DNA from: Fusobacterium mortiferum ATCC 9817
GTDB taxonomy: Bacteria > Fusobacteriota > Fusobacteriia > Fusobacteriales > Fusobacteriaceae
Direction of reading: 5' to 3'
NCBI RefSeq assembly: GCF_000158195.2
Contig: NZ_GL987994.1
Location: 492,343-556,342, forward strand
Length of the DNA: 64,000 nucleotides
Position 1 is the stretch's first letter, and each line of letters begins with the position of its first letter. Under the pieces are notes generated by a model, which ran no database searches, had not been told where the DNA came from, and worked only from the letters and a program-made list of their open reading frames with translations. Position numbers and translations under genes: made by a program. Positions 1 through 64,000 of this stretch are shown here, piece after piece.

Positions 1-690
1 AGATAAGATTTTTCCAAGTCCACCAGTAGCAACTACAAAGCACTCTTCTCCTACTTCCTCTTTCATTTTTCTGATAATATGTTTTATCTGTCCAGCATAT
101 CCATAGAATATACCAGATTGGATTTGAGAAATAGTATCAGAACCTAATGCACATTCAGGTGTTGTAAATTTTACCTTAGGAAGTTTTGCTGTGTTACCAC
201 AAAGAGCATTGATGCTCATCTCAATTCCAGGAAGTATTGCTCCTCCAACATAGACATTTTTCTTTAATACATCAAAAGTTGTAGCAGTACCTAAGTCTAT
301 GATGATAAGATTTTTATCAGGATACTCTTCAAGAGCTTGGACAATATCAATTATTCTATCAGCACCAAATCCAGTAGGATTCATATTACTAGCAAATGTA
401 AAAGGTAGATTTTTTTCTAAGTCTACTATCATAGGCTCAATATTAAAATATTTTCTTCCAAAGAATTGGAAAATAGTTATAAGATTGGGAACAACTGAAG
501 AAACAACTATTCCACTAACTTTTCTTATTTCAATTCCATTAAATTTTGAAATATTTCTAAAATAAGAGAAATATTCATCTTCTGTCAATTTATCATTTGT
601 AGAAACTCTAAATGTAAGAAGAGTATTTCCTTTTTCATCAAAGATTCCTGTTACAATATGAGTATTTCCAATATCTATAGTTATAAGCAT
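1..690 (-). CDS. coaX: Type III pantothenate kinase (partial, 3' end outside window)
   Basis: The frame is read from an ATG at 690 back to the window edge and gives 230 codons. CoaX is normally about 250-260 residues, so a short C-terminal piece is missing. It phosphorylates pantothenate in the first step of coenzyme A synthesis in the cytoplasm. The N-terminus reads MLITIDIGNTHIVTGIFDEK, the ASKHA-fold phosphate loop (DIGNT) typical of type III kinases. The last visible codons read ATGGLGKILS, a glycine-rich motif near the family C-terminus. An AAGGTGG ribosome site lies 5-6 bases upstream. The start is 16 bases after the stop of the upstream aminopeptidase, so the two are probably cotranscribed. 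Confidence 0.9.
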   Translation of the reverse strand, partial: MLITIDIGNTHIVTGIFDEKGNTLLTFRVSTNDKLTEDEYFSYFRNISKFNGIEIRKVSGIVVSSVVPNLITIFQFFGRKYFNIEPMIVDLEKNLPFTFASNMNPTGFGADRIIDIVQALEEYPDKNLIIIDLGTATTFDVLKKNVYVGGAILPGIEMSINALCGNTAKLPKVKFTTPECALGSDTISQIQSGIFYGYAGQIKHIIRKMKEEVGEECFVVATGGLGKILS

Positions 691-706
691 AAAACACCAC
701 CTTAAT

Positions 707-1831
707 TTATTTTAAATTTTCTGGATTTAAAGCTTTTAATTCATCTAAAACAAAGATACCATCTTTTCTAATTAATATATCATCTATCCAAATCTCTCCA
801 CCACCAAACTCTGGTCTTTGGATAAGAACTAAATCCCAGTGAATACTAGATTTATTTCCATTGTCAGCTTGTTTATAAGCTTGTCCAGGAGTAAAGTGAA
901 TACTTCCAGATATTTTTTCGTCAAATAGAGTATCTTTCATAGGTTTTAGAATATATGGGTTTACTCCAAAAGCAAACTCTCCAATATATCTAGCTCCCTC
1001 ATCAGAGTTTAAAATTTCATTTAATTTTTCTGTATTATTAGCAGTAGCTTTTACAATTTTACCATCTTTAAACTCAAATACTATATTTTCAAAAGTAAAT
1101 CCTTCATAAACAGATGGAGTGTTGTATGAGATTACACCATTGACACTTTCTCTTACTGGAGCAGTATAAAGTTCTCCATCTGGAATATTTCTAAGTCCGT
1201 AACATTTAACATTAGGCATTCCTTTAATAGAAAAACTGATATCTGTTCCAGGACCTACTATTCTAACTCTATCTGATCTATTTAAAAGAGAACTCAAGCT
1301 GTCCATAGCTTTTTCCATTTTAGAATAATCAAGACAACATACATCAAAGTAAAAATCTTCAAAATTTTCTAATGATGTATTTGCAAGCTGTGCCATTGAG
1401 TTATTAGGATATCTTAGTACTACCCATTTAGTATTATTAACTCTTTCTTTTAAATGTACAGGTAGCATAAAGATATCTGAATACATTCTCATTTTTTCAT
1501 CTTCTACATCAGATAGTTCTGCTGTATTGTCACTACCTCTGATCCCTATATAGCAGTCCATATCTTTCATTCTTTCTAGCTCATATTTTGCCATTAGTTC
1601 TAGTTGCTCTTTAGTAGAAGATTTTAAAAGCTCTCTAGTAATAGATTGGTCTTTTAAAGTGACGAAAGGTAATCCTCTAACTAAATGAATCTCTTTAACT
1701 AATGCTTTTGCTAGATTTTTAGGAGTATCTCCAAAAATTTCTATTAAAACTTTTTCTCCTTTTTGTACTCTACAAGAGTGAGAAACAAGATTTTTTGCTA
1801 ATTTTAATATTCTACTATCCACAGTATTCAC
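707..1831 (-). CDS. Aminopeptidase, M29 family (PepS/AmpS-like)
   Basis: This 374-residue cytoplasmic protein resembles the M29 family of metal-dependent aminopeptidases (AmpS, PepS, aminopeptidase T), which release N-terminal residues from peptides. Recognisable family features are the N-terminal KGEKVLIE stretch, the IRGSDN segment, the GTDISFSIKG region and the C-terminal run with ligand-rich motifs: EGFTFENIVFEFKDGK, GARYIGEFAFGVNP and SSIHWDLV, which supply Glu, His and Asp. It is a little shorter than the usual 400-410 residues. An AGGTG site precedes the ATG at 1831. coaX follows on the same strand. The exact peptide preference cannot be read from sequence. Confidence 0.85.
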   Translation of the reverse strand: MNTVDSRILKLAKNLVSHSCRVQKGEKVLIEIFGDTPKNLAKALVKEIHLVRGLPFVTLKDQSITRELLKSSTKEQLELMAKYELERMKDMDCYIGIRGSDNTAELSDVEDEKMRMYSDIFMLPVHLKERVNNTKWVVLRYPNNSMAQLANTSLENFEDFYFDVCCLDYSKMEKAMDSLSSLLNRSDRVRIVGPGTDISFSIKGMPNVKCYGLRNIPDGELYTAPVRESVNGVISYNTPSVYEGFTFENIVFEFKDGKIVKATANNTEKLNEILNSDEGARYIGEFAFGVNPYILKPMKDTLFDEKISGSIHFTPGQAYKQADNGNKSSIHWDLVLIQRPEFGGGEIWIDDILIRKDGIFVLDELKALNPENLK

Positions 1832-1980
1832 CTCATAATATTTTTTTCAATTATAGCATAGAATATTGAAAAATAGAATAGAAGAGAAAAATAAAATTGA
1901 AGATTACATAATTAAAAAATTTAAAATAACTTAAGTTGAATTAAAAATAAGAAGATAGGAAAATTATTTTGATTAGGATA

Positions 1981-2008
1981 AAAAAAAGCCACTCAATAAT
2001 TTGAGTGG
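1981..2008 (-). terminator. Intrinsic terminator of the tRNA operon
   Basis: On the minus strand an 8-bp stem CCACTCAA/TTGAGTGG with a 4-base loop is followed by seven T residues. It lies just downstream of tRNA-Gln and ends the tRNA transcript before the aminopeptidase gene. Confidence 0.85.
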
Positions 2009-2019
2009 TTGATTGCAAA

Positions 2020-2094
2020 TGGCTGGGGTGGCTGGATTCGAACCAACGCATGACGGAGTCAAAGTCCGTTGCCTTACCGCTTGGCGACACCCCA
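2020..2094 (-). tRNA. tRNA-Gln (anticodon TTG)
   Basis: The minus strand folds into a complete cloverleaf. The acceptor stem is TGGGGTG/CACCCCA, the anticodon loop is CTTTGAC (anticodon TTG), the T-loop contains GGTTCGAATCC, and the 3' CCA is encoded. It is 75 nt long and is cotranscribed with the tRNA-Pro gene 8 bases upstream. Confidence 0.95.
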
Positions 2095-2102
2095 ATTTAA
2101 GA

Positions 2103-2179
2103 TGGTCGGAATAGCAAGATTCGAACTTGCGGCCCCCTGCTCCCAAGGCAGATGCGCTACCGGACTGCGCTATATTCCG
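2103..2179 (-). tRNA. tRNA-Pro (anticodon TGG)
   Basis: Complete minus-strand cloverleaf of 77 nt. The acceptor stem is CGGAATA/TATTCCG, the anticodon loop is CTTGGGA (anticodon TGG), the T-arm contains AGTTCGAATCT, discriminator A, and CCA is encoded. It is the first gene of the two-tRNA operon. Confidence 0.95.
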
Positions 2180-2196
2180 TCTCATCAACAAAAGTA

Positions 2197-2225
2197 ATAA
2201 TATCATATTTTAAAAAAAATGTCAA
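2197..2225 (-). promoter_or_regulatory. Promoter of the tRNA-Pro/tRNA-Gln operon
   Basis: On the minus strand TTGACA (2225-2220) is separated by 17 bases from TATTAT (2202-2197), with a TG one base ahead of the -10 (extended -10). It ends about 18 bases before the tRNA-Pro 5' end. Confidence 0.8.
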
Positions 2226-2305
2226 TAAAAAAAATTACTTTTCAAAAAAAAAAATAATGGTATTATATTAAGGTATAAAAATAAAAAAGATGAGGAGTTA
2301 AGTTT

Positions 2306-3103
2306 ATGAAATATGAAGCAATAGTTTGTGATTTAGATGGAACACTTTTAAATGAAAAACATCAATTATCAGATGAAACAAAGGAAGTTATAAAAAAGGT
2401 TAAAGATACAGGTAAAAAGATATTTATAGCTACTGGAAGACATCACTTAGATGCTTTAGCAATAAAAAAACAATTGGGATTAGACTCATATCTTATCAGT
2501 TCAAATGGAGCTAGAATACATGATGAGCATAATAATGAAGTATATGAGAGAAATATTGATGAAGAGACAGCTAATTTTATTTTAAATGTTAAGTGTAACA
2601 AAGAGATTGAAAGACATATATATACAGATACAAAATGGTATGTTGAAGAGCATAAAGAGGAGTATATAGAGTTTCATAAAGAGAGTGGATTTTTATATGA
2701 GGTAAAGGATTTCTCTAAAATAGTTGGAGAAAAATTTATAAAAATATTTTTTATCAGCAAAAATCAAGAGGAACTATTTAAGCTAGAAAAGTATTTTGAA
2801 GAGGTAATAGGAGATAAGGTTTCAATAACACTATCTGGACCAGAGTGTTTGGAACTTATGACAAAAAATGTAACAAAGGGAGAAGCTGTAAAAAATATTA
2901 TGGAAAAACTTAATATTCCATTAGAAAATACTATGGCTTTTGGTGATGGATTAAATGACTATGAGATGTTAAGTGAAGTAGGTAAGGGACTTCTTATGGG
3001 AAATTGTGCTCAAAGACTTAGAGAAAAGCTTCCTAATAATGAGATGATAGGTAAAAATATAGATAATGGAGTAGCTAAGTATTTAAGAAAAACATTTTTA
3101 TAG
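2306..3103 (+). CDS. HAD-superfamily hydrolase, Cof subfamily (IIB)
   Basis: A 265-residue cytoplasmic phosphatase of the Cof/YidA type. Motif I is DLDGTLLN near residues 9-16 with the nucleophile and acid Asp. Motif II is the ATGR region near residue 43. Motif III includes the Lys of TKGEAVKNIM near 190. Motif IV is AFGDGLNDYEML near 210. Members dephosphorylate sugar phosphates, FMN or PLP, and the substrate cannot be deduced here. A GAGGAG site lies ahead of the ATG and an extended -10 (TGGTATTAT, ending at 2266) lies upstream. The SEDS gene starts 24 bases downstream, so they probably share a transcript. A close paralogue lies at 57448-58251. Confidence 0.88.
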   Translation: MKYEAIVCDLDGTLLNEKHQLSDETKEVIKKVKDTGKKIFIATGRHHLDALAIKKQLGLDSYLISSNGARIHDEHNNEVYERNIDEETANFILNVKCNKEIERHIYTDTKWYVEEHKEEYIEFHKESGFLYEVKDFSKIVGEKFIKIFFISKNQEELFKLEKYFEEVIGDKVSITLSGPECLELMTKNVTKGEAVKNIMEKLNIPLENTMAFGDGLNDYEMLSEVGKGLLMGNCAQRLREKLPNNEMIGKNIDNGVAKYLRKTFL

Positions 3104-3127
3104 AATTTCTTTGGAGGGATATAAAGA

Positions 3128-4354
3128 ATGGACAAAGTCAAATTAGAAACAGAAAATCCTTATTATAAAAGAAATCAAATAAATAGAACTTTGAAAAAAA
3201 TAGATAAAGAAAAGAGAAAAAGAGCAAGAAATAGAGGAATAGTTCTTCTTCTTTTCTTTTTGGTTATATTGAGCAACTTAAATATGGCTAGTGCAAGTTT
3301 TTATAGTATCTACTTTGAAGGAATAAAGGTTATTAGAAACCATTTTATCTATATAATTTTAGGGATAATCTGTTTTATAATTACTTCAAAGATAAATTAC
3401 AAATTATATAATAAAAATAAAATAAGTGGAATTTTATTTTTATTATCTACAATTATATTTATTATAATTATAATAGGAAGTAAAATACCATCATTATCAA
3501 GGGTAATACCTCATGTAAATGGAGCAATAGGTTGGATAAGATTTGGTTCTTTTAGTGTGCAGCCATCAGAGATGATGAAATTGCCATTTATTATAATAAT
3601 AGCCCATATTATGGAAAAATGTGAAGAGGAAAGATACAACGATAAAAAAATACTATTTTCTTTGTTACCAGTTATGGGAATATTTATGCTATTAATAAAT
3701 CTACAAAAAGATTTGGGAACATCAATACACTATTTGGGGATATTTGCTTTTATGTTGTTTATGAGTAGATTAAATATGAAATTGATAGTAGGAAGTGTAG
3801 GAGCTGTTTTAGTATCAATAGGAGGTCTATTTTACTATGTAAGTAATCTAACTGACTTATCAAATGAGAGTTATAAAATAAAGAGAGTTGGAAGTTTTTT
3901 AAATGGTCTTTTGAAAAATGAATATGACTATGGAATAGGATATCAAGTGGGGCAATCTCTTATAGCTTTTGGAAGTGGTGGATTAGTAGGTAAGGGATAT
4001 GGAAATGGAGTACAGAAGTATAGCTATTTGCCAGAGATAAAAACTGACTTTATCCTTGCTTCCTATGGTGAGGAGTTTGGATTTATAGGAATGTTACTTC
4101 TTTTGACAATATTTCTATTGCTTTTTAATATTATTCAAAAAACAGCTGTGGAAACAAAGGATTATTTTGGAAAATATTTAGCAATAGGAATTGGAGGATA
4201 TATAATAATTCAAATGGTTATAAATCTTTCTGTTGCTTTAGGAATACTTCCTGTATTTGGAATACCTATGCCATTTTTTAGTTCAGGAGGAAGTTCTCTT
4301 ATAACAGTATTTTCAGCCTTGGGAATAATAATAAACATAAATAAACAAAGATAG
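3128..4354 (+). CDS. SEDS-family peptidoglycan polymerase / cell-shape protein (RodA/FtsW/SpoVE)
   Basis: A 408-residue polytopic inner-membrane protein of the SEDS family, the glycosyltransferases that polymerise lipid II with a partner class B PBP. After a basic 40-residue cytoplasmic head come about ten hydrophobic segments. Diagnostic motifs are GWIRFGSFSVQPSEMMKLPF (about 137-156), DLGTS (about 196), the long periplasmic loop with YQVGQSLIAFGSGG and KTDFILASYGEEFGF, and the C-terminal GIPMPFFSSGGSSL. Whether it acts in elongation (RodA) or division (FtsW) cannot be settled from the motifs. A strong GGAGG site precedes the ATG. It follows a HAD hydrolase and ends inside a terminator hairpin. 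Confidence 0.9.
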   Translation: MDKVKLETENPYYKRNQINRTLKKIDKEKRKRARNRGIVLLLFFLVILSNLNMASASFYSIYFEGIKVIRNHFIYIILGIICFIITSKINYKLYNKNKISGILFLLSTIIFIIIIIGSKIPSLSRVIPHVNGAIGWIRFGSFSVQPSEMMKLPFIIIIAHIMEKCEEERYNDKKILFSLLPVMGIFMLLINLQKDLGTSIHYLGIFAFMLFMSRLNMKLIVGSVGAVLVSIGGLFYYVSNLTDLSNESYKIKRVGSFLNGLLKNEYDYGIGYQVGQSLIAFGSGGLVGKGYGNGVQKYSYLPEIKTDFILASYGEEFGFIGMLLLLTIFLLLFNIIQKTAVETKDYFGKYLAIGIGGYIIIQMVINLSVALGILPVFGIPMPFFSSGGSSLITVFSALGIIININKQR

Positions 4355-4377
4355 AGTGGGAAAACCACTCTATTTTT
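4352..4377 (+). terminator. Terminator after the SEDS gene
   Basis: An 8-bp stem TAGAGTGG/CCACTCTA with a GAAAA loop and a T5 tail. The stop codon of the SEDS gene forms part of the 5' arm. The convergent gene at 4376-4954 ends at its edge, so the hairpin may also slow transcription from the other side. Confidence 0.85.
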
Positions 4378-4954
4378 AAAATAATATTTTTCTAAAGTTT
4401 ACAATAGGTAAAACAGGGAATACTCCATTTTCAGCATAGTTGATAAGTCCTACTTGTAATCCTTCTAGTTTTTTAGTAGCATTGACAAATCCGAATTGAA
4501 GCCCTCCCACTTGTTGAGCATAGTTAACAAAACCAATTTGAACCATAGCTTCTTGATTAACCATATTAAGTCCACCTAATTGGAAAGTAGCATTTCCTCC
4601 AACTGTATTTACAAGTCCAAGATTTCCACCATTTACATCTCCTTTAACATCATTCCAAAGAGCTAAAGAGATTCCTCTCATATTTCCATCTACTCTAAAA
4701 GCTTCAAAGAAAAGTGAAAGGTGTAATCCATTAAAATTACCATTGACTTTTCTATAACCAATAAGAGATAAATCTACCCCTGAAACATTTTGGTTTTCAG
4801 CACCAAGAACATTAAAACTGAATCCATCTATTGAGTCGTATTTAGTAGCTCCAAATTGAACTCCTGGTAATACTGAAAATTGAGCTCCTTGTGTAGCAGC
4901 AAAAGAAACAGAAGACAGTAGTGCTACTCCTGCTATTAAAGATTTTAATTTCAT
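4376..4954 (-). CDS. Exported repeat protein, LA_2272 surface-repeat type
   Basis: A 192-residue exported protein of unknown function. Residues 1-19 form a typical signal peptide (MKLKSLIAGVALLSSVSFA). The mature part is a series of about 20-residue repeats with alternating hydrophobic and glycine positions: GLHLSLFFEAF, GISLALWNDVKG, GNLGLVNTVGG, FQLGGLNMVN, GLQFGFVNATK, GLQVGLINYAENG. This matches the LA_2272-type surface-repeat family, likely a beta-rich periplasmic or outer-membrane protein. It is a stand-alone minus-strand gene with a GGAGG-like site upstream. No function is inferred. Confidence 0.75.
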   Translation of the reverse strand: MKLKSLIAGVALLSSVSFAATQGAQFSVLPGVQFGATKYDSIDGFSFNVLGAENQNVSGVDLSLIGYRKVNGNFNGLHLSLFFEAFRVDGNMRGISLALWNDVKGDVNGGNLGLVNTVGGNATFQLGGLNMVNQEAMVQIGFVNYAQQVGGLQFGFVNATKKLEGLQVGLINYAENGVFPVLPIVNFRKILF

Positions 4955-5114
4955 AAAAATTTTCCCTCCACAAATTAATTTTAGACCTTATTATATCATA
5001 TTTTTGAAAAAAATACTATAAGAAACTTATCATATAAGATGATTTTAAATTTACGTCATTAAATTGATAAAATGTGGTATAATTATGTTAGAAGAATAGA
5101 GAGAGGAGAAGAGT

Positions 5115-6209
5115 ATGGGAGCTAATTGGGGACATAGTTTGAGATTATCAATTTTTGGGGAATCTCACGGAAAAGCAATAGGGATAAATATAGATGGATT
5201 AGCTAGTGGTATAGATATAGATTTTGAAAGCATAGAGAGAGATATGGGAAGGAGAGCACCAGGGAAAAATAGTTTTTCTACTCAAAGAAAAGAGAGTGAT
5301 AGCTTTGAGATTTTAAGTGGAATCTGTGACGGTAAGACTACAGGAGCTCCTCTTTGTGCAATTATTAGAAATGAAGATAAAAAATCTAAAGATTATTCAA
5401 AATTAAAAGAGGTAATGAGACCTAGTCATAGTGATTATTCAGCATATATAAAATATAGAGGATATAATGATGTAAGAGGTGGAGGTCATTTTTCTGGAAG
5501 AATAACAGCCCCACTTGTTTTTGCTGGAAGCTTGGCTAAGAGTATCTTAGCTAAAAAGGGAATATATGTAGGAGCTATGATAAAGAGTATAAAAAATATA
5601 GAATTAGAAACACCAAATGAAGATAGATTATCTAAAGAGCTTTTTGATGAGCTGGCTAAAAAAGAGCTGGCTATTTTAGATGAAAAGAAAATAGTAGAGA
5701 TAAAAGAGGAGATAGAGAGAGCTAGAATGAATCAAGACTCTGTTGGTGGAACTATAGAATGTTTTGCCATAGGAGTACCAGCAGGATTGGGAGAGCCATT
5801 TTTTGATTCATTAGAGAGTAGTATAGCTCATTTAGCTTTTTCTGTACCAGCTGTAAAAGGAATAGAGTTTGGAAAAGGATTTGATATAGCAAAATATTAT
5901 GGTAGTGAAGTAAATGATGAATACTACTATAAAAATAGTATAGTGAAAACTAAATCCAATAATAACGGAGGAATATTAGGGGGGATATCCAATGGAATGC
6001 CTATAAATTTTAAAGTTGCTATAAAACCTACTCCATCTATTTCTAAGCTTCAACATACAATAAATATAAAAGATAAAAAAGATTGTGAATTAGAAATAGA
6101 GGGAAGACATGACCCTTGTATAGTACCGAGAGCAGTAGTGGTAATAGAATCAATAATGGCAATAGCATTGTTAGATAAGATATATGAAGCAGGAGGCAGA
6201 TATGAATAA
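5115..6209 (+). CDS. aroC: Chorismate synthase
   Basis: A 364-residue cytoplasmic FMN-dependent enzyme converting EPSP to chorismate, the last shikimate-pathway step. Recognised family motifs are GESHGKAIG near residues 15-23, the basic RRAPG segment near 46-50, the conserved RPSHSDY (about 101) and RGGGHFSGR (about 121-129), QDSVGGTIE and GIPNG-like GGISNGMPI (about 295), and the C-terminal GRHDPCIVPRAV (about 334). Length is standard. An AGAGAGGAGAAG ribosome site precedes the ATG, and an extended -10 TGGTATAAT (5075-5083) lies upstream. Its 3' end overlaps aroE by 8 bases, so aroC-aroE-aroQ form one operon. Confidence 0.96.
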   Translation: MGANWGHSLRLSIFGESHGKAIGINIDGLASGIDIDFESIERDMGRRAPGKNSFSTQRKESDSFEILSGICDGKTTGAPLCAIIRNEDKKSKDYSKLKEVMRPSHSDYSAYIKYRGYNDVRGGGHFSGRITAPLVFAGSLAKSILAKKGIYVGAMIKSIKNIELETPNEDRLSKELFDELAKKELAILDEKKIVEIKEEIERARMNQDSVGGTIECFAIGVPAGLGEPFFDSLESSIAHLAFSVPAVKGIEFGKGFDIAKYYGSEVNDEYYYKNSIVKTKSNNNGGILGGISNGMPINFKVAIKPTPSISKLQHTINIKDKKDCELEIEGRHDPCIVPRAVVVIESIMAIALLDKIYEAGGRYE

Positions 6210-7023
6210 ATATGGTCTTGTGGGAAAAAAATTGGGGCACTCACTATCTCCAGAGATACATAACTATATTTTTGATAAGCTTGGAGTAGAAGCAGAGTAC
6301 TCACTGTATGAGATTGAAGATGGAAAAGATATTTTAAAATTAATGGAAGAAAAAGGGATAAAAGGATTTAATATAACTATTCCTTATAAAGAGATTGTGA
6401 TGAGCCAACTTGATTTTATCTCTGAGGAGGCAGAAAAAATTGGAGCTGTAAATCTAGTGAAAATAAAAAATGGTGAAAGCTACGGATATAATAGTGATTA
6501 CTATGGGGTCGTAGAGATGCTAGAAAAACATGATGTCAAAGTAAAAGGAAAAATATGCTATGTTCTAGGAAGTGGTGGGGCTTCAAAATCTGTGATAGTA
6601 GCTCTACATGACTTAGGAGCTAAAGAGATAGTTGTAGTAACAAGAGATGTGGAATCAAAGAGAAGAGAGTTGAAAAATAGATTTAGAAATATAGAGGTAG
6701 TATCTTATGAAAATATAATAGGTGGAGATATTGTTGTAAATACTACTCCTTTAGGGATGTATCCTAATATAGATAGCTCTCCACTAGATGAGGAAATTTT
6801 AAAGCGTTTTGATATAGCTGTTGATATTGTATATAATCCTAAGACTACAAAGTTTTTACAATTAGCAAAAAATTGTAGTTTAAAATGTGTAGATGGAGTA
6901 TCTATGCTTGTAGGTCAAGCTATAAAAAGTGATGAACTTTGGGAGGGGATAGATATAGATAGAGATACAAGAGAAGAAGTAGAGAAAAGAGTTATAGAGA
7001 GATTAGAGGAGATGAAAAAATAG
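6202..7023 (+). CDS. aroE: Shikimate dehydrogenase
   Basis: A 273-residue NADP-dependent reductase converting 3-dehydroshikimate to shikimate. Substrate-binding motifs are KLGHSLSPEIHN at the N-terminus and NITIPYKE near residue 60 with the catalytic Lys. The dinucleotide-binding motif is LGSGGASKS near 120-130, and NTTPLGMYP (about 185) is the conserved downstream motif. The ATG at 6202 is preferred over the in-frame ATG at 6184 because an AGGAGG site sits six bases before it and the family starts at this point. The start overlaps the aroC stop by 8 bases, and the stop TAG shares a base with the aroQ GTG. Confidence 0.95.
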   Translation: MNKYGLVGKKLGHSLSPEIHNYIFDKLGVEAEYSLYEIEDGKDILKLMEEKGIKGFNITIPYKEIVMSQLDFISEEAEKIGAVNLVKIKNGESYGYNSDYYGVVEMLEKHDVKVKGKICYVLGSGGASKSVIVALHDLGAKEIVVVTRDVESKRRELKNRFRNIEVVSYENIIGGDIVVNTTPLGMYPNIDSSPLDEEILKRFDIAVDIVYNPKTTKFLQLAKNCSLKCVDGVSMLVGQAIKSDELWEGIDIDRDTREEVEKRVIERLEEMKK

Positions 7024-7460
7024 TGAAAGTAATGGTAATAAATGGACCCAATATAAATTTTCTGGGAATAAGAGAGAAAAATATTTATGGTGTACAAACC
7101 TATGAAGAGATGTGTGCATATATTAAGGAGAATTTAGCTAAAGATATTGATGTAACAATATATCAAAGTAATATTGAGGGAGAGATTATAAACTTTATAC
7201 AAAGAGCATATTTAGAAAAGTATGATGGGATAGTAATTAATCCAGGAGCATATACTCATACTTCCATAGCTCTGTATGATGCTATAAAAAGTGTAGATAT
7301 TCCAACAATAGAAGTTCATCTTTCAAATATTCATAAAAGAGAAGAATTTAGACACAAATCTTTCACAGCACCAGCTTGTATAGGACAAATTTGTGGATTA
7401 GGAAGTGATGGATATCTCTTAGCTATAGATTTTTTATATAAAAAAATAAAAAACAAATAG
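7023..7460 (+). CDS. aroQ: 3-dehydroquinate dehydratase, type II
   Basis: A 145-residue type II dehydroquinase that dehydrates 3-dehydroquinate to 3-dehydroshikimate as a dodecamer. Diagnostic motifs are NGPNINFLG at residues 7-15, the flexible lid region around IREKNIYG with the catalytic Tyr, INPGAYTHTSIAL (about 75-87) and EVHLSNIHKREEFRHKS (about 98) with the catalytic His. The GTG at 7023 overlaps the aroE stop and has a GAGGAG site in the aroE tail. An internal ATG at 7032 is the alternative. Last gene of the aro operon. Confidence 0.95.
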   Translation: MKVMVINGPNINFLGIREKNIYGVQTYEEMCAYIKENLAKDIDVTIYQSNIEGEIINFIQRAYLEKYDGIVINPGAYTHTSIALYDAIKSVDIPTIEVHLSNIHKREEFRHKSFTAPACIGQICGLGSDGYLLAIDFLYKKIKNK

Positions 7461-7530
7461 TTTTATTTTTGATTAAAAAGTACAGATTATAAAATAAAAA
7501 ATAGATAAAATAAGAAAAAAAGTTTTTATT

Positions 7531-7559
7531 TTGACAAAGTTTCACTTTTGTGATATTCT
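7531..7559 (+). promoter_or_regulatory. Promoter of the purine riboswitch leader
   Basis: TTGACA (7531-7536), a 17-base spacer and TATTCT (7554-7559) with a preceding TGA extended -10. Transcription would start near 7566, about 15 bases before the riboswitch. Confidence 0.8.
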
Positions 7560-7580
7560 TAACATATAGAAAGAAATATA

Positions 7581-7647
7581 TCTCATATATACCTCTAATA
7601 TGGAGAGGAGTTTCTACGGTTTACCATTGTAATAAACTGCTATGAGT
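7581..7647 (+). promoter_or_regulatory. Purine riboswitch (guanine type, C74)
   Basis: The aptamer has all three helices of the purine class. P1 is CTCATA (7582-7587) with TATGAG (7641-7646). P2 is CCTC with GAGG around an AATATGG loop. The J2/3 core is GTTTCTAC. P3 is GGTTTA with TAAACT around a loop starting CC. The specificity base next to P1 in J3/1 is C, as in guanine/hypoxanthine sensors rather than the U of adenine sensors. No T-run terminator follows directly. CATATATAC (7584-7592) is perfectly complementary to GTATATATG (7675-7683), a possible alternative helix, and CTCCT (7667-7671) can pair with the ribosome site AGGAG (7696-7700) of the next small ORF. It controls the fhs-pur genes. 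Confidence 0.9.
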
Positions 7648-7706
7648 TGAAGGATTTTTTTGTTGGCTCCTTTAGTATATATGGGGAAAAATATTAGGAG
7701 GAGAAA

Positions 7707-7835
7707 ATGCTATTTGTTAATAAAAAGAAGAAAAGACTGAAAAGTAGGCTTAAAACATTTACTAACAAAGGCATAATTGTAAACTTAAGAATATATATAA
7801 ATAGTGGTCTAAGTGTGTACTTATGTAAAGCATGA
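7707..7835 (+). CDS. 42-residue leader ORF downstream of the purine riboswitch
   Basis: An ATG with a very strong AGGAGGAG site (7696-7703) opens a 42-codon frame ending at TGA 7833-7835. The peptide is basic in its first half (MLFVNKKKKRLKSRLKTF) and has no family I recognise. The stop lies inside the next terminator hairpin (7806-7850), so a ribosome finishing this ORF would cover the 5' arm. That arrangement suggests a translated leader whose main role is to control read-through into fhs rather than a functional peptide, but this is inference. It may alternatively be a real small protein. Confidence 0.55.
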   Translation: MLFVNKKKKRLKSRLKTFTNKGIIVNLRIYINSGLSVYLCKA

Positions 7836-7855
7836 GTGTGTACTTAGACCTTTTG
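7806..7855 (+). terminator. Long terminator/attenuator hairpin before fhs
   Basis: GGTCTAAGT (7806-7814) pairs perfectly with ACTTAGACC (7842-7850). The inner 11 positions also pair, five of them as G-U wobbles, around a TAAAG loop. TTTTGTTTTA follows. The hairpin begins inside the 42-codon ORF and ends 33 bases before the fhs start, so it must be read through for purine gene expression. Confidence 0.8.
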
Positions 7856-7883
7856 TTTTAATAGAAACTTCAAGGAGGGAAAT

Positions 7884-9548
7884 GTGAAAACTGATATTCA
7901 AATAGCTCAAGAGGCAAAAATAGTAAATATTTTAGAAATAGCAAAGAAGGTAGGACTTACCGAAGATGATATTGAACAATATGGAAAATATAAAGCAAAA
8001 GTCAACCTAGATGTGCTAAAAAGATTAGAAGATAAAAAAGATGGTAAACTAGTATTGGTAACGGCTATCACACCAACTCCAGCTGGAGAGGGAAAATCAA
8101 CAGTTACAGTAGGACTTACTCAAGCTTTAAATAAATTAGGAAAATCTTCAGTAGCTGCTTTAAGAGAACCATCTCTTGGACCTGTATTTGGAATGAAAGG
8201 TGGAGCTACTGGTGGAGGATATGCACAAGTAATTCCTATGGAAGATATAAATTTACATTTTACTGGAGATTTACATGCAATAGGAGTAGCTCACAACTTA
8301 ATAGCTGCTTGTATTGATAATCATATTAATTCAGGAAATTTACTAAATATAGATGTTACAAAAATCTCTTGGAAAAGAGTAGTAGATATGAATGATAGAG
8401 CATTAAGAGAGGTAGTTATTGGACTTGGTGGAAAAGCTAATGGAATACCTAGAGAGTCATCTTTCCAAATAACAGTAGCTTCTGAGATAATGGCAGCTCT
8501 ATGTTTAGCAAATTCACTTATGGATTTAAAAGATAAGATTAGAAGTATGGTATTTGGATATTCAAGAGATGGAAAAGCTCTTACAGTAGGAGATTTAAAA
8601 ATAGAGGGAGCTGTAACTGCATTATTAAAAGAGGCTTTAAAACCAAACCTTGTTCAAACTTTAGAAAATACTCCAGTATTTATCCATGGAGGACCATTTG
8701 CTAATATAGCTCATGGATGTAACTCAATCTTAGCTACAAAATTAGCATTAAAACTTTCTGATTATGCTATAACAGAGGCTGGATTTGCTGCTGACTTAGG
8801 GGCAGAAAAATTCTTAGATATAAAATGTAGAAAAGGAAATCTAAGACCTAACTGTGTAGTAATAGTAGCAACAGTAAGAGCTCTAAAACATCATGGTGGA
8901 GCTAAGGAATTATCAGAAGAGAGCTTAGAAGCATTAGAAAAAGGAATAGCTAACTTAGATAAACATATAGAGAATATGAAAAAATATAACTTACCAGTTG
9001 TGGTAGCAATCAATAGATTTGTAAGCGACACTGAAAGAGAACTTGAATTTATTGAAAAGCACTGTAAAGAGTTAGATGTACCAGTTGCTCTATGTGAGGT
9101 ATGGGCAAAAGGTGGAGAGGGAGGAATAGCTCTTGCTAAAGAGGTAATGGCTCAATTAGAAAAAGAGACTGATAACTATACACCACTTTACTCATTATAT
9201 TTAAGTATAAAAGAGAAAATAGAAACAATAGCAAAAGAGATATATGGAGCTGATGGAGTAGAGTTTAGCTCTGGAGCTAAGAAGATGTTAAAGACAATAG
9301 ATGAGCTAGGATATGGGAACTTACCAGTTTGTATGTCTAAAACTCAAAAATCTTTATCAGATAATGCGTCATTAATAGGTAGACCAACAGGATTTACTGT
9401 AACAATAAATGAACTAAGAATATCAGCAGGAGCAGGATTTATAGTAGCTATGGCTGGGGATATAATAGATATGCCAGGACTACCTAAAAAACCAGCAGCT
9501 GAGTTGATAGATATAGATGAGAATGGAAAGATAGAAGGATTATTCTAA
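7884..9548 (+). CDS. fhs: Formate-tetrahydrofolate ligase
   Basis: A 554-residue cytoplasmic enzyme that makes 10-formyl-THF from formate, THF and ATP. It supplies the one-carbon units used by PurN and PurH encoded downstream. The P-loop-like ATP site [14 protein letters not shown] is near residues 62-75. Other family motifs are [20 protein letters not shown] (about 92-111), HFTGDLHAI, and the C-terminal [15 protein letters not shown]. Length is standard. Translation starts at GTG 7884 after an AAGGAGGG site. First enzyme gene after the purine riboswitch and terminator. Confidence 0.96.
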
Positions 9549-9584
9549 TAAAAAAATCTATGTTAAAATTTTTCAGGAGGAGAA

Positions 9585-12500
9585 ATGAATTACCGTATTT
9601 TTGTAGAAAAGAAATCAGGATTTGATTTAGATGCTAAAAGACTTGAGAATGAATTAAGAGAGAGTCTTCAATTAAAGGGGCTAGAAAAAGTAAGGTTACT
9701 AAACTGCTATGATGTCTTTGGAATAGATAGTGAAGAGTTAGCAAAGGCTAAAAAGCTTATATTCTCAGAGATAGTAACAGATAGAGTAACTGAAGAGTTA
9801 GACAGTAAAGGGGCAAAATACTTTGCTGTAGAATTTTTACCAGGGCAGTTTGACCAAAGAGCTGACTCAGCTATGCAATGTTTAAATCTAATCTCTGATA
9901 AAAACCAAAATGTAGTAGTAACAAGTGGAAAAGTTATAATCTTAGAGGGAGATATATCGGAAGAGGAGCTAAACAAAGTAAAAAATTATTATATCAACCC
10001 TGTGGAGATGAGAGAGAAAACTCTTGAAAAATTAGAGATAGAAGAGGGAGAGTTAGCTCAAGAAGTTCCTGTATTTGAAGGATTTATTACATATGGAGCT
10101 GAGGAGTTAGAAAAATTTAGAAAAGAGCTTGGACTAGCTATGACATTTGCTGATATAGCCTTTGTACAAGAGTATTTTAGAGATACGGAAAAAAGAAATC
10201 CAACTGAAACAGAGATAAAAGTATTAGACACTTATTGGTCTGACCATTGTAGACATACAACATTTGAAACTAGAATAAAAAATATTGTTTTCCCAAAATC
10301 AGCTTTTGGAGAAACATTACAAAAAGCTTTTGAAAACTATTTGGGAGCAAGAAAATTTGTACATCAAGAAAGACTTGAGAAAAAATATATATCTCTAATG
10401 GATATGGCAACAATCTGTGGAAAAGAGATGAGAAAAACTGGTAAGCTAGATGACTTAGAGGTATCTGATGAGATAAATGCTTGCTCAGTATATATAGATG
10501 TAGATGTAGATGGGAAAATAGAAAAGTGGCTATTGATGTTTAAAAACGAAACTCACAACCACCCTACTGAGATAGAGCCATTTGGAGGAGCTTCTACTTG
10601 TTTAGGAGGGGCAATAAGAGACCCATTATCAGGAAGGTCTTATGTATATCAAGCTATTAGGGTAACAGGTTCTGGTAACCCACTAGAAAAATTAGAGGAT
10701 ACTTTACAAGGAAAATTACCTCAAAAGAAAATAACAACAGGAGCAGCAGCAGGATACTCATCTTATGGAAACCAAATCGGACTTACTACTGGGCATGTAG
10801 CTGAAATCTATCACGATGGATATAAGGCTAAGAGAATGGAAGTAGGAGCAGTAGTTGGAGCTGTACCAGCTGATTGGGTAAGAAGAGAGAATGCTTCTAA
10901 AGGAGATATAGTTGTACTACTTGGAGGAAAAACAGGAAGAGATGGTTGTGGAGGAGCAACTGGTTCTTCTAAAGAGCATACAGATGATTCCTTAAGACTT
11001 TGTGGAGCAGAGGTACAAAAAGGAAATGCTCCAGAGGAGAGAAAAATCCAAAGATTATTTAGAAATCCAGAGGTTACAAGACTTGTTAAAAAATGTAATG
11101 ACTTTGGAGCTGGAGGGGTATCAGTAGCAATAGGAGAGTTAGCTCCTGGACTAGATATCAACTTAGATGTAGTTCCTACTAAATATTTAGGACTTAGTGG
11201 AACAGAGCTAGCTATCTCTGAATCACAAGAGAGAATGGCAGTAGTAATAGAGGCTAAAGATAGAGATAAATTTATAGAATTAGCAAATAGAGAGAACTTA
11301 TTAGCAACAGTTGTAGCAGTGGTTACTGACACAAATAGACTTGTGCTAAGTTGGAAAGGGAAGAAGATAGTAGATATCTCAAGAGAGTTTTTAGATACTA
11401 ACGGAGTGACTCAAGAGACAGAGGTAGAAGTAGAGAATATCTCTTATGAAGAGAGCCCTCTTACAAAAGTAGCTTACGAAGGAGAGAATTTGGAAGCTAA
11501 GTGGTACAATATGTTATCATCTTTAAATGTAGCTTCTCAAAAGGGACTTATGGAGATATTTGACTCTACAATAGGAGCTACTACAGTACTTATGCCATTT
11601 GGTGGAAAATATCAAATGACTCCAACAGATGTAAGTATACAAAAATTACCATTACTTAAAGGGGAAACAGATACAGCTTCTGCTATCACTTGGGGATATA
11701 ACCCAGTATTATCATCTTGGTCACAATTCCATGGTGGAGCTTATGCAGTAGTTGAATCATTAGCAAAATTAGTAAGTGTGGGAGTAGATTATAAGAGAGT
11801 AAGACTTTCATTCCAAGAATACTTCCAAAAACTTGGACAAAATCCTAAAAATTGGGGTAAACCTTTCTCAGCTTTATTAGGAACAATAGAGATGCAAAGA
11901 GCTTTTGAAATACCAGCTATTGGAGGAAAGGACTCTATGAGTGGAACATTTAATGATATTCACGTTCCACCTACACTAATATCTTTTGCTGTATCTCCAG
12001 TAAAAGCTAGTGTAGTAATATCTCCAGAGTTTAAAAAGGCTGGAAATAAAATCTACTTAGTAAAACACCATATGTTAGAAAACTATATGCCTAATGTGGA
12101 AGAGTTAAAAGAAAACTTTGAATATGTACATGAAAATATAGTTAATGGAAATATAGTATCAGCTATGACATTAAAAACTGGTGGTATAGCTGAAGCAGTA
12201 AGTAAGATGACATTTGGAAACAGAGTAGGAGCTAAGATATCTAATCTTGGAGATGAGTTATTCAAGTTAGGATATGGAACATTTATAGTGGAGTCAAATG
12301 TAGAACTTACTGGTAAAAATGTAGAATTATTAGGAGAAACAATCTCTGAATACAAAGTAATAGTAGGAGATATTGAGATAGATATGACTGTTGGAGAGAA
12401 GGTATGGTTAGATAAACTATTCCCAGTTTTCCCTCATAAAACAGTAGAAAAAGTTGAAAAATATATCTGGACTCCTTATACTACTAAAAATATAGTAGTA

Positions 12501-13313
12501 TGCAAAAATAAGATAGCTAAACCAAGAGTATTAGTACCAGCTTTCCCAGGAACAAACTGTGAATATGATTCAGCTAGAGTATTTGAAAAAGCTGGAGCAG
12601 AATCAAATATATTAGTATTTAGAAACCTAACTCAAGAGTATATCAATGACTCAATAGAAAAGATGGTAAAAGAGATAAATAGCTCTCAAATCCTAATGTT
12701 CCCAGGAGGATTCAGTGCTGGAGATGAGCCAGATGGTTCTGGTAAATTTATAGCAACAGTACTTACTAACCCTAAAGTAGCAGAAGCTATCCATAAGTTC
12801 TTAGAGAGAGATGGACTTATATTAGGAATTTGTAATGGATTCCAAGCTCTTATCAAATCTGGGTTACTTCCTTATGGAGAGATAGGAAAGATTACTGAAG
12901 ATTCACCAACTCTTACATTCAATAAAATTGGTAGACATATATCTCAAATGGTAAAAACTAAAGTAACTTCTAATAAGTCACCTTGGCTTGCTGGAATAGA
13001 AATAGGTTCAGAGTTTGAAATAGCAGTGTCACATGGAGAGGGAAGATTCTTTGCTAGTGATGAGGTAATTAAAAAGCTATTTGAAAATGGACAAGTGGCA
13101 ACTCAATATGTCAACTTAGAGGGAGAACCAACTAATGAGTTTAGATTCAACCCTAATGGTTCAAGCTTTGCTATTGAAGGAATTACTTCGCCAGATGGAA
13201 GAGTATTTGGTAAGATGGGACATACAGAAAGATATGGAAACAATGTATTTAAAAATATAATTGGAAATAAAGAGCAAAAAATATTTGAAAATGGAGTAAA
13301 ATATTTCAAATAA
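9585..13313 (+). CDS. purL: Phosphoribosylformylglycinamidine synthase, large single-chain form
   Basis: A 1,242-residue enzyme converting FGAR to FGAM with glutamine and ATP. This is the fused large PurL, so separate purQ and purS are not needed. The N-terminal PurS-like region covers about 1-150. The FGAM synthetase core follows, with HCRHTTFETRI near 220-230, NHPTEIEPFGGASTCLGG near 328-345, a GGKDSMSGTF motif near 785, and a C-terminal class I glutamine amidotransferase from about 985. The amidotransferase nucleophile is Cys1083 in GICNGFQ, and FPGGFSAGDE marks its oxyanion region. An AGGAGG site precedes the ATG. It sits in the operon after fhs. Confidence 0.97.
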   Translation: MNYRIFVEKKSGFDLDAKRLENELRESLQLKGLEKVRLLNCYDVFGIDSEELAKAKKLIFSEIVTDRVTEELDSKGAKYFAVEFLPGQFDQRADSAMQCLNLISDKNQNVVVTSGKVIILEGDISEEELNKVKNYYINPVEMREKTLEKLEIEEGELAQEVPVFEGFITYGAEELEKFRKELGLAMTFADIAFVQEYFRDTEKRNPTETEIKVLDTYWSDHCRHTTFETRIKNIVFPKSAFGETLQKAFENYLGARKFVHQERLEKKYISLMDMATICGKEMRKTGKLDDLEVSDEINACSVYIDVDVDGKIEKWLLMFKNETHNHPTEIEPFGGASTCLGGAIRDPLSGRSYVYQAIRVTGSGNPLEKLEDTLQGKLPQKKITTGAAAGYSSYGNQIGLTTGHVAEIYHDGYKAKRMEVGAVVGAVPADWVRRENASKGDIVVLLGGKTGRDGCGGATGSSKEHTDDSLRLCGAEVQKGNAPEERKIQRLFRNPEVTRLVKKCNDFGAGGVSVAIGELAPGLDINLDVVPTKYLGLSGTELAISESQERMAVVIEAKDRDKFIELANRENLLATVVAVVTDTNRLVLSWKGKKIVDISREFLDTNGVTQETEVEVENISYEESPLTKVAYEGENLEAKWYNMLSSLNVASQKGLMEIFDSTIGATTVLMPFGGKYQMTPTDVSIQKLPLLKGETDTASAITWGYNPVLSSWSQFHGGAYAVVESLAKLVSVGVDYKRVRLSFQEYFQKLGQNPKNWGKPFSALLGTIEMQRAFEIPAIGGKDSMSGTFNDIHVPPTLISFAVSPVKASVVISPEFKKAGNKIYLVKHHMLENYMPNVEELKENFEYVHENIVNGNIVSAMTLKTGGIAEAVSKMTFGNRVGAKISNLGDELFKLGYGTFIVESNVELTGKNVELLGETISEYKVIVGDIEIDMTVGEKVWLDKLFPVFPHKTVEKVEKYIWTPYTTKNIVVCKNKIAKPRVLVPAFPGTNCEYDSARVFEKAGAESNILVFRNLTQEYINDSIEKMVKEINSSQILMFPGGFSAGDEPDGSGKFIATVLTNPKVAEAIHKFLERDGLILGICNGFQALIKSGLLPYGEIGKITEDSPTLTFNKIGRHISQMVKTKVTSNKSPWLAGIEIGSEFEIAVSHGEGRFFASDEVIKKLFENGQVATQYVNLEGEPTNEFRFNPNGSSFAIEGITSPDGRVFGKMGHTERYGNNVFKNIIGNKEQKIFENGVKYFK

Positions 13314-13326
13314 TTTAGGAGGACAA

Positions 13327-13806
13327 ATGAAAGTAGCTATTATTTTCGGAAGTAAATCAGATACAGAGAAGATGAGAGGAGCAGCTAACTGCTTAAAAGA
13401 GTTTGGAATAGAGTATTCAGCTCATGTACTTTCAGCTCATAGAGTACCTGAAAAATTAGAAGAAACATTAGAAAAATTAGAGGTAGAAGGTTATGATGTA
13501 ATTATAGCTGGAGCTGGGCTTGCAGCTCATTTACCTGGAGTTATAGCTTCAAAAACTACACTACCAGTAATAGGAGTACCTATTGAGGCAGCTTTCAACG
13601 GAATGGACGCATTATTATCAATAGTACAGATGCCTAAATCAATTCCAGTTGCAACTGTTGGAGTAAATAACTCATACAACGCAGGAATGTTAGCTGTACA
13701 AATGCTTTCATTAAAATCTCCAGAACTAAAAGAGAAATTAAGAAACTTCAGAAAAGATATGAAAGCTAAGTTTATAGCTGATAATGAATCAGGAGTAGAA
13801 CTATAA
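13327..13806 (+). CDS. purE: PurE carboxylase (AIR to CAIR step), possibly class II
   Basis: A 159-residue PurE family protein. Motifs are FGSKSDTEKM (about 7-16), the SAHRVPE segment (about 40) and AGLAAHLPGVIASKT (about 66-80). Class I PurE (mutase) needs PurK to make N5-CAIR, whereas class II PurE carboxylates AIR directly. No purK lies anywhere in this otherwise near-complete pur cluster, so the class II reaction is a reasonable inference, but purK could be elsewhere. The gene starts 13 bases after purL with an AGGAGG site. A palindromic repeat follows before purC. Confidence 0.93.
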   Translation: MKVAIIFGSKSDTEKMRGAANCLKEFGIEYSAHVLSAHRVPEKLEETLEKLEVEGYDVIIAGAGLAAHLPGVIASKTTLPVIGVPIEAAFNGMDALLSIVQMPKSIPVATVGVNNSYNAGMLAVQMLSLKSPELKEKLRNFRKDMKAKFIADNESGVEL

Positions 13807-13820
13807 GATAAATTATAATA

Positions 13821-14070
13821 TTGAAAACTTAAAGAGTTGCGTAAATTACGTAAAGAAGTTAGAGGTATAAAATTCAAGAATAACTTTCGTTCAAAGAATA
13901 AAGAGCAAGTATGGCTCAGCTCATTAAAAACACAAGGGTTAAGCCTTTGGCTTATTGTGTTTTTGGGCATTCGCTTTCACTGACTTGCTCTAATATTCTC
14001 CTCAATCTTCGTTATTCTTGATTTTAATCAAGAGATTTTCTATGAAGTTACAGATAATAGAAGTTTTCAA
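13821..14070 (+). repeat. 250-bp nested palindromic repeat between purE and purC
   Basis: The 330-base gap between purE and purC holds one nested inverted-repeat element. Ends are perfect 10-base inverted repeats TTGAAAACTT/AAGTTTTCAA. Inside are TCAAGAATAAC/GTTATTCTTGA, AGAGCAAGT/ACTTGCTCT, AAAAACACAA/TTGTGTTTTT and TAAGCC/GGCTTA around a TTT loop. It has no convincing coding frame. A related element in the same orientation lies between purH and purD. It looks like a MITE-like or structured-RNA intergenic repeat. The remaining bases up to purC contain the purC ribosome site (AGGAGG) and little else. Confidence 0.8.
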
Positions 14071-14136
14071 ATTTAAATTTCAATAAAAAATAAAAATAAG
14101 GTATAAAATATTAAAAGTATCTCAGGAGGAATTAAA

Positions 14137-14850
14137 ATGTCAGTAGAAAAAAAAGATTTTATTTATGAAGGAAAAGCTAAACAAGTATATTCAACAACAG
14201 ATGAGAACTTAGTAATAATTCACTATAAAGATGATGCAACAGCAGGAAATGGAGCTAAAAAAGGAACAATAGTAAATAAAGGTGTAATGAACAACAAAAT
14301 AACAGCTATGTTATTCAGAATGTTAGAGAAAAATGGAATAAAAACTCACTTAGTAGATGTATTAAATGATAGAGATCAACTTTGTCAAAAAGTAAAAATA
14401 TTCCCATTAGAAGTAATAGTAAGAAACGTAATAGCTGGTTCAATGGCAGCAAGAGTTGGAATTCCAGAAGGAACTAAACCAACTAACACAATATTTGAAA
14501 TCTGCTATAAAAATGATGCTTATGGAGACCCATTAATCAATGACCACCATGCAGTTGCTTTAGGACTTTGTACTTATGAGGAGTTAGCAGAGATATATAG
14601 AATTACTGGTCAAATCAACAACCTATTAAAAGATGCTTTTGATAAAATTGGAATTACTTTAGTAGACTTCAAAATAGAATTTGGTAAAAATGCTGCAGGA
14701 GAAATCTTACTAGCTGATGAGATAACTCCAGATACTTGTAGATTATGGGATAAAGAAACAGGTAAAAAATTAGATAAGGATAGATTTAGAAGAGACCTTG
14801 GAGGAATAGAAGAGGCTTATATAGAAGTATTAAAGAGATTGGGGGCTTAA
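14137..14850 (+). CDS. purC: Phosphoribosylaminoimidazole-succinocarboxamide synthase
   Basis: A 237-residue SAICAR synthetase that joins CAIR and aspartate using ATP. Motifs are [11 protein letters not shown] at residues 10-20 (nucleotide-binding hairpin), the [14 protein letters not shown] region (about 88-101), and [14 protein letters not shown] near 188-201, the SAICAR signature with the catalytic Asp. Standard length, with an AGGAGG site. The stop TAA overlaps the purF ATG by one base. Confidence 0.97.
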
Positions 14851-16250
14851 TGATGAACTGCACAGAAATTCTAATGGCTAAAGATAAAATGGAAGAGGAG
14901 TGTGGAGTATTCGGAATATATTCAAAAGAGGTAAATGAAGTAGCACAAATAACTTACTACGGATTATATGCTCTTCAACATAGAGGTCAAGAGAGTGCGG
15001 GAATATCTGTTTCTAATTTTGGAGAGATAGTAACTTATAAAGGAATGGGACTTACTGCAGATGTATTTACACCAGAAACTTTAAATAATCTTGTTGGAAA
15101 TGCTGCAATAGGACATGTGAGATACTCTACAACAGGGGCGAGCAAATTAGAAAATGCTCAGCCTCTTGAGAGTAGATATAAATTAGGACAAATAGCAGTA
15201 GCTCACAATGGAAATTTAACTAATGCAAAGATAATAAGAGAGTTATTAGAAGATGCTGGTTCTACTTTTAATACTTCAATAGACTCAGAAGTTATCATCA
15301 AAATGATAGCAAGAAAAGCTAATGGAAATGTTGAAGATGCTATAAGAAGTACAGTAGGAGCTATAAAAGGAGCTTATGCATTAGTAATCTTAGCTGGAAA
15401 CAAATTGGTAGGAGTAAGAGACCCATATGGAATAAGACCACTTTGCTTAGGTATAAATGAAAATGGAGATTATATTTTAGCTTCTGAATCTTGTGCCATT
15501 GATGCTGTGGGAGGAACTCTAATTAGAGATGTATTACCAGGAGAGATGGTAATAATAGATGAGAATGGAGTAAAATCTGTAAAATATTCAGAAAATAATA
15601 AAAAAGCACCTTGCTCATTTGAACACATATACTTTGCTAGACCTGATAGTGTAATAGATGGATTAAATGTATATGAGTCTAGGGTAGAGGCTGGAAGATT
15701 ACTTGCTAAACAGATGAAAGTAGAGGCAGATGTAGTAATAGGTGTACCAGATTCTGGAATACCAGCAGCTATCGGTTTTGCTGAAGCTAGTGGAATACCT
15801 TATGCAATAGGGCTAGTAAAAAATAAATATATAGGAAGAACATTTATAAAACCTACTCAAGCTTTGAGAGAGCAAGCTGTAATGGTAAAATTAAATCCAT
15901 TAAAAGTAAATCTTGAAGGAAAAAGAGTAGTAATAATTGATGACTCACTAGTAAGAGGAACAACAAGTAAGATTTTAATAGAGATAATCAGAAGGGCAGG
16001 AGCTAAGGAAGTGCATTTCCGTTCAGCTTCTCCAGCTGTAAAACACTCTTGTTACTTTGGAATAGATACAGCTCATAGAGAGGAGTTAATAGCAGCTAGA
16101 TTATCAGTAGAAGAGATAAGAAAAGAGATAAATGCAGATACATTAGATTATCTATCAATGGAAAATATGTTAAAATCCCTAAAGGGTTGTGATTACTGTG
16201 TAGGTTGTTTCAATGGAGAGTATCCAGTAGATACACCAACAGAAGAGTAA
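14850..16250 (+). CDS. purF: Amidophosphoribosyltransferase
   Basis: A 466-residue enzyme that starts purine synthesis by converting PRPP and glutamine to phosphoribosylamine. The N-terminal Ntn glutaminase nucleophile is Cys18 in EEECGVFGIY, which implies removal of a 17-residue propeptide if the ATG at 14850 is used (downstream ATGs are also possible). Further motifs are ALQHRGQESAGIS, GHVRYSTTGAS, YGIRPL, and the PRPP loop VVIIDDSLVRGTTS near residue 355. C-terminal cysteines (CDYCVGC) could be ligands of the Fe-S cluster found in the B. subtilis-type enzyme. Start overlaps purC. Confidence 0.96.
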   Translation: MMNCTEILMAKDKMEEECGVFGIYSKEVNEVAQITYYGLYALQHRGQESAGISVSNFGEIVTYKGMGLTADVFTPETLNNLVGNAAIGHVRYSTTGASKLENAQPLESRYKLGQIAVAHNGNLTNAKIIRELLEDAGSTFNTSIDSEVIIKMIARKANGNVEDAIRSTVGAIKGAYALVILAGNKLVGVRDPYGIRPLCLGINENGDYILASESCAIDAVGGTLIRDVLPGEMVIIDENGVKSVKYSENNKKAPCSFEHIYFARPDSVIDGLNVYESRVEAGRLLAKQMKVEADVVIGVPDSGIPAAIGFAEASGIPYAIGLVKNKYIGRTFIKPTQALREQAVMVKLNPLKVNLEGKRVVIIDDSLVRGTTSKILIEIIRRAGAKEVHFRSASPAVKHSCYFGIDTAHREELIAARLSVEEIRKEINADTLDYLSMENMLKSLKGCDYCVGCFNGEYPVDTPTEE

Positions 16251-16277
16251 AAAATAATTTAAATTTTGGAGGAAAAA

Positions 16278-17279
16278 ATGGCAATTTCATATAAAGAAGC
16301 TGGAGTAGATAAAGAGGAAGGATACAGAGCAGTAGAGCTTATGAAGAAAGCTGTTGCTAAGACAATGAATAGCAACGTATTAAATGGACTTGGAAGTTTT
16401 GGAGCTATGTATGAGTTAGGAAAATATGAAAATCCTGTATTAGTTTCTGGAACTGATGGAGTAGGAACAAAATTAGAGATAGCTCTTACTACAAAAAAAT
16501 ATGACACGGTAGGAATAGATGCTGTTGCTATGTGTGTAAATGATGTACTTTGCCACGGAGCAAAACCAATATTCTTTTTAGATTATCTAGCTTGTGGAAA
16601 ATTAGATGCTGAAGTAGCAGCTGAATTAGTTTCTGGAGTAGCTGAAGGTTGTTATCAAGCTGGAGCTGCCCTTATAGGTGGAGAAACAGCAGAAATGCCA
16701 GGATTCTACAAAGTAGGAGATTATGATATAGCTGGTTTCTGTGTAGGAGCAGTAGAAAAATCTAAAATAGTAAATGGAAGTACAACTTCTGAAGGAGATA
16801 TCTTAATAGCTATACCATCTTCTGGAGTACATAGTAATGGATTCTCATTAGTAAGAAAAGTAATAACTGACTATAATAAAGAGTACAATGGAAAACCAAT
16901 TAGTGAAACTCTTCTTACACCTACAAAAATATATGTAAAACCAGTTCTTGCTGTATTAGAAAAATATAATGTAAAAGGTATGGCTCATATAACTGGAGGA
17001 GGATTACCTGAGAACTTACCTAGAACAATAAGTGAAGGACATCAACCAGTTGTATTAAAAGAAAAATTAAGAGTATTAGATATATTTAAATATATTCAAA
17101 AAGAGGGGGATATCCCAGAAGATGAGATGTATGGAACATTCAATATGGGAGTAGGTTTTGTACTAGTAGTAGACCCTAAAGATAAAGATGGAGTAATAGA
17201 AGAGCTTGCTAAATATGGAGAAGAAGCTTTTGAAATAGGATATGTTCAAAAGGGAGAAAAGGGACTATGTTTAAAATAG
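16278..17279 (+). CDS. purM: Phosphoribosylformylglycinamidine cyclo-ligase (AIR synthetase)
   Basis: A 333-residue enzyme that closes FGAM to AIR with ATP. It begins ISYKEAGVD and carries LVSGTDGVGTKLEIA (about 57-71), VDAVAMCVNDVL-like IDAVAMCVNDVLCHGA, IGGETAEMPGFY (about 131) and the C-terminal THITGGGLPENLPR-like MAHITGGGLPENLPR. The ATG at 16278 is chosen because a GGAGG site (16268-16272) precedes it, while the in-frame TTG at 16266 lies inside that site. The end overlaps purN by 13 bases. Confidence 0.96.
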   Translation: MAISYKEAGVDKEEGYRAVELMKKAVAKTMNSNVLNGLGSFGAMYELGKYENPVLVSGTDGVGTKLEIALTTKKYDTVGIDAVAMCVNDVLCHGAKPIFFLDYLACGKLDAEVAAELVSGVAEGCYQAGAALIGGETAEMPGFYKVGDYDIAGFCVGAVEKSKIVNGSTTSEGDILIAIPSSGVHSNGFSLVRKVITDYNKEYNGKPISETLLTPTKIYVKPVLAVLEKYNVKGMAHITGGGLPENLPRTISEGHQPVVLKEKLRVLDIFKYIQKEGDIPEDEMYGTFNMGVGFVLVVDPKDKDGVIEELAKYGEEAFEIGYVQKGEKGLCLK

Positions 17280-17845
17280 GAGTTTTAGTTTCTGGTGGAG
17301 GAAGCAATCTTCAATCTATAATAGATAAATCTCAAAGTAGAGAGTTACAATGTAAAGTTGAAGTTGTAATTGGAGATAGAGAGTGCTATGGAGTAGAGAG
17401 AGCTAAGGAAGCTGGAATAGATGGATATACCTTAGATAGAAAAGTTTTAAAAAAAGAGCTATGTAGAGAGATAGATAAAATTGTTTCAGAAAGAGGAATT
17501 GATTTGATAGTTCTAGCTGGATTTTTATCTATCATTGATGAAGAGTTTGTAAATAAATGGAAGGGGAGAATAATCAATATTCACCCCTCTCTTCTTCCAA
17601 AATTTGGTGGTCCAGGAATGTATGGTATAAGGGTACATGAAGCTGTACTAAAAGCTGGAGAGCAAGAGAGTGGTTGTACAGTACACTATGTAGATACAGG
17701 AGTGGACAGTGGAGAGATAATAGCTCAAAAGAGAGTAAAGGTCTTAGAAGGAGATACTCCAGAGATTTTACAAAAGAGAGTATTAGTAGAAGAACATAAG
17801 CTTTTACCTGAATCTATTGCAAAAATTATATCAGAAAGAAGATAA
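17267..17845 (+). CDS. purN: Phosphoribosylglycinamide formyltransferase (10-formyl-THF dependent)
   Basis: A 192-residue GAR transformylase. The phosphate-binding [11 protein letters not shown] is at residues 9-19. The formyl-folate active site has the Asn-His-Asp triad in [18 protein letters not shown] (about 104-121) and in the [15 protein letters not shown] segment (about 144). It uses 10-formyl-THF made by the Fhs encoded at the start of the operon. Its start lies inside the end of purM. Confidence 0.95.
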
Positions 17846-17859
17846 AGGAGTCTATTATA

Positions 17860-19362
17860 ATGAAAAGAGCATTAATATCAGTTTTTGATAAAAATGGAAT
17901 ATTAGAGTTTGCACAATTTTTAGTAAAACACAATGTAGAGATAATCTCAACAGGTGGAACATATAGATATTTAAAAGAGAATGGAGTACCAGTAATAGAG
18001 GTAGCTGAAGTAACAAAAGCTCCAGAGATGTTAGATGGAAGAGTAAAAACTCTACACCCTGTAATCCATGGAGGAATTTTAGCTATAAGAGATAATGAGG
18101 AGCATATGGCCACTATAAAAGCTAGAGGAATAGAAACTATTGATATGGTAGTTGTAAATCTATATCCATTCTTTAAGAAAGTAAATGAGGATTTGACTTT
18201 TGAAGAGAAAGTTGAATTTATAGATATTGGTGGACCTACAATGCTAAGATCAGCAGCAAAATCTTTCAAAGATGTTGTAGTAATTAGTGATACAACTGAT
18301 TATGAAACTGTTATGAGAGAGATGGAAGCTGGAGAGGTAACATTTGAAACAAGAAAAAGACTTGCTGGAAAAGTTTTCAACTTAACATCTGCTTATGATG
18401 CAGCTATATCTAGCTTCTTACTTGGAGATGAGATGCCTCACTATTTAAATGCTTCATATGAAAAAGTTATGGATTTAAGATATGGAGAGAATCCTCATCA
18501 AAAAGCTGCTTACTATGTATCAACTACTGATAGTGGAGCTATGAAAGATTTTGAACAATTAAATGGTAAAGAGCTTTCATTTAATAATATAAGAGATATG
18601 GACGTAGCTTGGAAAGTAGCTTGTGAATTTGAAGAGCCAGCTTGTTGTGGGGTAAAACACTCTACTCCATGTGGAGCAGCTATTGGAAAAGATATACATG
18701 AGGCTTATGTAAAAGCTTATGAGTGTGACCCTGTATCTATATTTGGAGGAATAGTAGCTCTTAATAAAGAGGTAGATAAGGCAACTGCTGAGGAATTAGT
18801 AAAAATATTCCTAGAGATAGTAATAGCTCCAAGTTTTACAGAGGAAGCTTTAGAAGTATTAAGAACTAAGAAAAATCTAAGAGTAATAAAATGCTATCAT
18901 AAACCTATGGACAAAGTAAACCTTGTAAAAGTAGATGGAGGAATCCTAGTACAAGATGAAGATTTAAGTTTTTCTACTCACTATGAAACTGTTACAGAAA
19001 AAGCTCCTACTGAAAAAGAGATGAGTGACTTAGATTTTGGAATGAAGATAGTAAAACATGTAAAATCTAATGCTATTGTAGTAGCTAAAGATAAGATGGC
19101 TATTGGAATAGGAAATGGAGAAACAAATAGAATTTGGCCTACTGAACAAGCAATAGAAAGAGCTGGAGAGAGAATAGAGGGAGCTGTCCTTGCTTCTGAC
19201 GCTTTCTTCCCATTTAGAGATGTAGTAGACACTTGTGCAAAACATGGAATCAAAGCTATAATTCAACCTGGAGGTTCTATTAGAGATAAGGAATCTATCG
19301 AAGCTTGTAATGAGCATGGAATAGCTATGATATTCAATGGAATGAGACATTTCAAACACTAA
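17860..19362 (+). CDS. purH: Bifunctional AICAR transformylase / IMP cyclohydrolase
   Basis: A 500-residue protein for the last two steps to IMP. The N-terminal MGS-like cyclohydrolase domain (about 1-190) carries [17 protein letters not shown] and [11 protein letters not shown]. The C-terminal AICAR transformylase domain has [12 protein letters not shown] (about 205), the KHSTPCGAA motif with catalytic Lys-His near 264, and SDAFFPFRD (about 447) with the final [14 protein letters not shown]. Start has an AAAGGAG site 14 bases after purN. A palindromic repeat follows. Confidence 0.96.
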
Positions 19363-19393
19363 TCGTATCTACTTAAGTTATTAAAAAATTAAA

Positions 19394-19560
19394 AGAAAAC
19401 TAAGAATTGCTTCAGACTACAAAAAGTAGATTAACTATGGCTTATCTTACTAAAAACACAAAACTCGTTTCACTCAAACAGTTGTGTTTTTTAGCGTTCG
19501 ATTTCGCTGAGTTAATCTAACTTTTCTCCGTAATTTACGCAATTCTTTGAGTTTTCTTGA
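19394..19560 (+). repeat. Second copy of the pur-operon palindromic repeat
   Basis: The 252-base gap between purH and purD holds a diverged copy of the purE-purC repeat in the same orientation. The matching blocks are TATGGCT...TAAAAACACAA, TTGTGTTTTT, a GC(G/A)TTCG...TCTAA run and GCGTAAATTACG (here on the minus strand). Internal pairs include TAGATTAACT/AGTTAATCTA and AGAAAACT..AGAATTGC with GCAATTCT..AGTTTTCT. An outer TTAAAAAATTAA/TTAATTTTTTAA pair (19381-19392, 19590-19601) may extend it. No coding frame seen. Confidence 0.72.
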
Positions 19561-19614
19561 TTAAAGTTTGTAGTTGAAAGTAGCTACTATTAATTTTTTA
19601 AAGGAGAAGAGAGA

Positions 19615-20868
19615 ATGAAAATATTAGTAGTTGGAAGCGGTGGAAGAGAGCATACTATCTGCTGGAAAGTAAGCCAAAATGAAAAAGTAGAAAAAGTATA
19701 TTGTGCTCCAGGAAATGGTGGAACAGAGTTACTTGAAAAAGGAGAGAATGTAAATCTAAAAGGAGTAGATGAAATTCTTGCCTTTGCTAAAGAGAATAAA
19801 ATAGATTTAACTATCGTTGGAAGTGAGGAGCTTCTAGTAGATGGTATTGTAGATAAATTCCAAGCTGAAGGATTAAAAATCTTTGGACCAGATAAGAAAG
19901 CTGCTCTACTTGAAGGGTCAAAAGCTTTTGCTAAAGATTTTATGAAAAAGTATGGAGTAAAAACAGCTGCTTATGAAGTATTTAATGAAGCTGACAAGGC
20001 TAAGGAATATATAAAAACTTGTGAGTTTCCTCTAGTGGTAAAAGCTAGTGGACTTGCTGCTGGTAAAGGGGTACTTATCTGCCAAAATCTTGAAGAGGCT
20101 CTAAAAGCTGTAGATGAGATAATGATAGATAAAGTATTCAGCAGTGCTGGAGAGCAAATTGTAGTAGAGGAGTTCTTAGATGGAGTAGAGGCTTCAATCT
20201 TGTCAGTAACTGACTCAAAGATTATCCTGCCTTTTATCTCTGCTAAAGACCATAAGAAAATTGGAGAGAAAGAAACAGGATTAAATACAGGAGGAATGGG
20301 AACAATAGCTCCTAACCCTTATGTAACTAAAGAGGTATATGATAAATTTATAACTGAGATAATGAATCCTACTCTTGAGGGAATAAAAGCAGAGGGAATG
20401 GATTTTGCTGGATTTATATTCTTTGGGCTAATGATAACTGCTAAGGGAGTTTATCTTCTTGAGTACAATATGAGATTGGGAGACCCAGAAACTCAAGTTG
20501 TATTACCACTACTTGAATCAGATTTTATAAACCTATTAGAGAGTGGAATAGATAGAAAACTTTCTGAGATAGATGTAAAATGGAGTAATAAATCAGCTTG
20601 TTGTGTAGTTCTTGCTTCTGGTGGATATCCAGAAAAATATAACAAAGGTTATGAGATAACAGGTATGGATAGTGTAGATAATATGGTATTCGTAGCTGGT
20701 GCTAAACTAGAAAATGGAAAACTTCTTACTAATGGTGGAAGGGTAATCAATGTAGTAGCTATTGGGGATAACCTTGAAGAAGCTAGAGCAAAAGCTTACT
20801 CTGATGCTGAGAAAGTAAACTTCGAAAAGAAATACTTTAGAAAAGATATTGGAGTATTATATAGATAG
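19615..20868 (+). CDS. purD: Phosphoribosylamine-glycine ligase (GAR synthetase)
   Basis: A 417-residue ATP-grasp ligase that joins phosphoribosylamine and glycine. N-terminal motif VVGSGGREHTI (residues 4-14), the ATP-grasp KASGLAAGKGV (about 142-152), VEEFLDGVEAS (about 184), NTGGMGTIAPNPY (about 223) and the DPETQVVLPLL motif (about 290) are all present. AAAGGAG site before the ATG. Last gene of the purine cluster, closed by a terminator. Confidence 0.96.
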   Translation: MKILVVGSGGREHTICWKVSQNEKVEKVYCAPGNGGTELLEKGENVNLKGVDEILAFAKENKIDLTIVGSEELLVDGIVDKFQAEGLKIFGPDKKAALLEGSKAFAKDFMKKYGVKTAAYEVFNEADKAKEYIKTCEFPLVVKASGLAAGKGVLICQNLEEALKAVDEIMIDKVFSSAGEQIVVEEFLDGVEASILSVTDSKIILPFISAKDHKKIGEKETGLNTGGMGTIAPNPYVTKEVYDKFITEIMNPTLEGIKAEGMDFAGFIFFGLMITAKGVYLLEYNMRLGDPETQVVLPLLESDFINLLESGIDRKLSEIDVKWSNKSACCVVLASGGYPEKYNKGYEITGMDSVDNMVFVAGAKLENGKLLTNGGRVINVVAIGDNLEEARAKAYSDAEKVNFEKKYFRKDIGVLYR

Positions 20869-20873
20869 ATTAT

Positions 20874-20920
20874 AAAGGGGTTATTACAATTAAAAAATTT
20901 GTAAAGCCCCTTTATTTTTT
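20874..20920 (+). terminator. Terminator of the pur operon
   Basis: AAAGGGG (20874-20880) pairs with CCCCTTT (20907-20913). Inner TTACAA/TTGTAA extends the stem, and a T-rich ATTTTTTT tail follows. Confidence 0.85.
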
Positions 20921-20992
20921 TACTATCTGCAAAAATATTCATCTTTAAAAATTTAAAAAAAATATAATTTTTCTGAAAAAAAGTTATTTTAA

Positions 20993-21022
20993 TTGACATT
21001 AATAAAAGAAAGTGCATATAAT
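20993..21022 (+). promoter_or_regulatory. Promoter upstream of the LytTR-type regulator
   Basis: TTGACA (20993-20998), an 18-base spacer and TATAAT (21017-21022) lie about 65 bases before the ATG at 21089. Likely the start of transcription for the regulator preceding the pilus locus. Confidence 0.7.
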
Positions 21023-21088
21023 GTTAATAATATTAATTTTATAGTTATAAAAATATAGAATAAAATATTTTTTAGGAGAGAATAAAAG

Positions 21089-21879
21089 ATGAATATTGGA
21101 GAAAAAATACTAAAAAAGTTTTTTTTAATTATTTAATAGAAAATAATTTAGATGAAGTTGAAAAATTATTTTCTGAAAGTTTTAAAAGTGTAGGAACTAG
21201 TCAATTTGAAATAGCTAAGAATAAAAGTGAATTTCTATTAAGTATAAGGAATCAAATAGAAAATTTAAAAGGAAAGATGAGTTTTTATATAAATGATTAT
21301 GTCGAAGATTATTTTGGAGATTTAATTTCTTCTTATTGTGAAGTAACAATTATTTATTTTGAAGAGGAAGAGAAAAAAATAACAACTAGATTAACAACTG
21401 TTTTTTTTAAAGAGAATGATGAGTGGAGAATAATAAATATGCATAATTCAATTGCAAAAATAACTCAGGAAAAAAATGAAATGTTTCCAATAAGCTATAT
21501 GTCAAAACTAGAACAAAATAATGAAACTAATATATTTTTACTTGAAAAATTTAGGCGAGGTTTCTTTTCTTTAAAGGAGATTGCATATATTGTTTATTCA
21601 AGTATAACAAGAAAAACAATTTTCTATTTGAATAATTTAGAAAGTTTTGAGTTAAAGAAAAAATTTTCTGAGGTTGAAGAAAAATTAAAAAAATTTTCTT
21701 TTTTTTGTAAAGTAGATAGAGGAACTTTGGTAAATTTAGAATCTATAAAAATATTAGATTTTAAAGAAGAGTGTATTGTATTTAAAAATCAACAAATATT
21801 ATATCTAAGTAAAGTAAAATTAAAAAAAATAGAAAATAGATGGAAAAAAATAAAAAAAGAAAATAATATAGAGTTATAA
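21089..21879 (+). pseudogene. LytTR-domain regulator with NTF2-like N-terminus, frameshifted in a T8 tract
   Basis: An ATG at 21089 behind an AGGAG site starts MNIGEKILKKFF and stops after 15 codons at the T8 run (21119-21126). The +1 frame continues as FNYLIENNLDEVEKLFSESF and runs to 21879; one more T would join them into about 263 residues. The first half (to about residue 130) resembles an NTF2/SnoaL-like fold, ending FFKENDEWRIINMH. The C-terminal 100 residues match a LytTR DNA-binding domain, with FFSLKEIAYIV, FFCKVDRGTLVNLESIK and ending near NRWKKI. LytTR proteins bind direct repeats upstream of virulence and surface genes. It immediately precedes the pilus genes. The shift may be phase variation, decay or a sequencing error. 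Confidence 0.72.
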
Positions 21880-21981
21880 AATAAATGTATTTTTTTTATA
21901 AAATTGATGTCTAAATAGTGGAAAAGATATGTTGTATTTTTATCTAACTAGTGTAGCAATAGACTTTTAAGATAATATTAA

Positions 21982-22032
21982 TGTTATAATTGGAGTGTTT
22001 AAGAGCAAAAATGTTCTAAAACACTTTTTTTT
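21982..22032 (+). promoter_or_regulatory. Extended -10 promoter overlapped by an attenuator-like hairpin before the pilus operon
   Basis: TGTTATAAT (21982-21990) is an extended -10. Immediately after it AGTGTTT (21994-22000) pairs with AAACACT (22019-22025), with inner AGAGCA/TGTTCT and an AAAA loop, followed by eight T residues. It is a good intrinsic terminator for transcripts coming from the regulator gene upstream. A transcript starting near 21997 would contain only part of the stem. The hairpin therefore may insulate the pilus operon from upstream read-through. Confidence 0.6.
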
Positions 22033-22047
22033 ATGGGAGGAGTTAAG

Positions 22048-22761
22048 TTGAAAATTTTATTATTTATATTGTTGAGTTTCTATTCTTTTGCTTTTGAATT
22101 TACTCCTATGGGATTTGATAAAAGACTAGATACAGGAGAAGGATACGGAGAGTTTCAATATACAAATTCAACTTTAGATGTCCAAAGATATAAAATATCA
22201 ATTTTGGATAATGGAAAAGAGAATAACATTTCACAGTATGTCAGTGTTTATCCTAAAATTTTAACAGTGAAGCCTAAAAGTGTTGGGGTTATAAAGGTTT
22301 ATGTACAAACTCCTCCTACTTTAAAAAAGGGATTATATGGTTTTATCCTTAGAAGTGAGGGAGTACCTGTTCCATTTTTACAAAAAAGAGAGAGTGGGAA
22401 ACTTACTCCAGCAGTTTCTATGAAAACAGCAGTTAATTTAGAAATGCAAGCATATGTAGGAGAAGTAGGAAATGAGTTTGAGATTAGTAATGAAAAAATA
22501 GTTACCAAAGAGACAAAAGATGGAAAAAACAAAAAATACTATACAGCTAAGCTAAAAAATAAAAACGGTAGAGGCTATGAATTAGGAGTATGTTTTTTAG
22601 ATTCTGTAGGAAGTATAATCTCTGTAATTCCAAAGGGAAGATTAGGAAATAATGGAGAACTTACTCTTGAAGAGGAGATTCCTAAATTAGCTGAGTATAT
22701 ATCTTTTTATGATTATAACAACCAAGTATTCGTTTGTCAGAAAATAAGGATTATAATGTAA
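22048..22761 (+). CDS. Periplasmic pilus chaperone (PapD-like), first copy
   Basis: Starting at TTG 22048 the product is about 237 residues. The in-frame ATG at 22033 lies upstream of and within the GGGAGGAG site, so the TTG is favoured. A signal peptide (MKILLFILLSFYSFA) leads into an Ig-like PapD N-domain: FTPMGFDKRLDTGEG, YTNSTLDVQRYKISI, VSVYPKILTVKPKSVGVIKV and a GLYGFILRSEG strand. The C-terminal half is a second beta domain. Chaperones of this kind complete the fold of pilus subunits in the periplasm by donor-strand complementation and deliver them to the usher. It heads the operon, directly before the pilin. A paralogue is at 23457. Confidence 0.78.
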   Translation: MKILLFILLSFYSFAFEFTPMGFDKRLDTGEGYGEFQYTNSTLDVQRYKISILDNGKENNISQYVSVYPKILTVKPKSVGVIKVYVQTPPTLKKGLYGFILRSEGVPVPFLQKRESGKLTPAVSMKTAVNLEMQAYVGEVGNEFEISNEKIVTKETKDGKNKKYYTAKLKNKNGRGYELGVCFLDSVGSIISVIPKGRLGNNGELTLEEEIPKLAEYISFYDYNNQVFVCQKIRIIM

Positions 22762-22804
22762 AGTTATAATAAATAAATTAAAAATCAAGGAGGAAGTAAA
22801 AAAA

Positions 22805-23389
22805 ATGAAAAAAATGTTATTGGGGGTAAGTATCCTATCAACACTAGCTTTTGGAGTAAGTAATCCAGGAGATAATGGAGCATCAGCTAGTGGTCAAGGA
22901 GCAGCAAGAGTAGGAGTACCTATGGAGGTAAGAGTAGAGATATTACCTAAATCTGGAAAATTGGTATTAGTGGATGAGAATAATAAGTTAATAGATAAGC
23001 TTATATTTGACCATGGAAAATTAGTGAAAGGTGGAGCTGTAACTGATTCTATAGTAGAAAAAACAGTAAAATTAAAAAGAGATGATGGGGAAGCTTTTGG
23101 AGGAAGCAGTGCATATAAGGTAACTTTTGAAGCTAAAGATTCTTCCGGAGCAGTAGTTAAGATAGCTAATGACTTAGTATTAGTAGGACATGGAATGACT
23201 ACTGATGAAAAATTAAAATCTAAATTAAAATATAGAGAGGGAGAAATAACTTTAGTAGGAACAGAAACTGAAGTAGAAACAAAGGTTCAATCTATAATAG
23301 AGGCTACAGCTTTAAATGGTTCTTCTATAAAAGAGGGGTTATATGTAGGAACTGGAACATTTGAAGCAAAAGTAGAAAATGTAGATTAA
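22805..23389 (+). CDS. Putative major pilin subunit
   Basis: A 194-residue exported protein with signal peptide MKKMLLGVSILSTLAFG. The mature N-terminus is a short Gly/Ser/Ala-rich extension, followed by alternating beta strands (MEVRVEILPKSGKLVLVD, YKVTFEAKDSSGAVVKI). The C-terminus ends in a strand, GLYVGTGTFEAKVENVD, as in donor-strand-exchange pilins. There are no cysteines. Its position between a chaperone gene and a terminator, with an AGGAGG site, matches a major subunit made in excess over the assembly machinery. The assignment as pilin rests on context and fold pattern, not on a known family motif. Confidence 0.65.
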   Translation: MKKMLLGVSILSTLAFGVSNPGDNGASASGQGAARVGVPMEVRVEILPKSGKLVLVDENNKLIDKLIFDHGKLVKGGAVTDSIVEKTVKLKRDDGEAFGGSSAYKVTFEAKDSSGAVVKIANDLVLVGHGMTTDEKLKSKLKYREGEITLVGTETEVETKVQSIIEATALNGSSIKEGLYVGTGTFEAKVENVD

Positions 23390-23402
23390 AAATAATATTT
23401 TT

Positions 23403-23434
23403 AAAATAAGGAGGAAGAGATTCCTCCCTATTTT
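23403..23434 (+). terminator. Partial terminator after the pilin gene
   Basis: GGAGGAA/TTCCTCC with a GAGA loop, extended by AAAATA/TATTTT, lies between the pilin and the second chaperone. The weak T tail suggests partial termination, which would give more pilin than downstream assembly proteins, or an RNA 3' stabiliser. Confidence 0.65.
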
Positions 23435-23456
23435 AAATAAAAGGGAAGGTATGGAG

Positions 23457-24125
23457 ATGTTTAGAATTTTAATTTTTTTATTTTTATCAATAAAAATATG
23501 GGCATATGTTAATATTACTCCATTAACTTTTGATAAAAGAATAGATGGAGAGGGGGGATATAAGGAATACACACTTTCAAACTCAAGTAAAAATATTACT
23601 AAATATAGAATATACATTGAAAAAAATAATAAAGAATATGATATGAGTGATTGGGTGGAATTTTTTCCTAAAACACTTACATTAAAGCCAGGGGAGAGTA
23701 AAAAAATTAAAGTCTTAATAACAGCTCCAAATGATAGTAGAGAAGGGGAATATACAACTAATCTATGTATCAAAGAAGTTGAAGTTCCTTTGAAAAATAA
23801 GGAGTTAAATATTTTAACTAATTTAAAAATAGAGTTAGCTGGTTATGTGGGAGATTTAAAACCAAAGATTGAGATAACAAATATTTATAGGGAAGATAAG
23901 AGTTTAAAAATATCTTTTAAAAATACTGGAGAGATAAGGCAATACTTTGAAATGTATTGTTTAGATTCCAAAGAAAAAGAGTTAGTTTATTTAGATAGAG
24001 TTAGACTTTTTTCTAAAGAGGAGAAAGAAGTTAAGCTTTTAGTTGAAAAAATAAAAGGAAAGCTTATCATATTAGACCAAGAGGGGAATAATGTTTTAGA
24101 AAAGAAAATAAGGAGATTTAAATGA
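23457..24125 (+). CDS. Periplasmic pilus chaperone (PapD-like), second copy
   Basis: About 222 residues from ATG 23457. The ATG at 23451 is only one base after the GGGAAGG site and is less likely. A signal peptide (MFRILIFLFLSIKIWAY) precedes an Ig-like chaperone domain with the same pattern as the first copy: ITPLTFDKRIDGEGGYKEYT, LSNSSKNITKYRIYIEK, WVEFFPKTLTLKPGESKKIK and GEYTTNLCIKE. The second domain follows from about residue 125. It probably handles a different subunit, such as the tip adhesin or minor subunits, since it is placed with the usher. The stop overlaps the next start by 4 bases. Confidence 0.78.
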   Translation: MFRILIFLFLSIKIWAYVNITPLTFDKRIDGEGGYKEYTLSNSSKNITKYRIYIEKNNKEYDMSDWVEFFPKTLTLKPGESKKIKVLITAPNDSREGEYTTNLCIKEVEVPLKNKELNILTNLKIELAGYVGDLKPKIEITNIYREDKSLKISFKNTGEIRQYFEMYCLDSKEKELVYLDRVRLFSKEEKEVKLLVEKIKGKLIILDQEGNNVLEKKIRRFK

Positions 24126-26770
24126 AAAAAATAGATAAGTTTTTATTTATTTTTCTTTTTTGTTTAAACTATATATTTTGTTATTCAAGTAATATTAACT
24201 ATGAGGATTTAGAAGAGTTATTGAGAAATAATATTATCTCACAAGAAGACTATAATATTTTAATGGGAGAAAATAATCAAGAAACAACCGAAGGAATTTA
24301 TGGACTTAAAATAAATGGAGAGAGTAAAGCAAAGATTTATAAAGTTTTTGTAAAAAATGGGAAATTATATTTTCCATTAAAGAGTTTTTTTGAAAATATA
24401 AATTTTCAAAATTATAGTTTTTCAGATGAGAATGAATTAAAAATATACTTGGGAGAAAATTTAAAGGAGATTATATTAACAAAAGAGGAATTAAAAGTTG
24501 ATAAAGAGAGAACTAAAAAAATAGAAAAAGATGATATTATCTCTAAAGATGGGGAGTTATATTTAGCTGAAGATTTATTTAAAGAGATATTTTTAAGTAA
24601 TTTAAGAATTGATAATAATAATTATATTGTAGGTATGTATTTAAATTTTCCAACTCCTGAAGAGATAAAAATAAGAACAGACAGAACTAAGGAAAAATTA
24701 GAGGAAGATAAAAATAAGAAAACTTTACAATATACAAATACACCTGAATTATTTGAGTTGGGATATTTGAGAACACAATTTTTGCAAACTTATGAAGTTT
24801 CTAAAGATGATGATACTAAAAAGAAAGATTGGGAAGGAAATTTAGAATATCAAGGAGCTTTTTTATATGGACAATTGACAGCAAATTATGATTTAAAAGA
24901 AAAGAAGTTTCAAGATATAACTTTAAAATATAATGAGATTTGGGAAAAACATACTTTAGAAGTAGGAAATTATAGTGTAGGTAGTGAAGCAGCAAGAGAG
25001 TGGGGAGTAAATTTTAAAAAAGATAAAGGGTATATTATTACATCAGATAAAACATATATTATAAGAGAAAATGTTCCAATAGGAAGTAGGGTAGAATTAC
25101 TATATTTAGGATTTGCTATTGATGTACAAGATGAAAAAAATGGAAGTGTAGAATTTAAAAATTCAGAAATAAAGAGTAATAGAGAATACACATTAAAAAT
25201 TTACGAACCTTCAGGGAATATTATTCTAAAGAAGATAAGTACAACTAGTGATTACAATCAACAAAATAAGGGGCAGTTTGAATACAATATAAATTTAAGA
25301 GAAGATGATGAGAGTAAAAAGGTTAGAGCAAATTCAAAAATTTATTATGGATTGACTGACAATTTAACTTTTGGATTAGGATATGATAAAGAGATAGAAA
25401 ATTTAAATACTAGATATGAATATATTGAGAATGGTAGTTTAGAAGCTATTTATAATGATACTTTTTTTAGCTATCCATATGTTTTAAGCTATGAGGATAA
25501 AAGGGTATTTACAAAAATATATGATAAGGATAGAAAGAAAAATACTAAAGACAAAAACAGTAAACACTTTAAAGGACAGATAGATATAAATAAATTAAGA
25601 TTAAAATTTGAAAATGACTTTAAAGAAAAATATTATGAAGAAAAGAGAGATGAAAATTATACAGTAGAGTATAGACCTTTTAAATCATTAGAATTAGGAT
25701 ATGAATATGATAAAACATATTATTATGATGGTTCTGAAAAAAATAATTCTAAATATAAAGTAGGTTACTCGAAAAGTTTTAAATCTCTGTTGTGGACTGC
25801 TGAATATGAAAAATATATAAATGATAAATCTGAATATAATCTAAATGTTTATTACAATGGATTTAGAAATCACTCTGTAAGATTGGAAAATAGCTGGACA
25901 AATGATGGAAAAGATTATGAAGTAGGACTAACTTTATTTTCAAATACTAATAAGACATTTGATTATACTTTTGAGGCTAGGTACTCTGAAAAAACAAAAG
26001 AGGCTTTTACTTTTAGGTTTAATATGAAACTTAATGATTGGTTTACTTATGAAGGAAATTTTGATAAATTAGGAAATCAAAAACATAAAGTAGGGGTAGA
26101 TAAAATATTTGATTTAAAACATCCTTTAGAAAAGGTAGAGACACTAGATAGTTGTAGAGTAAAAATTATTACATTTATAGATTTGAATGATAATAATATC
26201 TGTGATGAAGATGAGCCAAGAATAGATAATGTTAAAGTAAAAGTTGGGGGTAAAGAAGTTTTAACAGATAAAAGAGGAGAAGGTATGTTATATGGGATAC
26301 CAAATCATATTGTGTATGACTTAAATCCTACTATAAGGAAACCATCATTTGTTTTAGGAAATAATAAAATAAAAATAAGAGGAACAACTTCATCTACACT
26401 AGTAGCCTATATTCCAGTAAAGCCTTTATTAACTCTAACAGGAATAGTCAATGTTGATAGTAGTTTAAATAAAACTTTAAATGAAAAAATAGCTATGTTT
26501 GAAGAAATTTTAATAAAGGTAAAGGATATTTCAGGAAAAGTTTTAGATATGGCTATTCCTGATGAAACAGGAATTTTTGAAATAAGTGGATTACTTCCAA
26601 AAAAATATTATTTAGAAATTATTTATACTGGAATAGATAAAAACTTTGAAAAATATGAAGAGATAATACAGTTGAGTTATTTTGATAAGACAGATGGAAA
26701 TATGTTTGTTGTTAATTTATTAGAAAATGCAATAAGCTTAAATAAAAAAGGAGAATATGAAGTTGAGTAG
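24122..26770 (+). CDS. Usher-like outer-membrane pilus assembly protein
   Basis: An 882-residue exported protein, close to the length of pilus ushers (about 800-900). After the signal peptide come a small mixed N-terminal region with helical and beta-rich parts (about 25-200) and a usher-like stretch, LEVGNYSVGSEAAREWGVNF then IIRENVPIGSRVELLYLGF and ..NREYTLKIYEPSGN (about 280-370), which resembles the plug and surrounding strands of CS1/alpha-type ushers. A long run of amphipathic Tyr/Lys-rich strands (about 400-670) should be the barrel. The C-terminus has an SdrB/CooC-like beta domain, FIDLNDNNICDEDEPRIDNV near 685. I see no clear classical PapC N-domain. It would form the outer-membrane pore that assembles and secretes pilus subunits. 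Confidence 0.7.
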   Translation: MKKIDKFLFIFLFCLNYIFCYSSNINYEDLEELLRNNIISQEDYNILMGENNQETTEGIYGLKINGESKAKIYKVFVKNGKLYFPLKSFFENINFQNYSFSDENELKIYLGENLKEIILTKEELKVDKERTKKIEKDDIISKDGELYLAEDLFKEIFLSNLRIDNNNYIVGMYLNFPTPEEIKIRTDRTKEKLEEDKNKKTLQYTNTPELFELGYLRTQFLQTYEVSKDDDTKKKDWEGNLEYQGAFLYGQLTANYDLKEKKFQDITLKYNEIWEKHTLEVGNYSVGSEAAREWGVNFKKDKGYIITSDKTYIIRENVPIGSRVELLYLGFAIDVQDEKNGSVEFKNSEIKSNREYTLKIYEPSGNIILKKISTTSDYNQQNKGQFEYNINLREDDESKKVRANSKIYYGLTDNLTFGLGYDKEIENLNTRYEYIENGSLEAIYNDTFFSYPYVLSYEDKRVFTKIYDKDRKKNTKDKNSKHFKGQIDINKLRLKFENDFKEKYYEEKRDENYTVEYRPFKSLELGYEYDKTYYYDGSEKNNSKYKVGYSKSFKSLLWTAEYEKYINDKSEYNLNVYYNGFRNHSVRLENSWTNDGKDYEVGLTLFSNTNKTFDYTFEARYSEKTKEAFTFRFNMKLNDWFTYEGNFDKLGNQKHKVGVDKIFDLKHPLEKVETLDSCRVKIITFIDLNDNNICDEDEPRIDNVKVKVGGKEVLTDKRGEGMLYGIPNHIVYDLNPTIRKPSFVLGNNKIKIRGTTSSTLVAYIPVKPLLTLTGIVNVDSSLNKTLNEKIAMFEEILIKVKDISGKVLDMAIPDETGIFEISGLLPKKYYLEIIYTGIDKNFEKYEEIIQLSYFDKTDGNMFVVNLLENAISLNKKGEYEVE

Positions 26771-27299
26771 GAGAGTTATTTTAATTATCATTATTTTTTT
26801 TAATTTTATTTTCAGTTTTTCTGAAGATAAAATAGAAGTATATCCACCATATTTAGAATTAGAAGACGGAATGAAAATTCCTCAACTTCCAACTGATGAT
26901 TTAACAGAAGTTGACTTACAAGGAAATATTATAGGAAAGAGAGAATTAGAGAAAAATACCACAGTATATTTAGAGAGTAGAGTAAATGTTTTTGTTCCAT
27001 TAGAGATTATATCTGATATTGATATAGAAGCAATTATCTTAGATAATCAAAAATTAAAGATACCTTTTGAAGTGGAGTTTAATAAGGTTCCAGAGAAGAA
27101 AGATTATTATAAATTATGCTATAGTGAGACTGAAATAGATATAGATCAAGATGGAAAAACAGATACGTTTATCTACTCCTCTCCATTTATCAATACAAAG
27201 ATAAAAACAGATAATATTTTATATATAGATGGAGAAAATATTTCAAAGGAAGGTACTTTTAAGAAAAAAGTATATATGACAATAGAGATAAAGGAGTAA
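26757..27299 (+). CDS. Putative minor pilus subunit
   Basis: A 180-residue exported protein with a hydrophobic signal (RRVILIIIIFFNFIFSFS) and a beta-rich mature part. It contains a DQDGKTD acidic turn (about 132-138) that could bind calcium, and ends in a strand (KKVYMTIEIKE) like donor-strand subunits. It overlaps the usher end by 14 bases and precedes other small exported genes, so it is cotranscribed with the assembly genes. No known family recognised; minor subunit, initiator or assembly factor are all possible. Confidence 0.6.
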   Translation: MKLSRRVILIIIIFFNFIFSFSEDKIEVYPPYLELEDGMKIPQLPTDDLTEVDLQGNIIGKRELEKNTTVYLESRVNVFVPLEIISDIDIEAIILDNQKLKIPFEVEFNKVPEKKDYYKLCYSETEIDIDQDGKTDTFIYSSPFINTKIKTDNILYIDGENISKEGTFKKKVYMTIEIKE

Positions 27300-27301
27300 A
27301 G

Positions 27302-27737
27302 ATGAGGAAAATAGGGATTACTTTATTATTTATGTTAAACTCTCTAATAGCTCTTTCAGAAATTGGAATAAAAATTTTTGAACCAATTAGATTTAAAGAG
27401 GTAATAACAAATACTATAAGTAGTGAAGAAGTTATAGGAGAAGGAGTATTAGAGATAGCTACAGATAATTTAAAAGAGGATAAAGGGAAAAATTAAAATT
27501 TTATTTTCCTAAAAAGGATTGATAACTAATAGAAAAAAGTGGTTAAAAATAAAAGAGTATAGATTAGAAACAAAAAATAATGATTTTATAGTAACAAAAG
27601 AAGTTGAGTATGTGAGGATATATGCAGTTTTAAATAAAAGAGATATTGATAATGGAGAAGAAGCAGAAATAATAGAGGGAGAGTATATAGGGTATGTTCC
27701 TATTATTGTTTCACAGTATGGAAGGCTTATAAATTAA
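27302..27737 (+). pseudogene. Small exported pilus-locus protein, split by two single-base frameshifts
   Basis: An ATG at 27302 gives a signal peptide (RKIGITLLFMLNSLIALS) and 64 residues to a stop at 27494. A second frame from about 27519 reads LITNRKKWLKIKEYRLETK to 27737. Adding one A in the A5 run near 27488 and one A in the A5 run near 27513 links them smoothly through KLKFYFPKKGLITN, giving about 145 residues with a beta-rich C-terminus. So this is probably one gene carrying two short-homopolymer deletions, either true decay or sequencing error. Its place in the operon suggests a minor subunit. Confidence 0.6.
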
Positions 27738-27746
27738 AGGGGAAAA

Positions 27747-28217
27747 ATGAAGAAGTTAATTTTAATATTTTATGTAATTATTAGTTTTAAAACTTTAAGT
27801 GTAGAAAATTTAAGATTTGAAGTAGAAAAGATAGATGAAAATTTAGTTTTGGTTAATATTGTTGGTGTGGAGAAAAAAGAGATAAAAAATGATTTTGAAG
27901 AGTACCCTTATCATAAAGTAAGAAAAGGAGAATACTTAAATAAAATAGCTAAAGATTATCAAAAAAGACCAGCAAAATTAGTACAGATAAATGAGTTAAA
28001 AAATCCTAATTTAATTTATCCAAAACAAAAAATCTATTTAGAAAAAAAGAAGAGTATAGATATTGAAAAAATTCCAAAATATCATATAGTTCAAAGAGGA
28101 GAAAATATTATTTCAATAGCTTTAGAATATGAACTAGATTGGAAACAAATATTGAGATTAAATAGTTTAGAAAGTGTAACCGATATATATCCTGGTCAAA
28201 AGATAGTATTAAAGTAA
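27747..28217 (+). CDS. Exported protein with two LysM domains
   Basis: A 156-residue protein with a signal peptide (MKKLILIFYVIISFKTLS), a short linker and two LysM modules, at about 60-102 (YHKVRKGEYLNKIAKDYQ to PKQKIYLEK) and about 112-156 (YHIVQRGENIISIALEYE to PGQKIVLK). LysM binds peptidoglycan GlcNAc. It is placed between a subunit and the putative tip adhesin in the pilus operon, so it may tether the assembly apparatus to the cell wall or act in local wall processing. No catalytic domain is present. Confidence 0.82.
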   Translation: MKKLILIFYVIISFKTLSVENLRFEVEKIDENLVLVNIVGVEKKEIKNDFEEYPYHKVRKGEYLNKIAKDYQKRPAKLVQINELKNPNLIYPKQKIYLEKKKSIDIEKIPKYHIVQRGENIISIALEYELDWKQILRLNSLESVTDIYPGQKIVLK

Positions 28218-28232
28218 GTTTTGGAGAGAATA

Positions 28233-31200
28233 ATGATTAAATATTTAAAAAGAAGAATAAAGCTTTTATTATATTTTATGATTTTTTTTATAAATATATT
28301 GGCGGTAGAAAGAGAGATACCACATAGTATTATTACTGAAAATCCTAAAAAAGATGTTACTACCATAGAGACTCTAAAAAAATATAAAGATAAAGCTGAA
28401 CTTAATATAACAGTAACAAAATTAAAAACAGAAGAGATTCCAGTTGAAGTAGATAAAAACAGAAAGAAACTACTTTTAACTTTAAAGGGAATAGAGGGAA
28501 AGAATGTTTATCCAGTTGAAAATATAGAGGATATTCCCAATCCTAATACTAGCTTAGGCAGAAGAAATATAAATAGAATGAGAGTTAATAATAATCTAAG
28601 AACTACAAGATATGATATAACAACTGGAGAAAAGAGAACAAAATTAGAGATAGACTATAAAGAGTTACCTAAAAATACATATTTGGCAGTTACAGATAAA
28701 AATTTTAATTTAGAGAAAATATATAGAGCGAATTATAGAGATTACTCCGCACCTAGAGGGAATAGTGTTTCAGTTAAGCTGTGGTTGTTTGGAGAAGAGA
28801 TGGGAAGCTTAACAAATTTAATTATAAATCCAAATAACAACAGTAGTGGAAATATTGAAATAAGAAAAAATGGAGAGTTTATTTTTCCTGAATCTGCTAC
28901 TGAACAAAATGGACTTAATACAGTTTTTGATATACAGGGAAGTCCATTAGTTTATGACTATGAAGATAGTGATTATATAGAACTCCAAAATATTGGCGGA
29001 GCAGGAAGTACTTCAATTTCAAATATTCAAAACAGTAAAGGAAGTTTTTATAGATATAGAAATGAATATGCTGAATGTAGTATACCAGGATATAATCTAA
29101 AAACTAGAATCTGGAGTGATAGTTCAAAGTTGGAATTTACATTGAGAAAGAATGGAACAACTGATGGATATGTAAAATTTAAGATAGTACATAAAGCTTC
29201 TGATGGAACTATACGTCAAGAAATAACAGTAGAGATGTTTATAAATAACAAAAAATTTGATAGTTATTTTTCTGTTTTAACAGCATATAGTAGAGTATAT
29301 AATTTTAGAGAGATAAGTCCAAGTTATGATTATAGTGTGGGAGATTATTATTACCATATTCCTATAAATGAAGGAGTTGTAGTTTCAAATTTAATATGTG
29401 ATAGATTGGATTATAATATCAAAACTCCTACATCTTCTAATTCAATAACAGTAGTTAAGACTTGGGGAGAGAGGGCAGGACAATATTTATTACAAGATTA
29501 TTGGAATGAGATTGAATCATATTTTCAGGGATTTAATGAGGAAACTTATTATAAGAAGATAAATGCTAAAGTAAGTAGTAGTTATGTAAAAGTATATGAG
29601 AGTTGGATAAATCCAAAATCTGGTAGTGGAACAACACAATATTTTGAATTCCAAGGAAGTTATTTAACTTATGCTAATAACAAGAGAAAAATAGAATTAA
29701 AAACTACAGGTTGTTTAACAGATGGACGATTTAGTAGTTTTGGTGTAGATATGAGTGGTGAAATAGTTGGACTTCCAATAAAAAATAGAGACCTAAGCAT
29801 AAATTTAAAAAATGGTGTTAATAAAGTAATTGATTTTAAAAATGGAGAGAGTTTTTATGTGACAAAAAAAGAAAGTAACTCTAGATTTTATTGGATTTTT
29901 AATGGAAATTATACCAATGATTTATATGAAGATGGAGTTAGATTTGGTGAAGTATATTCAGCAAATAGAGATGGGTTTGATTATTATACTTTACAATTTA
30001 AAGATATTGAATTAAAAAAATATAAAAGAACATATAACATAGTTGGGAAAGATGGGGTTTATTATAGTGGGAATGAAATCGTAGTACCTGAATTTAATCC
30101 TGTGATACTTATAGATAATTCTCATTCTTCTCTAGAAAAGGAAATTGTAAGATATGTTGATATTAGTGATAAATTTGAAATAAATTCTAGTTTAACTATC
30201 AATTTAGGGGAAATATATTTTAATGCTTATGATGATATAGTTGTATTAAGAGATAATGCTTCAAAGCCCCCATATATAGTATTACCATGGGATGTCTATC
30301 TACAAGATAAAGAAAATGGAACAGAAATTCAGGTTGAGTTAACTTTTAGCAGAGATAATGATAGTAGTAAAAAAATGGTAATGAAAAACTATAACACTTC
30401 TTCAGCTTTTGGTGGAGGAAATGGCGGAACTGTTTATTTAAAAATAGATTTTTCAGAATATCAAAAATTAGTAGCTAATGGTGGAAATAGAACCTATACT
30501 CTTATGGGAGAAAAAATAAAAGTAGGAATAGATATAGATAAAGCTCCTTTAAATGGGACTCCAGCGAGAGAAATTGAAAAAGAGATTGTTTCTAGTATAA
30601 CTATACGTACAAATAAGGTAGAGCCTTCAATCTCAAAAATTATCTTTAAGAAAAATACACCATTATTAAAAAGTGAATTTTTTAGTATTTTAAATCAAAA
30701 TATAACTTATTTAAATCCCAATAAAGATGGATATAATTATAATCAAACTATTGATTTATCTGGAGAAATTGCACAATATAATTATACTACAAGAAAACAT
30801 AACTATGAAATTTTAGATAATGATGGAAGGATAATAAAAGGATTTATTACTTCTAATGGAAGTGGAGGATATTGGGAAAATTTAGATATAGGTGATGGAA
30901 ATAAAGTAACTATTTCTCAAGGAAAAGATACAAAAACTTATATGGCTTTAAATAAATGGAATTATAGGGCAAGTTCTGGAGAAATATCAATAAAACACTA
31001 TATAGAAAGTTATCCAGAAACAAACCAATATTTTAAATTTAATTTTGAATTGCCAGATTTTGATCCATATACTTATTATGACGAAAATACAGATACAATA
31101 GGGAAACTAGCAAGTGTAAGTATTAATTTATCCAATGGAAATTCTGTCAATGGAAAAAAACAGGTAAAATTAGGCAAAGTAAGAACTAAAAACTATGATA

Positions 31201-32327
31201 TTGAGATAACTAAAGATGAAAATGATTCACAAGGATTAAGAATAGAAAATCAATCTTTAGAGGTAGATATTTTAGAGGAGGGAACACTTACTCCAACAAG
31301 TTATAAAGCAAAAATTATTATGAAAACTAGTAGTGGAGAGATATCAAGTATTGTAGGAAAAGCTCAAGAAGCTGATATATATGTAGAGGTTCCTGATAAT
31401 TTACCAAGTAATAAGAATTATATTATTCAATCTTCTCATAAAGAAGGAAATATATTTGATGATAATAATTATCTGCTTAGAATTGGAAGAACAGGATTTT
31501 TCAAAGAGTTGATAAAAGAGATAAAAATAGGAAGTCAACGAATAGAAGGACAAGCAACTATCAATGTAACCTCTGATTATACATTGGGTGAGAAGATAAT
31601 TTTTAAAACTGCAAGTAATCCTTTTAATGAAGGATTGAGTTTAGAAAATAGTGTAACTGGTATTAGTTTAGAAGAGATTACTGGGCATGGAATGTTAAAA
31701 ATTCAATCTGGAGATAAAGCACAAGTTCAAATTGCTTCATCTAGAACTAATAGAGAAACAGCTTTTTATTCTAATGATAATAGTTTTGTAGAGGTTGCTT
31801 TTCCAAATGGAAATAAGATGAAAATAGGATTTGATAAGAATGAGAATAATAAATTAAAACTTTCATTTACTAAAATTATGTTGGGAAATTCAAAAGAATC
31901 TAGATTTAGATTAGTTATTAAAGGAGCAGATGATACAATAAAAGCTGTGTATAAATTTAAAGTAAAATTTCCAGAGAGTTTTCTTAGGATAGATAAAATT
32001 GAAAATATGGATTTTGGACAAGGAATAGTGGGGTTAAATGGTTATAAGGCAAAGGGAACAGTATTTATAAGTACAGCAAAGTCAATTTCAAGTACCAATT
32101 TGAACATAGTGCTTGATACTAAAGAAGTTTCTTTAATAAAGGAGAATAGTGCTAGCTTACCTGAGTTAAAGGCAAAAATAGAAGAGGAAAAATTAGAGGA
32201 AATAACTGAGAGCACACTAGAAAATAATTATAAATATATACTAGGTGGGGAATTAGATATCCCTAAAGATACAAATCTAGGTATATACAAAGGTACAGTA
32301 CAAGTAACAGTATCTATAAGGGAGTAA
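28233..32327 (+). CDS. Giant putative pilus-tip adhesin
   Basis: About 1,364 residues from ATG 28233, which has a GGAGAG site just upstream; an in-frame TTG at 28221 starts before that site. The signal segment (LLLYFMIFFINILA) precedes about 1,200 residues rich in Asn, Tyr, Ser and Gly with many predicted beta strands and no obvious short tandem repeat. The last 110 residues look like a pilin domain: KIENMDFGQGIVGLNGYKAK, then GTVFIST, ending IYKGTVQVTVSIRE. This is the architecture of a two-part tip adhesin: a large N-terminal binding region joined to a C-terminal subunit domain recognised by the chaperone. It is the largest gene of the locus. The receptor cannot be inferred. Confidence 0.65.
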   Translation: MIKYLKRRIKLLLYFMIFFINILAVEREIPHSIITENPKKDVTTIETLKKYKDKAELNITVTKLKTEEIPVEVDKNRKKLLLTLKGIEGKNVYPVENIEDIPNPNTSLGRRNINRMRVNNNLRTTRYDITTGEKRTKLEIDYKELPKNTYLAVTDKNFNLEKIYRANYRDYSAPRGNSVSVKLWLFGEEMGSLTNLIINPNNNSSGNIEIRKNGEFIFPESATEQNGLNTVFDIQGSPLVYDYEDSDYIELQNIGGAGSTSISNIQNSKGSFYRYRNEYAECSIPGYNLKTRIWSDSSKLEFTLRKNGTTDGYVKFKIVHKASDGTIRQEITVEMFINNKKFDSYFSVLTAYSRVYNFREISPSYDYSVGDYYYHIPINEGVVVSNLICDRLDYNIKTPTSSNSITVVKTWGERAGQYLLQDYWNEIESYFQGFNEETYYKKINAKVSSSYVKVYESWINPKSGSGTTQYFEFQGSYLTYANNKRKIELKTTGCLTDGRFSSFGVDMSGEIVGLPIKNRDLSINLKNGVNKVIDFKNGESFYVTKKESNSRFYWIFNGNYTNDLYEDGVRFGEVYSANRDGFDYYTLQFKDIELKKYKRTYNIVGKDGVYYSGNEIVVPEFNPVILIDNSHSSLEKEIVRYVDISDKFEINSSLTINLGEIYFNAYDDIVVLRDNASKPPYIVLPWDVYLQDKENGTEIQVELTFSRDNDSSKKMVMKNYNTSSAFGGGNGGTVYLKIDFSEYQKLVANGGNRTYTLMGEKIKVGIDIDKAPLNGTPAREIEKEIVSSITIRTNKVEPSISKIIFKKNTPLLKSEFFSILNQNITYLNPNKDGYNYNQTIDLSGEIAQYNYTTRKHNYEILDNDGRIIKGFITSNGSGGYWENLDIGDGNKVTISQGKDTKTYMALNKWNYRASSGEISIKHYIESYPETNQYFKFNFELPDFDPYTYYDENTDTIGKLASVSINLSNGNSVNGKKQVKLGKVRTKNYDIEITKDENDSQGLRIENQSLEVDILEEGTLTPTSYKAKIIMKTSSGEISSIVGKAQEADIYVEVPDNLPSNKNYIIQSSHKEGNIFDDNNYLLRIGRTGFFKELIKEIKIGSQRIEGQATINVTSDYTLGEKIIFKTASNPFNEGLSLENSVTGISLEEITGHGMLKIQSGDKAQVQIASSRTNRETAFYSNDNSFVEVAFPNGNKMKIGFDKNENNKLKLSFTKIMLGNSKESRFRLVIKGADDTIKAVYKFKVKFPESFLRIDKIENMDFGQGIVGLNGYKAKGTVFISTAKSISSTNLNIVLDTKEVSLIKENSASLPELKAKIEEEKLEEITESTLENNYKYILGGELDIPKDTNLGIYKGTVQVTVSIRE

Positions 32328-32329
32328 AA

Positions 32330-33556
32330 ATGAAAAAAAAATATATTATTTTTATTATAATAATAGCGATATTTTATTTAAAGACTTATCATGCAAAGCA
32401 ATTTATAGAGTGTGATTATGATAGTCAATATAATATCGTAGCATTATCAAATGATTTTTTTAAAATTGAATATAATGGGAAGTTTGGAGTAATGTCAAAT
32501 AGAGGAAAAATTCTAATAGCTCCTCTTTTTGACAATCTTATCCTCGAAAATAATTCTGATAATGTAATTGTTGAAAAAAATAGAAAATTTGGTCTAATTA
32601 ATAGTAGAAATGAAATAATATTAGAATTTGAATATGATGTTTTAACTAAATTAAATAACAATTATTATAAAGGGATAAAAGATAAAGAAATATTTTTAAT
32701 TAATATAGGTAATAAAAAAATAGCATCGTATGGAAAAAATAAAGATATAAAATTTTACAATAATAAATTTTTTATTATTGAAAATGAAAAGATAGATGTT
32801 TATAATGAGGAATTAAATTTATTAACAACATATGAAGGAAAGAATATTTTTAAAATAAATGATAAAGTTCTCTTATTACAGAAGGATAAAGAGTGTTTTT
32901 TAATCTATGATAAACTTATTTTATACCATGAAGATATAGAACAAATTTTTGAGGAATATATGGTAGTAAATTATGGAAATACTAAACAATTAAAAAAAAT
33001 AGGGGAAAGTAATCCTTTATTACAAGGATATTCATCAATTTTTATAAATACTATTAATAGTATTATTGTAGAAAAAAATAATAATTTTGGTGTTATTAAT
33101 TTAGATGGAGAAATAGTTATTCCTTTGAATTATACAAGAATTACACCTTTTTATCAAGGATATTATGGTGTAGAGGAAAAAAGTTCTTTTTATAAAAAGG
33201 ATAATAATGGGAACTTAATTTTAGAAGATGGATATAAATGTGGATTAATAGATAAAAAAGGTAAAGAAGTTATTGAAGCAAATTATGAAGCAATAATAAA
33301 TTTTAATAAGTATTTTGCTATTTTATTGGATAAGAATAGTATTAAGGTAATAGAATTAGAAGATAAAAAAGAGATATTATCAACTAATATTGGAGAGATT
33401 GATATTTTTGATAATGATAAAATAATTTTTAAAGAAAATGATAAAATTCTTTTATATGATAAAAAAGGAGAAATTATATTAACTATTAAAAATGAAAAAA
33501 TTAAATTTATACAAAATAACTATATTGTTACAAATAAAAAGATATATTTATTATAA
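32330..33556 (+). CDS. WG-repeat protein, exported or membrane-anchored
   Basis: A 408-residue protein with one N-terminal hydrophobic segment (about 4-20) and several WG (KWG) repeats: NGKFGVMSNRGKILIAPLFD (about 50-69), RKFGLINSRNEIILEFEYD, NNFGVINLDGEIVIPLNYT (about 245) and YKCGLIDKKGKEVIEANYE (about 305). WG repeats form beta-propeller-like surfaces and are common in Leptospira and Fusobacteria. It begins three bases after the adhesin and so is likely cotranscribed with it. Function unknown; a periplasmic or surface accessory role is an inference. This stretch is markedly more AT-rich than the pur genes. Confidence 0.78.
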   Translation: MKKKYIIFIIIIAIFYLKTYHAKQFIECDYDSQYNIVALSNDFFKIEYNGKFGVMSNRGKILIAPLFDNLILENNSDNVIVEKNRKFGLINSRNEIILEFEYDVLTKLNNNYYKGIKDKEIFLINIGNKKIASYGKNKDIKFYNNKFFIIENEKIDVYNEELNLLTTYEGKNIFKINDKVLLLQKDKECFLIYDKLILYHEDIEQIFEEYMVVNYGNTKQLKKIGESNPLLQGYSSIFINTINSIIVEKNNNFGVINLDGEIVIPLNYTRITPFYQGYYGVEEKSSFYKKDNNGNLILEDGYKCGLIDKKGKEVIEANYEAIINFNKYFAILLDKNSIKVIELEDKKEILSTNIGEIDIFDNDKIIFKENDKILLYDKKGEIILTIKNEKIKFIQNNYIVTNKKIYLL

Positions 33557-33578
33557 CTATTAAAAAGGAGATAGGAAA

Positions 33579-34382
33579 ATGGAGAGAAAAAATATAGATA
33601 ATAAAATAATATTATATAATAAAGGTGGAATAAAAGTATTTAAAGTAACTCTAATTTTCTTTCAAGAAATAAAAAAATATTTTACAAAAGATGATATAGT
33701 ATTTTATATAAATATAAATGGAATAGTTTCAATAAATAATATTATTTTGTTTAATGAAGAAGGAATTTTTCTAAAAAATAGTTTAGAACTAGAAAAGATA
33801 AAAAATATAACTGAAAATTATTTTGGAACAATATATCTTATAAAGAAAAATTTTTTTAAAGAACTAGGAATAGATATATTTCAACAAGATAGTAAAAAAT
33901 TTAGAGTACAAACAAAAGAAATTTTTGGATTTTTTAAGTGGAGAAAATTTGAAGAAAAGTTATGTGATATTCAAGTATTTTTTTCAATATTTAGTATTTT
34001 AAAATTAATAATAGATAAAGAAATAGAAATAGAGGAACTTCCATATCTAAAATATAAAAATAGAATAATTGACATGATAGATAATAATATTGATAAAAAA
34101 ATAAAAGATATAGTAGAAAGAATATGCAGCGATTTGAAAATATCAATTCCCACTTATTATAAAATATTTAAAATAATTTTTAATGAAACTCCTAAAAAAT
34201 ATATTATAGAGAAAAAATTGAGTAAAAGTTGTTATGAGTTGAGTAGAAATGACAAAAGTATAGATGAAATAGCAAAAAATATAGGATTTTCTAAAGTATT
34301 GTATTTAAAAAAATTTTTAGATTATTATGGATATAAGGTAGATGAATTTAGAAAGATAGAGGAAAGTATATGCAGGAAATAA
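33579..34382 (+). CDS. AraC-type regulator A of the pilus locus
   Basis: A 267-residue cytoplasmic protein. The N-terminal 150 residues are a cupin-like sensing region without a recognised ligand. The C-terminal 100 residues fit two AraC helix-turn-helix motifs: IVERICSDLKISIPTYYKIF, then a KKYIIEKKLSKSCYELS segment and DEIAKNIGFSKVLYLKKFL near 224-242. Regulators of this type (Rns/CfaD, ToxT, PerA families) control pili in enteric pathogens. It follows the WG gene by 22 bases and overlaps its paralogue at 34370. Whether it activates the pilus operon is inference. Confidence 0.75.
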   Translation: MERKNIDNKIILYNKGGIKVFKVTLIFFQEIKKYFTKDDIVFYININGIVSINNIILFNEEGIFLKNSLELEKIKNITENYFGTIYLIKKNFFKELGIDIFQQDSKKFRVQTKEIFGFFKWRKFEEKLCDIQVFFSIFSILKLIIDKEIEIEELPYLKYKNRIIDMIDNNIDKKIKDIVERICSDLKISIPTYYKIFKIIFNETPKKYIIEKKLSKSCYELSRNDKSIDEIAKNIGFSKVLYLKKFLDYYGYKVDEFRKIEESICRK

Positions 34383-35209
34383 CTAAAATTATATATTCAA
34401 ATAATTTTTTTAATGTAATTAAAGTAGAGAATAATCTTCAATTAGATAATATTTTAGATGAACGAGAAGCTGTAATAATGATATTGTTAGAAGGAAAAAT
34501 TTATTTTTATAATGAGAGAATATTGAAAGAAAAACAATATATAATAAGCAAGGTAGAAAATGTTTTAAAAGGGATAAAAATATTATCTAATAACTATAAA
34601 ATGATTATAATCACATTAAAAGAGAGTTTTTTAAAAGAAATGGGAATTTTTAAAATAGAAAAAACTATACATACTAACCTTGATAATTACTGTGCTGAAT
34701 TAATTCGTAATTTGAAAGAAGAGTACTTATTGGAAAATCCTTGTTATCCAATAGAAGTTATAGTTAAATTTTTTAAAATTCATAATTTTTTGAGTGAAGA
34801 AACTCTCAAATATTTTAATATTTTAGAAAAAAATAAATATCAAAAAGTTTTTAAAATTATAGAAACTAATATAAAATTATTACCTGAAGATATAGAGAAA
34901 AAAATTTTTGAAAGTTTAAAAATAGAAAAGAAGAAACTAGAGGAGCTGATTTATATTTCTCAAAAATTGACTTTAGAGAAATATATTTTTAAACTGAAGT
35001 TGGAAAAAATAATAGAAATTTATTTAAGTAAAAATATAGCTTTAAAAGATATAATTAGAGAATATAATTTAAAAGATACTAAAAGAATAAATATTTATTT
35101 AAAAAAAATATATAGAACAAATATTAAAGAGTTGAAGAAAGAAAATAACCTTAGAAATATTAATACTAGTGAAGGAGATAAAAAATTAAAAATAAAATCT
35201 AAGGAATAA
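34370..35209 (+). CDS. AraC-like regulator B, paralogue of A
   Basis: A 279-residue protein that aligns by pattern with regulator A, sharing a central segment (SFLKEMGIF versus NFFKELGID) and a C-terminal helical region with LTLEKYIFKLKLEKIIEIY and IIREYNLKDTKRINIYLKKIY, an eroded AraC HTH. The N-terminal sensing domain has diverged. It overlaps regulator A by 13 bases and has a GAGGAAAG site upstream of the ATG. Tandem duplicates like this could form heterodimers or one could be an anti-regulator. Confidence in the HTH family is moderate. Confidence 0.6.
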   Translation: MQEITKIIYSNNFFNVIKVENNLQLDNILDEREAVIMILLEGKIYFYNERILKEKQYIISKVENVLKGIKILSNNYKMIIITLKESFLKEMGIFKIEKTIHTNLDNYCAELIRNLKEEYLLENPCYPIEVIVKFFKIHNFLSEETLKYFNILEKNKYQKVFKIIETNIKLLPEDIEKKIFESLKIEKKKLEELIYISQKLTLEKYIFKLKLEKIIEIYLSKNIALKDIIREYNLKDTKRINIYLKKIYRTNIKELKKENNLRNINTSEGDKKLKIKSKE

Positions 35210-35212
35210 CAT

Positions 35213-35382
35213 ATGAAGAAAATTTTAAAAAAATATTGTGGTAAGAAATTAGATGGAAGATATTTAATTTATTCATATGATAAATTAATAGAAAGAGGTA
35301 AATATGAAGAAGGAAAAAGAGAGAGAGATTATGGGTAAAATATTATAAGAATGGAAAAATAAAAAATATAGAAATTTATTAA
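35213..35382 (+). pseudogene. Small YwqK/MORN-like antitoxin-type protein, frameshifted
   Basis: An ATG at 35213 (AAGGA site 7 bases upstream) gives KKLDGRYLIYSYDKLIERG then GKYEEGKRERDYG and stops at 35337. In the shifted frame the sequence continues LWVKYYKNGKIKNIEIY to a stop at 35382, the normal YwqK/MORN-like ending. Removing one GA unit from the (GA)5 tract at about 35321-35330 restores a 56-residue product. So the gene is broken, or switched, by a dinucleotide-repeat slip. A terminator follows. Confidence 0.55.
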
Positions 35383-35427
35383 TTAAAATTTTATTTTTTT
35401 ATAATAAAAATAATATGTGGGAATGAA

Positions 35428-35466
35428 GCTGAATAAAGTATTGGTTGAATACTATTCAGCTTTTTT
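35428..35466 (+). terminator. Terminator closing the pilus locus
   Basis: GCTGAAT (35428-35434) pairs with ATTCAGC (35454-35460); inner AGTATT/AATACT extends the stem, and six T residues follow. It separates the pilus locus from the PHP gene unit. Confidence 0.85.
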
Positions 35467-35534
35467 ATATATTAAAAAATATAGGAAAATTATTCTATAA
35501 TTTTTTAGATAAAAGAGATAAAATTTAAAAAATA

Positions 35535-35569
35535 TGGTATAATATTCAATAGTGTTAAGGAAGCTTAAC
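35535..35569 (+). promoter_or_regulatory. Extended -10 promoter and leader hairpin before the 45-codon ORF
   Basis: TGGTATAAT (35535-35543) is an extended -10 with a weak -35. Just downstream GTTAAG/CTTAAC (35554-35569) forms a small stem at the expected 5' end of the message, about 34 bases before the small ORF. Confidence 0.6.
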
Positions 35570-35602
35570 TGTTATATAATAAAAATTTGGGAGGTATTTA
35601 TT

Positions 35603-35740
35603 ATGAGAATGTTTCGGCAGCGTGTAGAAAAAATTATGGATAAGAGAGAAAAGTTATTAAATAAGTTAAGCATATATATTATTAAAAATTATAATACTAC
35701 AAATATTAAGAATTTAAGTATAGAAGCGAAAACTTATTAG
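35603..35740 (+). CDS. 45-residue basic small protein or leader peptide
   Basis: An ATG preceded by GGGAGG begins a 45-codon frame: MRMFRQRVEKIMDKREKLL, then a hydrophobic/basic helix and an Asn-rich tail. It uses the codons CGG and CGT, rare in this AT-rich genome, within its first seven codons, and has four Arg near the start. It lies 15 bases before the PHP gene start. It may be a real small protein or a translated leader; no homologue is recognised. A longer in-frame start at 35552 lies close to the transcription start and lacks a ribosome site. Confidence 0.5.
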   Translation: MRMFRQRVEKIMDKREKLLNKLSIYIIKNYNTTNIKNLSIEAKTY

Positions 35741-35755
35741 TTATCGGGAGGAGAA

Positions 35756-36379
35756 TTGAAGGTAGATTTACATTTACATGATAGTAAATATTCAAGTGAT
35801 AGTCATGTTTCAATAGCTGAGATAATTGAAGAGGCGAGAAGAAAGGGATTAGATGGGATAGCTCTAACTAATCATGAGAGTGTTGAAGTAAAAGAAGAGA
35901 TAGAGGAGTTAGTAAAAAAATATAACTTTCCAATATTTCCAGGTGTTGAGTATTTAACTAAAGATGGAGATATAGTGGCATTTGGAATAGATAAGTTACC
36001 TGAAGAGCAGATGACAGCTCAAGAGTTTATAGATTATGTGAATAAACAGGGAGGAACTTGTACAGCAGCACATCCATTTAGAACTAACAACAGAGGATTA
36101 AAAGAGAAATTAAATATTGTTAAGGGACTTACAGCGATAGAAGGGTACAATGGAAGTACACAAGATATACACAATGATATGGCAGCTCAAATTGGAAAGA
36201 AATTAGGGATACAGGTAATAGGTTCTAGTGATGCTCATATTCAAAGTAAGGTTGGAGTATTTGCAACACTGTTACCATATCCAGTAAAAAATGTAAAAGA
36301 GTTGATAGAAGCTCTGAAAACTAATAGATGTAAACCATTGGTTTATAAAGATGGAAAATATGAGGTAATTGAATATTAA
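35756..36379 (+). CDS. PHP-domain phosphoesterase
   Basis: A 207-residue protein of the PHP family with metal-binding motifs DLHLHDSKYSSDS at residues 3-15, ALTNHES (about 37-43), the TAAHPFRTNN stretch (about 103) with His, and GSSDAHI near 161-167. PHP proteins of this size hydrolyse small phosphate esters or nucleotides such as the 3',5'-bisphosphate of AMP; the substrate is not evident. Start is TTG 35756 with a GGGAGGAG site, chosen because it begins the PHP fold directly. Followed by the ferric-type ABC operon. Confidence 0.85.
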   Translation: MKVDLHLHDSKYSSDSHVSIAEIIEEARRKGLDGIALTNHESVEVKEEIEELVKKYNFPIFPGVEYLTKDGDIVAFGIDKLPEEQMTAQEFIDYVNKQGGTCTAAHPFRTNNRGLKEKLNIVKGLTAIEGYNGSTQDIHNDMAAQIGKKLGIQVIGSSDAHIQSKVGVFATLLPYPVKNVKELIEALKTNRCKPLVYKDGKYEVIEY

Positions 36380-36408
36380 TATTTTGGTATAAATTTAGGA
36401 GGAGCAAG

Positions 36409-37395
36409 ATGAAAAAAATTTTATTAGCAATGCTTTTTGGAGCAATGACTTTAACTTCATTTGCAGAAGGGAAATTAAAAGTAGTAGCAGCTTATGGTGG
36501 AAAAGAAAAGATATTCCAACAATTTAGTAAAGATACAGGAATAGAGGTAGACTTCATAGATATGTCATCAGGAGAGGTACTATCTAAGTTACAAGCTGAA
36601 AAAGGAAAACCATCAGCAGATGTTTGGTTTGGTGGAGGGCTAGATAGTTTTATAAGTGCAAAAAATAAAGGACTTTTAGAGAAATATATATCTCCAGAGA
36701 TGGAAGAAGTACCTCTAAAATATAGAGATAAAGATGGATATTGGTCAGGAGTTTCTTTAGTTCTAGTAGGATTTATGGTAAATAATGAAATATTAGAAGA
36801 TAGAGGATTAGAAGCACCAAAAACTTGGGCAGACTTAGCAAAAGAGGAGTATAGAGATGAGGTTATTATGGCTAACCCAGCTATCTCTGGAACTAACTAT
36901 GCAATGGTAAGTAACCTTATTCAAGAGATGGGAGATGAAAAAGCTTGGGCATATTTTGAAGAGTTAAATAAAAATGTTCCTTTCTTGGCTAAAAGAGGAG
37001 GAGAGCCACCTATGAAAGTGGTAACAGGAGAGTTTGGTGTAGCTGTAATCCCAATGTCTGGAGAGTTTATCCTATTAGAAGAAAAATATCCAGTAACTAC
37101 TTATTATCCAGAGGATATGATTCCTTGGGTTCCAGCTGGAATGGCAATATTTAAAAATGCTGAAAACTTAGACTCAGCTAAGAAATTTGTTGACTGGGCT
37201 CTATCTGAAAAAGGTCAAACAGTTATAAGAGATGAAGATCCAAGAGCAATGGTAAGAGATGGAATAGCCACTCCAGATGTAGTTAAAAAAATAGATATGG
37301 ACAAACTTATTAATATAGATATAGATGTATTGGGAAATGACAGGGAAAAGGTTTTAAATGAATGGAATAAGAGATTTGGAAATAAAGCGAAATAA
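36409..37395 (+). CDS. Ferric-type ABC transporter substrate-binding protein
   Basis: A 328-residue periplasmic binding protein of the FbpA/AfuA family (solute-binding family 1), with signal peptide MKKILLAMLFGAMTLTSFA and the mature start EGKLKVVAAYGG. It has the ADVWFGGGLDSF and GYWSGVSLVLVGF motifs, and a TTYYPED segment (about 224-230) that includes adjacent tyrosines of the kind that bind iron. Iron is likely but an organophosphate ligand cannot be excluded. The permease gene begins inside its last 38 bases. An AGGAGG site and a TATAAA-like -10 lie upstream. Confidence 0.85.
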   Translation: MKKILLAMLFGAMTLTSFAEGKLKVVAAYGGKEKIFQQFSKDTGIEVDFIDMSSGEVLSKLQAEKGKPSADVWFGGGLDSFISAKNKGLLEKYISPEMEEVPLKYRDKDGYWSGVSLVLVGFMVNNEILEDRGLEAPKTWADLAKEEYRDEVIMANPAISGTNYAMVSNLIQEMGDEKAWAYFEELNKNVPFLAKRGGEPPMKVVTGEFGVAVIPMSGEFILLEEKYPVTTYYPEDMIPWVPAGMAIFKNAENLDSAKKFVDWALSEKGQTVIRDEDPRAMVRDGIATPDVVKKIDMDKLINIDIDVLGNDREKVLNEWNKRFGNKAK

Positions 37396-39001
37396 TCTTA
37401 TTTATTATGGAATCTTACTTTGTGTAGTAGTTGGGGTAGTAGTTTTTTCTTTCTACCCCATTTATAAAATACTAGAGGTAAGTTTCTATGATGAAAGTGG
37501 ATTGACATTGAAACATTATGAAGGGATTTTTAGAGATAACTATCCTTTGTTAAAAAATACTCTAATAACCTCTATAATTTCGGCACTACTCTCTACCATA
37601 TTTGGTGGAATGATAGCTTTCTATATGGTATTTTCCAAAGAGAGAGTGAGAAAGTTTTTTCACTATATTTTAATGTTGACAATGATATCTCCACCATTTA
37701 TTTTTGGTATCTCTTATATAACTCTTTTTGGGAGAAGAGGGCTTATAACTTATAGATTTTTAGGATTACATATAAATCCCTATGGACTAAAGGGAATAAT
37801 ATTATTACAACTGATAGGAGAACTTTCCTTTGCTACTTTTATGCTATATGAACTATTTAAAGGTTTAGATTATAATCTCATAGCTGTGTCAAGGTCATTG
37901 GGAGCAAATATGTTGGAGAGTATAAAAAGAGTACTACTTCCTATTTCAGTTCCAGCATTTTTAGGGACATTTTTTATTCTATTTACAAAAAATTTAGCTG
38001 ACTTTGGAAGTGCTGTAATCATAGGTGGAAGGTATAGTACATTAGCTACAGAAGCATATCTTACAGTGATAGGAGAGGGAAATATGCCAAAGGGTTCTGC
38101 TATGACTTTGCTTCTTATTTTTCCAGCTCTTCTATCCTATGTGTTATACAGATTATTTTTATCTAAGAAAAAAAATGAGTATAATCAAAATAAAGGAAAT
38201 GTTTTAAGAAGAGTGGAGTTTTCTCTTCCCATATATTTAAAATTGATTTTAGGAGTTGTGGCTTGGAGCTTCTTTGGAATTATGTTATTGCAGTATGGAG
38301 CTATTTTCTTTTCAGGTTTCTATAACTATACAACAAAGGGGATAGTTTTTACATTGGAATATCTTGAAAGATTTAAACTTTCTACTTTAGATGTCTTTGT
38401 AAGAACTCTTATCTATGCTCTAATTGCTGGATTTTTTTCTGCAATAATAGGGGTGTTGATATCATATTTTAATAAAGAGAGAGATGGCATATTAATAAAA
38501 GTGATTGAATTTTTTTCAAGCTTGCCATATATAATACCAGGGACATTTTTTGGATTGGGATATATACTAGCTTTTAATGATGGGGTTTTAACTTTGACAG
38601 GAACAGCTGCCATAGTAGTACTAAACTGTATATTTAGACAGATTAGTATAGGTATAAAGGCGGGAGATTCTATCTTGGCGAGATTTGATTTGAATTTGCT
38701 AAAGGCTGGAAGAGATTTGGGAGCTACTAAGCTCAATCTTCTTTTGGATATAGTTTTACCAAATTTGAAGTCAGCTTTTTTAATAGCTTTTGTCAACTGT
38801 TTTATAGCTACAATGACAACTATAGGAGCAATTATATTTTTGATATCTCCAGGGGCAAATGTGGCTACAGTTGTATTATTTAACTATGTTTCACAAGGGG
38901 AGTATGGACTAGCTTCTATTACAGCTTTAGCAATAACTTTAATCACTTTTTCTTTGAATATATTAGTAGTAAAATTTTTAAATAATGGAGAGAAAGAATA
39001 A
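37358..39001 (+). CDS. Ferric-type ABC transporter permease (fused double permease)
   Basis: A 547-residue inner-membrane protein with two homologous halves of about six TM helices each. Each half has the cytoplasmic loop that contacts the ATPase: SRSLGANMLESIKRVLLPI near 180 and GRDLGATKLNLLLDIVLPN near 450. This two-domain layout is typical of FbpB/SfuB permeases. It overlaps the binding-protein gene by 38 bases and shares one base with the ATPase start (TAATG), so the three are translationally coupled. Confidence 0.9.
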   Translation: MNGIRDLEIKRNNLIYYGILLCVVVGVVVFSFYPIYKILEVSFYDESGLTLKHYEGIFRDNYPLLKNTLITSIISALLSTIFGGMIAFYMVFSKERVRKFFHYILMLTMISPPFIFGISYITLFGRRGLITYRFLGLHINPYGLKGIILLQLIGELSFATFMLYELFKGLDYNLIAVSRSLGANMLESIKRVLLPISVPAFLGTFFILFTKNLADFGSAVIIGGRYSTLATEAYLTVIGEGNMPKGSAMTLLLIFPALLSYVLYRLFLSKKKNEYNQNKGNVLRRVEFSLPIYLKLILGVVAWSFFGIMLLQYGAIFFSGFYNYTTKGIVFTLEYLERFKLSTLDVFVRTLIYALIAGFFSAIIGVLISYFNKERDGILIKVIEFFSSLPYIIPGTFFGLGYILAFNDGVLTLTGTAAIVVLNCIFRQISIGIKAGDSILARFDLNLLKAGRDLGATKLNLLLDIVLPNLKSAFLIAFVNCFIATMTTIGAIIFLISPGANVATVVLFNYVSQGEYGLASITALAITLITFSLNILVVKFLNNGEKE

Positions 39002-39918
39002 TGTATCTAAAAATTGAGAATATTAGTAAGATATTTGAAAAGGAAAGAGGGGTAAAAAATATCTCTTTTCAACTGGAAAAGGGAGAGTTGGTATCTTTTT
39101 TAGGTCCTAGTGGTTGTGGAAAAACAACGTTACTAAATATAATAGGTGGATTTGTAAAAAATGATAGTGGGAGTATCTATCTAGAAGATAAAGATATAAC
39201 TGAGTACCCTCCAGAGAAGAGAGAGATTGTAACAGTATTTCAAAACTATGCACTTTTTCCTCATATGAATGTAGTAGAGAATGTAAAATATGGATTAAAA
39301 TATAGAGGATATAATAAAGAGGAACAGATAAAATTAGCTAAGGAGTATCTAAAAATAGTAGGACTTGAGGGGTATGAAAAAAACTCTGTGGGAGAACTAA
39401 GTGGAGGACAGCAACAAAGAGTTGCCTTAGCTAGAGCTTTGGTATTACAACCTAAAATTTTACTTTTAGATGAGCCTTTTAGTAATCTTGATGCAAAATT
39501 AAAAATAGCTATGAGAGAGGAGATAAAGGAGTTACAAAAGAGATTGGGAATAAGTATGATATTTGTAACTCACGACCAAGAGGAAGCTTTGAGTATCTCT
39601 GATAGAATAGTTGTTATGTCAAATGGAGAGATAGTTCAAATAGGAAAACCTGAAGAGATATACTATTCTCCTAAAAATAGATATGTAGCTGAATTTATAG
39701 GGAAGATAAACTTTTTAGAAATAGGAAATAAAAGACCAGAAGAGATAAAAATGAGAAGGGATGACAGTGGAGATGCTGTTATTTTAAATAGAGAGTTTAT
39801 GGGAGCTACAACTCTATTTGTAGTGGAGAGATTGGAGAAAAAAATATATGTAACTATTCCTGGAGAAGAAGCTTTAAAATATAGAGTGGGAGATAGGGTG
39901 GTACTAGAGTTGAAATAA
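39001..39918 (+). CDS. Ferric-type ABC transporter ATP-binding protein
   Basis: A 305-residue cytoplasmic ATPase that powers the permease encoded upstream. Walker A is GPSGCGKTT at 35-43, Q-loop VFQNYALFPHM (about 79-89), signature LSGGQQQRVALARAL (about 133), Walker B LLLDEPFSNLD (about 153) and H-loop FVTHDQEEAL (about 188). A short C-terminal TOBE-like region is present. Family name FbpC/PotA-like. Length is somewhat below the 340-350 residues of classical FbpC, so the regulatory domain is reduced. Confidence 0.92.
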   Translation: MYLKIENISKIFEKERGVKNISFQLEKGELVSFLGPSGCGKTTLLNIIGGFVKNDSGSIYLEDKDITEYPPEKREIVTVFQNYALFPHMNVVENVKYGLKYRGYNKEEQIKLAKEYLKIVGLEGYEKNSVGELSGGQQQRVALARALVLQPKILLLDEPFSNLDAKLKIAMREEIKELQKRLGISMIFVTHDQEEALSISDRIVVMSNGEIVQIGKPEEIYYSPKNRYVAEFIGKINFLEIGNKRPEEIKMRRDDSGDAVILNREFMGATTLFVVERLEKKIYVTIPGEEALKYRVGDRVVLELK

Positions 39919-39925
39919 AAAATTA

Positions 39926-39954
39926 TTGACAAAAGAAAACAGTTGTGATATTAT
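39926..39954 (+). promoter_or_regulatory. Promoter of the leader ORF / amino-acid binding protein / DDAH unit
   Basis: TTGACA (39926-39931), a 17-base spacer and TATTAT (39949-39954) with a preceding TGA extended -10. It ends about 30 bases ahead of the 35-codon ORF. Confidence 0.82.
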
Positions 39955-39984
39955 TATTTCAACAATATTAGAGGAGGTAGTAGA

Positions 39985-40092
39985 ATGCTAAGGACAATGA
40001 AGTTAAGGAAATATTTAACAAAAAAATATTTATTAACTTTTAGTGTGTCTGAAAATTTTACTATTTCACAATTAGGAGAGAGGTGTAATTAG
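39985..40092 (+). CDS. 35-residue leader ORF upstream of the amino-acid transport gene
   Basis: An ATG with a GAGGAGG site opens a 35-codon frame beginning MLRTMKLRKYLTKKYLLTF and ending ..GERCN. All three Arg codons are AGG. The ORF lies between a strong promoter and a terminator, upstream of an amino-acid binding protein and a methylarginine hydrolase, so an attenuating leader is possible. A small stem GGTGTA/TATACC overlaps its end. No homologue is recognised, and an Arg-responsive role is speculative. Confidence 0.45.
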   Translation: MLRTMKLRKYLTKKYLLTFSVSENFTISQLGERCN

Positions 40093-40138
40093 TATACCTA
40101 TTTTCTAGTTATTTTGTGTATATAATTTTTGTATTTAA

Positions 40139-40171
40139 CAGACTTACATTAAAAGTAGGTCTGTTTTTTTT
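40139..40171 (+). terminator. Terminator/attenuator before the amino-acid binding protein
   Basis: CAGACTTAC (40139-40147) pairs with GTAGGTCTG (40155-40163), one G-U pair, followed by eight T residues. It sits between promoter and gene with no other promoter evident after it, so it must be partly or conditionally read through. Confidence 0.85.
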
Positions 40172-40195
40172 ATTACATCAAAGGGGGAATATTTT

Positions 40196-40936
40196 ATGAA
40201 AGGAAGTGTAAAATTTCTATTGATAGGAGCTATGGCTCTTATGCTTGGAGCTTGTGGAGGAGGTGAGAAGCAAACTGTATTAGACACAAATCGTGTATAT
40301 AAAGTTGGAACTACTGCTGAGTATCCACCATTTGAAACTTTGGAAAATGGAAAAATAGTAGGTTATGATGTAGATGTAATTGATGCTGTGGCAAAGAAGA
40401 TAGGAATTAAGTATGAGTGGAAAGATATGAATTTTGATGGATTAATCTCTGCTTTACAGTTTAAAAAGATAGATATTGTAATAGCAGGAATAAGTTCAAG
40501 TCCAGAGAGAGAAAAAGTAGTTAATTTTTCTATACCTTATCACGAATCAAAGACGGCCTATATTATGAATAAAAATAATCCTATGACTATGGAAGAGCTA
40601 AAGGGAAAAACTTTTGGAGTAGATTTAGGAACTAGCTATGAAACAACAGCTAGAAGTATAGAGGGAGCAAAGGTAATAGCTTTTTCATCAACGGGCGGAA
40701 CACTATTAGCATTAAAAAGTCAGAAAGTAGATTGTATTATGGTAGGAGAGGTAGTGGCTAATGAGTATATAGAAAAAAATCCAGAGTTAGTTATCTTTGG
40801 TTATGGTGATGGAGAAGCTTGTTCTATAGCTTTCAATAAAGATGATATAGCTTTACAACAAAGTTTTAATAAGGCTTTAGCTGAGTTAAAAGAAGATGGA
40901 ACTTTAAAAAAATTACAAGATAAATATGGAATTTAA
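40196..40936 (+). CDS. Amino-acid ABC transporter binding lipoprotein (family 3)
   Basis: A 246-residue lipoprotein. The lipobox is LGAC (Cys near residue 20), followed by GGGEK, so it would be anchored to the inner membrane or inner face of the outer membrane. The mature part is the family 3 (polar amino acid) binding fold: YKVGTTAEYPPFETLENGK, GYDVDVIDAVAKKIG, FDGLISALQFKKIDIVIAGI, SSTGGTLLALKSQKVDCI. The next gene is a dimethylarginine hydrolase, so arginine or methylarginine are plausible ligands by context. No permease or ATPase gene is adjacent, unlike complete importers. Confidence 0.88.
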   Translation: MKGSVKFLLIGAMALMLGACGGGEKQTVLDTNRVYKVGTTAEYPPFETLENGKIVGYDVDVIDAVAKKIGIKYEWKDMNFDGLISALQFKKIDIVIAGISSSPEREKVVNFSIPYHESKTAYIMNKNNPMTMEELKGKTFGVDLGTSYETTARSIEGAKVIAFSSTGGTLLALKSQKVDCIMVGEVVANEYIEKNPELVIFGYGDGEACSIAFNKDDIALQQSFNKALAELKEDGTLKKLQDKYGI

Positions 40937-40961
40937 TATATAAAACAACGGAGGGAAAAAT

Positions 40962-41732
40962 ATGTTTAAAAATGTAATTGTGAGAACACCAAGTAAATCA
41001 ATATGTGATGGAATAACTTCAGCACCAGAGTTAGGGAAACCTATCTATGAGAAAGCTTTGGAGCAACATAAGGGGTATATAGAGACATTGAAAAAATGTG
41101 GAGTAGAGGTAGAGGTATTAGAGCCACTAGATGAATTTCCAGATTCTTGCTTTGTAGAAGATGTAGCTGTGCTAACTAAAAATTGTGCTATTATAACAAA
41201 TCCAGGGGCAAGTAGTAGAAATAAGGAGAAGGAGTATATCATTGAACCTATAAAGAAATACTATCCAGAGGAGAAGATAGAGTATATAAAAGAGCCTGAA
41301 ACTTTAGATGGTGGAGATGTGATGATGGTAGGAAATCACTTCTATGTGGGAAAATCTGCTAGAACTAATGCAGAGGGAATAAAACAGTTTATAGAGATTT
41401 TAGAAAAGTATGGACATACTGGAAGTGAAGTAACATTAGAAGAGGTATTACACTTAAAAACAGGAGTAAACTATATAGAAAATAATACTCTTTTAGTATC
41501 TGGAGAGTTTATAACAAAGGAAGAGTTCAAAGATTATAAGAAGATAGTGATACCAGAAGATGAGGCTTATGCTTCTAACTGTATCTGGGTAAATGGAACT
41601 GTGATTGTACCAAGTGGATATCCTAAGGTGAAAAAAGCAATAGAGGAAGCTGGATACAAGGTAATATGCACAGATACATCTGAGTTTAGAAAGATTGATG
41701 GGGGACTTAGCTGTCTATCTTTGAGATTTTAG
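40962..41732 (+). CDS. Dimethylarginine dimethylaminohydrolase (DDAH) family
   Basis: A 256-residue guanidino-modifying enzyme. The usual length of bacterial DDAH is about 255. The substrate-binding region has PDSCFVEDVAV (about 60-70); the catalytic His is H164 in EVLHLKTG; the nucleophile is Cys251 in the C-terminal GGLSCLSLRF. DDAH hydrolyses N-methylarginines to citrulline and methylamines; closely related arginine deiminases and amidinotransferases share the fold, so arginine-type substrates remain possible. It follows the binding lipoprotein by 25 bases and ends at a terminator. Confidence 0.85.
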   Translation: MFKNVIVRTPSKSICDGITSAPELGKPIYEKALEQHKGYIETLKKCGVEVEVLEPLDEFPDSCFVEDVAVLTKNCAIITNPGASSRNKEKEYIIEPIKKYYPEEKIEYIKEPETLDGGDVMMVGNHFYVGKSARTNAEGIKQFIEILEKYGHTGSEVTLEEVLHLKTGVNYIENNTLLVSGEFITKEEFKDYKKIVIPEDEAYASNCIWVNGTVIVPSGYPKVKKAIEEAGYKVICTDTSEFRKIDGGLSCLSLRF

Positions 41733-41739
41733 TAGTTTT

Positions 41740-41772
41740 GGTGTTGATGAGAAATCATTGACACCTTTTTTT
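41740..41772 (+). terminator. Terminator after the DDAH gene
   Basis: GGTGTTGATGA (41740-41750) pairs along its length with TCATTGACACC (two G-U pairs) around a GAAA loop, then seven T residues. Confidence 0.85.
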
Positions 41773-41870
41773 ATTTAAAGAGCTGATACTTATTTATATT
41801 AGTTGGTATCGGTGAGAAAATAGTAGTAAAATTATAGAAGGTATGGAAAGTAAAGATAATAAAAAATCTA

Positions 41871-41915
41871 TCTTACTAAAATTTTAGTAGAATGGGATAT
41901 AGAATTAAAAAGATA
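41871..41915 (+). repeat. Left direct repeat of the accessory module
   Basis: The block starts with TCTTACTAAAATTTTAGTAG and is repeated at 45391, about 3.5 kb downstream. It includes the perfect 16-base palindrome TACTAAAATTTTAGTA (41874-41889). In one frame it reads LTKILVEWDIELKR then a stop, so it may be a 3' remnant of a repeated gene. The rest of the 400-base gap to 42150 has another hairpin (CACTATACT/AGTATAGTG at 41921) and no convincing gene. Confidence 0.65.
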
Positions 41916-42149
41916 AAAAGCACTATACTAAAATTTAAGTATAGTGAGAAAAGTAAGTAAAATCTATTTAGAAATTATAGGAAAATATGGTAAAATAGAG
42001 TAGAAAAGCTGGATAAAATTAATAGAAGAAAATATTTATTTCAGAAGTAAGTTTATTTTTAAAAAGATTATTTTGAATTAAATAATAAACTTTATACTTT
42101 ATTATGAAATGAGTTATTAGAAAGTTTAGTTAAATATGAGGGGGAGAAG

Positions 42150-42806
42150 TTGGAAAATATAATAGTATGGGGAGGAATAATTACAATGAATTTACTATTT
42201 GTATTTATTTCTCCAATATTGGATAGCTTATCAGATAATGAGAATAGAGAAAAATTAGAAAAAAAGTGGTTAAAAGCTTTTATAATAATTTTGATAGTAA
42301 GTAAAATAATAACTTATTATATAAATGAATATGAGATTGATAGTCAATTAATATTTGATTTTATTAATGGAAATTTAAAATTTTTATTTAATAAGGGAGA
42401 AAATCCAATAATAAATTTACTAGAAATTATAGTAAATATTTCTTAGTCTTTAGAAATATATTTAGGAGTAATTTCAGTTTTAGTTGCTATATATATTTAT
42501 TTAATAGGATTAAATGATGATTTTAAAAAATATGTATTATTAACTTTATTAGGAGAAGGAAGACCACTTTATTTAACAGTATTTTTGTTAATTTTATATT
42601 TCTTTAATGTTTCTCCTATTCTTTTTATTGGGTTAAATATAGTTGTTTTTTATGAGTTATATAATATGATAAAAGAAACTTTTAAAATAACAAATAATGG
42701 ATATTTTAAAACTAACTGGGATAAAGAAATTATTAACCAGTTACTAAAAATAAGAAATATAAAAGCTTTAGAGAATATGTATTATGAAATAAGAAAAAAA
42801 TTATGA
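42150..42806 (+). pseudogene. Membrane protein of the accessory module, interrupted by an in-frame amber codon
   Basis: A TTG at 42150 behind a GAGGGGGAG site starts a frame with about four hydrophobic segments over 219 codons, but a TAG at 42444-42446 stops it after 98 residues. The frame then stays open (SLEIYLGVISVLVAIYIYL onward) to TGA at 42804-42806. That stop overlaps the ATG of the next gene (ATGA), as expected if the two were coupled. A second start within the distal half (near 42585) lacks a good ribosome site. No family recognised. Likely a substitution-inactivated gene, a read-through stop, or an error. Confidence 0.6.
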
Positions 42807-44602
42807 AAGCTATTTTAGAAAAAGATTTCATTCTTTTAGAAGAAACAATATTTTATTACCAAGAGCTTTTGATGGCAGACAGTTTAAAAGAAATTCCAGA
42901 AGATTATATTTTACCTTTTGAAAAAATTGATAATAAAAAACAGGAAGATTTTCAAGAGAATATTAATTTACCAAAAGAATTTAAGAATAGTGTTACGAAT
43001 AGTGAGCAAGAGAGAATAGAAAGAAAAGAGAATTACGAAAGAAATACTTTAGTTATTAGAGAAATGAAAAAAGCAGTGAGATTTTTATATAAAATATATA
43101 AACTGTTAATTAAAGAACCTGATAATAATTTATTTGAAGAAATTTCAGATGTAAATTTAGTATTAGGAAAATATTATTTAGAAAAACAAGAATATTCAAC
43201 AGCAAGAGCATATTTTGATTTTTTAAAATTAAAATATAAATACTTAAAAAATAATGAAGTGTATTCTAAAGAAATAAAAGAGCTGTATTTATTTAGTGGA
43301 CTAAGATATTATGAAACGTATTATGAAAAATTATCAGAGGAACAAGAGATAATTATACTAAAATCTATACTAAATCTATTTAATGAGATGGTAGAAAATG
43401 ATGATATTGAAGATATTTTAAGGTACCAAGAAATTTTTACAAGAAAAAGAGAAGAAGTTGATATGATTTTATTAAAAGAATACACAAGGTTACTTTTGAT
43501 ATTTTTATTAGAAAAAAAGGGGACTAAGAGTAAAAAAGAAACTGAAATAAAAAATATCATAAATTCAATAGAAAATAAATATTTATATGATTCTAACAAA
43601 TTATTAGAAAAAATATATATTCAAAGTGCTGAGAAAGAATGGGATAGAAAATTTGATATAATTGATTATATTTATAATAAGCCAGATATTTTTGGATTAT
43701 CAACAGGGAGTATTCCAGTTAATTGTACAAGAGATATAATTTTAAGATTAATGGATAAAGTATATTACAGTATTAGTGATGACTTTATAATAGATAACTA
43801 TGAAGAGCTAGAAATAAAAATTTCTGAATTAAAATTAGAAAATTTAAATTCTAGGCTTAATGAGTTATCTGATAGTATAAGAATGAAAAAGGCTGAAAAA
43901 ATAAGTAAAATTCAATTAACAGAGGAAGAATTAACTAAAATTTATAGTTTTGTTAGTGAAGAAAATAGTAGTTTTTATAAATTTTTAAATTTTAATTTAA
44001 AATATAGTTTTTCTTTAATTTTTCTATCAAAGAAAAGTGAATGGGAGAAAGATTTTAAAGGGTATAAAACAATTTATGAAAATAGATTTATTAAAAATTT
44101 AATAAATACTAAAAGTTACTTAATAAATTCCTATATCAATTTACTAAATGAATTTTGGTTTATTGAATGTATAAAAACTCAAATTAAAAAAATTGAGAAT
44201 ATTGAAGAAATATTCAAGCTAGAAAAAGATAAGTATTTTATACTTTCTAATAACTCAAATAGGAGATTTTTAAATAAGATTGGAATTTTAACTCATTACT
44301 TTTCAAATTGGAATATGGAAAAAACTTATATTATAAATAAAAAGTCAATAAAAGAGATTATCTTCTATCTTCCAGAAGGGTATGACAGATTAAAATATAC
44401 TTATGTAGAAATTGAATCTTTAAAAGATAATAAAGATGAAAAAATCTTAGAGATAATTGAGGGAGAAACTAAAGAAGAAAAAGAGTTAATAAGACAAGGA
44501 AGTAGTATTTTAAAAGTTGCTAAGAAAATGGAGATAGTATTTAATGATGAAATTGAAATTTATGAGGTTTCAAATGAAAAACTAAAAGATGAGGAAAGAT
44601 AG
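42803..44602 (+). CDS. 599-residue protein of unknown function, accessory module
   Basis: A soluble-looking, highly charged protein with no recognised motif. The N-terminal 300 residues are almost entirely helical, with patterns such as LGKYYLEKQEYSTARAYFDF (about 122-141) that resemble TPR-type repeats. The central part contains a GLSTGSIPVNC turn, and the C-terminus holds an IFYLPEGYDRL segment (about 510) and strands. It overlaps the upstream membrane frame by 4 bases and precedes a nuclease gene by 3 bases, so all three form one transcription unit. A scaffold or sensor role is only a guess from position. Confidence 0.7.
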   Translation: MKAILEKDFILLEETIFYYQELLMADSLKEIPEDYILPFEKIDNKKQEDFQENINLPKEFKNSVTNSEQERIERKENYERNTLVIREMKKAVRFLYKIYKLLIKEPDNNLFEEISDVNLVLGKYYLEKQEYSTARAYFDFLKLKYKYLKNNEVYSKEIKELYLFSGLRYYETYYEKLSEEQEIIILKSILNLFNEMVENDDIEDILRYQEIFTRKREEVDMILLKEYTRLLLIFLLEKKGTKSKKETEIKNIINSIENKYLYDSNKLLEKIYIQSAEKEWDRKFDIIDYIYNKPDIFGLSTGSIPVNCTRDIILRLMDKVYYSISDDFIIDNYEELEIKISELKLENLNSRLNELSDSIRMKKAEKISKIQLTEEELTKIYSFVSEENSSFYKFLNFNLKYSFSLIFLSKKSEWEKDFKGYKTIYENRFIKNLINTKSYLINSYINLLNEFWFIECIKTQIKKIENIEEIFKLEKDKYFILSNNSNRRFLNKIGILTHYFSNWNMEKTYIINKKSIKEIIFYLPEGYDRLKYTYVEIESLKDNKDEKILEIIEGETKEEKELIRQGSSILKVAKKMEIVFNDEIEIYEVSNEKLKDEER

Positions 44603-44605
44603 ACT

Positions 44606-45331
44606 ATGACAAATACATTTAAAGGAAGTAAGTTTGAAGAGGTTACTAAATTATTATTAGAAGAGTATTTACAAGAAAAATTAGAGGAACAAAAGAAAGT
44701 TGAGATAGGATTTGAGGAGAAGAGAGAACATAGATTTGATTTGGGAAACTCAAATTATTTGATAGAGTGTAAGGCTTATGAGTGGACAAAGGAGAATAAT
44801 AATCCAAGTGCTAAATTATCTACTTTAAGAGAAACACTGTACTATTTCTTTTTGGCTCCAAAAAATTATAAAAAGATTTTAGTTTTAAAGAAAAGTAGAG
44901 TAAAAAATGGAGAAACTGTTTTAGATTATTTTATAAGACTAAACTATCACTTGATACCTAAAAATGTAGAGATATTTGAAATAGATATGGATAAAAAACT
45001 TCTTGTTAAAAAAGAGATAAATAAAACAGAGATTTTAAAGAATACAGAGGAAAAAGTCATAATAGTTACAAGAAAAAATAAAAAGACAGATAATCCAAGT
45101 GTAGATGAAGTAAGAGCTTATATTAAGAAACAGCTAGATGATTTAAAGGCTAAGGGAGTAAAAGAGTATGAGATTGTAGCTGGAAATATAGAAAAAGAAA
45201 TGAAAATAGTTAGAGCTCCTAAAACTGTATGTTCAGCTATGAGGAGTTGTGGATATGACTATGAAGAGATATACTCTCCACCTAAAAAGAATGGAAGTAG
45301 CTTAAGATTGAAGTATATCTTATCACTTTGA
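44606..45331 (+). CDS. PD-(D/E)XK-type nuclease with a C-terminal winged-helix-like region
   Basis: A 241-residue cytoplasmic protein. The N-terminal domain has the PD-(D/E)XK signature: Asp45 in HRFDLG and Glu54-x-Lys56 in YLIECKAYEW, preceded by a helix with a conserved Glu (FEEVTKLLLEEYL). Such folds cut DNA in restriction and defence enzymes. The last 80 residues (DEVRAYIKKQLDDLKAKG, then ..KTVCSAMRSCGYDYEEI) look like a winged-helix or DNA-recognition module. No methyltransferase is adjacent. It ends the three-gene accessory module. A restriction-like role against foreign DNA is an inference from fold and context. Confidence 0.72.
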   Translation: MTNTFKGSKFEEVTKLLLEEYLQEKLEEQKKVEIGFEEKREHRFDLGNSNYLIECKAYEWTKENNNPSAKLSTLRETLYYFFLAPKNYKKILVLKKSRVKNGETVLDYFIRLNYHLIPKNVEIFEIDMDKKLLVKKEINKTEILKNTEEKVIIVTRKNKKTDNPSVDEVRAYIKKQLDDLKAKGVKEYEIVAGNIEKEMKIVRAPKTVCSAMRSCGYDYEEIYSPPKKNGSSLRLKYILSL

Positions 45332-45390
45332 AAGTCATTTTTCTAAATAGTAAGTAAGAAGTTACTGAAAAGTTCAGTAAGATAATTCTT

Positions 45391-45437
45391 TCTTACTAAA
45401 ATTTTAGTAGAATGGAATATGGAGTAAAAGAGATAAT
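45391..45437 (+). repeat. Right direct repeat of the accessory module
   Basis: Direct copy of the block at 41871, identical over the first 25 bases (TCTTACTAAAATTTTAGTAG then AATGG) and similar for 20 more, including the 16-base palindrome (45394-45409). In the matching frame the fourth-last codon is TAA rather than TTA. The 275-base gap to 45607 also contains a terminator at 45511 and a possible degraded coding trace near 45420-45490. Confidence 0.65.
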
Positions 45438-45510
45438 CAAGTTAGAGTATGTTTTTGATGGGGAAAAGGTAATTAGTTCTGTTGAAAAATAGAAGCTTGT
45501 ATTAGAAAAT

Positions 45511-45547
45511 AGAGTTATTACACAATCTAGGTAGTAGCTCTATTTTT
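45511..45547 (+). terminator. Terminator after the accessory module
   Basis: AGAGTTATTAC (45511-45521) pairs with GTAGTAGCTCT (45531-45541), two G-U pairs, followed by a T-rich tail. Confidence 0.75.
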
Positions 45548-45606
45548 ATTTGTAAAAAAATATGATAAAATATATAGGAGAAAATTTGATAAAATGGAGG
45601 GATAAG

Positions 45607-46587
45607 ATGAAGGTAGCAATATTAGGAGCTGGATACATAGGTGGTATCATGGCAGAAACAATAAAAGGAATGGCTCATAAGGATATAGAACTATATGCAG
45701 TGGGAGCAAGAGATATAAAGAAAGCTGAGGAATTTGCACAGAAGTATGGTATAAAAAAAGCTTATGGAAGCTATGAAGAGTTGGTAAAAGATGAGAAGAT
45801 AGACTTAGTATATATAGCAACTCCACATTCTCATCACTATCAACATGGAAAACTATGTATAGAGAATGGGAAAAATATTCTATGTGAAAAAGCTTTTACA
45901 GTGAATGAAGAGCAAGCTAGAGAGTTATTTAGATTAGCTAAGGAGAAAAATATATTTATAACAGAGGCAATTTGGACAAGATATATGCCATCAAGAGAGA
46001 TAATAAATGGAATTGTAAAGTCTGGGGAGTTAGGAGAGGTGCATACTATTCAAGCTAACTTAGGTTACCCTATAAAAAATGTAGAGAGAATGAGAAAGCC
46101 AGAGCTAGCTGGTGGGGCATTATTAGATTTAGGAGTTTATCCAATTAACTTTTCTATGATGGTATTTGGAGATGAGGTAAAGGATATTCAAGCTCATGCT
46201 ACATTTTCTCCAGAGGGAATAGATTTTACAGATAGTATTACTCTTTTCTGGGAAGGGGGAAAGATGGCAACACTACATGCTACAATGCTTACAGCCACAG
46301 ATAGAATGGGATATATCTATGGAGAAGAGGGGTATTTAGCTATTACAAATATAAATAATCCTGAGAAAATAGAGCAATTTGATAAGGAGCATAGATTAGT
46401 AAAAACTTATGAGATACCAAAACAGGTAAGTGGATATGAGTATGAGGTAATAGCATCTTATAAAGCTATAAAAAATAGTAAGTTAGAGTGTGAAGAGATG
46501 CCACATGAGATAACTTTAAAAGTGATGAATGTGATGGACACTATTCGTAAACAATGGGGAATGAAATTTCCTTGTGAAAATCTATAA
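45607..46587 (+). CDS. Gfo/Idh/MocA-family oxidoreductase
   Basis: A 326-residue NAD(P)-dependent dehydrogenase. The Rossmann motif is ILGAGYIGGIMAE (about 5-17), the IATPHSHHYQ and CEKAFTVN motifs (about 75-98) include the active-site Lys, and the ELAGGALLDLGVYPINF segment (about 170-186) marks the second domain with the catalytic His-like position replaced by Val-Tyr as in many dimeric dihydrodiol-dehydrogenase-like members. The ATG at 45607 has a GGAGGG site; the longer frame from 45562 has none. Substrate unknown, probably a sugar or inositol derivative. Single gene, closed by a terminator. Confidence 0.88.
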   Translation: MKVAILGAGYIGGIMAETIKGMAHKDIELYAVGARDIKKAEEFAQKYGIKKAYGSYEELVKDEKIDLVYIATPHSHHYQHGKLCIENGKNILCEKAFTVNEEQARELFRLAKEKNIFITEAIWTRYMPSREIINGIVKSGELGEVHTIQANLGYPIKNVERMRKPELAGGALLDLGVYPINFSMMVFGDEVKDIQAHATFSPEGIDFTDSITLFWEGGKMATLHATMLTATDRMGYIYGEEGYLAITNINNPEKIEQFDKEHRLVKTYEIPKQVSGYEYEVIASYKAIKNSKLECEEMPHEITLKVMNVMDTIRKQWGMKFPCENL

Positions 46588-46612
46588 TAAAAAAGAATAC
46601 TTAAATTAAACT

Positions 46613-46657
46613 AACTCAAGGATAACTTTTATTTTAGTTGTTCTTGAGTTTTTTTAT
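46613..46657 (+). terminator. Terminator after the Gfo/Idh gene
   Basis: AACTCAAG (46613-46620) pairs with CTTGAGTT (46643-46650), inner AAC/GTT extends the stem, and a T-run follows. Confidence 0.85.
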
Positions 46658-46784
46658 TTCTAAATTGAAATATAAATAGATAAAACTAGAAAATTAAAAG
46701 TTCTATAAGCTACACTGGAAAATTTGAATTTTGTAGTTAGATATGCTAATATAGAAACAGGATAAAAGTAGGAGGGGTATGAAA

Positions 46785-48008
46785 ATGAAGATTTTACATA
46801 CATCAGATTGGCATTTAGGGAAAAAATTAGAGGGTGCAAAGAGAATAGAGGAGCAAAAACTCTTTATAGATACATTGGAAAAGATAGTTACAGATGAAAA
46901 TCCAAAACTTATCTTAATAGCTGGAGATATATTTGACACACCATCTCCAAGCTCAGAGGCTGAAAAGCTATTTTTTGATGCTATGAAAAAGATTTCTAAC
47001 TTTGGGAAGAGAGCCATTGTTATAATTCCTGGAAACCACGACAGTGCAGAGAGATTGGTAGCTTCTAAAAATTTAGCTAAGGATTTTGGAATTATCATCT
47101 ATGAAAATCCTTTAGAGGTAAAGGAGATAGGAGAGTATGGACAATTTCAAGTGGAAAGGGCAACTGAGGGGGGACTAATCCTGAATATTGAGGGGGAGAG
47201 AGTATTTCTTTACTCCTTACCATATGTAAGTGAAGCATATTTAGATGAGATGTATAAAAATGTCTTAGTTGAAAAAGAGGAGGAGTTAGGAGAGAGCATA
47301 GATGGAGATTTAACTTACTCTGAAAAGATAGGAGCTTTATTAAAGAGAGGGGTAGTGGAGGTAGAAAGTGAAAATATTCCTAAAATCATAATGGCACATC
47401 TTTTCATAATGGGAAGTGTAGGAGATGGAGATGAGAGAGAGGCAGAGCTAGGTGGAAGTAAGGGAGTGGACTTAGATGACTTACCAGAGGTGGACTATAT
47501 AGCTTTGGGGCATATACACAAACCTATGAAGTACAGTAGAAAAAGAGCCTGTTACTCTGGTTCTCCAATAGAGTATAGGGTTACAGAGAATAGATACAAG
47601 AAAAAAATATTCCTAGCTGATGTAAAGGGAGATTTAGATACAGAGATAAAAGAGATAGAGCTAGAGAACTACAAGCCTATAAAAAAGTATGAGGTAAAAG
47701 GGATAGACAAGGCTCTTGAATTATCTCAATCTCTTGTAGGGGTACAGGAGTGGATATATCTAAAAATCGTTACTGATAGGTATCTAGCTAGTAGTGAGAT
47801 AAGAGAGCTTCGTAAGAATAAGAATATTGTAGAGATAGATGTGAAATATGTAGATGAAAATGAGGGAGAGAATATCACTTACTATGAAAATGGAGAGCTA
47901 GATATCAAGGAGAGTTTTAAGGAGTACTATAAAAAGTTTGATGGAATAGAGCCAAGTGAAGAGATGGTAGAGCTATTTATGAGACTAGTAGAGGGGGAGG
48001 AGCAATGA
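46785..48008 (+). CDS. sbcD: Exonuclease SbcCD, nuclease subunit
   Basis: About 407 residues. SbcD (Mre11 type) is the Mn-dependent nuclease of the SbcCD complex that opens hairpins and processes DNA ends. The phosphoesterase motifs are DWHLGKK, AGDIFDTPSPS, IPGNHDSAERL, and LGHIHKPM with its two His. The ATG at 46785 is preferred for its distance from the AGGAGGGG site; an in-frame ATG at 46779 is only a few bases from it. The stop overlaps the sbcC ATG (ATGA), so they are translationally coupled. Confidence 0.95.
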   Translation: MKILHTSDWHLGKKLEGAKRIEEQKLFIDTLEKIVTDENPKLILIAGDIFDTPSPSSEAEKLFFDAMKKISNFGKRAIVIIPGNHDSAERLVASKNLAKDFGIIIYENPLEVKEIGEYGQFQVERATEGGLILNIEGERVFLYSLPYVSEAYLDEMYKNVLVEKEEELGESIDGDLTYSEKIGALLKRGVVEVESENIPKIIMAHLFIMGSVGDGDEREAELGGSKGVDLDDLPEVDYIALGHIHKPMKYSRKRACYSGSPIEYRVTENRYKKKIFLADVKGDLDTEIKEIELENYKPIKKYEVKGIDKALELSQSLVGVQEWIYLKIVTDRYLASSEIRELRKNKNIVEIDVKYVDENEGENITYYENGELDIKESFKEYYKKFDGIEPSEEMVELFMRLVEGEEQ

Positions 48009-51000
48009 GACCACTGTTATTAGAGATAGAGGGATTACAAAGCTATAAGGAAAAGCAAGTAATAAATTTTGAAAAGTTATGTGAAAATGGATTGTTTGGA
48101 ATTTTTGGAGAGACAGGAAGTGGAAAATCTACAATACTAGATGCTATGATATTCTCACTATATGGAAAAATTCCAAGAACTGCTGAGTTAGACCAAGATA
48201 GTAAAAGCTTGAAAAACTTTTTGAATACCTCTTCTAAGAAGATGGAGGTATATTTTAAATTTGCTTTAGATGAGGATATCTATGAGGTAAGTAGAAAGTA
48301 TGCCCTAGGAAAAAGTAAGGGAGAGGAAGTATTAAAAGAGAAGGAGACTATCCTTAGAAAAAATGGGGAGATAGTAGCTGATTCAATAAAGAAATTGGAA
48401 AAAATAATAGCTGAGGATTTTGGATTGTCTGATGATGACTTTACAAGAACAGTGGTACTACCTCAAGGAAAATTTAGTGAGTTTGTAAAGCTAAAGGGTG
48501 CAGATAAAAGAGAGATGCTAGAGAAAATATTTACTATGGAGAAATATGGAAAAGCTCTTCAAGATAAGATGAAAAAAGAGATGGATTTTTGGAAGAAAAA
48601 AGATGAGGAGCTAGAGGAAGAGTTAGCAGAGCTAGTAGATATAACTGCTGAGAAAATAGAGGAGCTAGAAAAAGAGAAGAGTAACATAGTAGAAGAGATA
48701 GAGAGAAAAACTAAAGAGCATAAAGAGATTGAGAAAAGATACTATGAATTGAAAAATCTTAAGGAAGAGATAGAAAAATATAATGAGCAACTAGAGAGAA
48801 AGAGCAGACTAGAGCTAGAAAAAGAGAGTATAGAGTATATCAGAGCTCAACTGACTAAGGGAAGAAATGCCAATGAGATAAGAGAGTATATTGAAAAATT
48901 GGAGATATCTCAAGGGGAGAAAAGAAAGGTAGAGAATCAGTTAAGGGAGCTAGAAACTCAAGAGGTACAATATCAAGAGGGTATTAAAAAGTTAGAAGAG
49001 GATACGAAAGTACAAAAAGAGGAGATTTACAAAAAGGAGTTAGAAAAATCTCAAATATATTTTGATAAGTCAGAGGAGGATACTCTTAACGAAGTCATTG
49101 GCTATAAAGGAAACCTTGAATATGTGGAAAAAGGGCTAGAGAGAGCTAAGAGAAATCTGGAAGAAATTCAAAAAGAGATAGGGGTGCATACTCAAGATTT
49201 AGCTAATAATACCAATGAATTAGAGGAAAAGGAGAGGGAGTTAGCTAATCTTCCAGAGGTATCAAGGGAGAATCTGAGTAACTATAGAGATGAGATAGAG
49301 GAGTATCAAAGAGTTATTAGAGATTATAGAGAGAAAAAATCTCAAAAAGAGGAGTACCTACTTAGACTAGAGGAGCTAGAGAGAAAGCTAGAGCAACTAA
49401 AGGAAGAGGAGAGGGAAATAGATTCTCAATTGGAAATATTAGAGGAGGAGAGAAGGGAGAACCTTGCTTATGAGTTGGCTAAGGAGCTAAAAGAGGGAGA
49501 GCCTTGTCCTGTGTGTGGGTCTATTCATCACAATAAGATAGAGCATAATAGCAGTGAGGATATAGAAAAAATTCAAAGGGATTTGAAAAAAGCTAGTGAG
49601 AAAAAATCTTCAAATATAGCTGATATAGGAAAGGTAAGTGGAAGTATTCTGTCTCTTAAGGAGAGTATTGAAAGATTAGAGGTTATCTACAAGGAAAGAG
49701 TTGTAGATGAATCCTATTATCAAGAGATAATCTCAGATAAAGATAGAGTAATAGAGGAATATAGAGAGGAAGAGAGAAAGCTTGACACTCTTGCAAAGGA
49801 AAGGGAAAGAGTAAATAGCATAGTTATTCAACTGAAAGAGAAGTGTAAAAATACTCAGAAAAATATAGAGAAATCAGAGAGTAGACTACAAGAGTATCTA
49901 GCTGAGATAGATGAGCACAGTATCAGAAAAGCTAGTCTTGAGAAGAGTATAGCTAGATTGGGAGAGAGTTTTGTAGATAAGAGAAAAGAGGAGCTAGAAA
50001 AAAGAAGAGATGAGCTAAAAGCAAACTATCAAAAGATAAGAAAGTATGAGGAAGAGATAGCAAGTATAAATAGGATAATAGCTAAAAATGACTCTCAAAT
50101 AGTTGAGATAAAAGATAGATTAGAGAAGATAAGATTGGGAATAAATAGCTATCAAGTGAAGAGAGATAGTGTAAACTCTCAAATAGAGGAGCTAAATAAA
50201 ACTATTGAGGAGCTTATCTCTAAATATCACTTTATGACAGTAGAAGAGGTAAGAGATAGCTATATATCTGGTCTAGAAGAGAGAGAGTACTCTCAAAAGA
50301 TAGAGAGTTATGAGGAGAGCTGGAAAGAGGTAAATGTTCTTTTAAGAGATTTGGAGAGCAGAGTGCAGGGAAAAGATTTTTCTATTGAGCTTTGGGAAGA
50401 GATTTCACAATTAAAAGAGAGATTAAACCAAGAGATTTTAGATACTTATCAGAGAATAGAGCAAATTTCTAGTGATATTGCTCTACAAAAAACTCAACTT
50501 GCTGACTCTAAGGAGAAGAGAAAAGAGCAGAAAGAGATTAGAAGAAAAAGAGCAATGGCTGAGGACTTGTATAAGAAGTTTAGTAAAGGTGGCTTTGTCA
50601 ACTTCTTAACTACTAAGAAATTGAAAGGTGTCATTGAAAATGCATCTCACTATATCACTAGAATTACCAATGGAAGGTACAAGCTATATACAGATGATGA
50701 GTGTAACTTCTATGTGATAGATATGTTTAATGATGGTATCAAAAGAAAGGTAGGAACTCTTTCTGGTGGAGAGATATTTGTTGTTTCACTATGTCTTGCC
50801 CTTGCCCTTTCTAAACAACTACAACTAAAAGGTAAGATTCCACTAGAGTTTTTCTTCTTAGATGAGGGATTTGGTAGCTTGGACAGTAAGCTTTTAGATA
50901 AGGTTATGGAAGCTATTGAAAATATTAGAAGAGAGGAAAATATTAAGATAGGAATAATTACACACCTTGAGGATTTAAAGGTAAGAATTGATAGGAAACT

Positions 51001-51055
51001 GCAGGTGGAGAAGGCTATCTCTGGAGAGAGGGGAACTAGAGTTAAGATAATATAA
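48005..51055 (+). CDS. sbcC: Exonuclease SbcCD, ATPase subunit
   Basis: A 1,016-residue SMC/Rad50-type protein. Walker A GETGSGKST is at 35-43, followed by the N-terminal ATPase half. Two long coiled-coil arms flank the CPVCG zinc hook at about 501-505, which joins two SbcC molecules. The C-terminal half has the signature LSGGE (about 917) and Walker B FFLDEGFGSLD (about 950). It clamps DNA and controls the SbcD nuclease. Length is typical. It is one of the intact long genes with several A runs, which argues that local frameshifts elsewhere are not general read errors. Confidence 0.96.
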   Translation: MRPLLLEIEGLQSYKEKQVINFEKLCENGLFGIFGETGSGKSTILDAMIFSLYGKIPRTAELDQDSKSLKNFLNTSSKKMEVYFKFALDEDIYEVSRKYALGKSKGEEVLKEKETILRKNGEIVADSIKKLEKIIAEDFGLSDDDFTRTVVLPQGKFSEFVKLKGADKREMLEKIFTMEKYGKALQDKMKKEMDFWKKKDEELEEELAELVDITAEKIEELEKEKSNIVEEIERKTKEHKEIEKRYYELKNLKEEIEKYNEQLERKSRLELEKESIEYIRAQLTKGRNANEIREYIEKLEISQGEKRKVENQLRELETQEVQYQEGIKKLEEDTKVQKEEIYKKELEKSQIYFDKSEEDTLNEVIGYKGNLEYVEKGLERAKRNLEEIQKEIGVHTQDLANNTNELEEKERELANLPEVSRENLSNYRDEIEEYQRVIRDYREKKSQKEEYLLRLEELERKLEQLKEEEREIDSQLEILEEERRENLAYELAKELKEGEPCPVCGSIHHNKIEHNSSEDIEKIQRDLKKASEKKSSNIADIGKVSGSILSLKESIERLEVIYKERVVDESYYQEIISDKDRVIEEYREEERKLDTLAKERERVNSIVIQLKEKCKNTQKNIEKSESRLQEYLAEIDEHSIRKASLEKSIARLGESFVDKRKEELEKRRDELKANYQKIRKYEEEIASINRIIAKNDSQIVEIKDRLEKIRLGINSYQVKRDSVNSQIEELNKTIEELISKYHFMTVEEVRDSYISGLEEREYSQKIESYEESWKEVNVLLRDLESRVQGKDFSIELWEEISQLKERLNQEILDTYQRIEQISSDIALQKTQLADSKEKRKEQKEIRRKRAMAEDLYKKFSKGGFVNFLTTKKLKGVIENASHYITRITNGRYKLYTDDECNFYVIDMFNDGIKRKVGTLSGGEIFVVSLCLALALSKQLQLKGKIPLEFFFLDEGFGSLDSKLLDKVMEAIENIRREENIKIGIITHLEDLKVRIDRKLQVEKAISGERGTRVKII

Positions 51056-51256
51056 AAATTTAAAAAAGTTTTAATATTTAAATATTAATTTTGTTGAAAA
51101 TAAGACTGAAAAGAAATTAATTTTTTCAGTCTTTATTTTATATTGAATAAAATTTAGATGACATAATTTGAAAGAAAAAATTGCCAAAAAATATACGTTT
51201 AAAATAATAAGATAATAGAGTATACTTTAATTAAAAAGATTATTTGGGAGATGGAG

Positions 51257-53278
51257 ATGTTAACAAGTCGTTCAACTAAAATTTTAAAGTTTTTATTAAG
51301 TCAAGATAAAAAAATCTTCTTAAAAGATATAGCTGAGTATTTTAAGGTAAGTGAAAGAACAATTCGTTATGAGTTGGATAAAATAAATGAAGAGTTAAAT
51401 AAAGAAAATCAGATTTTATTAAATAAAGGGGAGTGTTTTATAGAGAATATAGAAGAGATAGAAAAAATTTTAAATGAAAATACTCCATATATTCCTTCTT
51501 CAAAGGAGAGAGAACTATTTATTTTGTTAAATATATGTTTGATAAGAAAAATCAAACAATCAACTTTATCAGATTTTTTAGATATTAGTATAAGTACAGT
51601 AAAAGCTCATTTGAGAGATATAAGAAAAGTTTTAGATGTATATGGTTTAAAATTAGAAATCCTACCTAAAAAAGGATTAGTAATCGAGGGAAGTGAAGAA
51701 CAGATTAGACAATGTACTCTAAAAGCGATTACATTATGTAAAAGAGAAAAAAGTAAATTTTTAGATAATATTATTTATGAATATCTAGGAGATATAAATC
51801 AAGAGGGAATAAAATTATTTATAAATTATTGTCAAAAGTTAATGGAAAAAATAATCTCTGATGAAGCTTATGATATTATTTTAAAATATATAACTTTAGT
51901 TATTTATTTTAATAAAAATGATAATAAGATAAAAAATATAAAAAATAGTAATTTTTTGGAAAATACGAAGGAATATGAAGCTATAATTCAATCTAAAGCT
52001 CTATTAGAAGGATTTTATGAAATGGAATTTTCAAAAGAAGAGTATTTAAAGATAACTGACTATTTTTTAGGAAGTCATACTTATAATATTACATACTCTT
52101 ATTATGAAAACTGGGTAGAGATAGAGATAATGGTAAAAAGCTTTATAGAACAAGTAAATAAAGAGTTAGAAGTAGATATAGCAAATGATGAAACTCTGAT
52201 ATTAGGATTGATAAATCACATAAAACCAACTATATATAGGATAAAAAATGGAATAGAATTAGAAAATAGTATTTATGGAGAAGTTGTAGAAAGCTATCCT
52301 AATTTATTTTCAATAATTAAAAAAGCTGTTGAAAAATTAGAGAATTTTATAGGGATAACATTTACAAATGATGAGATAGCCTTTTTAACAATTCATTTTA
52401 AAGCAGCTATTGATAGAAATATTAAAATAAAAAAAGAAAAATTAAAGGTTTTGATAGTTTGTGGTTCAGGATATGGAAGTTCAAAATTACTAGCTCAACA
52501 GATTAAAGATATTTATAGAGTTGAGATAGTAGATGCTATTCCAAGATATTTATTAGAAAAGGTTGAAAGAAGAAAAGATATAGATTTAATTTTAACAACA
52601 GTTCCATTAGATAATTTTAATACGAATAGAGATGTAATAAGAGTAAATCCAATTTTATCTAAAGAGGATATTCAAAGTTTAGATAACTATCCAGTTCCTA
52701 GAGATAATAAGAAGATACTTTTTTCTCAATTAATAAAGGTTTTAGAAGATAACTCTAATATTGTAGTAACAGAAAAATTATTAAAAAGTTTAAAAAATTT
52801 TTTAGATACAAAATTAATAGACGATATTTGTCAGAAAAAAAATACAATATTTGACCTATTACCTGAAAGTAGAATAATTATAAAAGGAAAAGCTAAAAAT
52901 TGGGAAGAAGCAATAATTGAAACAGGAAATTTATTATTAAGAGATGGGTGCATTAAAGAAGATTATATTGATGAGATGGTAAAAATAGTTAAAGAGTTTG
53001 GAAACTATATTCTTTTTGTACCTGGAGTAATATTTCCTCATGCAAAAGCTAAATCAAAAGTTAGTAAGACAGGATTCTCATTGGCAATTTATGAAGAAGG
53101 AATAGATTTTATAGATGGTAATAAAATAAATGTAGTAATAAGTTTTTGTTCACAAGATGGTAGAGAACATCTAGATAGTTTGGTAGAAATAATTGAAAAT
53201 TTTGAAGAAAATGAACTATTAAAAAAATTAAAGAGATGTAAAAATTCAAAAGATGTATTAAAATGTATAAATATATAA
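51257..53278 (+). CDS. PTS-responsive transcriptional regulator (MtlR/BglG-like, HTH-PRD-EIIB-EIIA)
   Basis: About 673 residues. The N-terminal HTH (about 1-55) reads ..IFLKDIAEYFKVSERTIRYE; a second HTH lies near 90-130 with KAHLRDIRKVLDVYG. Two PRD-like regions follow (about 165-390). A PTS EIIB-like domain has VLIVCGSGYGSSKLLAQQI near 400, with the Cys in the phosphorylation position. The C-terminal 145 residues are an EIIA-like domain with His in FVPGVIFPHAKAKS. PTS phosphorylation of PRD/EIIA/EIIB sites adjusts activity to sugar supply. It lies directly upstream of the PTS operon and likely activates it. The ATG at 51257 is six bases from GGGAG; the ATG at 51251 abuts it. Confidence 0.88.
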   Translation: MLTSRSTKILKFLLSQDKKIFLKDIAEYFKVSERTIRYELDKINEELNKENQILLNKGECFIENIEEIEKILNENTPYIPSSKERELFILLNICLIRKIKQSTLSDFLDISISTVKAHLRDIRKVLDVYGLKLEILPKKGLVIEGSEEQIRQCTLKAITLCKREKSKFLDNIIYEYLGDINQEGIKLFINYCQKLMEKIISDEAYDIILKYITLVIYFNKNDNKIKNIKNSNFLENTKEYEAIIQSKALLEGFYEMEFSKEEYLKITDYFLGSHTYNITYSYYENWVEIEIMVKSFIEQVNKELEVDIANDETLILGLINHIKPTIYRIKNGIELENSIYGEVVESYPNLFSIIKKAVEKLENFIGITFTNDEIAFLTIHFKAAIDRNIKIKKEKLKVLIVCGSGYGSSKLLAQQIKDIYRVEIVDAIPRYLLEKVERRKDIDLILTTVPLDNFNTNRDVIRVNPILSKEDIQSLDNYPVPRDNKKILFSQLIKVLEDNSNIVVTEKLLKSLKNFLDTKLIDDICQKKNTIFDLLPESRIIIKGKAKNWEEAIIETGNLLLRDGCIKEDYIDEMVKIVKEFGNYILFVPGVIFPHAKAKSKVSKTGFSLAIYEEGIDFIDGNKINVVISFCSQDGREHLDSLVEIIENFEENELLKKLKRCKNSKDVLKCINI

Positions 53279-53309
53279 AAAAAGGGGAGAGTTTTTTCTC
53301 TCTTTTTTT
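53276..53309 (+). terminator. Terminator after the PTS regulator gene
   Basis: GAGAG (53287-53291) pairs with CTCTC (53298-53302), extended by flanking A/T pairs, with a T7 tail. Confidence 0.8.
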
Positions 53310-53382
53310 GAAAAAAATCAAATCTTTAATTTTGTTTAAGAATATTTTATAATAAATTAGAACAAAGATGGAGGTAATATAA

Positions 53383-53808
53383 ATGTTGAAAGATATTTTG
53401 GCGGATAATATAACTGTATTAACAAAAGTAGAAAGTTGGCAGAAAGCTATTGAGATTGCTGCTACCCCTTTATTGGAAAAAAATAAAATAAAAGAAAGTT
53501 ATATTCAAGCAATGATAGGAAATATAAAAAAATTTGGTGAATATATTATAATAGCTCCAAATGTGGCTATGCCTCATTCTAGACCAGAAGATGGAGTTAA
53601 TGAAAGTTGCTTAGCATTATTAAAATTACATGAACCTGTAAAATTTGATAATGGAGAGGAAGTACAATTATTTTTTGTCCTAGGAGCAAAAGATAATAGT
53701 TCTCATATCAACACATTAACTGAACTTATGGAAATAGTAGATAATGAGGAAAAAATAGAGAAATTACTAAAAACTAATACTATAGAAGAAATAAAACAAA
53801 TAATATAA
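53383..53808 (+). CDS. PTS EIIA component (type 2, ascorbate/fructose/mannitol family)
   Basis: A 141-residue cytoplasmic phosphocarrier. The phosphorylated His is His65 in VAMPHSRPEDG, and the FFVLGAKDNSSHINTL segment (about 95-110) matches the type 2 EIIA fold. It takes phosphate from HPr and passes it to the EIIB encoded 20 bases downstream. Paralogous to the EIIA domain at the end of the upstream regulator. Confidence 0.9.
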   Translation: MLKDILADNITVLTKVESWQKAIEIAATPLLEKNKIKESYIQAMIGNIKKFGEYIIIAPNVAMPHSRPEDGVNESCLALLKLHEPVKFDNGEEVQLFFVLGAKDNSSHINTLTELMEIVDNEEKIEKLLKTNTIEEIKQII

Positions 53809-53828
53809 AAAATTCAGGAGGAAGAAAA

Positions 53829-54104
53829 ATGATAAAAATTTTAACTGTATGTGGAAATGGAATTGGAAGTAGCTTAATGTGTGCTATGAAAATTGATGAA
53901 ATTTGTAAAGAGGAGGGAATAGAAGCAGAAGTAGCTTCATCAGATTTTAACTCTGTAGCTGGAAAACAAGCAGATTTAATAGTAACAGTAAAACAACTTG
54001 CTGAACAATTACAAGGGTATAATGTAGCTGAAATAAGAAGCTATACAAACAAGAAAAAAATAAAAGAAGATGTTTTAGAAAGAATAAAAGAATTAGTTAA
54101 ATAA
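53829..54104 (+). CDS. PTS EIIB component (ascorbate-type)
   Basis: A 91-residue protein whose phosphorylated Cys is Cys8 in ILTVCGNGIGSS, the SgaB/UlaB-type phosphate loop. It relays phosphate from EIIA to sugar at the membrane EIIC. AGGAGG site before the ATG; sits between EIIA and EIIC genes. Confidence 0.9.
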   Translation: MIKILTVCGNGIGSSLMCAMKIDEICKEEGIEAEVASSDFNSVAGKQADLIVTVKQLAEQLQGYNVAEIRSYTNKKKIKEDVLERIKELVK

Positions 54105-54139
54105 AAAATAATAATATATAAAGTTTAGGAGGAAGAAAA

Positions 54140-55510
54140 ATGGAGTTTTTAAAAATAATAGGAAATGATATTTTAACAAGCCCAGCATTTTTATTAGGAA
54201 TTATATCTTTAGTAGGATTATTAGCATTAAAGAAACCTTTTAATAAATTAATTACTGGAACTTTAAAACCAATATTAGGATATATAATGTTGGGAGCAGG
54301 AGCAGATTTCATTGTAAAAAATCTAGACCCATTAGGAAAAATGATACAAGAAGGATTTGGAATAACAGGAGTTGTTCCAAATAACGAAGCTATAACTTCA
54401 ATAGCTCAAAATTTATTAGGTAAAGAAACAATGTTTATTCTTGTAACTGGATTAGTAATAAATATAATCATTGCAAGAGTTACAAAATATAAATATATTT
54501 TCTTAACAGGACACCATAGTTTCTTTATGGCATGTATGTTCTCAGCTGTTTTGTCAACATCAGGAATGAAAGGAACAACTTTAATTTTAATTGGTGGTAT
54601 ATTATTAGGAGCTTGGTCAGCTATATCTCCAAGTATAGGACAAAAATATACAGATTTAGTAACTGATGATGATGGAATTGCTATGGGACATTTTGGTTCT
54701 TTAGGTTACTATTTATCAGCATTTATAGGAGAGAAAATAGGAAATAAAGAAGACAGTACAGAAAATATCGTAATTCCAGAAAAAGTTAACTTCTTAAGAG
54801 ATAGTACAATATCTACAGCAATAACAATGTTAGTATTTTATCTAGTAGCTGCTATAGCTGCAGGGCCTGAATATGTTATGACTAATCTTTCAGGAGGAAA
54901 AAACTATATAGTATTTGCAATAACTTCAGCTTTAAGCTTTGCTGTTGGAGTAACAATTGTGTATAATGGAGTAAGAATGATACTATCAGAATTAATTCCA
55001 GCTTTCCAAGGGGTATCACAAAAATTAATACCAAATGCAATACCAGCAGTAGACTGTGCAGTATTTTTTACATATGCACCTAACGCTGTGTTAATTGGAT
55101 TTATCTCTTCGTTCATAGGTGGAGTTATAGGAATGATCGTTCTAGGAGCAATGGGAGCAGTATTAATTATTCCTGGATTAGTACCTCACTTCTTCTGTGG
55201 AGCTACAGCAGGAATATACGGAAATGCTACTGGAGGTAAAAAAGGTGCAATAGTAGGGTCATTTGTAAATGGGTTATTACTAGCATTTTTACCAGCAGCA
55301 TTATTACCAGTATTAGGAAGCATAGGATTCCAAAATACTACATTTGGAGATCTTGATTTTGGAGTTTTAGGAATCCTTATAGGAAAAGCAGTAGAAGGTG
55401 TTGGAGAGATTGGAGTATATGCAATAGTTGTAATATTATTAGTAATATTAATTGTACCAAACTTTATTAAAACAAAAACACACGTTATAAATGCAAAAGA
55501 TGAGTATTAA
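54140..55510 (+). CDS. PTS EIIC component, ascorbate-family permease
   Basis: A 456-residue polytopic inner-membrane protein with 10-11 hydrophobic segments. It matches the UlaA/SgaT type: GTLKPILGYIMLGAGADFI (about 33-51), the TGHHSFFMACMFSA stretch (about 123), and GLVPHFFCGATAGIYGNATGG (about 348) in the C-terminal part. Although the family is named for ascorbate, the following kinase and class II aldolase indicate a sugar cleaved as a bisphosphate, not ascorbate; no ascorbate lactonase or decarboxylase is present. Substrate undetermined. Confidence 0.9.
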   Translation: MEFLKIIGNDILTSPAFLLGIISLVGLLALKKPFNKLITGTLKPILGYIMLGAGADFIVKNLDPLGKMIQEGFGITGVVPNNEAITSIAQNLLGKETMFILVTGLVINIIIARVTKYKYIFLTGHHSFFMACMFSAVLSTSGMKGTTLILIGGILLGAWSAISPSIGQKYTDLVTDDDGIAMGHFGSLGYYLSAFIGEKIGNKEDSTENIVIPEKVNFLRDSTISTAITMLVFYLVAAIAAGPEYVMTNLSGGKNYIVFAITSALSFAVGVTIVYNGVRMILSELIPAFQGVSQKLIPNAIPAVDCAVFFTYAPNAVLIGFISSFIGGVIGMIVLGAMGAVLIIPGLVPHFFCGATAGIYGNATGGKKGAIVGSFVNGLLLAFLPAALLPVLGSIGFQNTTFGDLDFGVLGILIGKAVEGVGEIGVYAIVVILLVILIVPNFIKTKTHVINAKDEY

Positions 55511-55534
55511 TATATAAAAAAGGAAGGTAAAGGT

Positions 55535-56431
55535 ATGAAGAAAATATTATGTGTAGGGCATTCAGCTTATGATATAACATATCTTTTACCAAATTTCCCA
55601 GTAGAAAATAGAAAATATAAGGCACAAGAGAGAATAATGGTAAGTGGCGGACCTGCAGGGAACGCCTCTTATCTTTTAGGGAAATATGGAGAAGAAGTTT
55701 CATATATTACTACATTAGGAAATGATGTTTATGGAAATGAGATTTTAAATGATTTAAAAAGTGTAGGAGTAGATACAAAAAATATCTTAATAAAAGACGA
55801 ATATGTTACACCTTGTAGTTTAATTATAGCAAATGGAAGTAATGGTTCTAGAACTATAATAAACTATCGTGAAGAGGAAAAAATAGATAAAATAGAATTT
55901 AAATATGAAAATGAACCTAAGATTCTACATTTTGATGGACATGAATTGGATTTAGCTTTAGAAGCAATAAGATTATTTCCAAATACAATAAAAGTATTAG
56001 ATGCTGGGACATTTAAAAAAGGGACAGTAGTATTAGGAGCTTTAGTTGACTATCTTGTATGTTCTGAAGATTTTGCAAAGGATTATTGTGGTATAAATAA
56101 AATAGATGAGGATAATTTCTTGGAAGTTCTTCTAAAATTGAAAGAACTAAACAAAAACACTATAATAGTTACTTTAGGAGAAAGAGGAGCTATTATGGAA
56201 GAGAATGGAAAAGTAAGAAAGTTTAAGGCTTTTAAAACGAAAGCAATTGATACAACAGGAGCTGGAGATATTTTCCATGGAGCTTTTGTATATGGATTGA
56301 GCAATGGTTTTTCAATTGAAAAAAATATAGAATTTGCTTCTGCATGTGCTTCATTGTCGGTAGAAAAATTAGGTGGAAGAAACTCTATTCCTGAAATAGA
56401 AGAGGTATTAGAGAGAATAAAAAGGGGTTAA
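55535..56431 (+). CDS. PfkB-family carbohydrate kinase
   Basis: A 298-residue ribokinase/PfkB-type kinase. N-terminal YDITYLLPNFP and the GGPAGNASYLLGKYG motif (about 36-50) hold the sugar; the C-terminal signature DTTGAGDIFHGAFVYG (about 241-256) has the catalytic Asp and anion hole. By order in the operon it should phosphorylate the sugar phosphate delivered by the PTS to a bisphosphate that the next-encoded aldolase can split. Overlap-free spacing with AAGGAAGG site. Confidence 0.88.
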   Translation: MKKILCVGHSAYDITYLLPNFPVENRKYKAQERIMVSGGPAGNASYLLGKYGEEVSYITTLGNDVYGNEILNDLKSVGVDTKNILIKDEYVTPCSLIIANGSNGSRTIINYREEEKIDKIEFKYENEPKILHFDGHELDLALEAIRLFPNTIKVLDAGTFKKGTVVLGALVDYLVCSEDFAKDYCGINKIDEDNFLEVLLKLKELNKNTIIVTLGERGAIMEENGKVRKFKAFKTKAIDTTGAGDIFHGAFVYGLSNGFSIEKNIEFASACASLSVEKLGGRNSIPEIEEVLERIKRG

Positions 56432-56434
56432 TAA

Positions 56435-57394
56435 ATGAAAAAATATAGCTATAAAGAATTAGGATTAGAAAATACTAGAGAAATGTTTAAAAGAGCAAAT
56501 GAAGGTGGATACTCAATACCTGCTTTCAACTTTTGTAATATGGAACAATTACAAGCTATTTTAGAAGCTTGTGTAGAAACAGATAGTGATGTAATACTTC
56601 AAATATCTGCAAGTGCAAGGAAATATATAGGAAAAGAACTTTTACCACTAATGATAAAAGGAGCGATAGAGGAGATTAGAGCAAAAGGTTCAAAAATATC
56701 AGTTGCACTTAATTTAGACCATGGAAAAGAAGTAGATATGATAAAAGAGTGTTTAGATTATGGTTTTTCATCAGTAATGATAGATGCTTCAAAATATGAG
56801 TTTGAAAAAAATGTGGAGATAACAAAATCTGTTGTGAAATTGGCAAAAGAGTATGATGCTTCTGTTGAAGGAGAGATAGGAATTATTTCGGGAGTAGAAG
56901 ATGAACATAGTTCAGATGATTCTCATTTTACTAGACCTAAAGAAGCTATTGAATTTATAGAAAAAACAGGAGTAGATTCTTTAGCAATAGCAATAGGAAC
57001 TGCTCATGGAGCACATAAATTTAAACCAGGAGAAGACCCTAAACTAAGATTGGATATTTTAGAAGAGATTAAAGAAAAAATAGGTTCTTACCCAATAGTA
57101 TTACATGGTTCTTCATCTGTACCTCAAGAATATATAAAAAAATTTAAAGAATTTGGTGGAGAAGTAAAAGATGCTATTGGAATTCCAGATGAAGAATTGA
57201 AAAAAGCTTCAAAATCAATTGTTACAAAAATAAATGTAGATACTGATGGAAGATTAGTATTTACTAGTTGCTTAAGAGAAAATCTTAAAAATAATCCAAA
57301 AGAGATGGATTTAAAGAAAATTTTAGAATATCCAAGAGAAGAAATGAAAAAATTCTATAGTGAGAAAATAAGAAATATATTTAAAACAAATTAA
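56435..57394 (+). CDS. Class II ketose-bisphosphate aldolase
   Basis: A 319-residue Zn-dependent aldolase of the FbaA/GatY family. It has SIPAFNFCNMEQLQA near 27, the NLDHGKEVD motif (about 91) with the Zn His and catalytic Asp, GEIGIISGVEDEHSSDD (about 148) with acidic residues, HGAHKF (about 192), LHGSSSVPQEY (about 226) with a Zn His, and NVDTDGRLVFT (about 268). It would split the bisphosphate from the PfkB step into DHAP and an aldehyde phosphate. It follows the kinase by three bases and ends before a terminator. Confidence 0.9.
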   Translation: MKKYSYKELGLENTREMFKRANEGGYSIPAFNFCNMEQLQAILEACVETDSDVILQISASARKYIGKELLPLMIKGAIEEIRAKGSKISVALNLDHGKEVDMIKECLDYGFSSVMIDASKYEFEKNVEITKSVVKLAKEYDASVEGEIGIISGVEDEHSSDDSHFTRPKEAIEFIEKTGVDSLAIAIGTAHGAHKFKPGEDPKLRLDILEEIKEKIGSYPIVLHGSSSVPQEYIKKFKEFGGEVKDAIGIPDEELKKASKSIVTKINVDTDGRLVFTSCLRENLKNNPKEMDLKKILEYPREEMKKFYSEKIRNIFKTN

Positions 57395-57400
57395 AGTTTA

Positions 57401-57427
57401 AAAGGTAGCCAAAAGGTTACCTTTTTT
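57401..57427 (+). terminator. Terminator within the sugar operon, after the aldolase
   Basis: AAAGGTAGCC (57401-57410) pairs with GGTTACCTTT (one G-U) around AAAA, with a T6 run. It separates the aldolase from the HAD phosphatase gene; partial read-through is likely. Confidence 0.8.
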
Positions 57428-57447
57428 AATAAAGGGAGGGGAAATGA

Positions 57448-58251
57448 TTGAGATATAAGATAGTTGTATCTGACTTAGATGGGACATTATTAAACTCACA
57501 GCATAGAATAAGTGACTATACAGTAAGTACAATAAGAAAACTTGAAAAAAAAGGAATAAAGTTTGTAATAGCTACAGGTAGACACTATGAAGATGCCAAA
57601 TATTTCTTTAACCAAATTGGAGTGGCAAAATATTTAATTTCAGGAAATGGTTCATTTATTCATAGTGAAAATTGGAATGAGATAGGGAGAGAAAGCATAG
57701 ATAGAAAATTAATAAAAACACTATTAGAATTAGAGGTTGAAGAGGGAACTTCGAGAAGTATTTATAAGGGAAAAGATTGGTATACTGATAGAATAGTGCA
57801 AGATTATATTGATTTTCATAAAGAATCAAAATATTCTCCTCAAATATCCAATTTAGATAAATTTAAAAATGTGGAAGCTGAAAAGATATTTTTTATAAAT
57901 CCTAATAGAAAAGTTATAGAAAAATTAGAGAAAAAAATGAAAAATTTAGAATTAGATAAGTATTTAAATATTGCTACTTCTCAACCTACTTGTTTAGAAA
58001 TAATGAGTAAAAAAGCAAATAAAGGGGAAGCATTAAAAACATTATTAAAATACGAAAATATAGATTTTAAAGAAATAATCTCTTTTGGAGCTGCTTTAAA
58101 TGATAAAGAAATGTTAGAAAATTCTGGAATGGGAATAATAATGGGAAATGGGGATAAAAGATTAAAAGAGATTTTAAAAGAGTGTAAAGTTATTGGAAGT
58201 TCAGATGAAGATGCTGCAGCTAAATTTTTAGAAAATCTTTTTGACTTATAG
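57448..58251 (+). CDS. HAD-superfamily hydrolase, Cof subfamily, second copy
   Basis: A 267-residue Cof-type phosphatase closely related to the one at 2306. It has SDLDGTLLNSQHRIS (about 8-22), an ATGRHYEDA motif (about 43) and the C-terminal motif IV. The latter is degenerate: FGAALNDKEML rather than the usual GDxxND, so the first acidic metal ligand is replaced by Ala. Activity may be altered. Translation starts at TTG 57448 after a GGGAGGGG site. Its position suggests removal of phosphate from a sugar intermediate of the PTS route. Confidence 0.85.
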   Translation: MRYKIVVSDLDGTLLNSQHRISDYTVSTIRKLEKKGIKFVIATGRHYEDAKYFFNQIGVAKYLISGNGSFIHSENWNEIGRESIDRKLIKTLLELEVEEGTSRSIYKGKDWYTDRIVQDYIDFHKESKYSPQISNLDKFKNVEAEKIFFINPNRKVIEKLEKKMKNLELDKYLNIATSQPTCLEIMSKKANKGEALKTLLKYENIDFKEIISFGAALNDKEMLENSGMGIIMGNGDKRLKEILKECKVIGSSDEDAAAKFLENLFDL

Positions 58252-58289
58252 AAGAGTTAAAAAGTATAAAATTTTTATAGAAAAAATTA

Positions 58290-58318
58290 TTGACAAAAGA
58301 AAAGTAAAGGTATATAAT
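58290..58318 (+). promoter_or_regulatory. Promoter of the SAM riboswitch-metY unit
   Basis: TTGACA (58290-58295), a 17-base spacer and TATAAT (58313-58318), about 30 bases before the riboswitch core. Confidence 0.85.
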
Positions 58319-58349
58319 CATTTTCAACAAAGAAATAAAAAATAAAAAA

Positions 58350-58467
58350 CCATCAAGAGAAACCGAGAGACTGGCTCTATGACGTTTCAGCAACCTATCA
58401 AAAGATGTGGTGCTAATTCCAGACAGATGGCTGATATTAAAGTATATCAATCTCTATTACTTGATGG
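58350..58467 (+). promoter_or_regulatory. SAM-clan riboswitch (SAM-I/IV-like layout)
   Basis: The core has the S-box consensus: AAGAG, the P2 region GAGAGACTGGCTC, GTTTCAGCAACCT, then a P3 stem and GGTGCTAATTCC. P1 pairs CCATC (58350-58354) with GATGG (58426-58430) immediately after the core, with no P4 inside the closing helix as in SAM-I. A separate hairpin TGATAT/ATATCA (58432-58449) follows outside P1, the layout of SAM-IV and SAM-I/IV members. CCATCAAG (58350-58357) is also fully complementary to CTTGATGG (58460-58467), the loop of the terminator. Without SAM that pairing would block the terminator; with SAM bound, P1 frees the loop and transcription stops. Confidence 0.85.
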
Positions 58468-58484
58468 TAATAGAGATTTTTTTT
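58449..58484 (+). terminator. Riboswitch-controlled terminator before metY
   Basis: AATCTCTATTA (58449-58459) pairs perfectly with TAATAGAGATT (58468-58478) around an 8-base loop CTTGATGG, followed by eight T residues. The loop can pair with the riboswitch P1 5' strand. Confidence 0.88.
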
Positions 58485-58509
58485 ATATAAACAAAACAGG
58501 AGGGATTTT

Positions 58510-59790
58510 ATGAGCAGAGAGGAATTTAAAATTGAAACACAACTTGTACAAGGGAGTGGAGAGTTTACTGAGGGGCAACCAAGAGTATATCCAATATATC
58601 AGACTACAACTTATGACTACAACTCTCCAGAGGTTTTAGCAGAGCTATTTGACTTAAAAAGAGATGGGTATATGTATTCAAGAATAGGAAATCCAACAGT
58701 TACAGCCTTTGAAGAAAAGATAGCACAGCTAGAAAAAGGTGTGGGAGCTTTGGCACTAGCTTCAGGACAAGCAGCCAATGTAACAGCTATTTTGAATATA
58801 TGTGGTTGCGGTGACCATATAGTATCTCTAGCAACTATATATGGGGGAACAGCTAATCTATTTAAATCTACCTTGAAAAAGTATGGAATAACTGCTACTT
58901 TTGTTTCTCCAGAGGCTTCAGAAGAGGAGATAAAGACAGCTTTTCAAGAGAATACAAAGGTGCTTTTTGGAGAAACTTTGGGAAATCCAGAGATGAATGT
59001 AATAGATTTTGAAAAGCTTGTGAGAGTAGGGAAAGAGAAGGGAGTTCCTGTTATAGTAGATAACACTCTAGCTTCTCCATATCTATGTAATCCTATTGAA
59101 TATGGAGTAAATATAGTAACTCATTCAGCTACAAAATATATAGATGGGCAAGGGGCAGCATTGGGTGGAGTTATTGTAGATGGTGGAAATTTTAATTGGG
59201 ACAATGGAAAGTTTCCAGACCTTGTAGAGCCAGATTCAGCTTACCATAACTTAAGTTATTGGAAAGATTTTGGAAAAGCTGCATATATAACAAGGGCTAG
59301 GGTAACTTTATTGAGAGATTTTGGAGCTTGTCTAAATCCTTTTAATGCTTTTCTTTTCTTGAGAGGATTGGAAACACTACATCTAAGAATGGAAAGACAT
59401 AGTGAAAATGCTTTAAAAGTTGCAAAATTTTTAGAAAATCATGAGAAGATAGAGTGGGTAAATTATCCTAAGTTAGAGAGCAGTTATTCATATGAAAATG
59501 CTAAAAAGTATCTACCTAAAGGGGGAAGTGGAGTTATATTACTAGGTGTCAAAGGTGGAAGAGAGGGAGCAGAGAGATTTATAAAGGAGCTTACTTGGAT
59601 AAGAAGTGTAATTCACGTGGGAGATTCTCGTACTTGTGTATTACATCCAGCTAGTACAACACATAGACAACTATCAGAAGAGGACCAAATAAAAGCTGGT
59701 GTTTTACCTGAAGCAGTTAGATTGAATGTGGGAATAGAAAATGTAGAGGATATATTGAAAGATATAGCTAGAGCCTTAGAAAATATATAA
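58510..59790 (+). CDS. metY: O-acetylhomoserine sulfhydrylase
   Basis: A 426-residue PLP-dependent enzyme of the Cys/Met family that makes homocysteine from O-acetylhomoserine and sulfide. PLP-lysine motif is [16 protein letters not shown] near 208-223; other family motifs are the N-terminal [27 protein letters not shown] (about 58) and [12 protein letters not shown] near the C-terminus. Longer than cystathionine synthases, as expected for MetY. Controlled by the SAM riboswitch, which shuts it off when methionine/SAM is plentiful. AGGAGG site before the ATG. Confidence 0.95.
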
Positions 59791-59803
59791 TAAAATAGAA
59801 GAG

Positions 59804-59845
59804 GGAACTATTGTAACTTAAGGGTTTACATTAGTTCCTTTTTAT
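59804..59845 (+). terminator. Terminator after metY
   Basis: GGAACTA (59804-59810) pairs with TAGTTCC (59832-59838), extended by TGTAA/TTACA, with a T-rich tail. Confidence 0.85.
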
Positions 59846-59963
59846 TTTGTTTTTAAAAAGATAAAAAGGTAAGTTTTAAGTATAAAATAGCATAAAATAG
59901 TATTGATAAAAAAGAAGGTATAAGGTATTCTCTTATTAAGAAAAAAAATAAGGAGGGAGTAAA

Positions 59964-60980
59964 ATGAAAAAATTATTTTTAGGATTAATTGGAATTATGA
60001 TGTCTATATTTTTAATAGGTTGTGGAGGAGAAAAGGAAGTAGAAACTACTGAAAATACAAAAAAATTGACAGTATATTGTCCACATCCATTAGAATTTAT
60101 AGATCCATTGGTAAAAGAGTTTGAAGTAAAATATGGAGTATCAGTAGAGGTAATAGCAGCAGGAACTGGAGAATTAATGAAGAGAATCGAATCAGAAAAG
60201 GATAATCCATTAGCTGATGTACTATGGGGAGGAACTATAACAACAGTAGAGCCAATAAAAGATTATTTCTTACCATATACTTCTAAAAATGAAGAAGCTT
60301 TCTATGATAGTTATAAAAATGTAGAAGGAAATATGACAAGATTTACAGCAGTACCAAGTGTAATTATGGTAAATAAAAATCTTATAGGAGATATCAAAAT
60401 AGAAGGATATCAAGATTTATTAAATCCAGCTTTAAAAGGAAAAATAGCTTTTTCTGATCCAGCTAAATCTTCATCATCTTTTGAACATTTAGTAAATATG
60501 CTATATGCAATGGGAAATGGAAATCCAGATAATGGTTGGTCTTATGTAGAAAAATTAATGGATAATTTAAACTATACTTTACTTTCTGGTTCTTCAGCTG
60601 TATATAAAGGAGTTGCAGATGGAGAGTATACAGTGGGATTGACATTTGAAGAGGGAGCAGTAAAATATGTAAACTCTGATGCTCCAGTAGAAGTAGTTTA
60701 TATGGAAGAGGGAGTAATAGTAAAACCTGATGGTGTATATATAGTAAAAAATTGTAAAAACTTAGAAAATGCAAAATTATTTGTAGATTTCTTAACTGGT
60801 AAAGAGGCACAAAGTATGATTACAGCTCAATTAAATAGAAGAAGTATAAGAAAAGATGTTGAGCCAGGAAAAGGATTGAAGAAATTAGAGGATATAAATG
60901 TAATAGAAGATGACCTTGAAGTTGTAAAATCTCAAAAAGCAGTATGGTTAGATAAATTTAAAGATATCTATACAAAATAA
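59964..60980 (+). CDS. ABC transporter binding lipoprotein, ferric/organophosphate type
   Basis: A 338-residue lipoprotein: lipobox LIGC with Cys near residue 20. The mature fold is solute-binding family 1, with TVYCPHPLEFIDPLVKEFE, GTGELMKRIESEKDNPLADVLW and FTAVPSVIMVNKNLIGD. The operon is followed by a probable membrane sensor gene, as found for phosphoglycerate or sugar-phosphate uptake systems in related bacteria; iron is the other common ligand. No adjacent-tyrosine iron motif is evident here, unlike the homologue at 36409. A strong terminator separates it from the ATPase gene. Confidence 0.82.
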   Translation: MKKLFLGLIGIMMSIFLIGCGGEKEVETTENTKKLTVYCPHPLEFIDPLVKEFEVKYGVSVEVIAAGTGELMKRIESEKDNPLADVLWGGTITTVEPIKDYFLPYTSKNEEAFYDSYKNVEGNMTRFTAVPSVIMVNKNLIGDIKIEGYQDLLNPALKGKIAFSDPAKSSSSFEHLVNMLYAMGNGNPDNGWSYVEKLMDNLNYTLLSGSSAVYKGVADGEYTVGLTFEEGAVKYVNSDAPVEVVYMEEGVIVKPDGVYIVKNCKNLENAKLFVDFLTGKEAQSMITAQLNRRSIRKDVEPGKGLKKLEDINVIEDDLEVVKSQKAVWLDKFKDIYTK

Positions 60981-60991
60981 GTATTGAGCTA

Positions 60992-61037
60992 GTGTCCATT
61001 TATAAACTTGAAAAATAGCAATAAATGGACACTTTTT
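60992..61037 (+). terminator. Strong intra-operon terminator after the binding-protein gene
   Basis: GTGTCCATTTAT (60992-61003) pairs perfectly with ATAAATGGACAC (61021-61032), then TTTTT. Lying between binding protein and ATPase genes, it should make the lipoprotein message far more abundant than the membrane components. Confidence 0.88.
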
Positions 61038-61062
61038 ATTTAAGATAGAGAGAGGTGTAAAG

Positions 61063-62193
61063 ATGAGTGTAGCAATAAATGTGGATAATGTTATAAAAAA
61101 ATTTGGAGATAATACAATTATACCAGGAATGACAGTAAATATAAAAAATGGAGAGTTTTTTACACTGTTAGGACCATCTGGTTGTGGTAAAACTACCCTA
61201 CTAAGAATGATAGCAGGATTTAATAGTATAGAGGGAGGAAAAATATATTTTGATGATAAGTGTATAAATGATGTCCCTGCACATAAAAGAAATATAGGAA
61301 TGGTATTCCAAAGCTATGCTATCTTCCCACATATGACTGTTAGAGAAAATGTGGAATATGGACTAAAATTAAGAAAAATTAATAAAGATGAGATTAAAGA
61401 AAAAGTGGATAAAATATTAGATGTTGTAAAAATTTCAGAGTATCAAGAGAGATTGCCAGAGAGATTATCAGGAGGACAACAACAAAGGGTTGCTCTAGCA
61501 AGAGCTATTGTAATTCATCCAAGTGTTTTACTTATGGATGAGCCTCTTTCAAACTTAGATGCTAAGTTGAGATTGGAGATGCGTTCTGCTATAAGAGATG
61601 TACAAAAGAAAGTTGGAATAACAACTGTATATGTAACACATGACCAAGAGGAAGCTTTGGCTATTTCTGATAGGATAGCTGTTATCAATAGAGGAGTAAT
61701 TCAACAACTAGGAACTCCACATGATATATATACAAGACCATACAATCAGTTTGTAGCTACATTTATAGGATATTCTAATCTTTTTAGAGGGTATTTAAAA
61801 ATAAGAGAGGGTAAAAAATTTGTTGTATTTAAAAGTGGTTATGAAATTGAGATGGAAAATTTAGTTGATGAAGTGAAAGATAATCAAGAAGTTATAGTAG
61901 CAATTCGTCCAGAGGAGTTTTCAATAGTGCATGAAAGTGGAGAAGGGCTAGAAATGAAGATAAAGACAAGTACTTTTTTAGGAAAGTATAATACATATGA
62001 GATAGAAGCTTTAAAAGATGATATAGTAGAAAATATGCCAGCATTGGAATTTTCTCAAGATATAGGACAGGCTACAAAAATATATGGTGTAGGAGATAAA
62101 TTATATTTAAAACCAAACTCTAAAAAAATAAATATCTTTACTTCTGATGGAGAAAAGAGTTTAATAAAAGGAGTTGAGGTGTATGTTAAATAG
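61063..62193 (+). CDS. ABC transporter ATP-binding protein (ferric/organophosphate system 2)
   Basis: A 376-residue ATPase: Walker A GPSGCGKTT (about 39-47), Q-loop VFQSYAIFPHM, signature LSGGQQQRVALARAI (about 136), Walker B LLMDEPLSNLD, H-loop YVTHDQEEAL. A full TOBE-type C-terminal domain (about 240-376, VAIRPEEFSIV) is present, unlike the shorter paralogue at 39001. Powers the permease encoded by the overlapping next gene. Confidence 0.92.
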   Translation: MSVAINVDNVIKKFGDNTIIPGMTVNIKNGEFFTLLGPSGCGKTTLLRMIAGFNSIEGGKIYFDDKCINDVPAHKRNIGMVFQSYAIFPHMTVRENVEYGLKLRKINKDEIKEKVDKILDVVKISEYQERLPERLSGGQQQRVALARAIVIHPSVLLMDEPLSNLDAKLRLEMRSAIRDVQKKVGITTVYVTHDQEEALAISDRIAVINRGVIQQLGTPHDIYTRPYNQFVATFIGYSNLFRGYLKIREGKKFVVFKSGYEIEMENLVDEVKDNQEVIVAIRPEEFSIVHESGEGLEMKIKTSTFLGKYNTYEIEALKDDIVENMPALEFSQDIGQATKIYGVGDKLYLKPNSKKINIFTSDGEKSLIKGVEVYVK

Positions 62194-63838
62194 AAAGTTT
62201 AAATGGGATTTTTGGACAAGTGTAACTTTAATAATAGCCCTTATTTTTACACTATTTTTAATATATCCATTATTCTCTTTATTCATTAGTGGTTTTAAAG
62301 ACCCTATAACAAATGAGTGGAGCTTAACAAACTTTGTAAGATTTTTTTCGAGAAAGTATTATTATCAAGGACTTTTAAATAGTTTTAAGGTAACTTCTTG
62401 TGTAACAGTACTGGCTATTGTTATTGGAGTTCCTATGGCTTATTTTATGTCTGCTTATAAAGTGAAATTAAAAGGTTTAGTAGAAGTATTGATTATTATC
62501 TCTATGTTATCTCCTCCATTTATAGGAGCTTACTCTTGGGTTTTACTATGTGGAAGAAGTGGAGTTGTTACAGAGTTTTTTAGAGATATTTTGGGGATAA
62601 ATCTTCCTACAATATATGGATTTACAGGAATACTATTAGTTTTTACATTAAAACTATATCCATTTATCTATCTATATGTTTCAGGAGCTCTAAAAAAAAT
62701 AGATGTTTCATTAAGTGAAGCAGCAGAAAGCTTAGGTTGTACAACAATTAAGAAAGTTTGCACTATTATAATGCCTCTAATTTTACCTACTCTTATGTCA
62801 GGAGGACTTTTGGTATTTATGAATGCTATGGCAGACTTTGGTACTCCTATGTTAATAGGAGAAGGGTATAATGTTATGCCAGTTTTGATATATTCTGAGT
62901 TTGTAGGAGAAATGGGTGGAAATGCTAACTTTGCTGCAGCAATGGCAACAGTTTTAGTATTTATAACTATCTTGTTATTTTTAGGACAAAAATATATAGT
63001 AAATAAGAAATCTTTTGTTATGAGCTCTTTAAGACCTATGCAAGCAAAGGAGTTAAAAGGAGTAAAGGGAGTATTGATGCATATATTTATATATTTAGTA
63101 GTATTCTTATCAATAATTCCACAAATTACAGTAGTATATACTTCTTTCTTAAAAACAAAAGGTTCGATGTTTGTTCCAGAGTTTTCGTTGGAAAGCTATG
63201 AGAAAGTCTTTTCTAGAATGGGAAATGCTATATTTAATACTTATCTATATGGAATAATAGCAATAGTAATTATAATTTTCTTGGGAATGTTTATAGCCTA
63301 TATTTCTACAAGAAAAAGAAATGTTTTAACAGGAATAATAGATACAATGACAATGTTTCCATATATTATTCCAGGGTCTGTAATTGGTATCACTCTTCTT
63401 TTAGCTTTTAATAGTAAGCCACTATTACTAAGTGGTACAGCAGCTATAATAGTAATCTCATTTGTAATAAGAAGATTACCTTACACATTGAGGTCAGCAG
63501 CAGCAATACTATATCAAATAAGTCCAAGCTTGGAAGAGGCTTCAATTAGTTTAGGTTGTTCTCCAGTGAAAACATTTTTTAAAGTAACTTCAATAATGAT
63601 GTTACCAGGGGTATTATCAGGAGCTATACTAAGTTGGATAACAGTAATAAATGAATTGAGTTCTTCAGTTATTTTATATACAGGATTTACTAGGACAATG
63701 TCAGTATCTATATATACTGAGGTAATTAGAGCAAGTTATGGTACAGCAGCAGCACTATCTACAATTTTGACTTTAACAACAGTTGTATCTCTTCTAATTT
63801 TCTTTAAAGTAACTGGTGGAAAAAATGTAAATATTTAA
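62183..63838 (+). CDS. ABC transporter permease, fused double domain (system 2)
   Basis: About 551 residues from the ATG at 62183, which lies inside the end of the ATPase gene and has a GAGG site; an in-frame TTG at 62174 is less likely. Twelve or so TM segments in two homologous halves, each with an ATPase-contact loop (AAESLGCTTIKKVCTIIMP near 180; ASISLGCSPVKTFFKVTSI near 445). Same architecture as the FbpB-type permease at 37358. Confidence 0.9.
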   Translation: MLNRKFKWDFWTSVTLIIALIFTLFLIYPLFSLFISGFKDPITNEWSLTNFVRFFSRKYYYQGLLNSFKVTSCVTVLAIVIGVPMAYFMSAYKVKLKGLVEVLIIISMLSPPFIGAYSWVLLCGRSGVVTEFFRDILGINLPTIYGFTGILLVFTLKLYPFIYLYVSGALKKIDVSLSEAAESLGCTTIKKVCTIIMPLILPTLMSGGLLVFMNAMADFGTPMLIGEGYNVMPVLIYSEFVGEMGGNANFAAAMATVLVFITILLFLGQKYIVNKKSFVMSSLRPMQAKELKGVKGVLMHIFIYLVVFLSIIPQITVVYTSFLKTKGSMFVPEFSLESYEKVFSRMGNAIFNTYLYGIIAIVIIIFLGMFIAYISTRKRNVLTGIIDTMTMFPYIIPGSVIGITLLLAFNSKPLLLSGTAAIIVISFVIRRLPYTLRSAAAILYQISPSLEEASISLGCSPVKTFFKVTSIMMLPGVLSGAILSWITVINELSSSVILYTGFTRTMSVSIYTEVIRASYGTAAALSTILTLTTVVSLLIFFKVTGGKNVNI

Positions 63839-63894
63839 TTGCTAGAAATTTAAATAAAATAGTGATAAAATAAAAATAAAAAGGAATGATTGTA

Positions 63895-64000
63895 ATGGGA
63901 AATAAGAAATTTGTCAGTTTTAAAGAGCAGATGAAAAAGATTTTAATTTTCTATTCACTCATTCCTATTATTTTTACTGCTCTTATAGGTTATGGAATGA
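63895..64000 (+). CDS. Start of a probable membrane sensor protein (cut by the window end)
   Basis: An ATG at 63895 opens a 35-codon frame to the window edge. It has a basic head (MGNKKFVSFKEQMKKIL) followed by a hydrophobic segment (IFYSLIPIIFTALIGYG) resembling the first TM helix of YesM-like sensor histidine kinases or other two-component sensors. An AAGGAATG-like site precedes the ATG. The position after an ABC importer suggests it senses the transported ligand. Only the N-terminus is visible, so the class is uncertain. Confidence 0.5.
   Translation, partial: MGNKKFVSFKEQMKKILIFYSLIPIIFTALIGYGM

Follow-up and report, generated by a model that had tools for sequence, protein, structure and literature searches.

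A probable composite accessory insertion with a broken membrane-protein gene and an intact PD-(D/E)XK nuclease gene in Fusobacterium mortiferum

An unnamed nuclease family and its defence-gene neighbours

The PD-(D/E)XK motif of the nuclease described here is shared with the Mrr catalytic domain (PF04471), and a relative from a second Fusobacteriaceae species (genome G029) matches Mrr_cat weakly and below threshold (E 0.037, 14.6 bits versus a cut-off of 21). However, the nuclease of the window, i.e. of the whole 64,000-nucleotide stretch of F. mortiferum ATCC 9817 that was analysed, has no Mrr match above the Pfam cut-off, no Pfam match at E<=1 and no significant match in any family library, and its additional domain is a different one. 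Judged by its sequence, it is a member of an unnamed PD-(D/E)XK family. The gene (44606..45331, + strand) has its own ribosome-binding site (GAGGAAAG) and codes for 241 aa, including a C-terminal domain of ~85 residues. Its product is 64% identical to the proteins from G029 and G031, which agree with it in the two-domain layout and in the catalytic residues. The presence of a PD-(D/E)XK nuclease, which had been proposed in an earlier note on this DNA, is borne out by the intact ORF with a conserved acidic residue followed by the (D/E)-x-K core. Five homologues from three phyla (Fusobacteriota, Methylobacter and Haloplanus sources) show no variation in F44-D45 and E54-C55-K56 (FD...ECK), nor in K15, E19, P67, K70 and E76. 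For the C-terminal tail, described as winged-helix-like in the earlier note and hence a putative domain of this type, Pfam returned no match; the domain is missing in the Methylobacter and Haloplanus relatives.

An AlphaFold model of the nuclease, built without an alignment and with a mean pLDDT of 40.7, gives a predicted helix-strand-strand-strand order that would fit an alpha-beta-beta-beta-alpha-beta core; the models obtained in this way (pLDDT 40.7 and 35.1) are too poor for a fold search. Among the solved structures searched there were chance-level matches alone, and the literature search returned nothing relevant. Beyond the Fusobacteriota the searches covered plasmid, phage and viral collections as well as peptide-pattern scans of genome contigs. 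Neither the nuclease nor its C-terminal domain had a match in phage records, the viral-contig scans with the G029 nuclease and with the nuclease alignment revealed no relatives, and the genome-contig scans gave no tblastn-confirmed relatives of the nuclease or of the helical protein encoded upstream of it.

The intact relative in G029 follows PDC-M30A/B and PDC-M33A/B/C genes recognized by PADLOC. Its equivalent in G031, which lacks its own start and the N-terminus, follows a type III Mod/Res pair (Mod named by eye). Both are located just upstream of msrAB and autotransporter-like genes (named by eye), so that one and the same site is occupied by different defence genes in the two genomes. A distant relative, 38% identical to the nuclease, is encoded by an unannotated ORF of the Methylobacter plasmid NZ_CP091425.1 (L054:7848-8357) in the vicinity of TcmP, DUF5131 and two IS256 copies, and TcmP/DUF5131 also make up PDC-M30 in G029. 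The complete order in G029 (L021:2595-9360) is PDC-M30A (TcmP-like), PDC-M30B/DUF5131, PDC-M33A/B/C, an uncharacterized 232-aa gene and the nuclease relative.

The unnamed family hence adjoins defence genes of unrelated types in two species of the Fusobacteriaceae, and a distant member is located close to TcmP/DUF5131 on a Methylobacter plasmid. These neighbours suggest that it is probably associated with defence genes, which implies no mechanism. In contrast to the G029 and G031 proteins, the nuclease of the window follows a broken mobile-element gene. The defence assignment of the earlier note is supported by context for the nuclease only and not for the three-gene system that it had proposed. 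It is the nuclease family, and not the membrane and helical pair, that deserves testing.

Two halves of one membrane-anchored gene

The two ORFs upstream of the nuclease gene had been counted as separate genes for a membrane protein and a 599-residue helical protein. The 5' part (42150..42806, + strand) starts with a TTG at 42150 behind a good ribosome-binding site, encodes four hydrophobic segments and has ~36-38% identity with the N-terminal region of the protein encoded at L023:7884-10190 in Cetobacterium somerae (G009). Its frame is interrupted by an in-frame TAG stop codon at 42444-42446 and is open again up to 42806. The 3' part (42803..44602, + strand) comprises 599 codons for a helical protein without a transmembrane segment, its ATG at 42803 lacks a ribosome-binding site, and residues 78-595 are 28% identical to the G009 protein (E 1e-43). 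Both ORFs overlap as ATGA. A tblastn search with the 768-aa homologue aligned its residues 56-197 in frame 3 (42357-42794) and its residues 197-765 in frame 2 (42791-44572), which corresponds to a -1 frame shift at an A7 run (42794..42800, + strand). As the homologues are fused end to end and the frame switches at 42791-42794, the alignments identify the two ORFs as the halves of one gene, and the count of three genes has to be abandoned. Decay is the simplest reading of two separate lesions, the TAG codon and the frameshift, and the gene is most likely a decaying pseudogene that would have lost its function. The shift at the A7 run may also reflect an assembly error. A match of the membrane part to TcpE (E 2e-4, below the cut-off of that profile) was rejected as a match of hydrophobic segments.

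Single-chain homologues of 768 aa (L023, C. somerae G009) and 805 aa (L053, G001) and a shortened one of 480 aa (L024, G001) all have N-terminal hydrophobic segments. The C. somerae homologue (WP_240220788.1, annotated as "hypothetical protein") resembles the gene of the window in its N-terminal hydrophobic segments, which are followed by a helical C-terminal part with 28% identity over ~500 residues (E 1e-43). It differs in being an intact single chain, whereas the window gene is broken by the TAG codon and the frameshift, and in not adjoining a nuclease of this family. It is encoded in a prophage of NZ_CP092520.1 together with RecT, YqaJ, a LexA-type repressor, DUF262, a methylase, RepA, an IS3 copy, VRR-NUC, ParB-like proteins, a terminase and a head protein. 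The DUF262 gene and an Eco57I-type methylase gene carried by this prophage (L064:5966-9167) possibly represent a restriction cassette of its own. In G001 one copy is located in a prophage with Rep3 and a GpA terminase; the other adjoins a ParA-like gene and a gene for a 599-residue protein matching phrog_23878, which might be a plasmid replication protein.

A homology and neighbourhood search for the 599-residue protein, as proposed in the earlier note, accordingly traced relatives to two prophages and to a position next to a ParA gene, but the protein is part of a larger gene. No profile library searched provided a name for the membrane-helical family, and the 768-aa homologue as query had no relative in the viral-contig scans and no match in phage records.

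The empty site and the dispersed palindrome

Within the genus, G018 is the genome that matches this region best at the DNA level, and a blastn comparison shows that its equivalent site is empty. Positions 41738-41949 are conserved at 92% over 212 bp (L045:9382-9593) and positions 45422-46602 at 96%; 62 nt lie between them, and the module is missing. The conserved left flank (41738..41949, + strand) comprises the terminator-like hairpin of the preceding gene and a palindromic repeat element, and the segment absent from G018 extends from 41950 to 45417 (+ strand). Left flank, repeat and right flank are thus retained without the module, so that the repeat-bearing site exists independently of it. 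Neither the helical gene nor the nuclease gene was found in any of the 11 further genomes of this genus. This distribution makes a gain simpler than a loss in G018, and the segment looks, on this comparison, as if it had been gained in the window genome; a loss in G018 may have occurred instead but is the less simple reading. These comparisons are based on one genome per species, and other strains may carry intact copies. The enclosed segment is very AT-rich, as had been stated, with a GC content of 18.6% in the membrane ORF, 21.2% in the 599-residue ORF and 27.8% in the nuclease gene versus 34-36% in the tested genes on either side. The earlier proposal of a gain as a unit agrees with the empty site and with the lack of both genes elsewhere in the genus (11 genomes), but the unit does not consist of three genes.

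The direct repeats with a 16-base palindrome ~3.5 kb apart are real. The left repeat (41864..41916, + strand) and the right repeat (45384..45436, + strand) are identical at 46 of 53 positions (87%), and the next best ungapped match of the left copy reaches 34/53 in the whole window and 30/53 on the other strand. The 24-mer CTTACTAAAATTTTAGTAGAATGG has two sites in the window, both within the direct repeats, compared with an expectation of 0. Each repeat contains the perfect 16-bp palindrome TACTAAAATTTTAGTA (41874-41889 and 45394-45409), and the right copy passes at about 45418 into the right flank that G018 also has. The left palindrome is followed by a second hairpin of the repeat element, CACTATACT/AAGTATAGTG (41921..41948, + strand), whose pairing is preserved in G018 via G-U pairs. 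This layout is the same in G018 and similar at C8:634.5 kb. The right copy lacks the second hairpin, and the junctions therefore do not represent a clean duplication. An Rfam search of positions 41000-46500 gave no match.

The palindrome is not confined to this locus. The 2.67-Mb genome of the strain (G000) contains 11 exact copies, all of them at C8:534216-646522 and hence within 112 kb (L017, L018, L019, L020 and L026). Their flanks differ and, as judged from these flanks, they occur in both orientations; two copies lie in coding sequence, one in a phage-antirepressor-like and one in a hydrolase-like gene (both named by eye). Variants with one or two exchanges are few in the C8 stretches scanned. 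Four exact copies were found in G018, three of which have flanks in common with copies here, and one in G019. The direct repeats are copies of a dispersed palindromic motif and no module-specific end; the dispersal of the motif and its occurrence at the empty site weaken the proposal that they delimit the module.

Local expansion, or a function as a protein-binding or recombination site, may account for the cluster. We also considered a parS-like function of the palindrome but did not adopt this reading, since exact copies are confined to 4 of the 41 genomes searched, that of the strain itself included. The replication origin could not be located relative to the cluster by GC skew or by a DnaA search. 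The Pfam profile Bac_DnaA had three weak matches in G000 (best E 2e-9), none of which is clearly a normal DnaA.

Composition and possible function of the segment

We consider it probable, at roughly 60%, that the segment is a composite accessory insertion located at an intergenic copy of a dispersed palindromic repeat, consisting of a broken mobile-element gene and an intact orphan nuclease gene that is probably associated with defence. The 3.5-kb segment would then combine two independently travelling genes inserted in a Fusobacteriaceae chromosome. The product of the first would formerly have been a helical protein of ~800 residues with a membrane anchor, such as prophages and ParA-type elements of the Fusobacteriaceae encode. 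The segment possibly arrived by recombination involving the repeat. The nuclease, alone or with distant partners, would most likely act as a restriction-type DNA endonuclease, with an N-terminal domain that would cut DNA via the FD...ECK metal site and a C-terminal domain that would contact DNA or a partner. The segment does not look like a working three-gene defence system, and it illustrates that what appears to be a defence operon of three genes can consist of a pseudogene of accessory origin next to an orphan nuclease.

A functional two-component phage-defence system, in which the nuclease cooperates with a helical sensor or effector that is anchored in the membrane and produced either via -1 frameshifting at A_AAA_AAA or in the form of two coupled polypeptides, seems to us rather improbable. 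The nuclease gene, which has a ribosome-binding site of its own, begins 4 nt behind the helical ORF, an operon-like arrangement, and relatives of the membrane protein are found in the accessory gene sets of prophages, which in C. somerae include DUF262 and a methylase. The A7 run is moreover an in-phase slippery heptamer exactly at the frame switch, but three further A7 runs in the same 2.45 kb show that such a run is expected from the composition. Frameshifting or coupled translation could still yield a product, yet slippage at the A7 run would not pass the TAG at 42444 and leaves this codon unexplained; the second half has no ribosome-binding site, and the intact homologues need no frameshift. 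Each gene is present in three of the 98 Fusobacteriota genomes, but both occur together in the window genome only, and no conserved neighbourhood of membrane, helical and nuclease genes was found in the 97 others. None of the three ORFs matches a PADLOC profile at E<=1, the GC content of the two genes differs (19-21% versus 28%), and the lesions (TAG 42444; frameshift 42794-42800) leave one of them broken. The uncharacterized three-gene system postulated earlier thus dissolves into one broken and one intact gene that no other searched genome of the phylum combines, although the two could once have been a functional pair. Highly improbable is the more demanding version, a defence module composed of a recoded membrane-helical partner (read-through of the TAG plus -1 slippage at the A7 run) and a nuclease family outside the current defence libraries.

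The opposite view, that the whole segment is dead DNA and that the nuclease, too, is a passenger in the course of being lost and no longer has a role, is unlikely. The neighbouring gene is indeed broken, and the truncated relative in G031 documents that the nuclease gene decays elsewhere. However, the nuclease ORF is untruncated and retains its catalytic residues and a ribosome-binding site, and the intact relative in G029 at 64% identity indicates that the coding capacity has been kept. It is also distinctly improbable that the repeats are genuine att sites terminating a particular mobile element by which the module was moved in one piece. This scenario would agree with the presence of direct repeats on either side and of a repeat at the empty site in G018. 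Yet integrase and transposase genes are absent from the interval, which contains just the broken gene and the nuclease gene; the genome contains 11 copies of the motif, located in coding and intergenic sequence and in both orientations; and the second hairpin, which the left copy and the G018 site have in common, is absent from the right copy.

The segment lies next to a difference in gene order. In G018 the corresponding terminator and repeat (L045:9382) follow an acyltransferase-like gene, and the stretch C8:539-592 kb of the F. mortiferum genome is not located at this place in G018. The different preceding gene points to a rearrangement break just behind the dimethylarginine-hydrolase-like gene, and synteny ends at 41732-41738, directly behind its stop codon.
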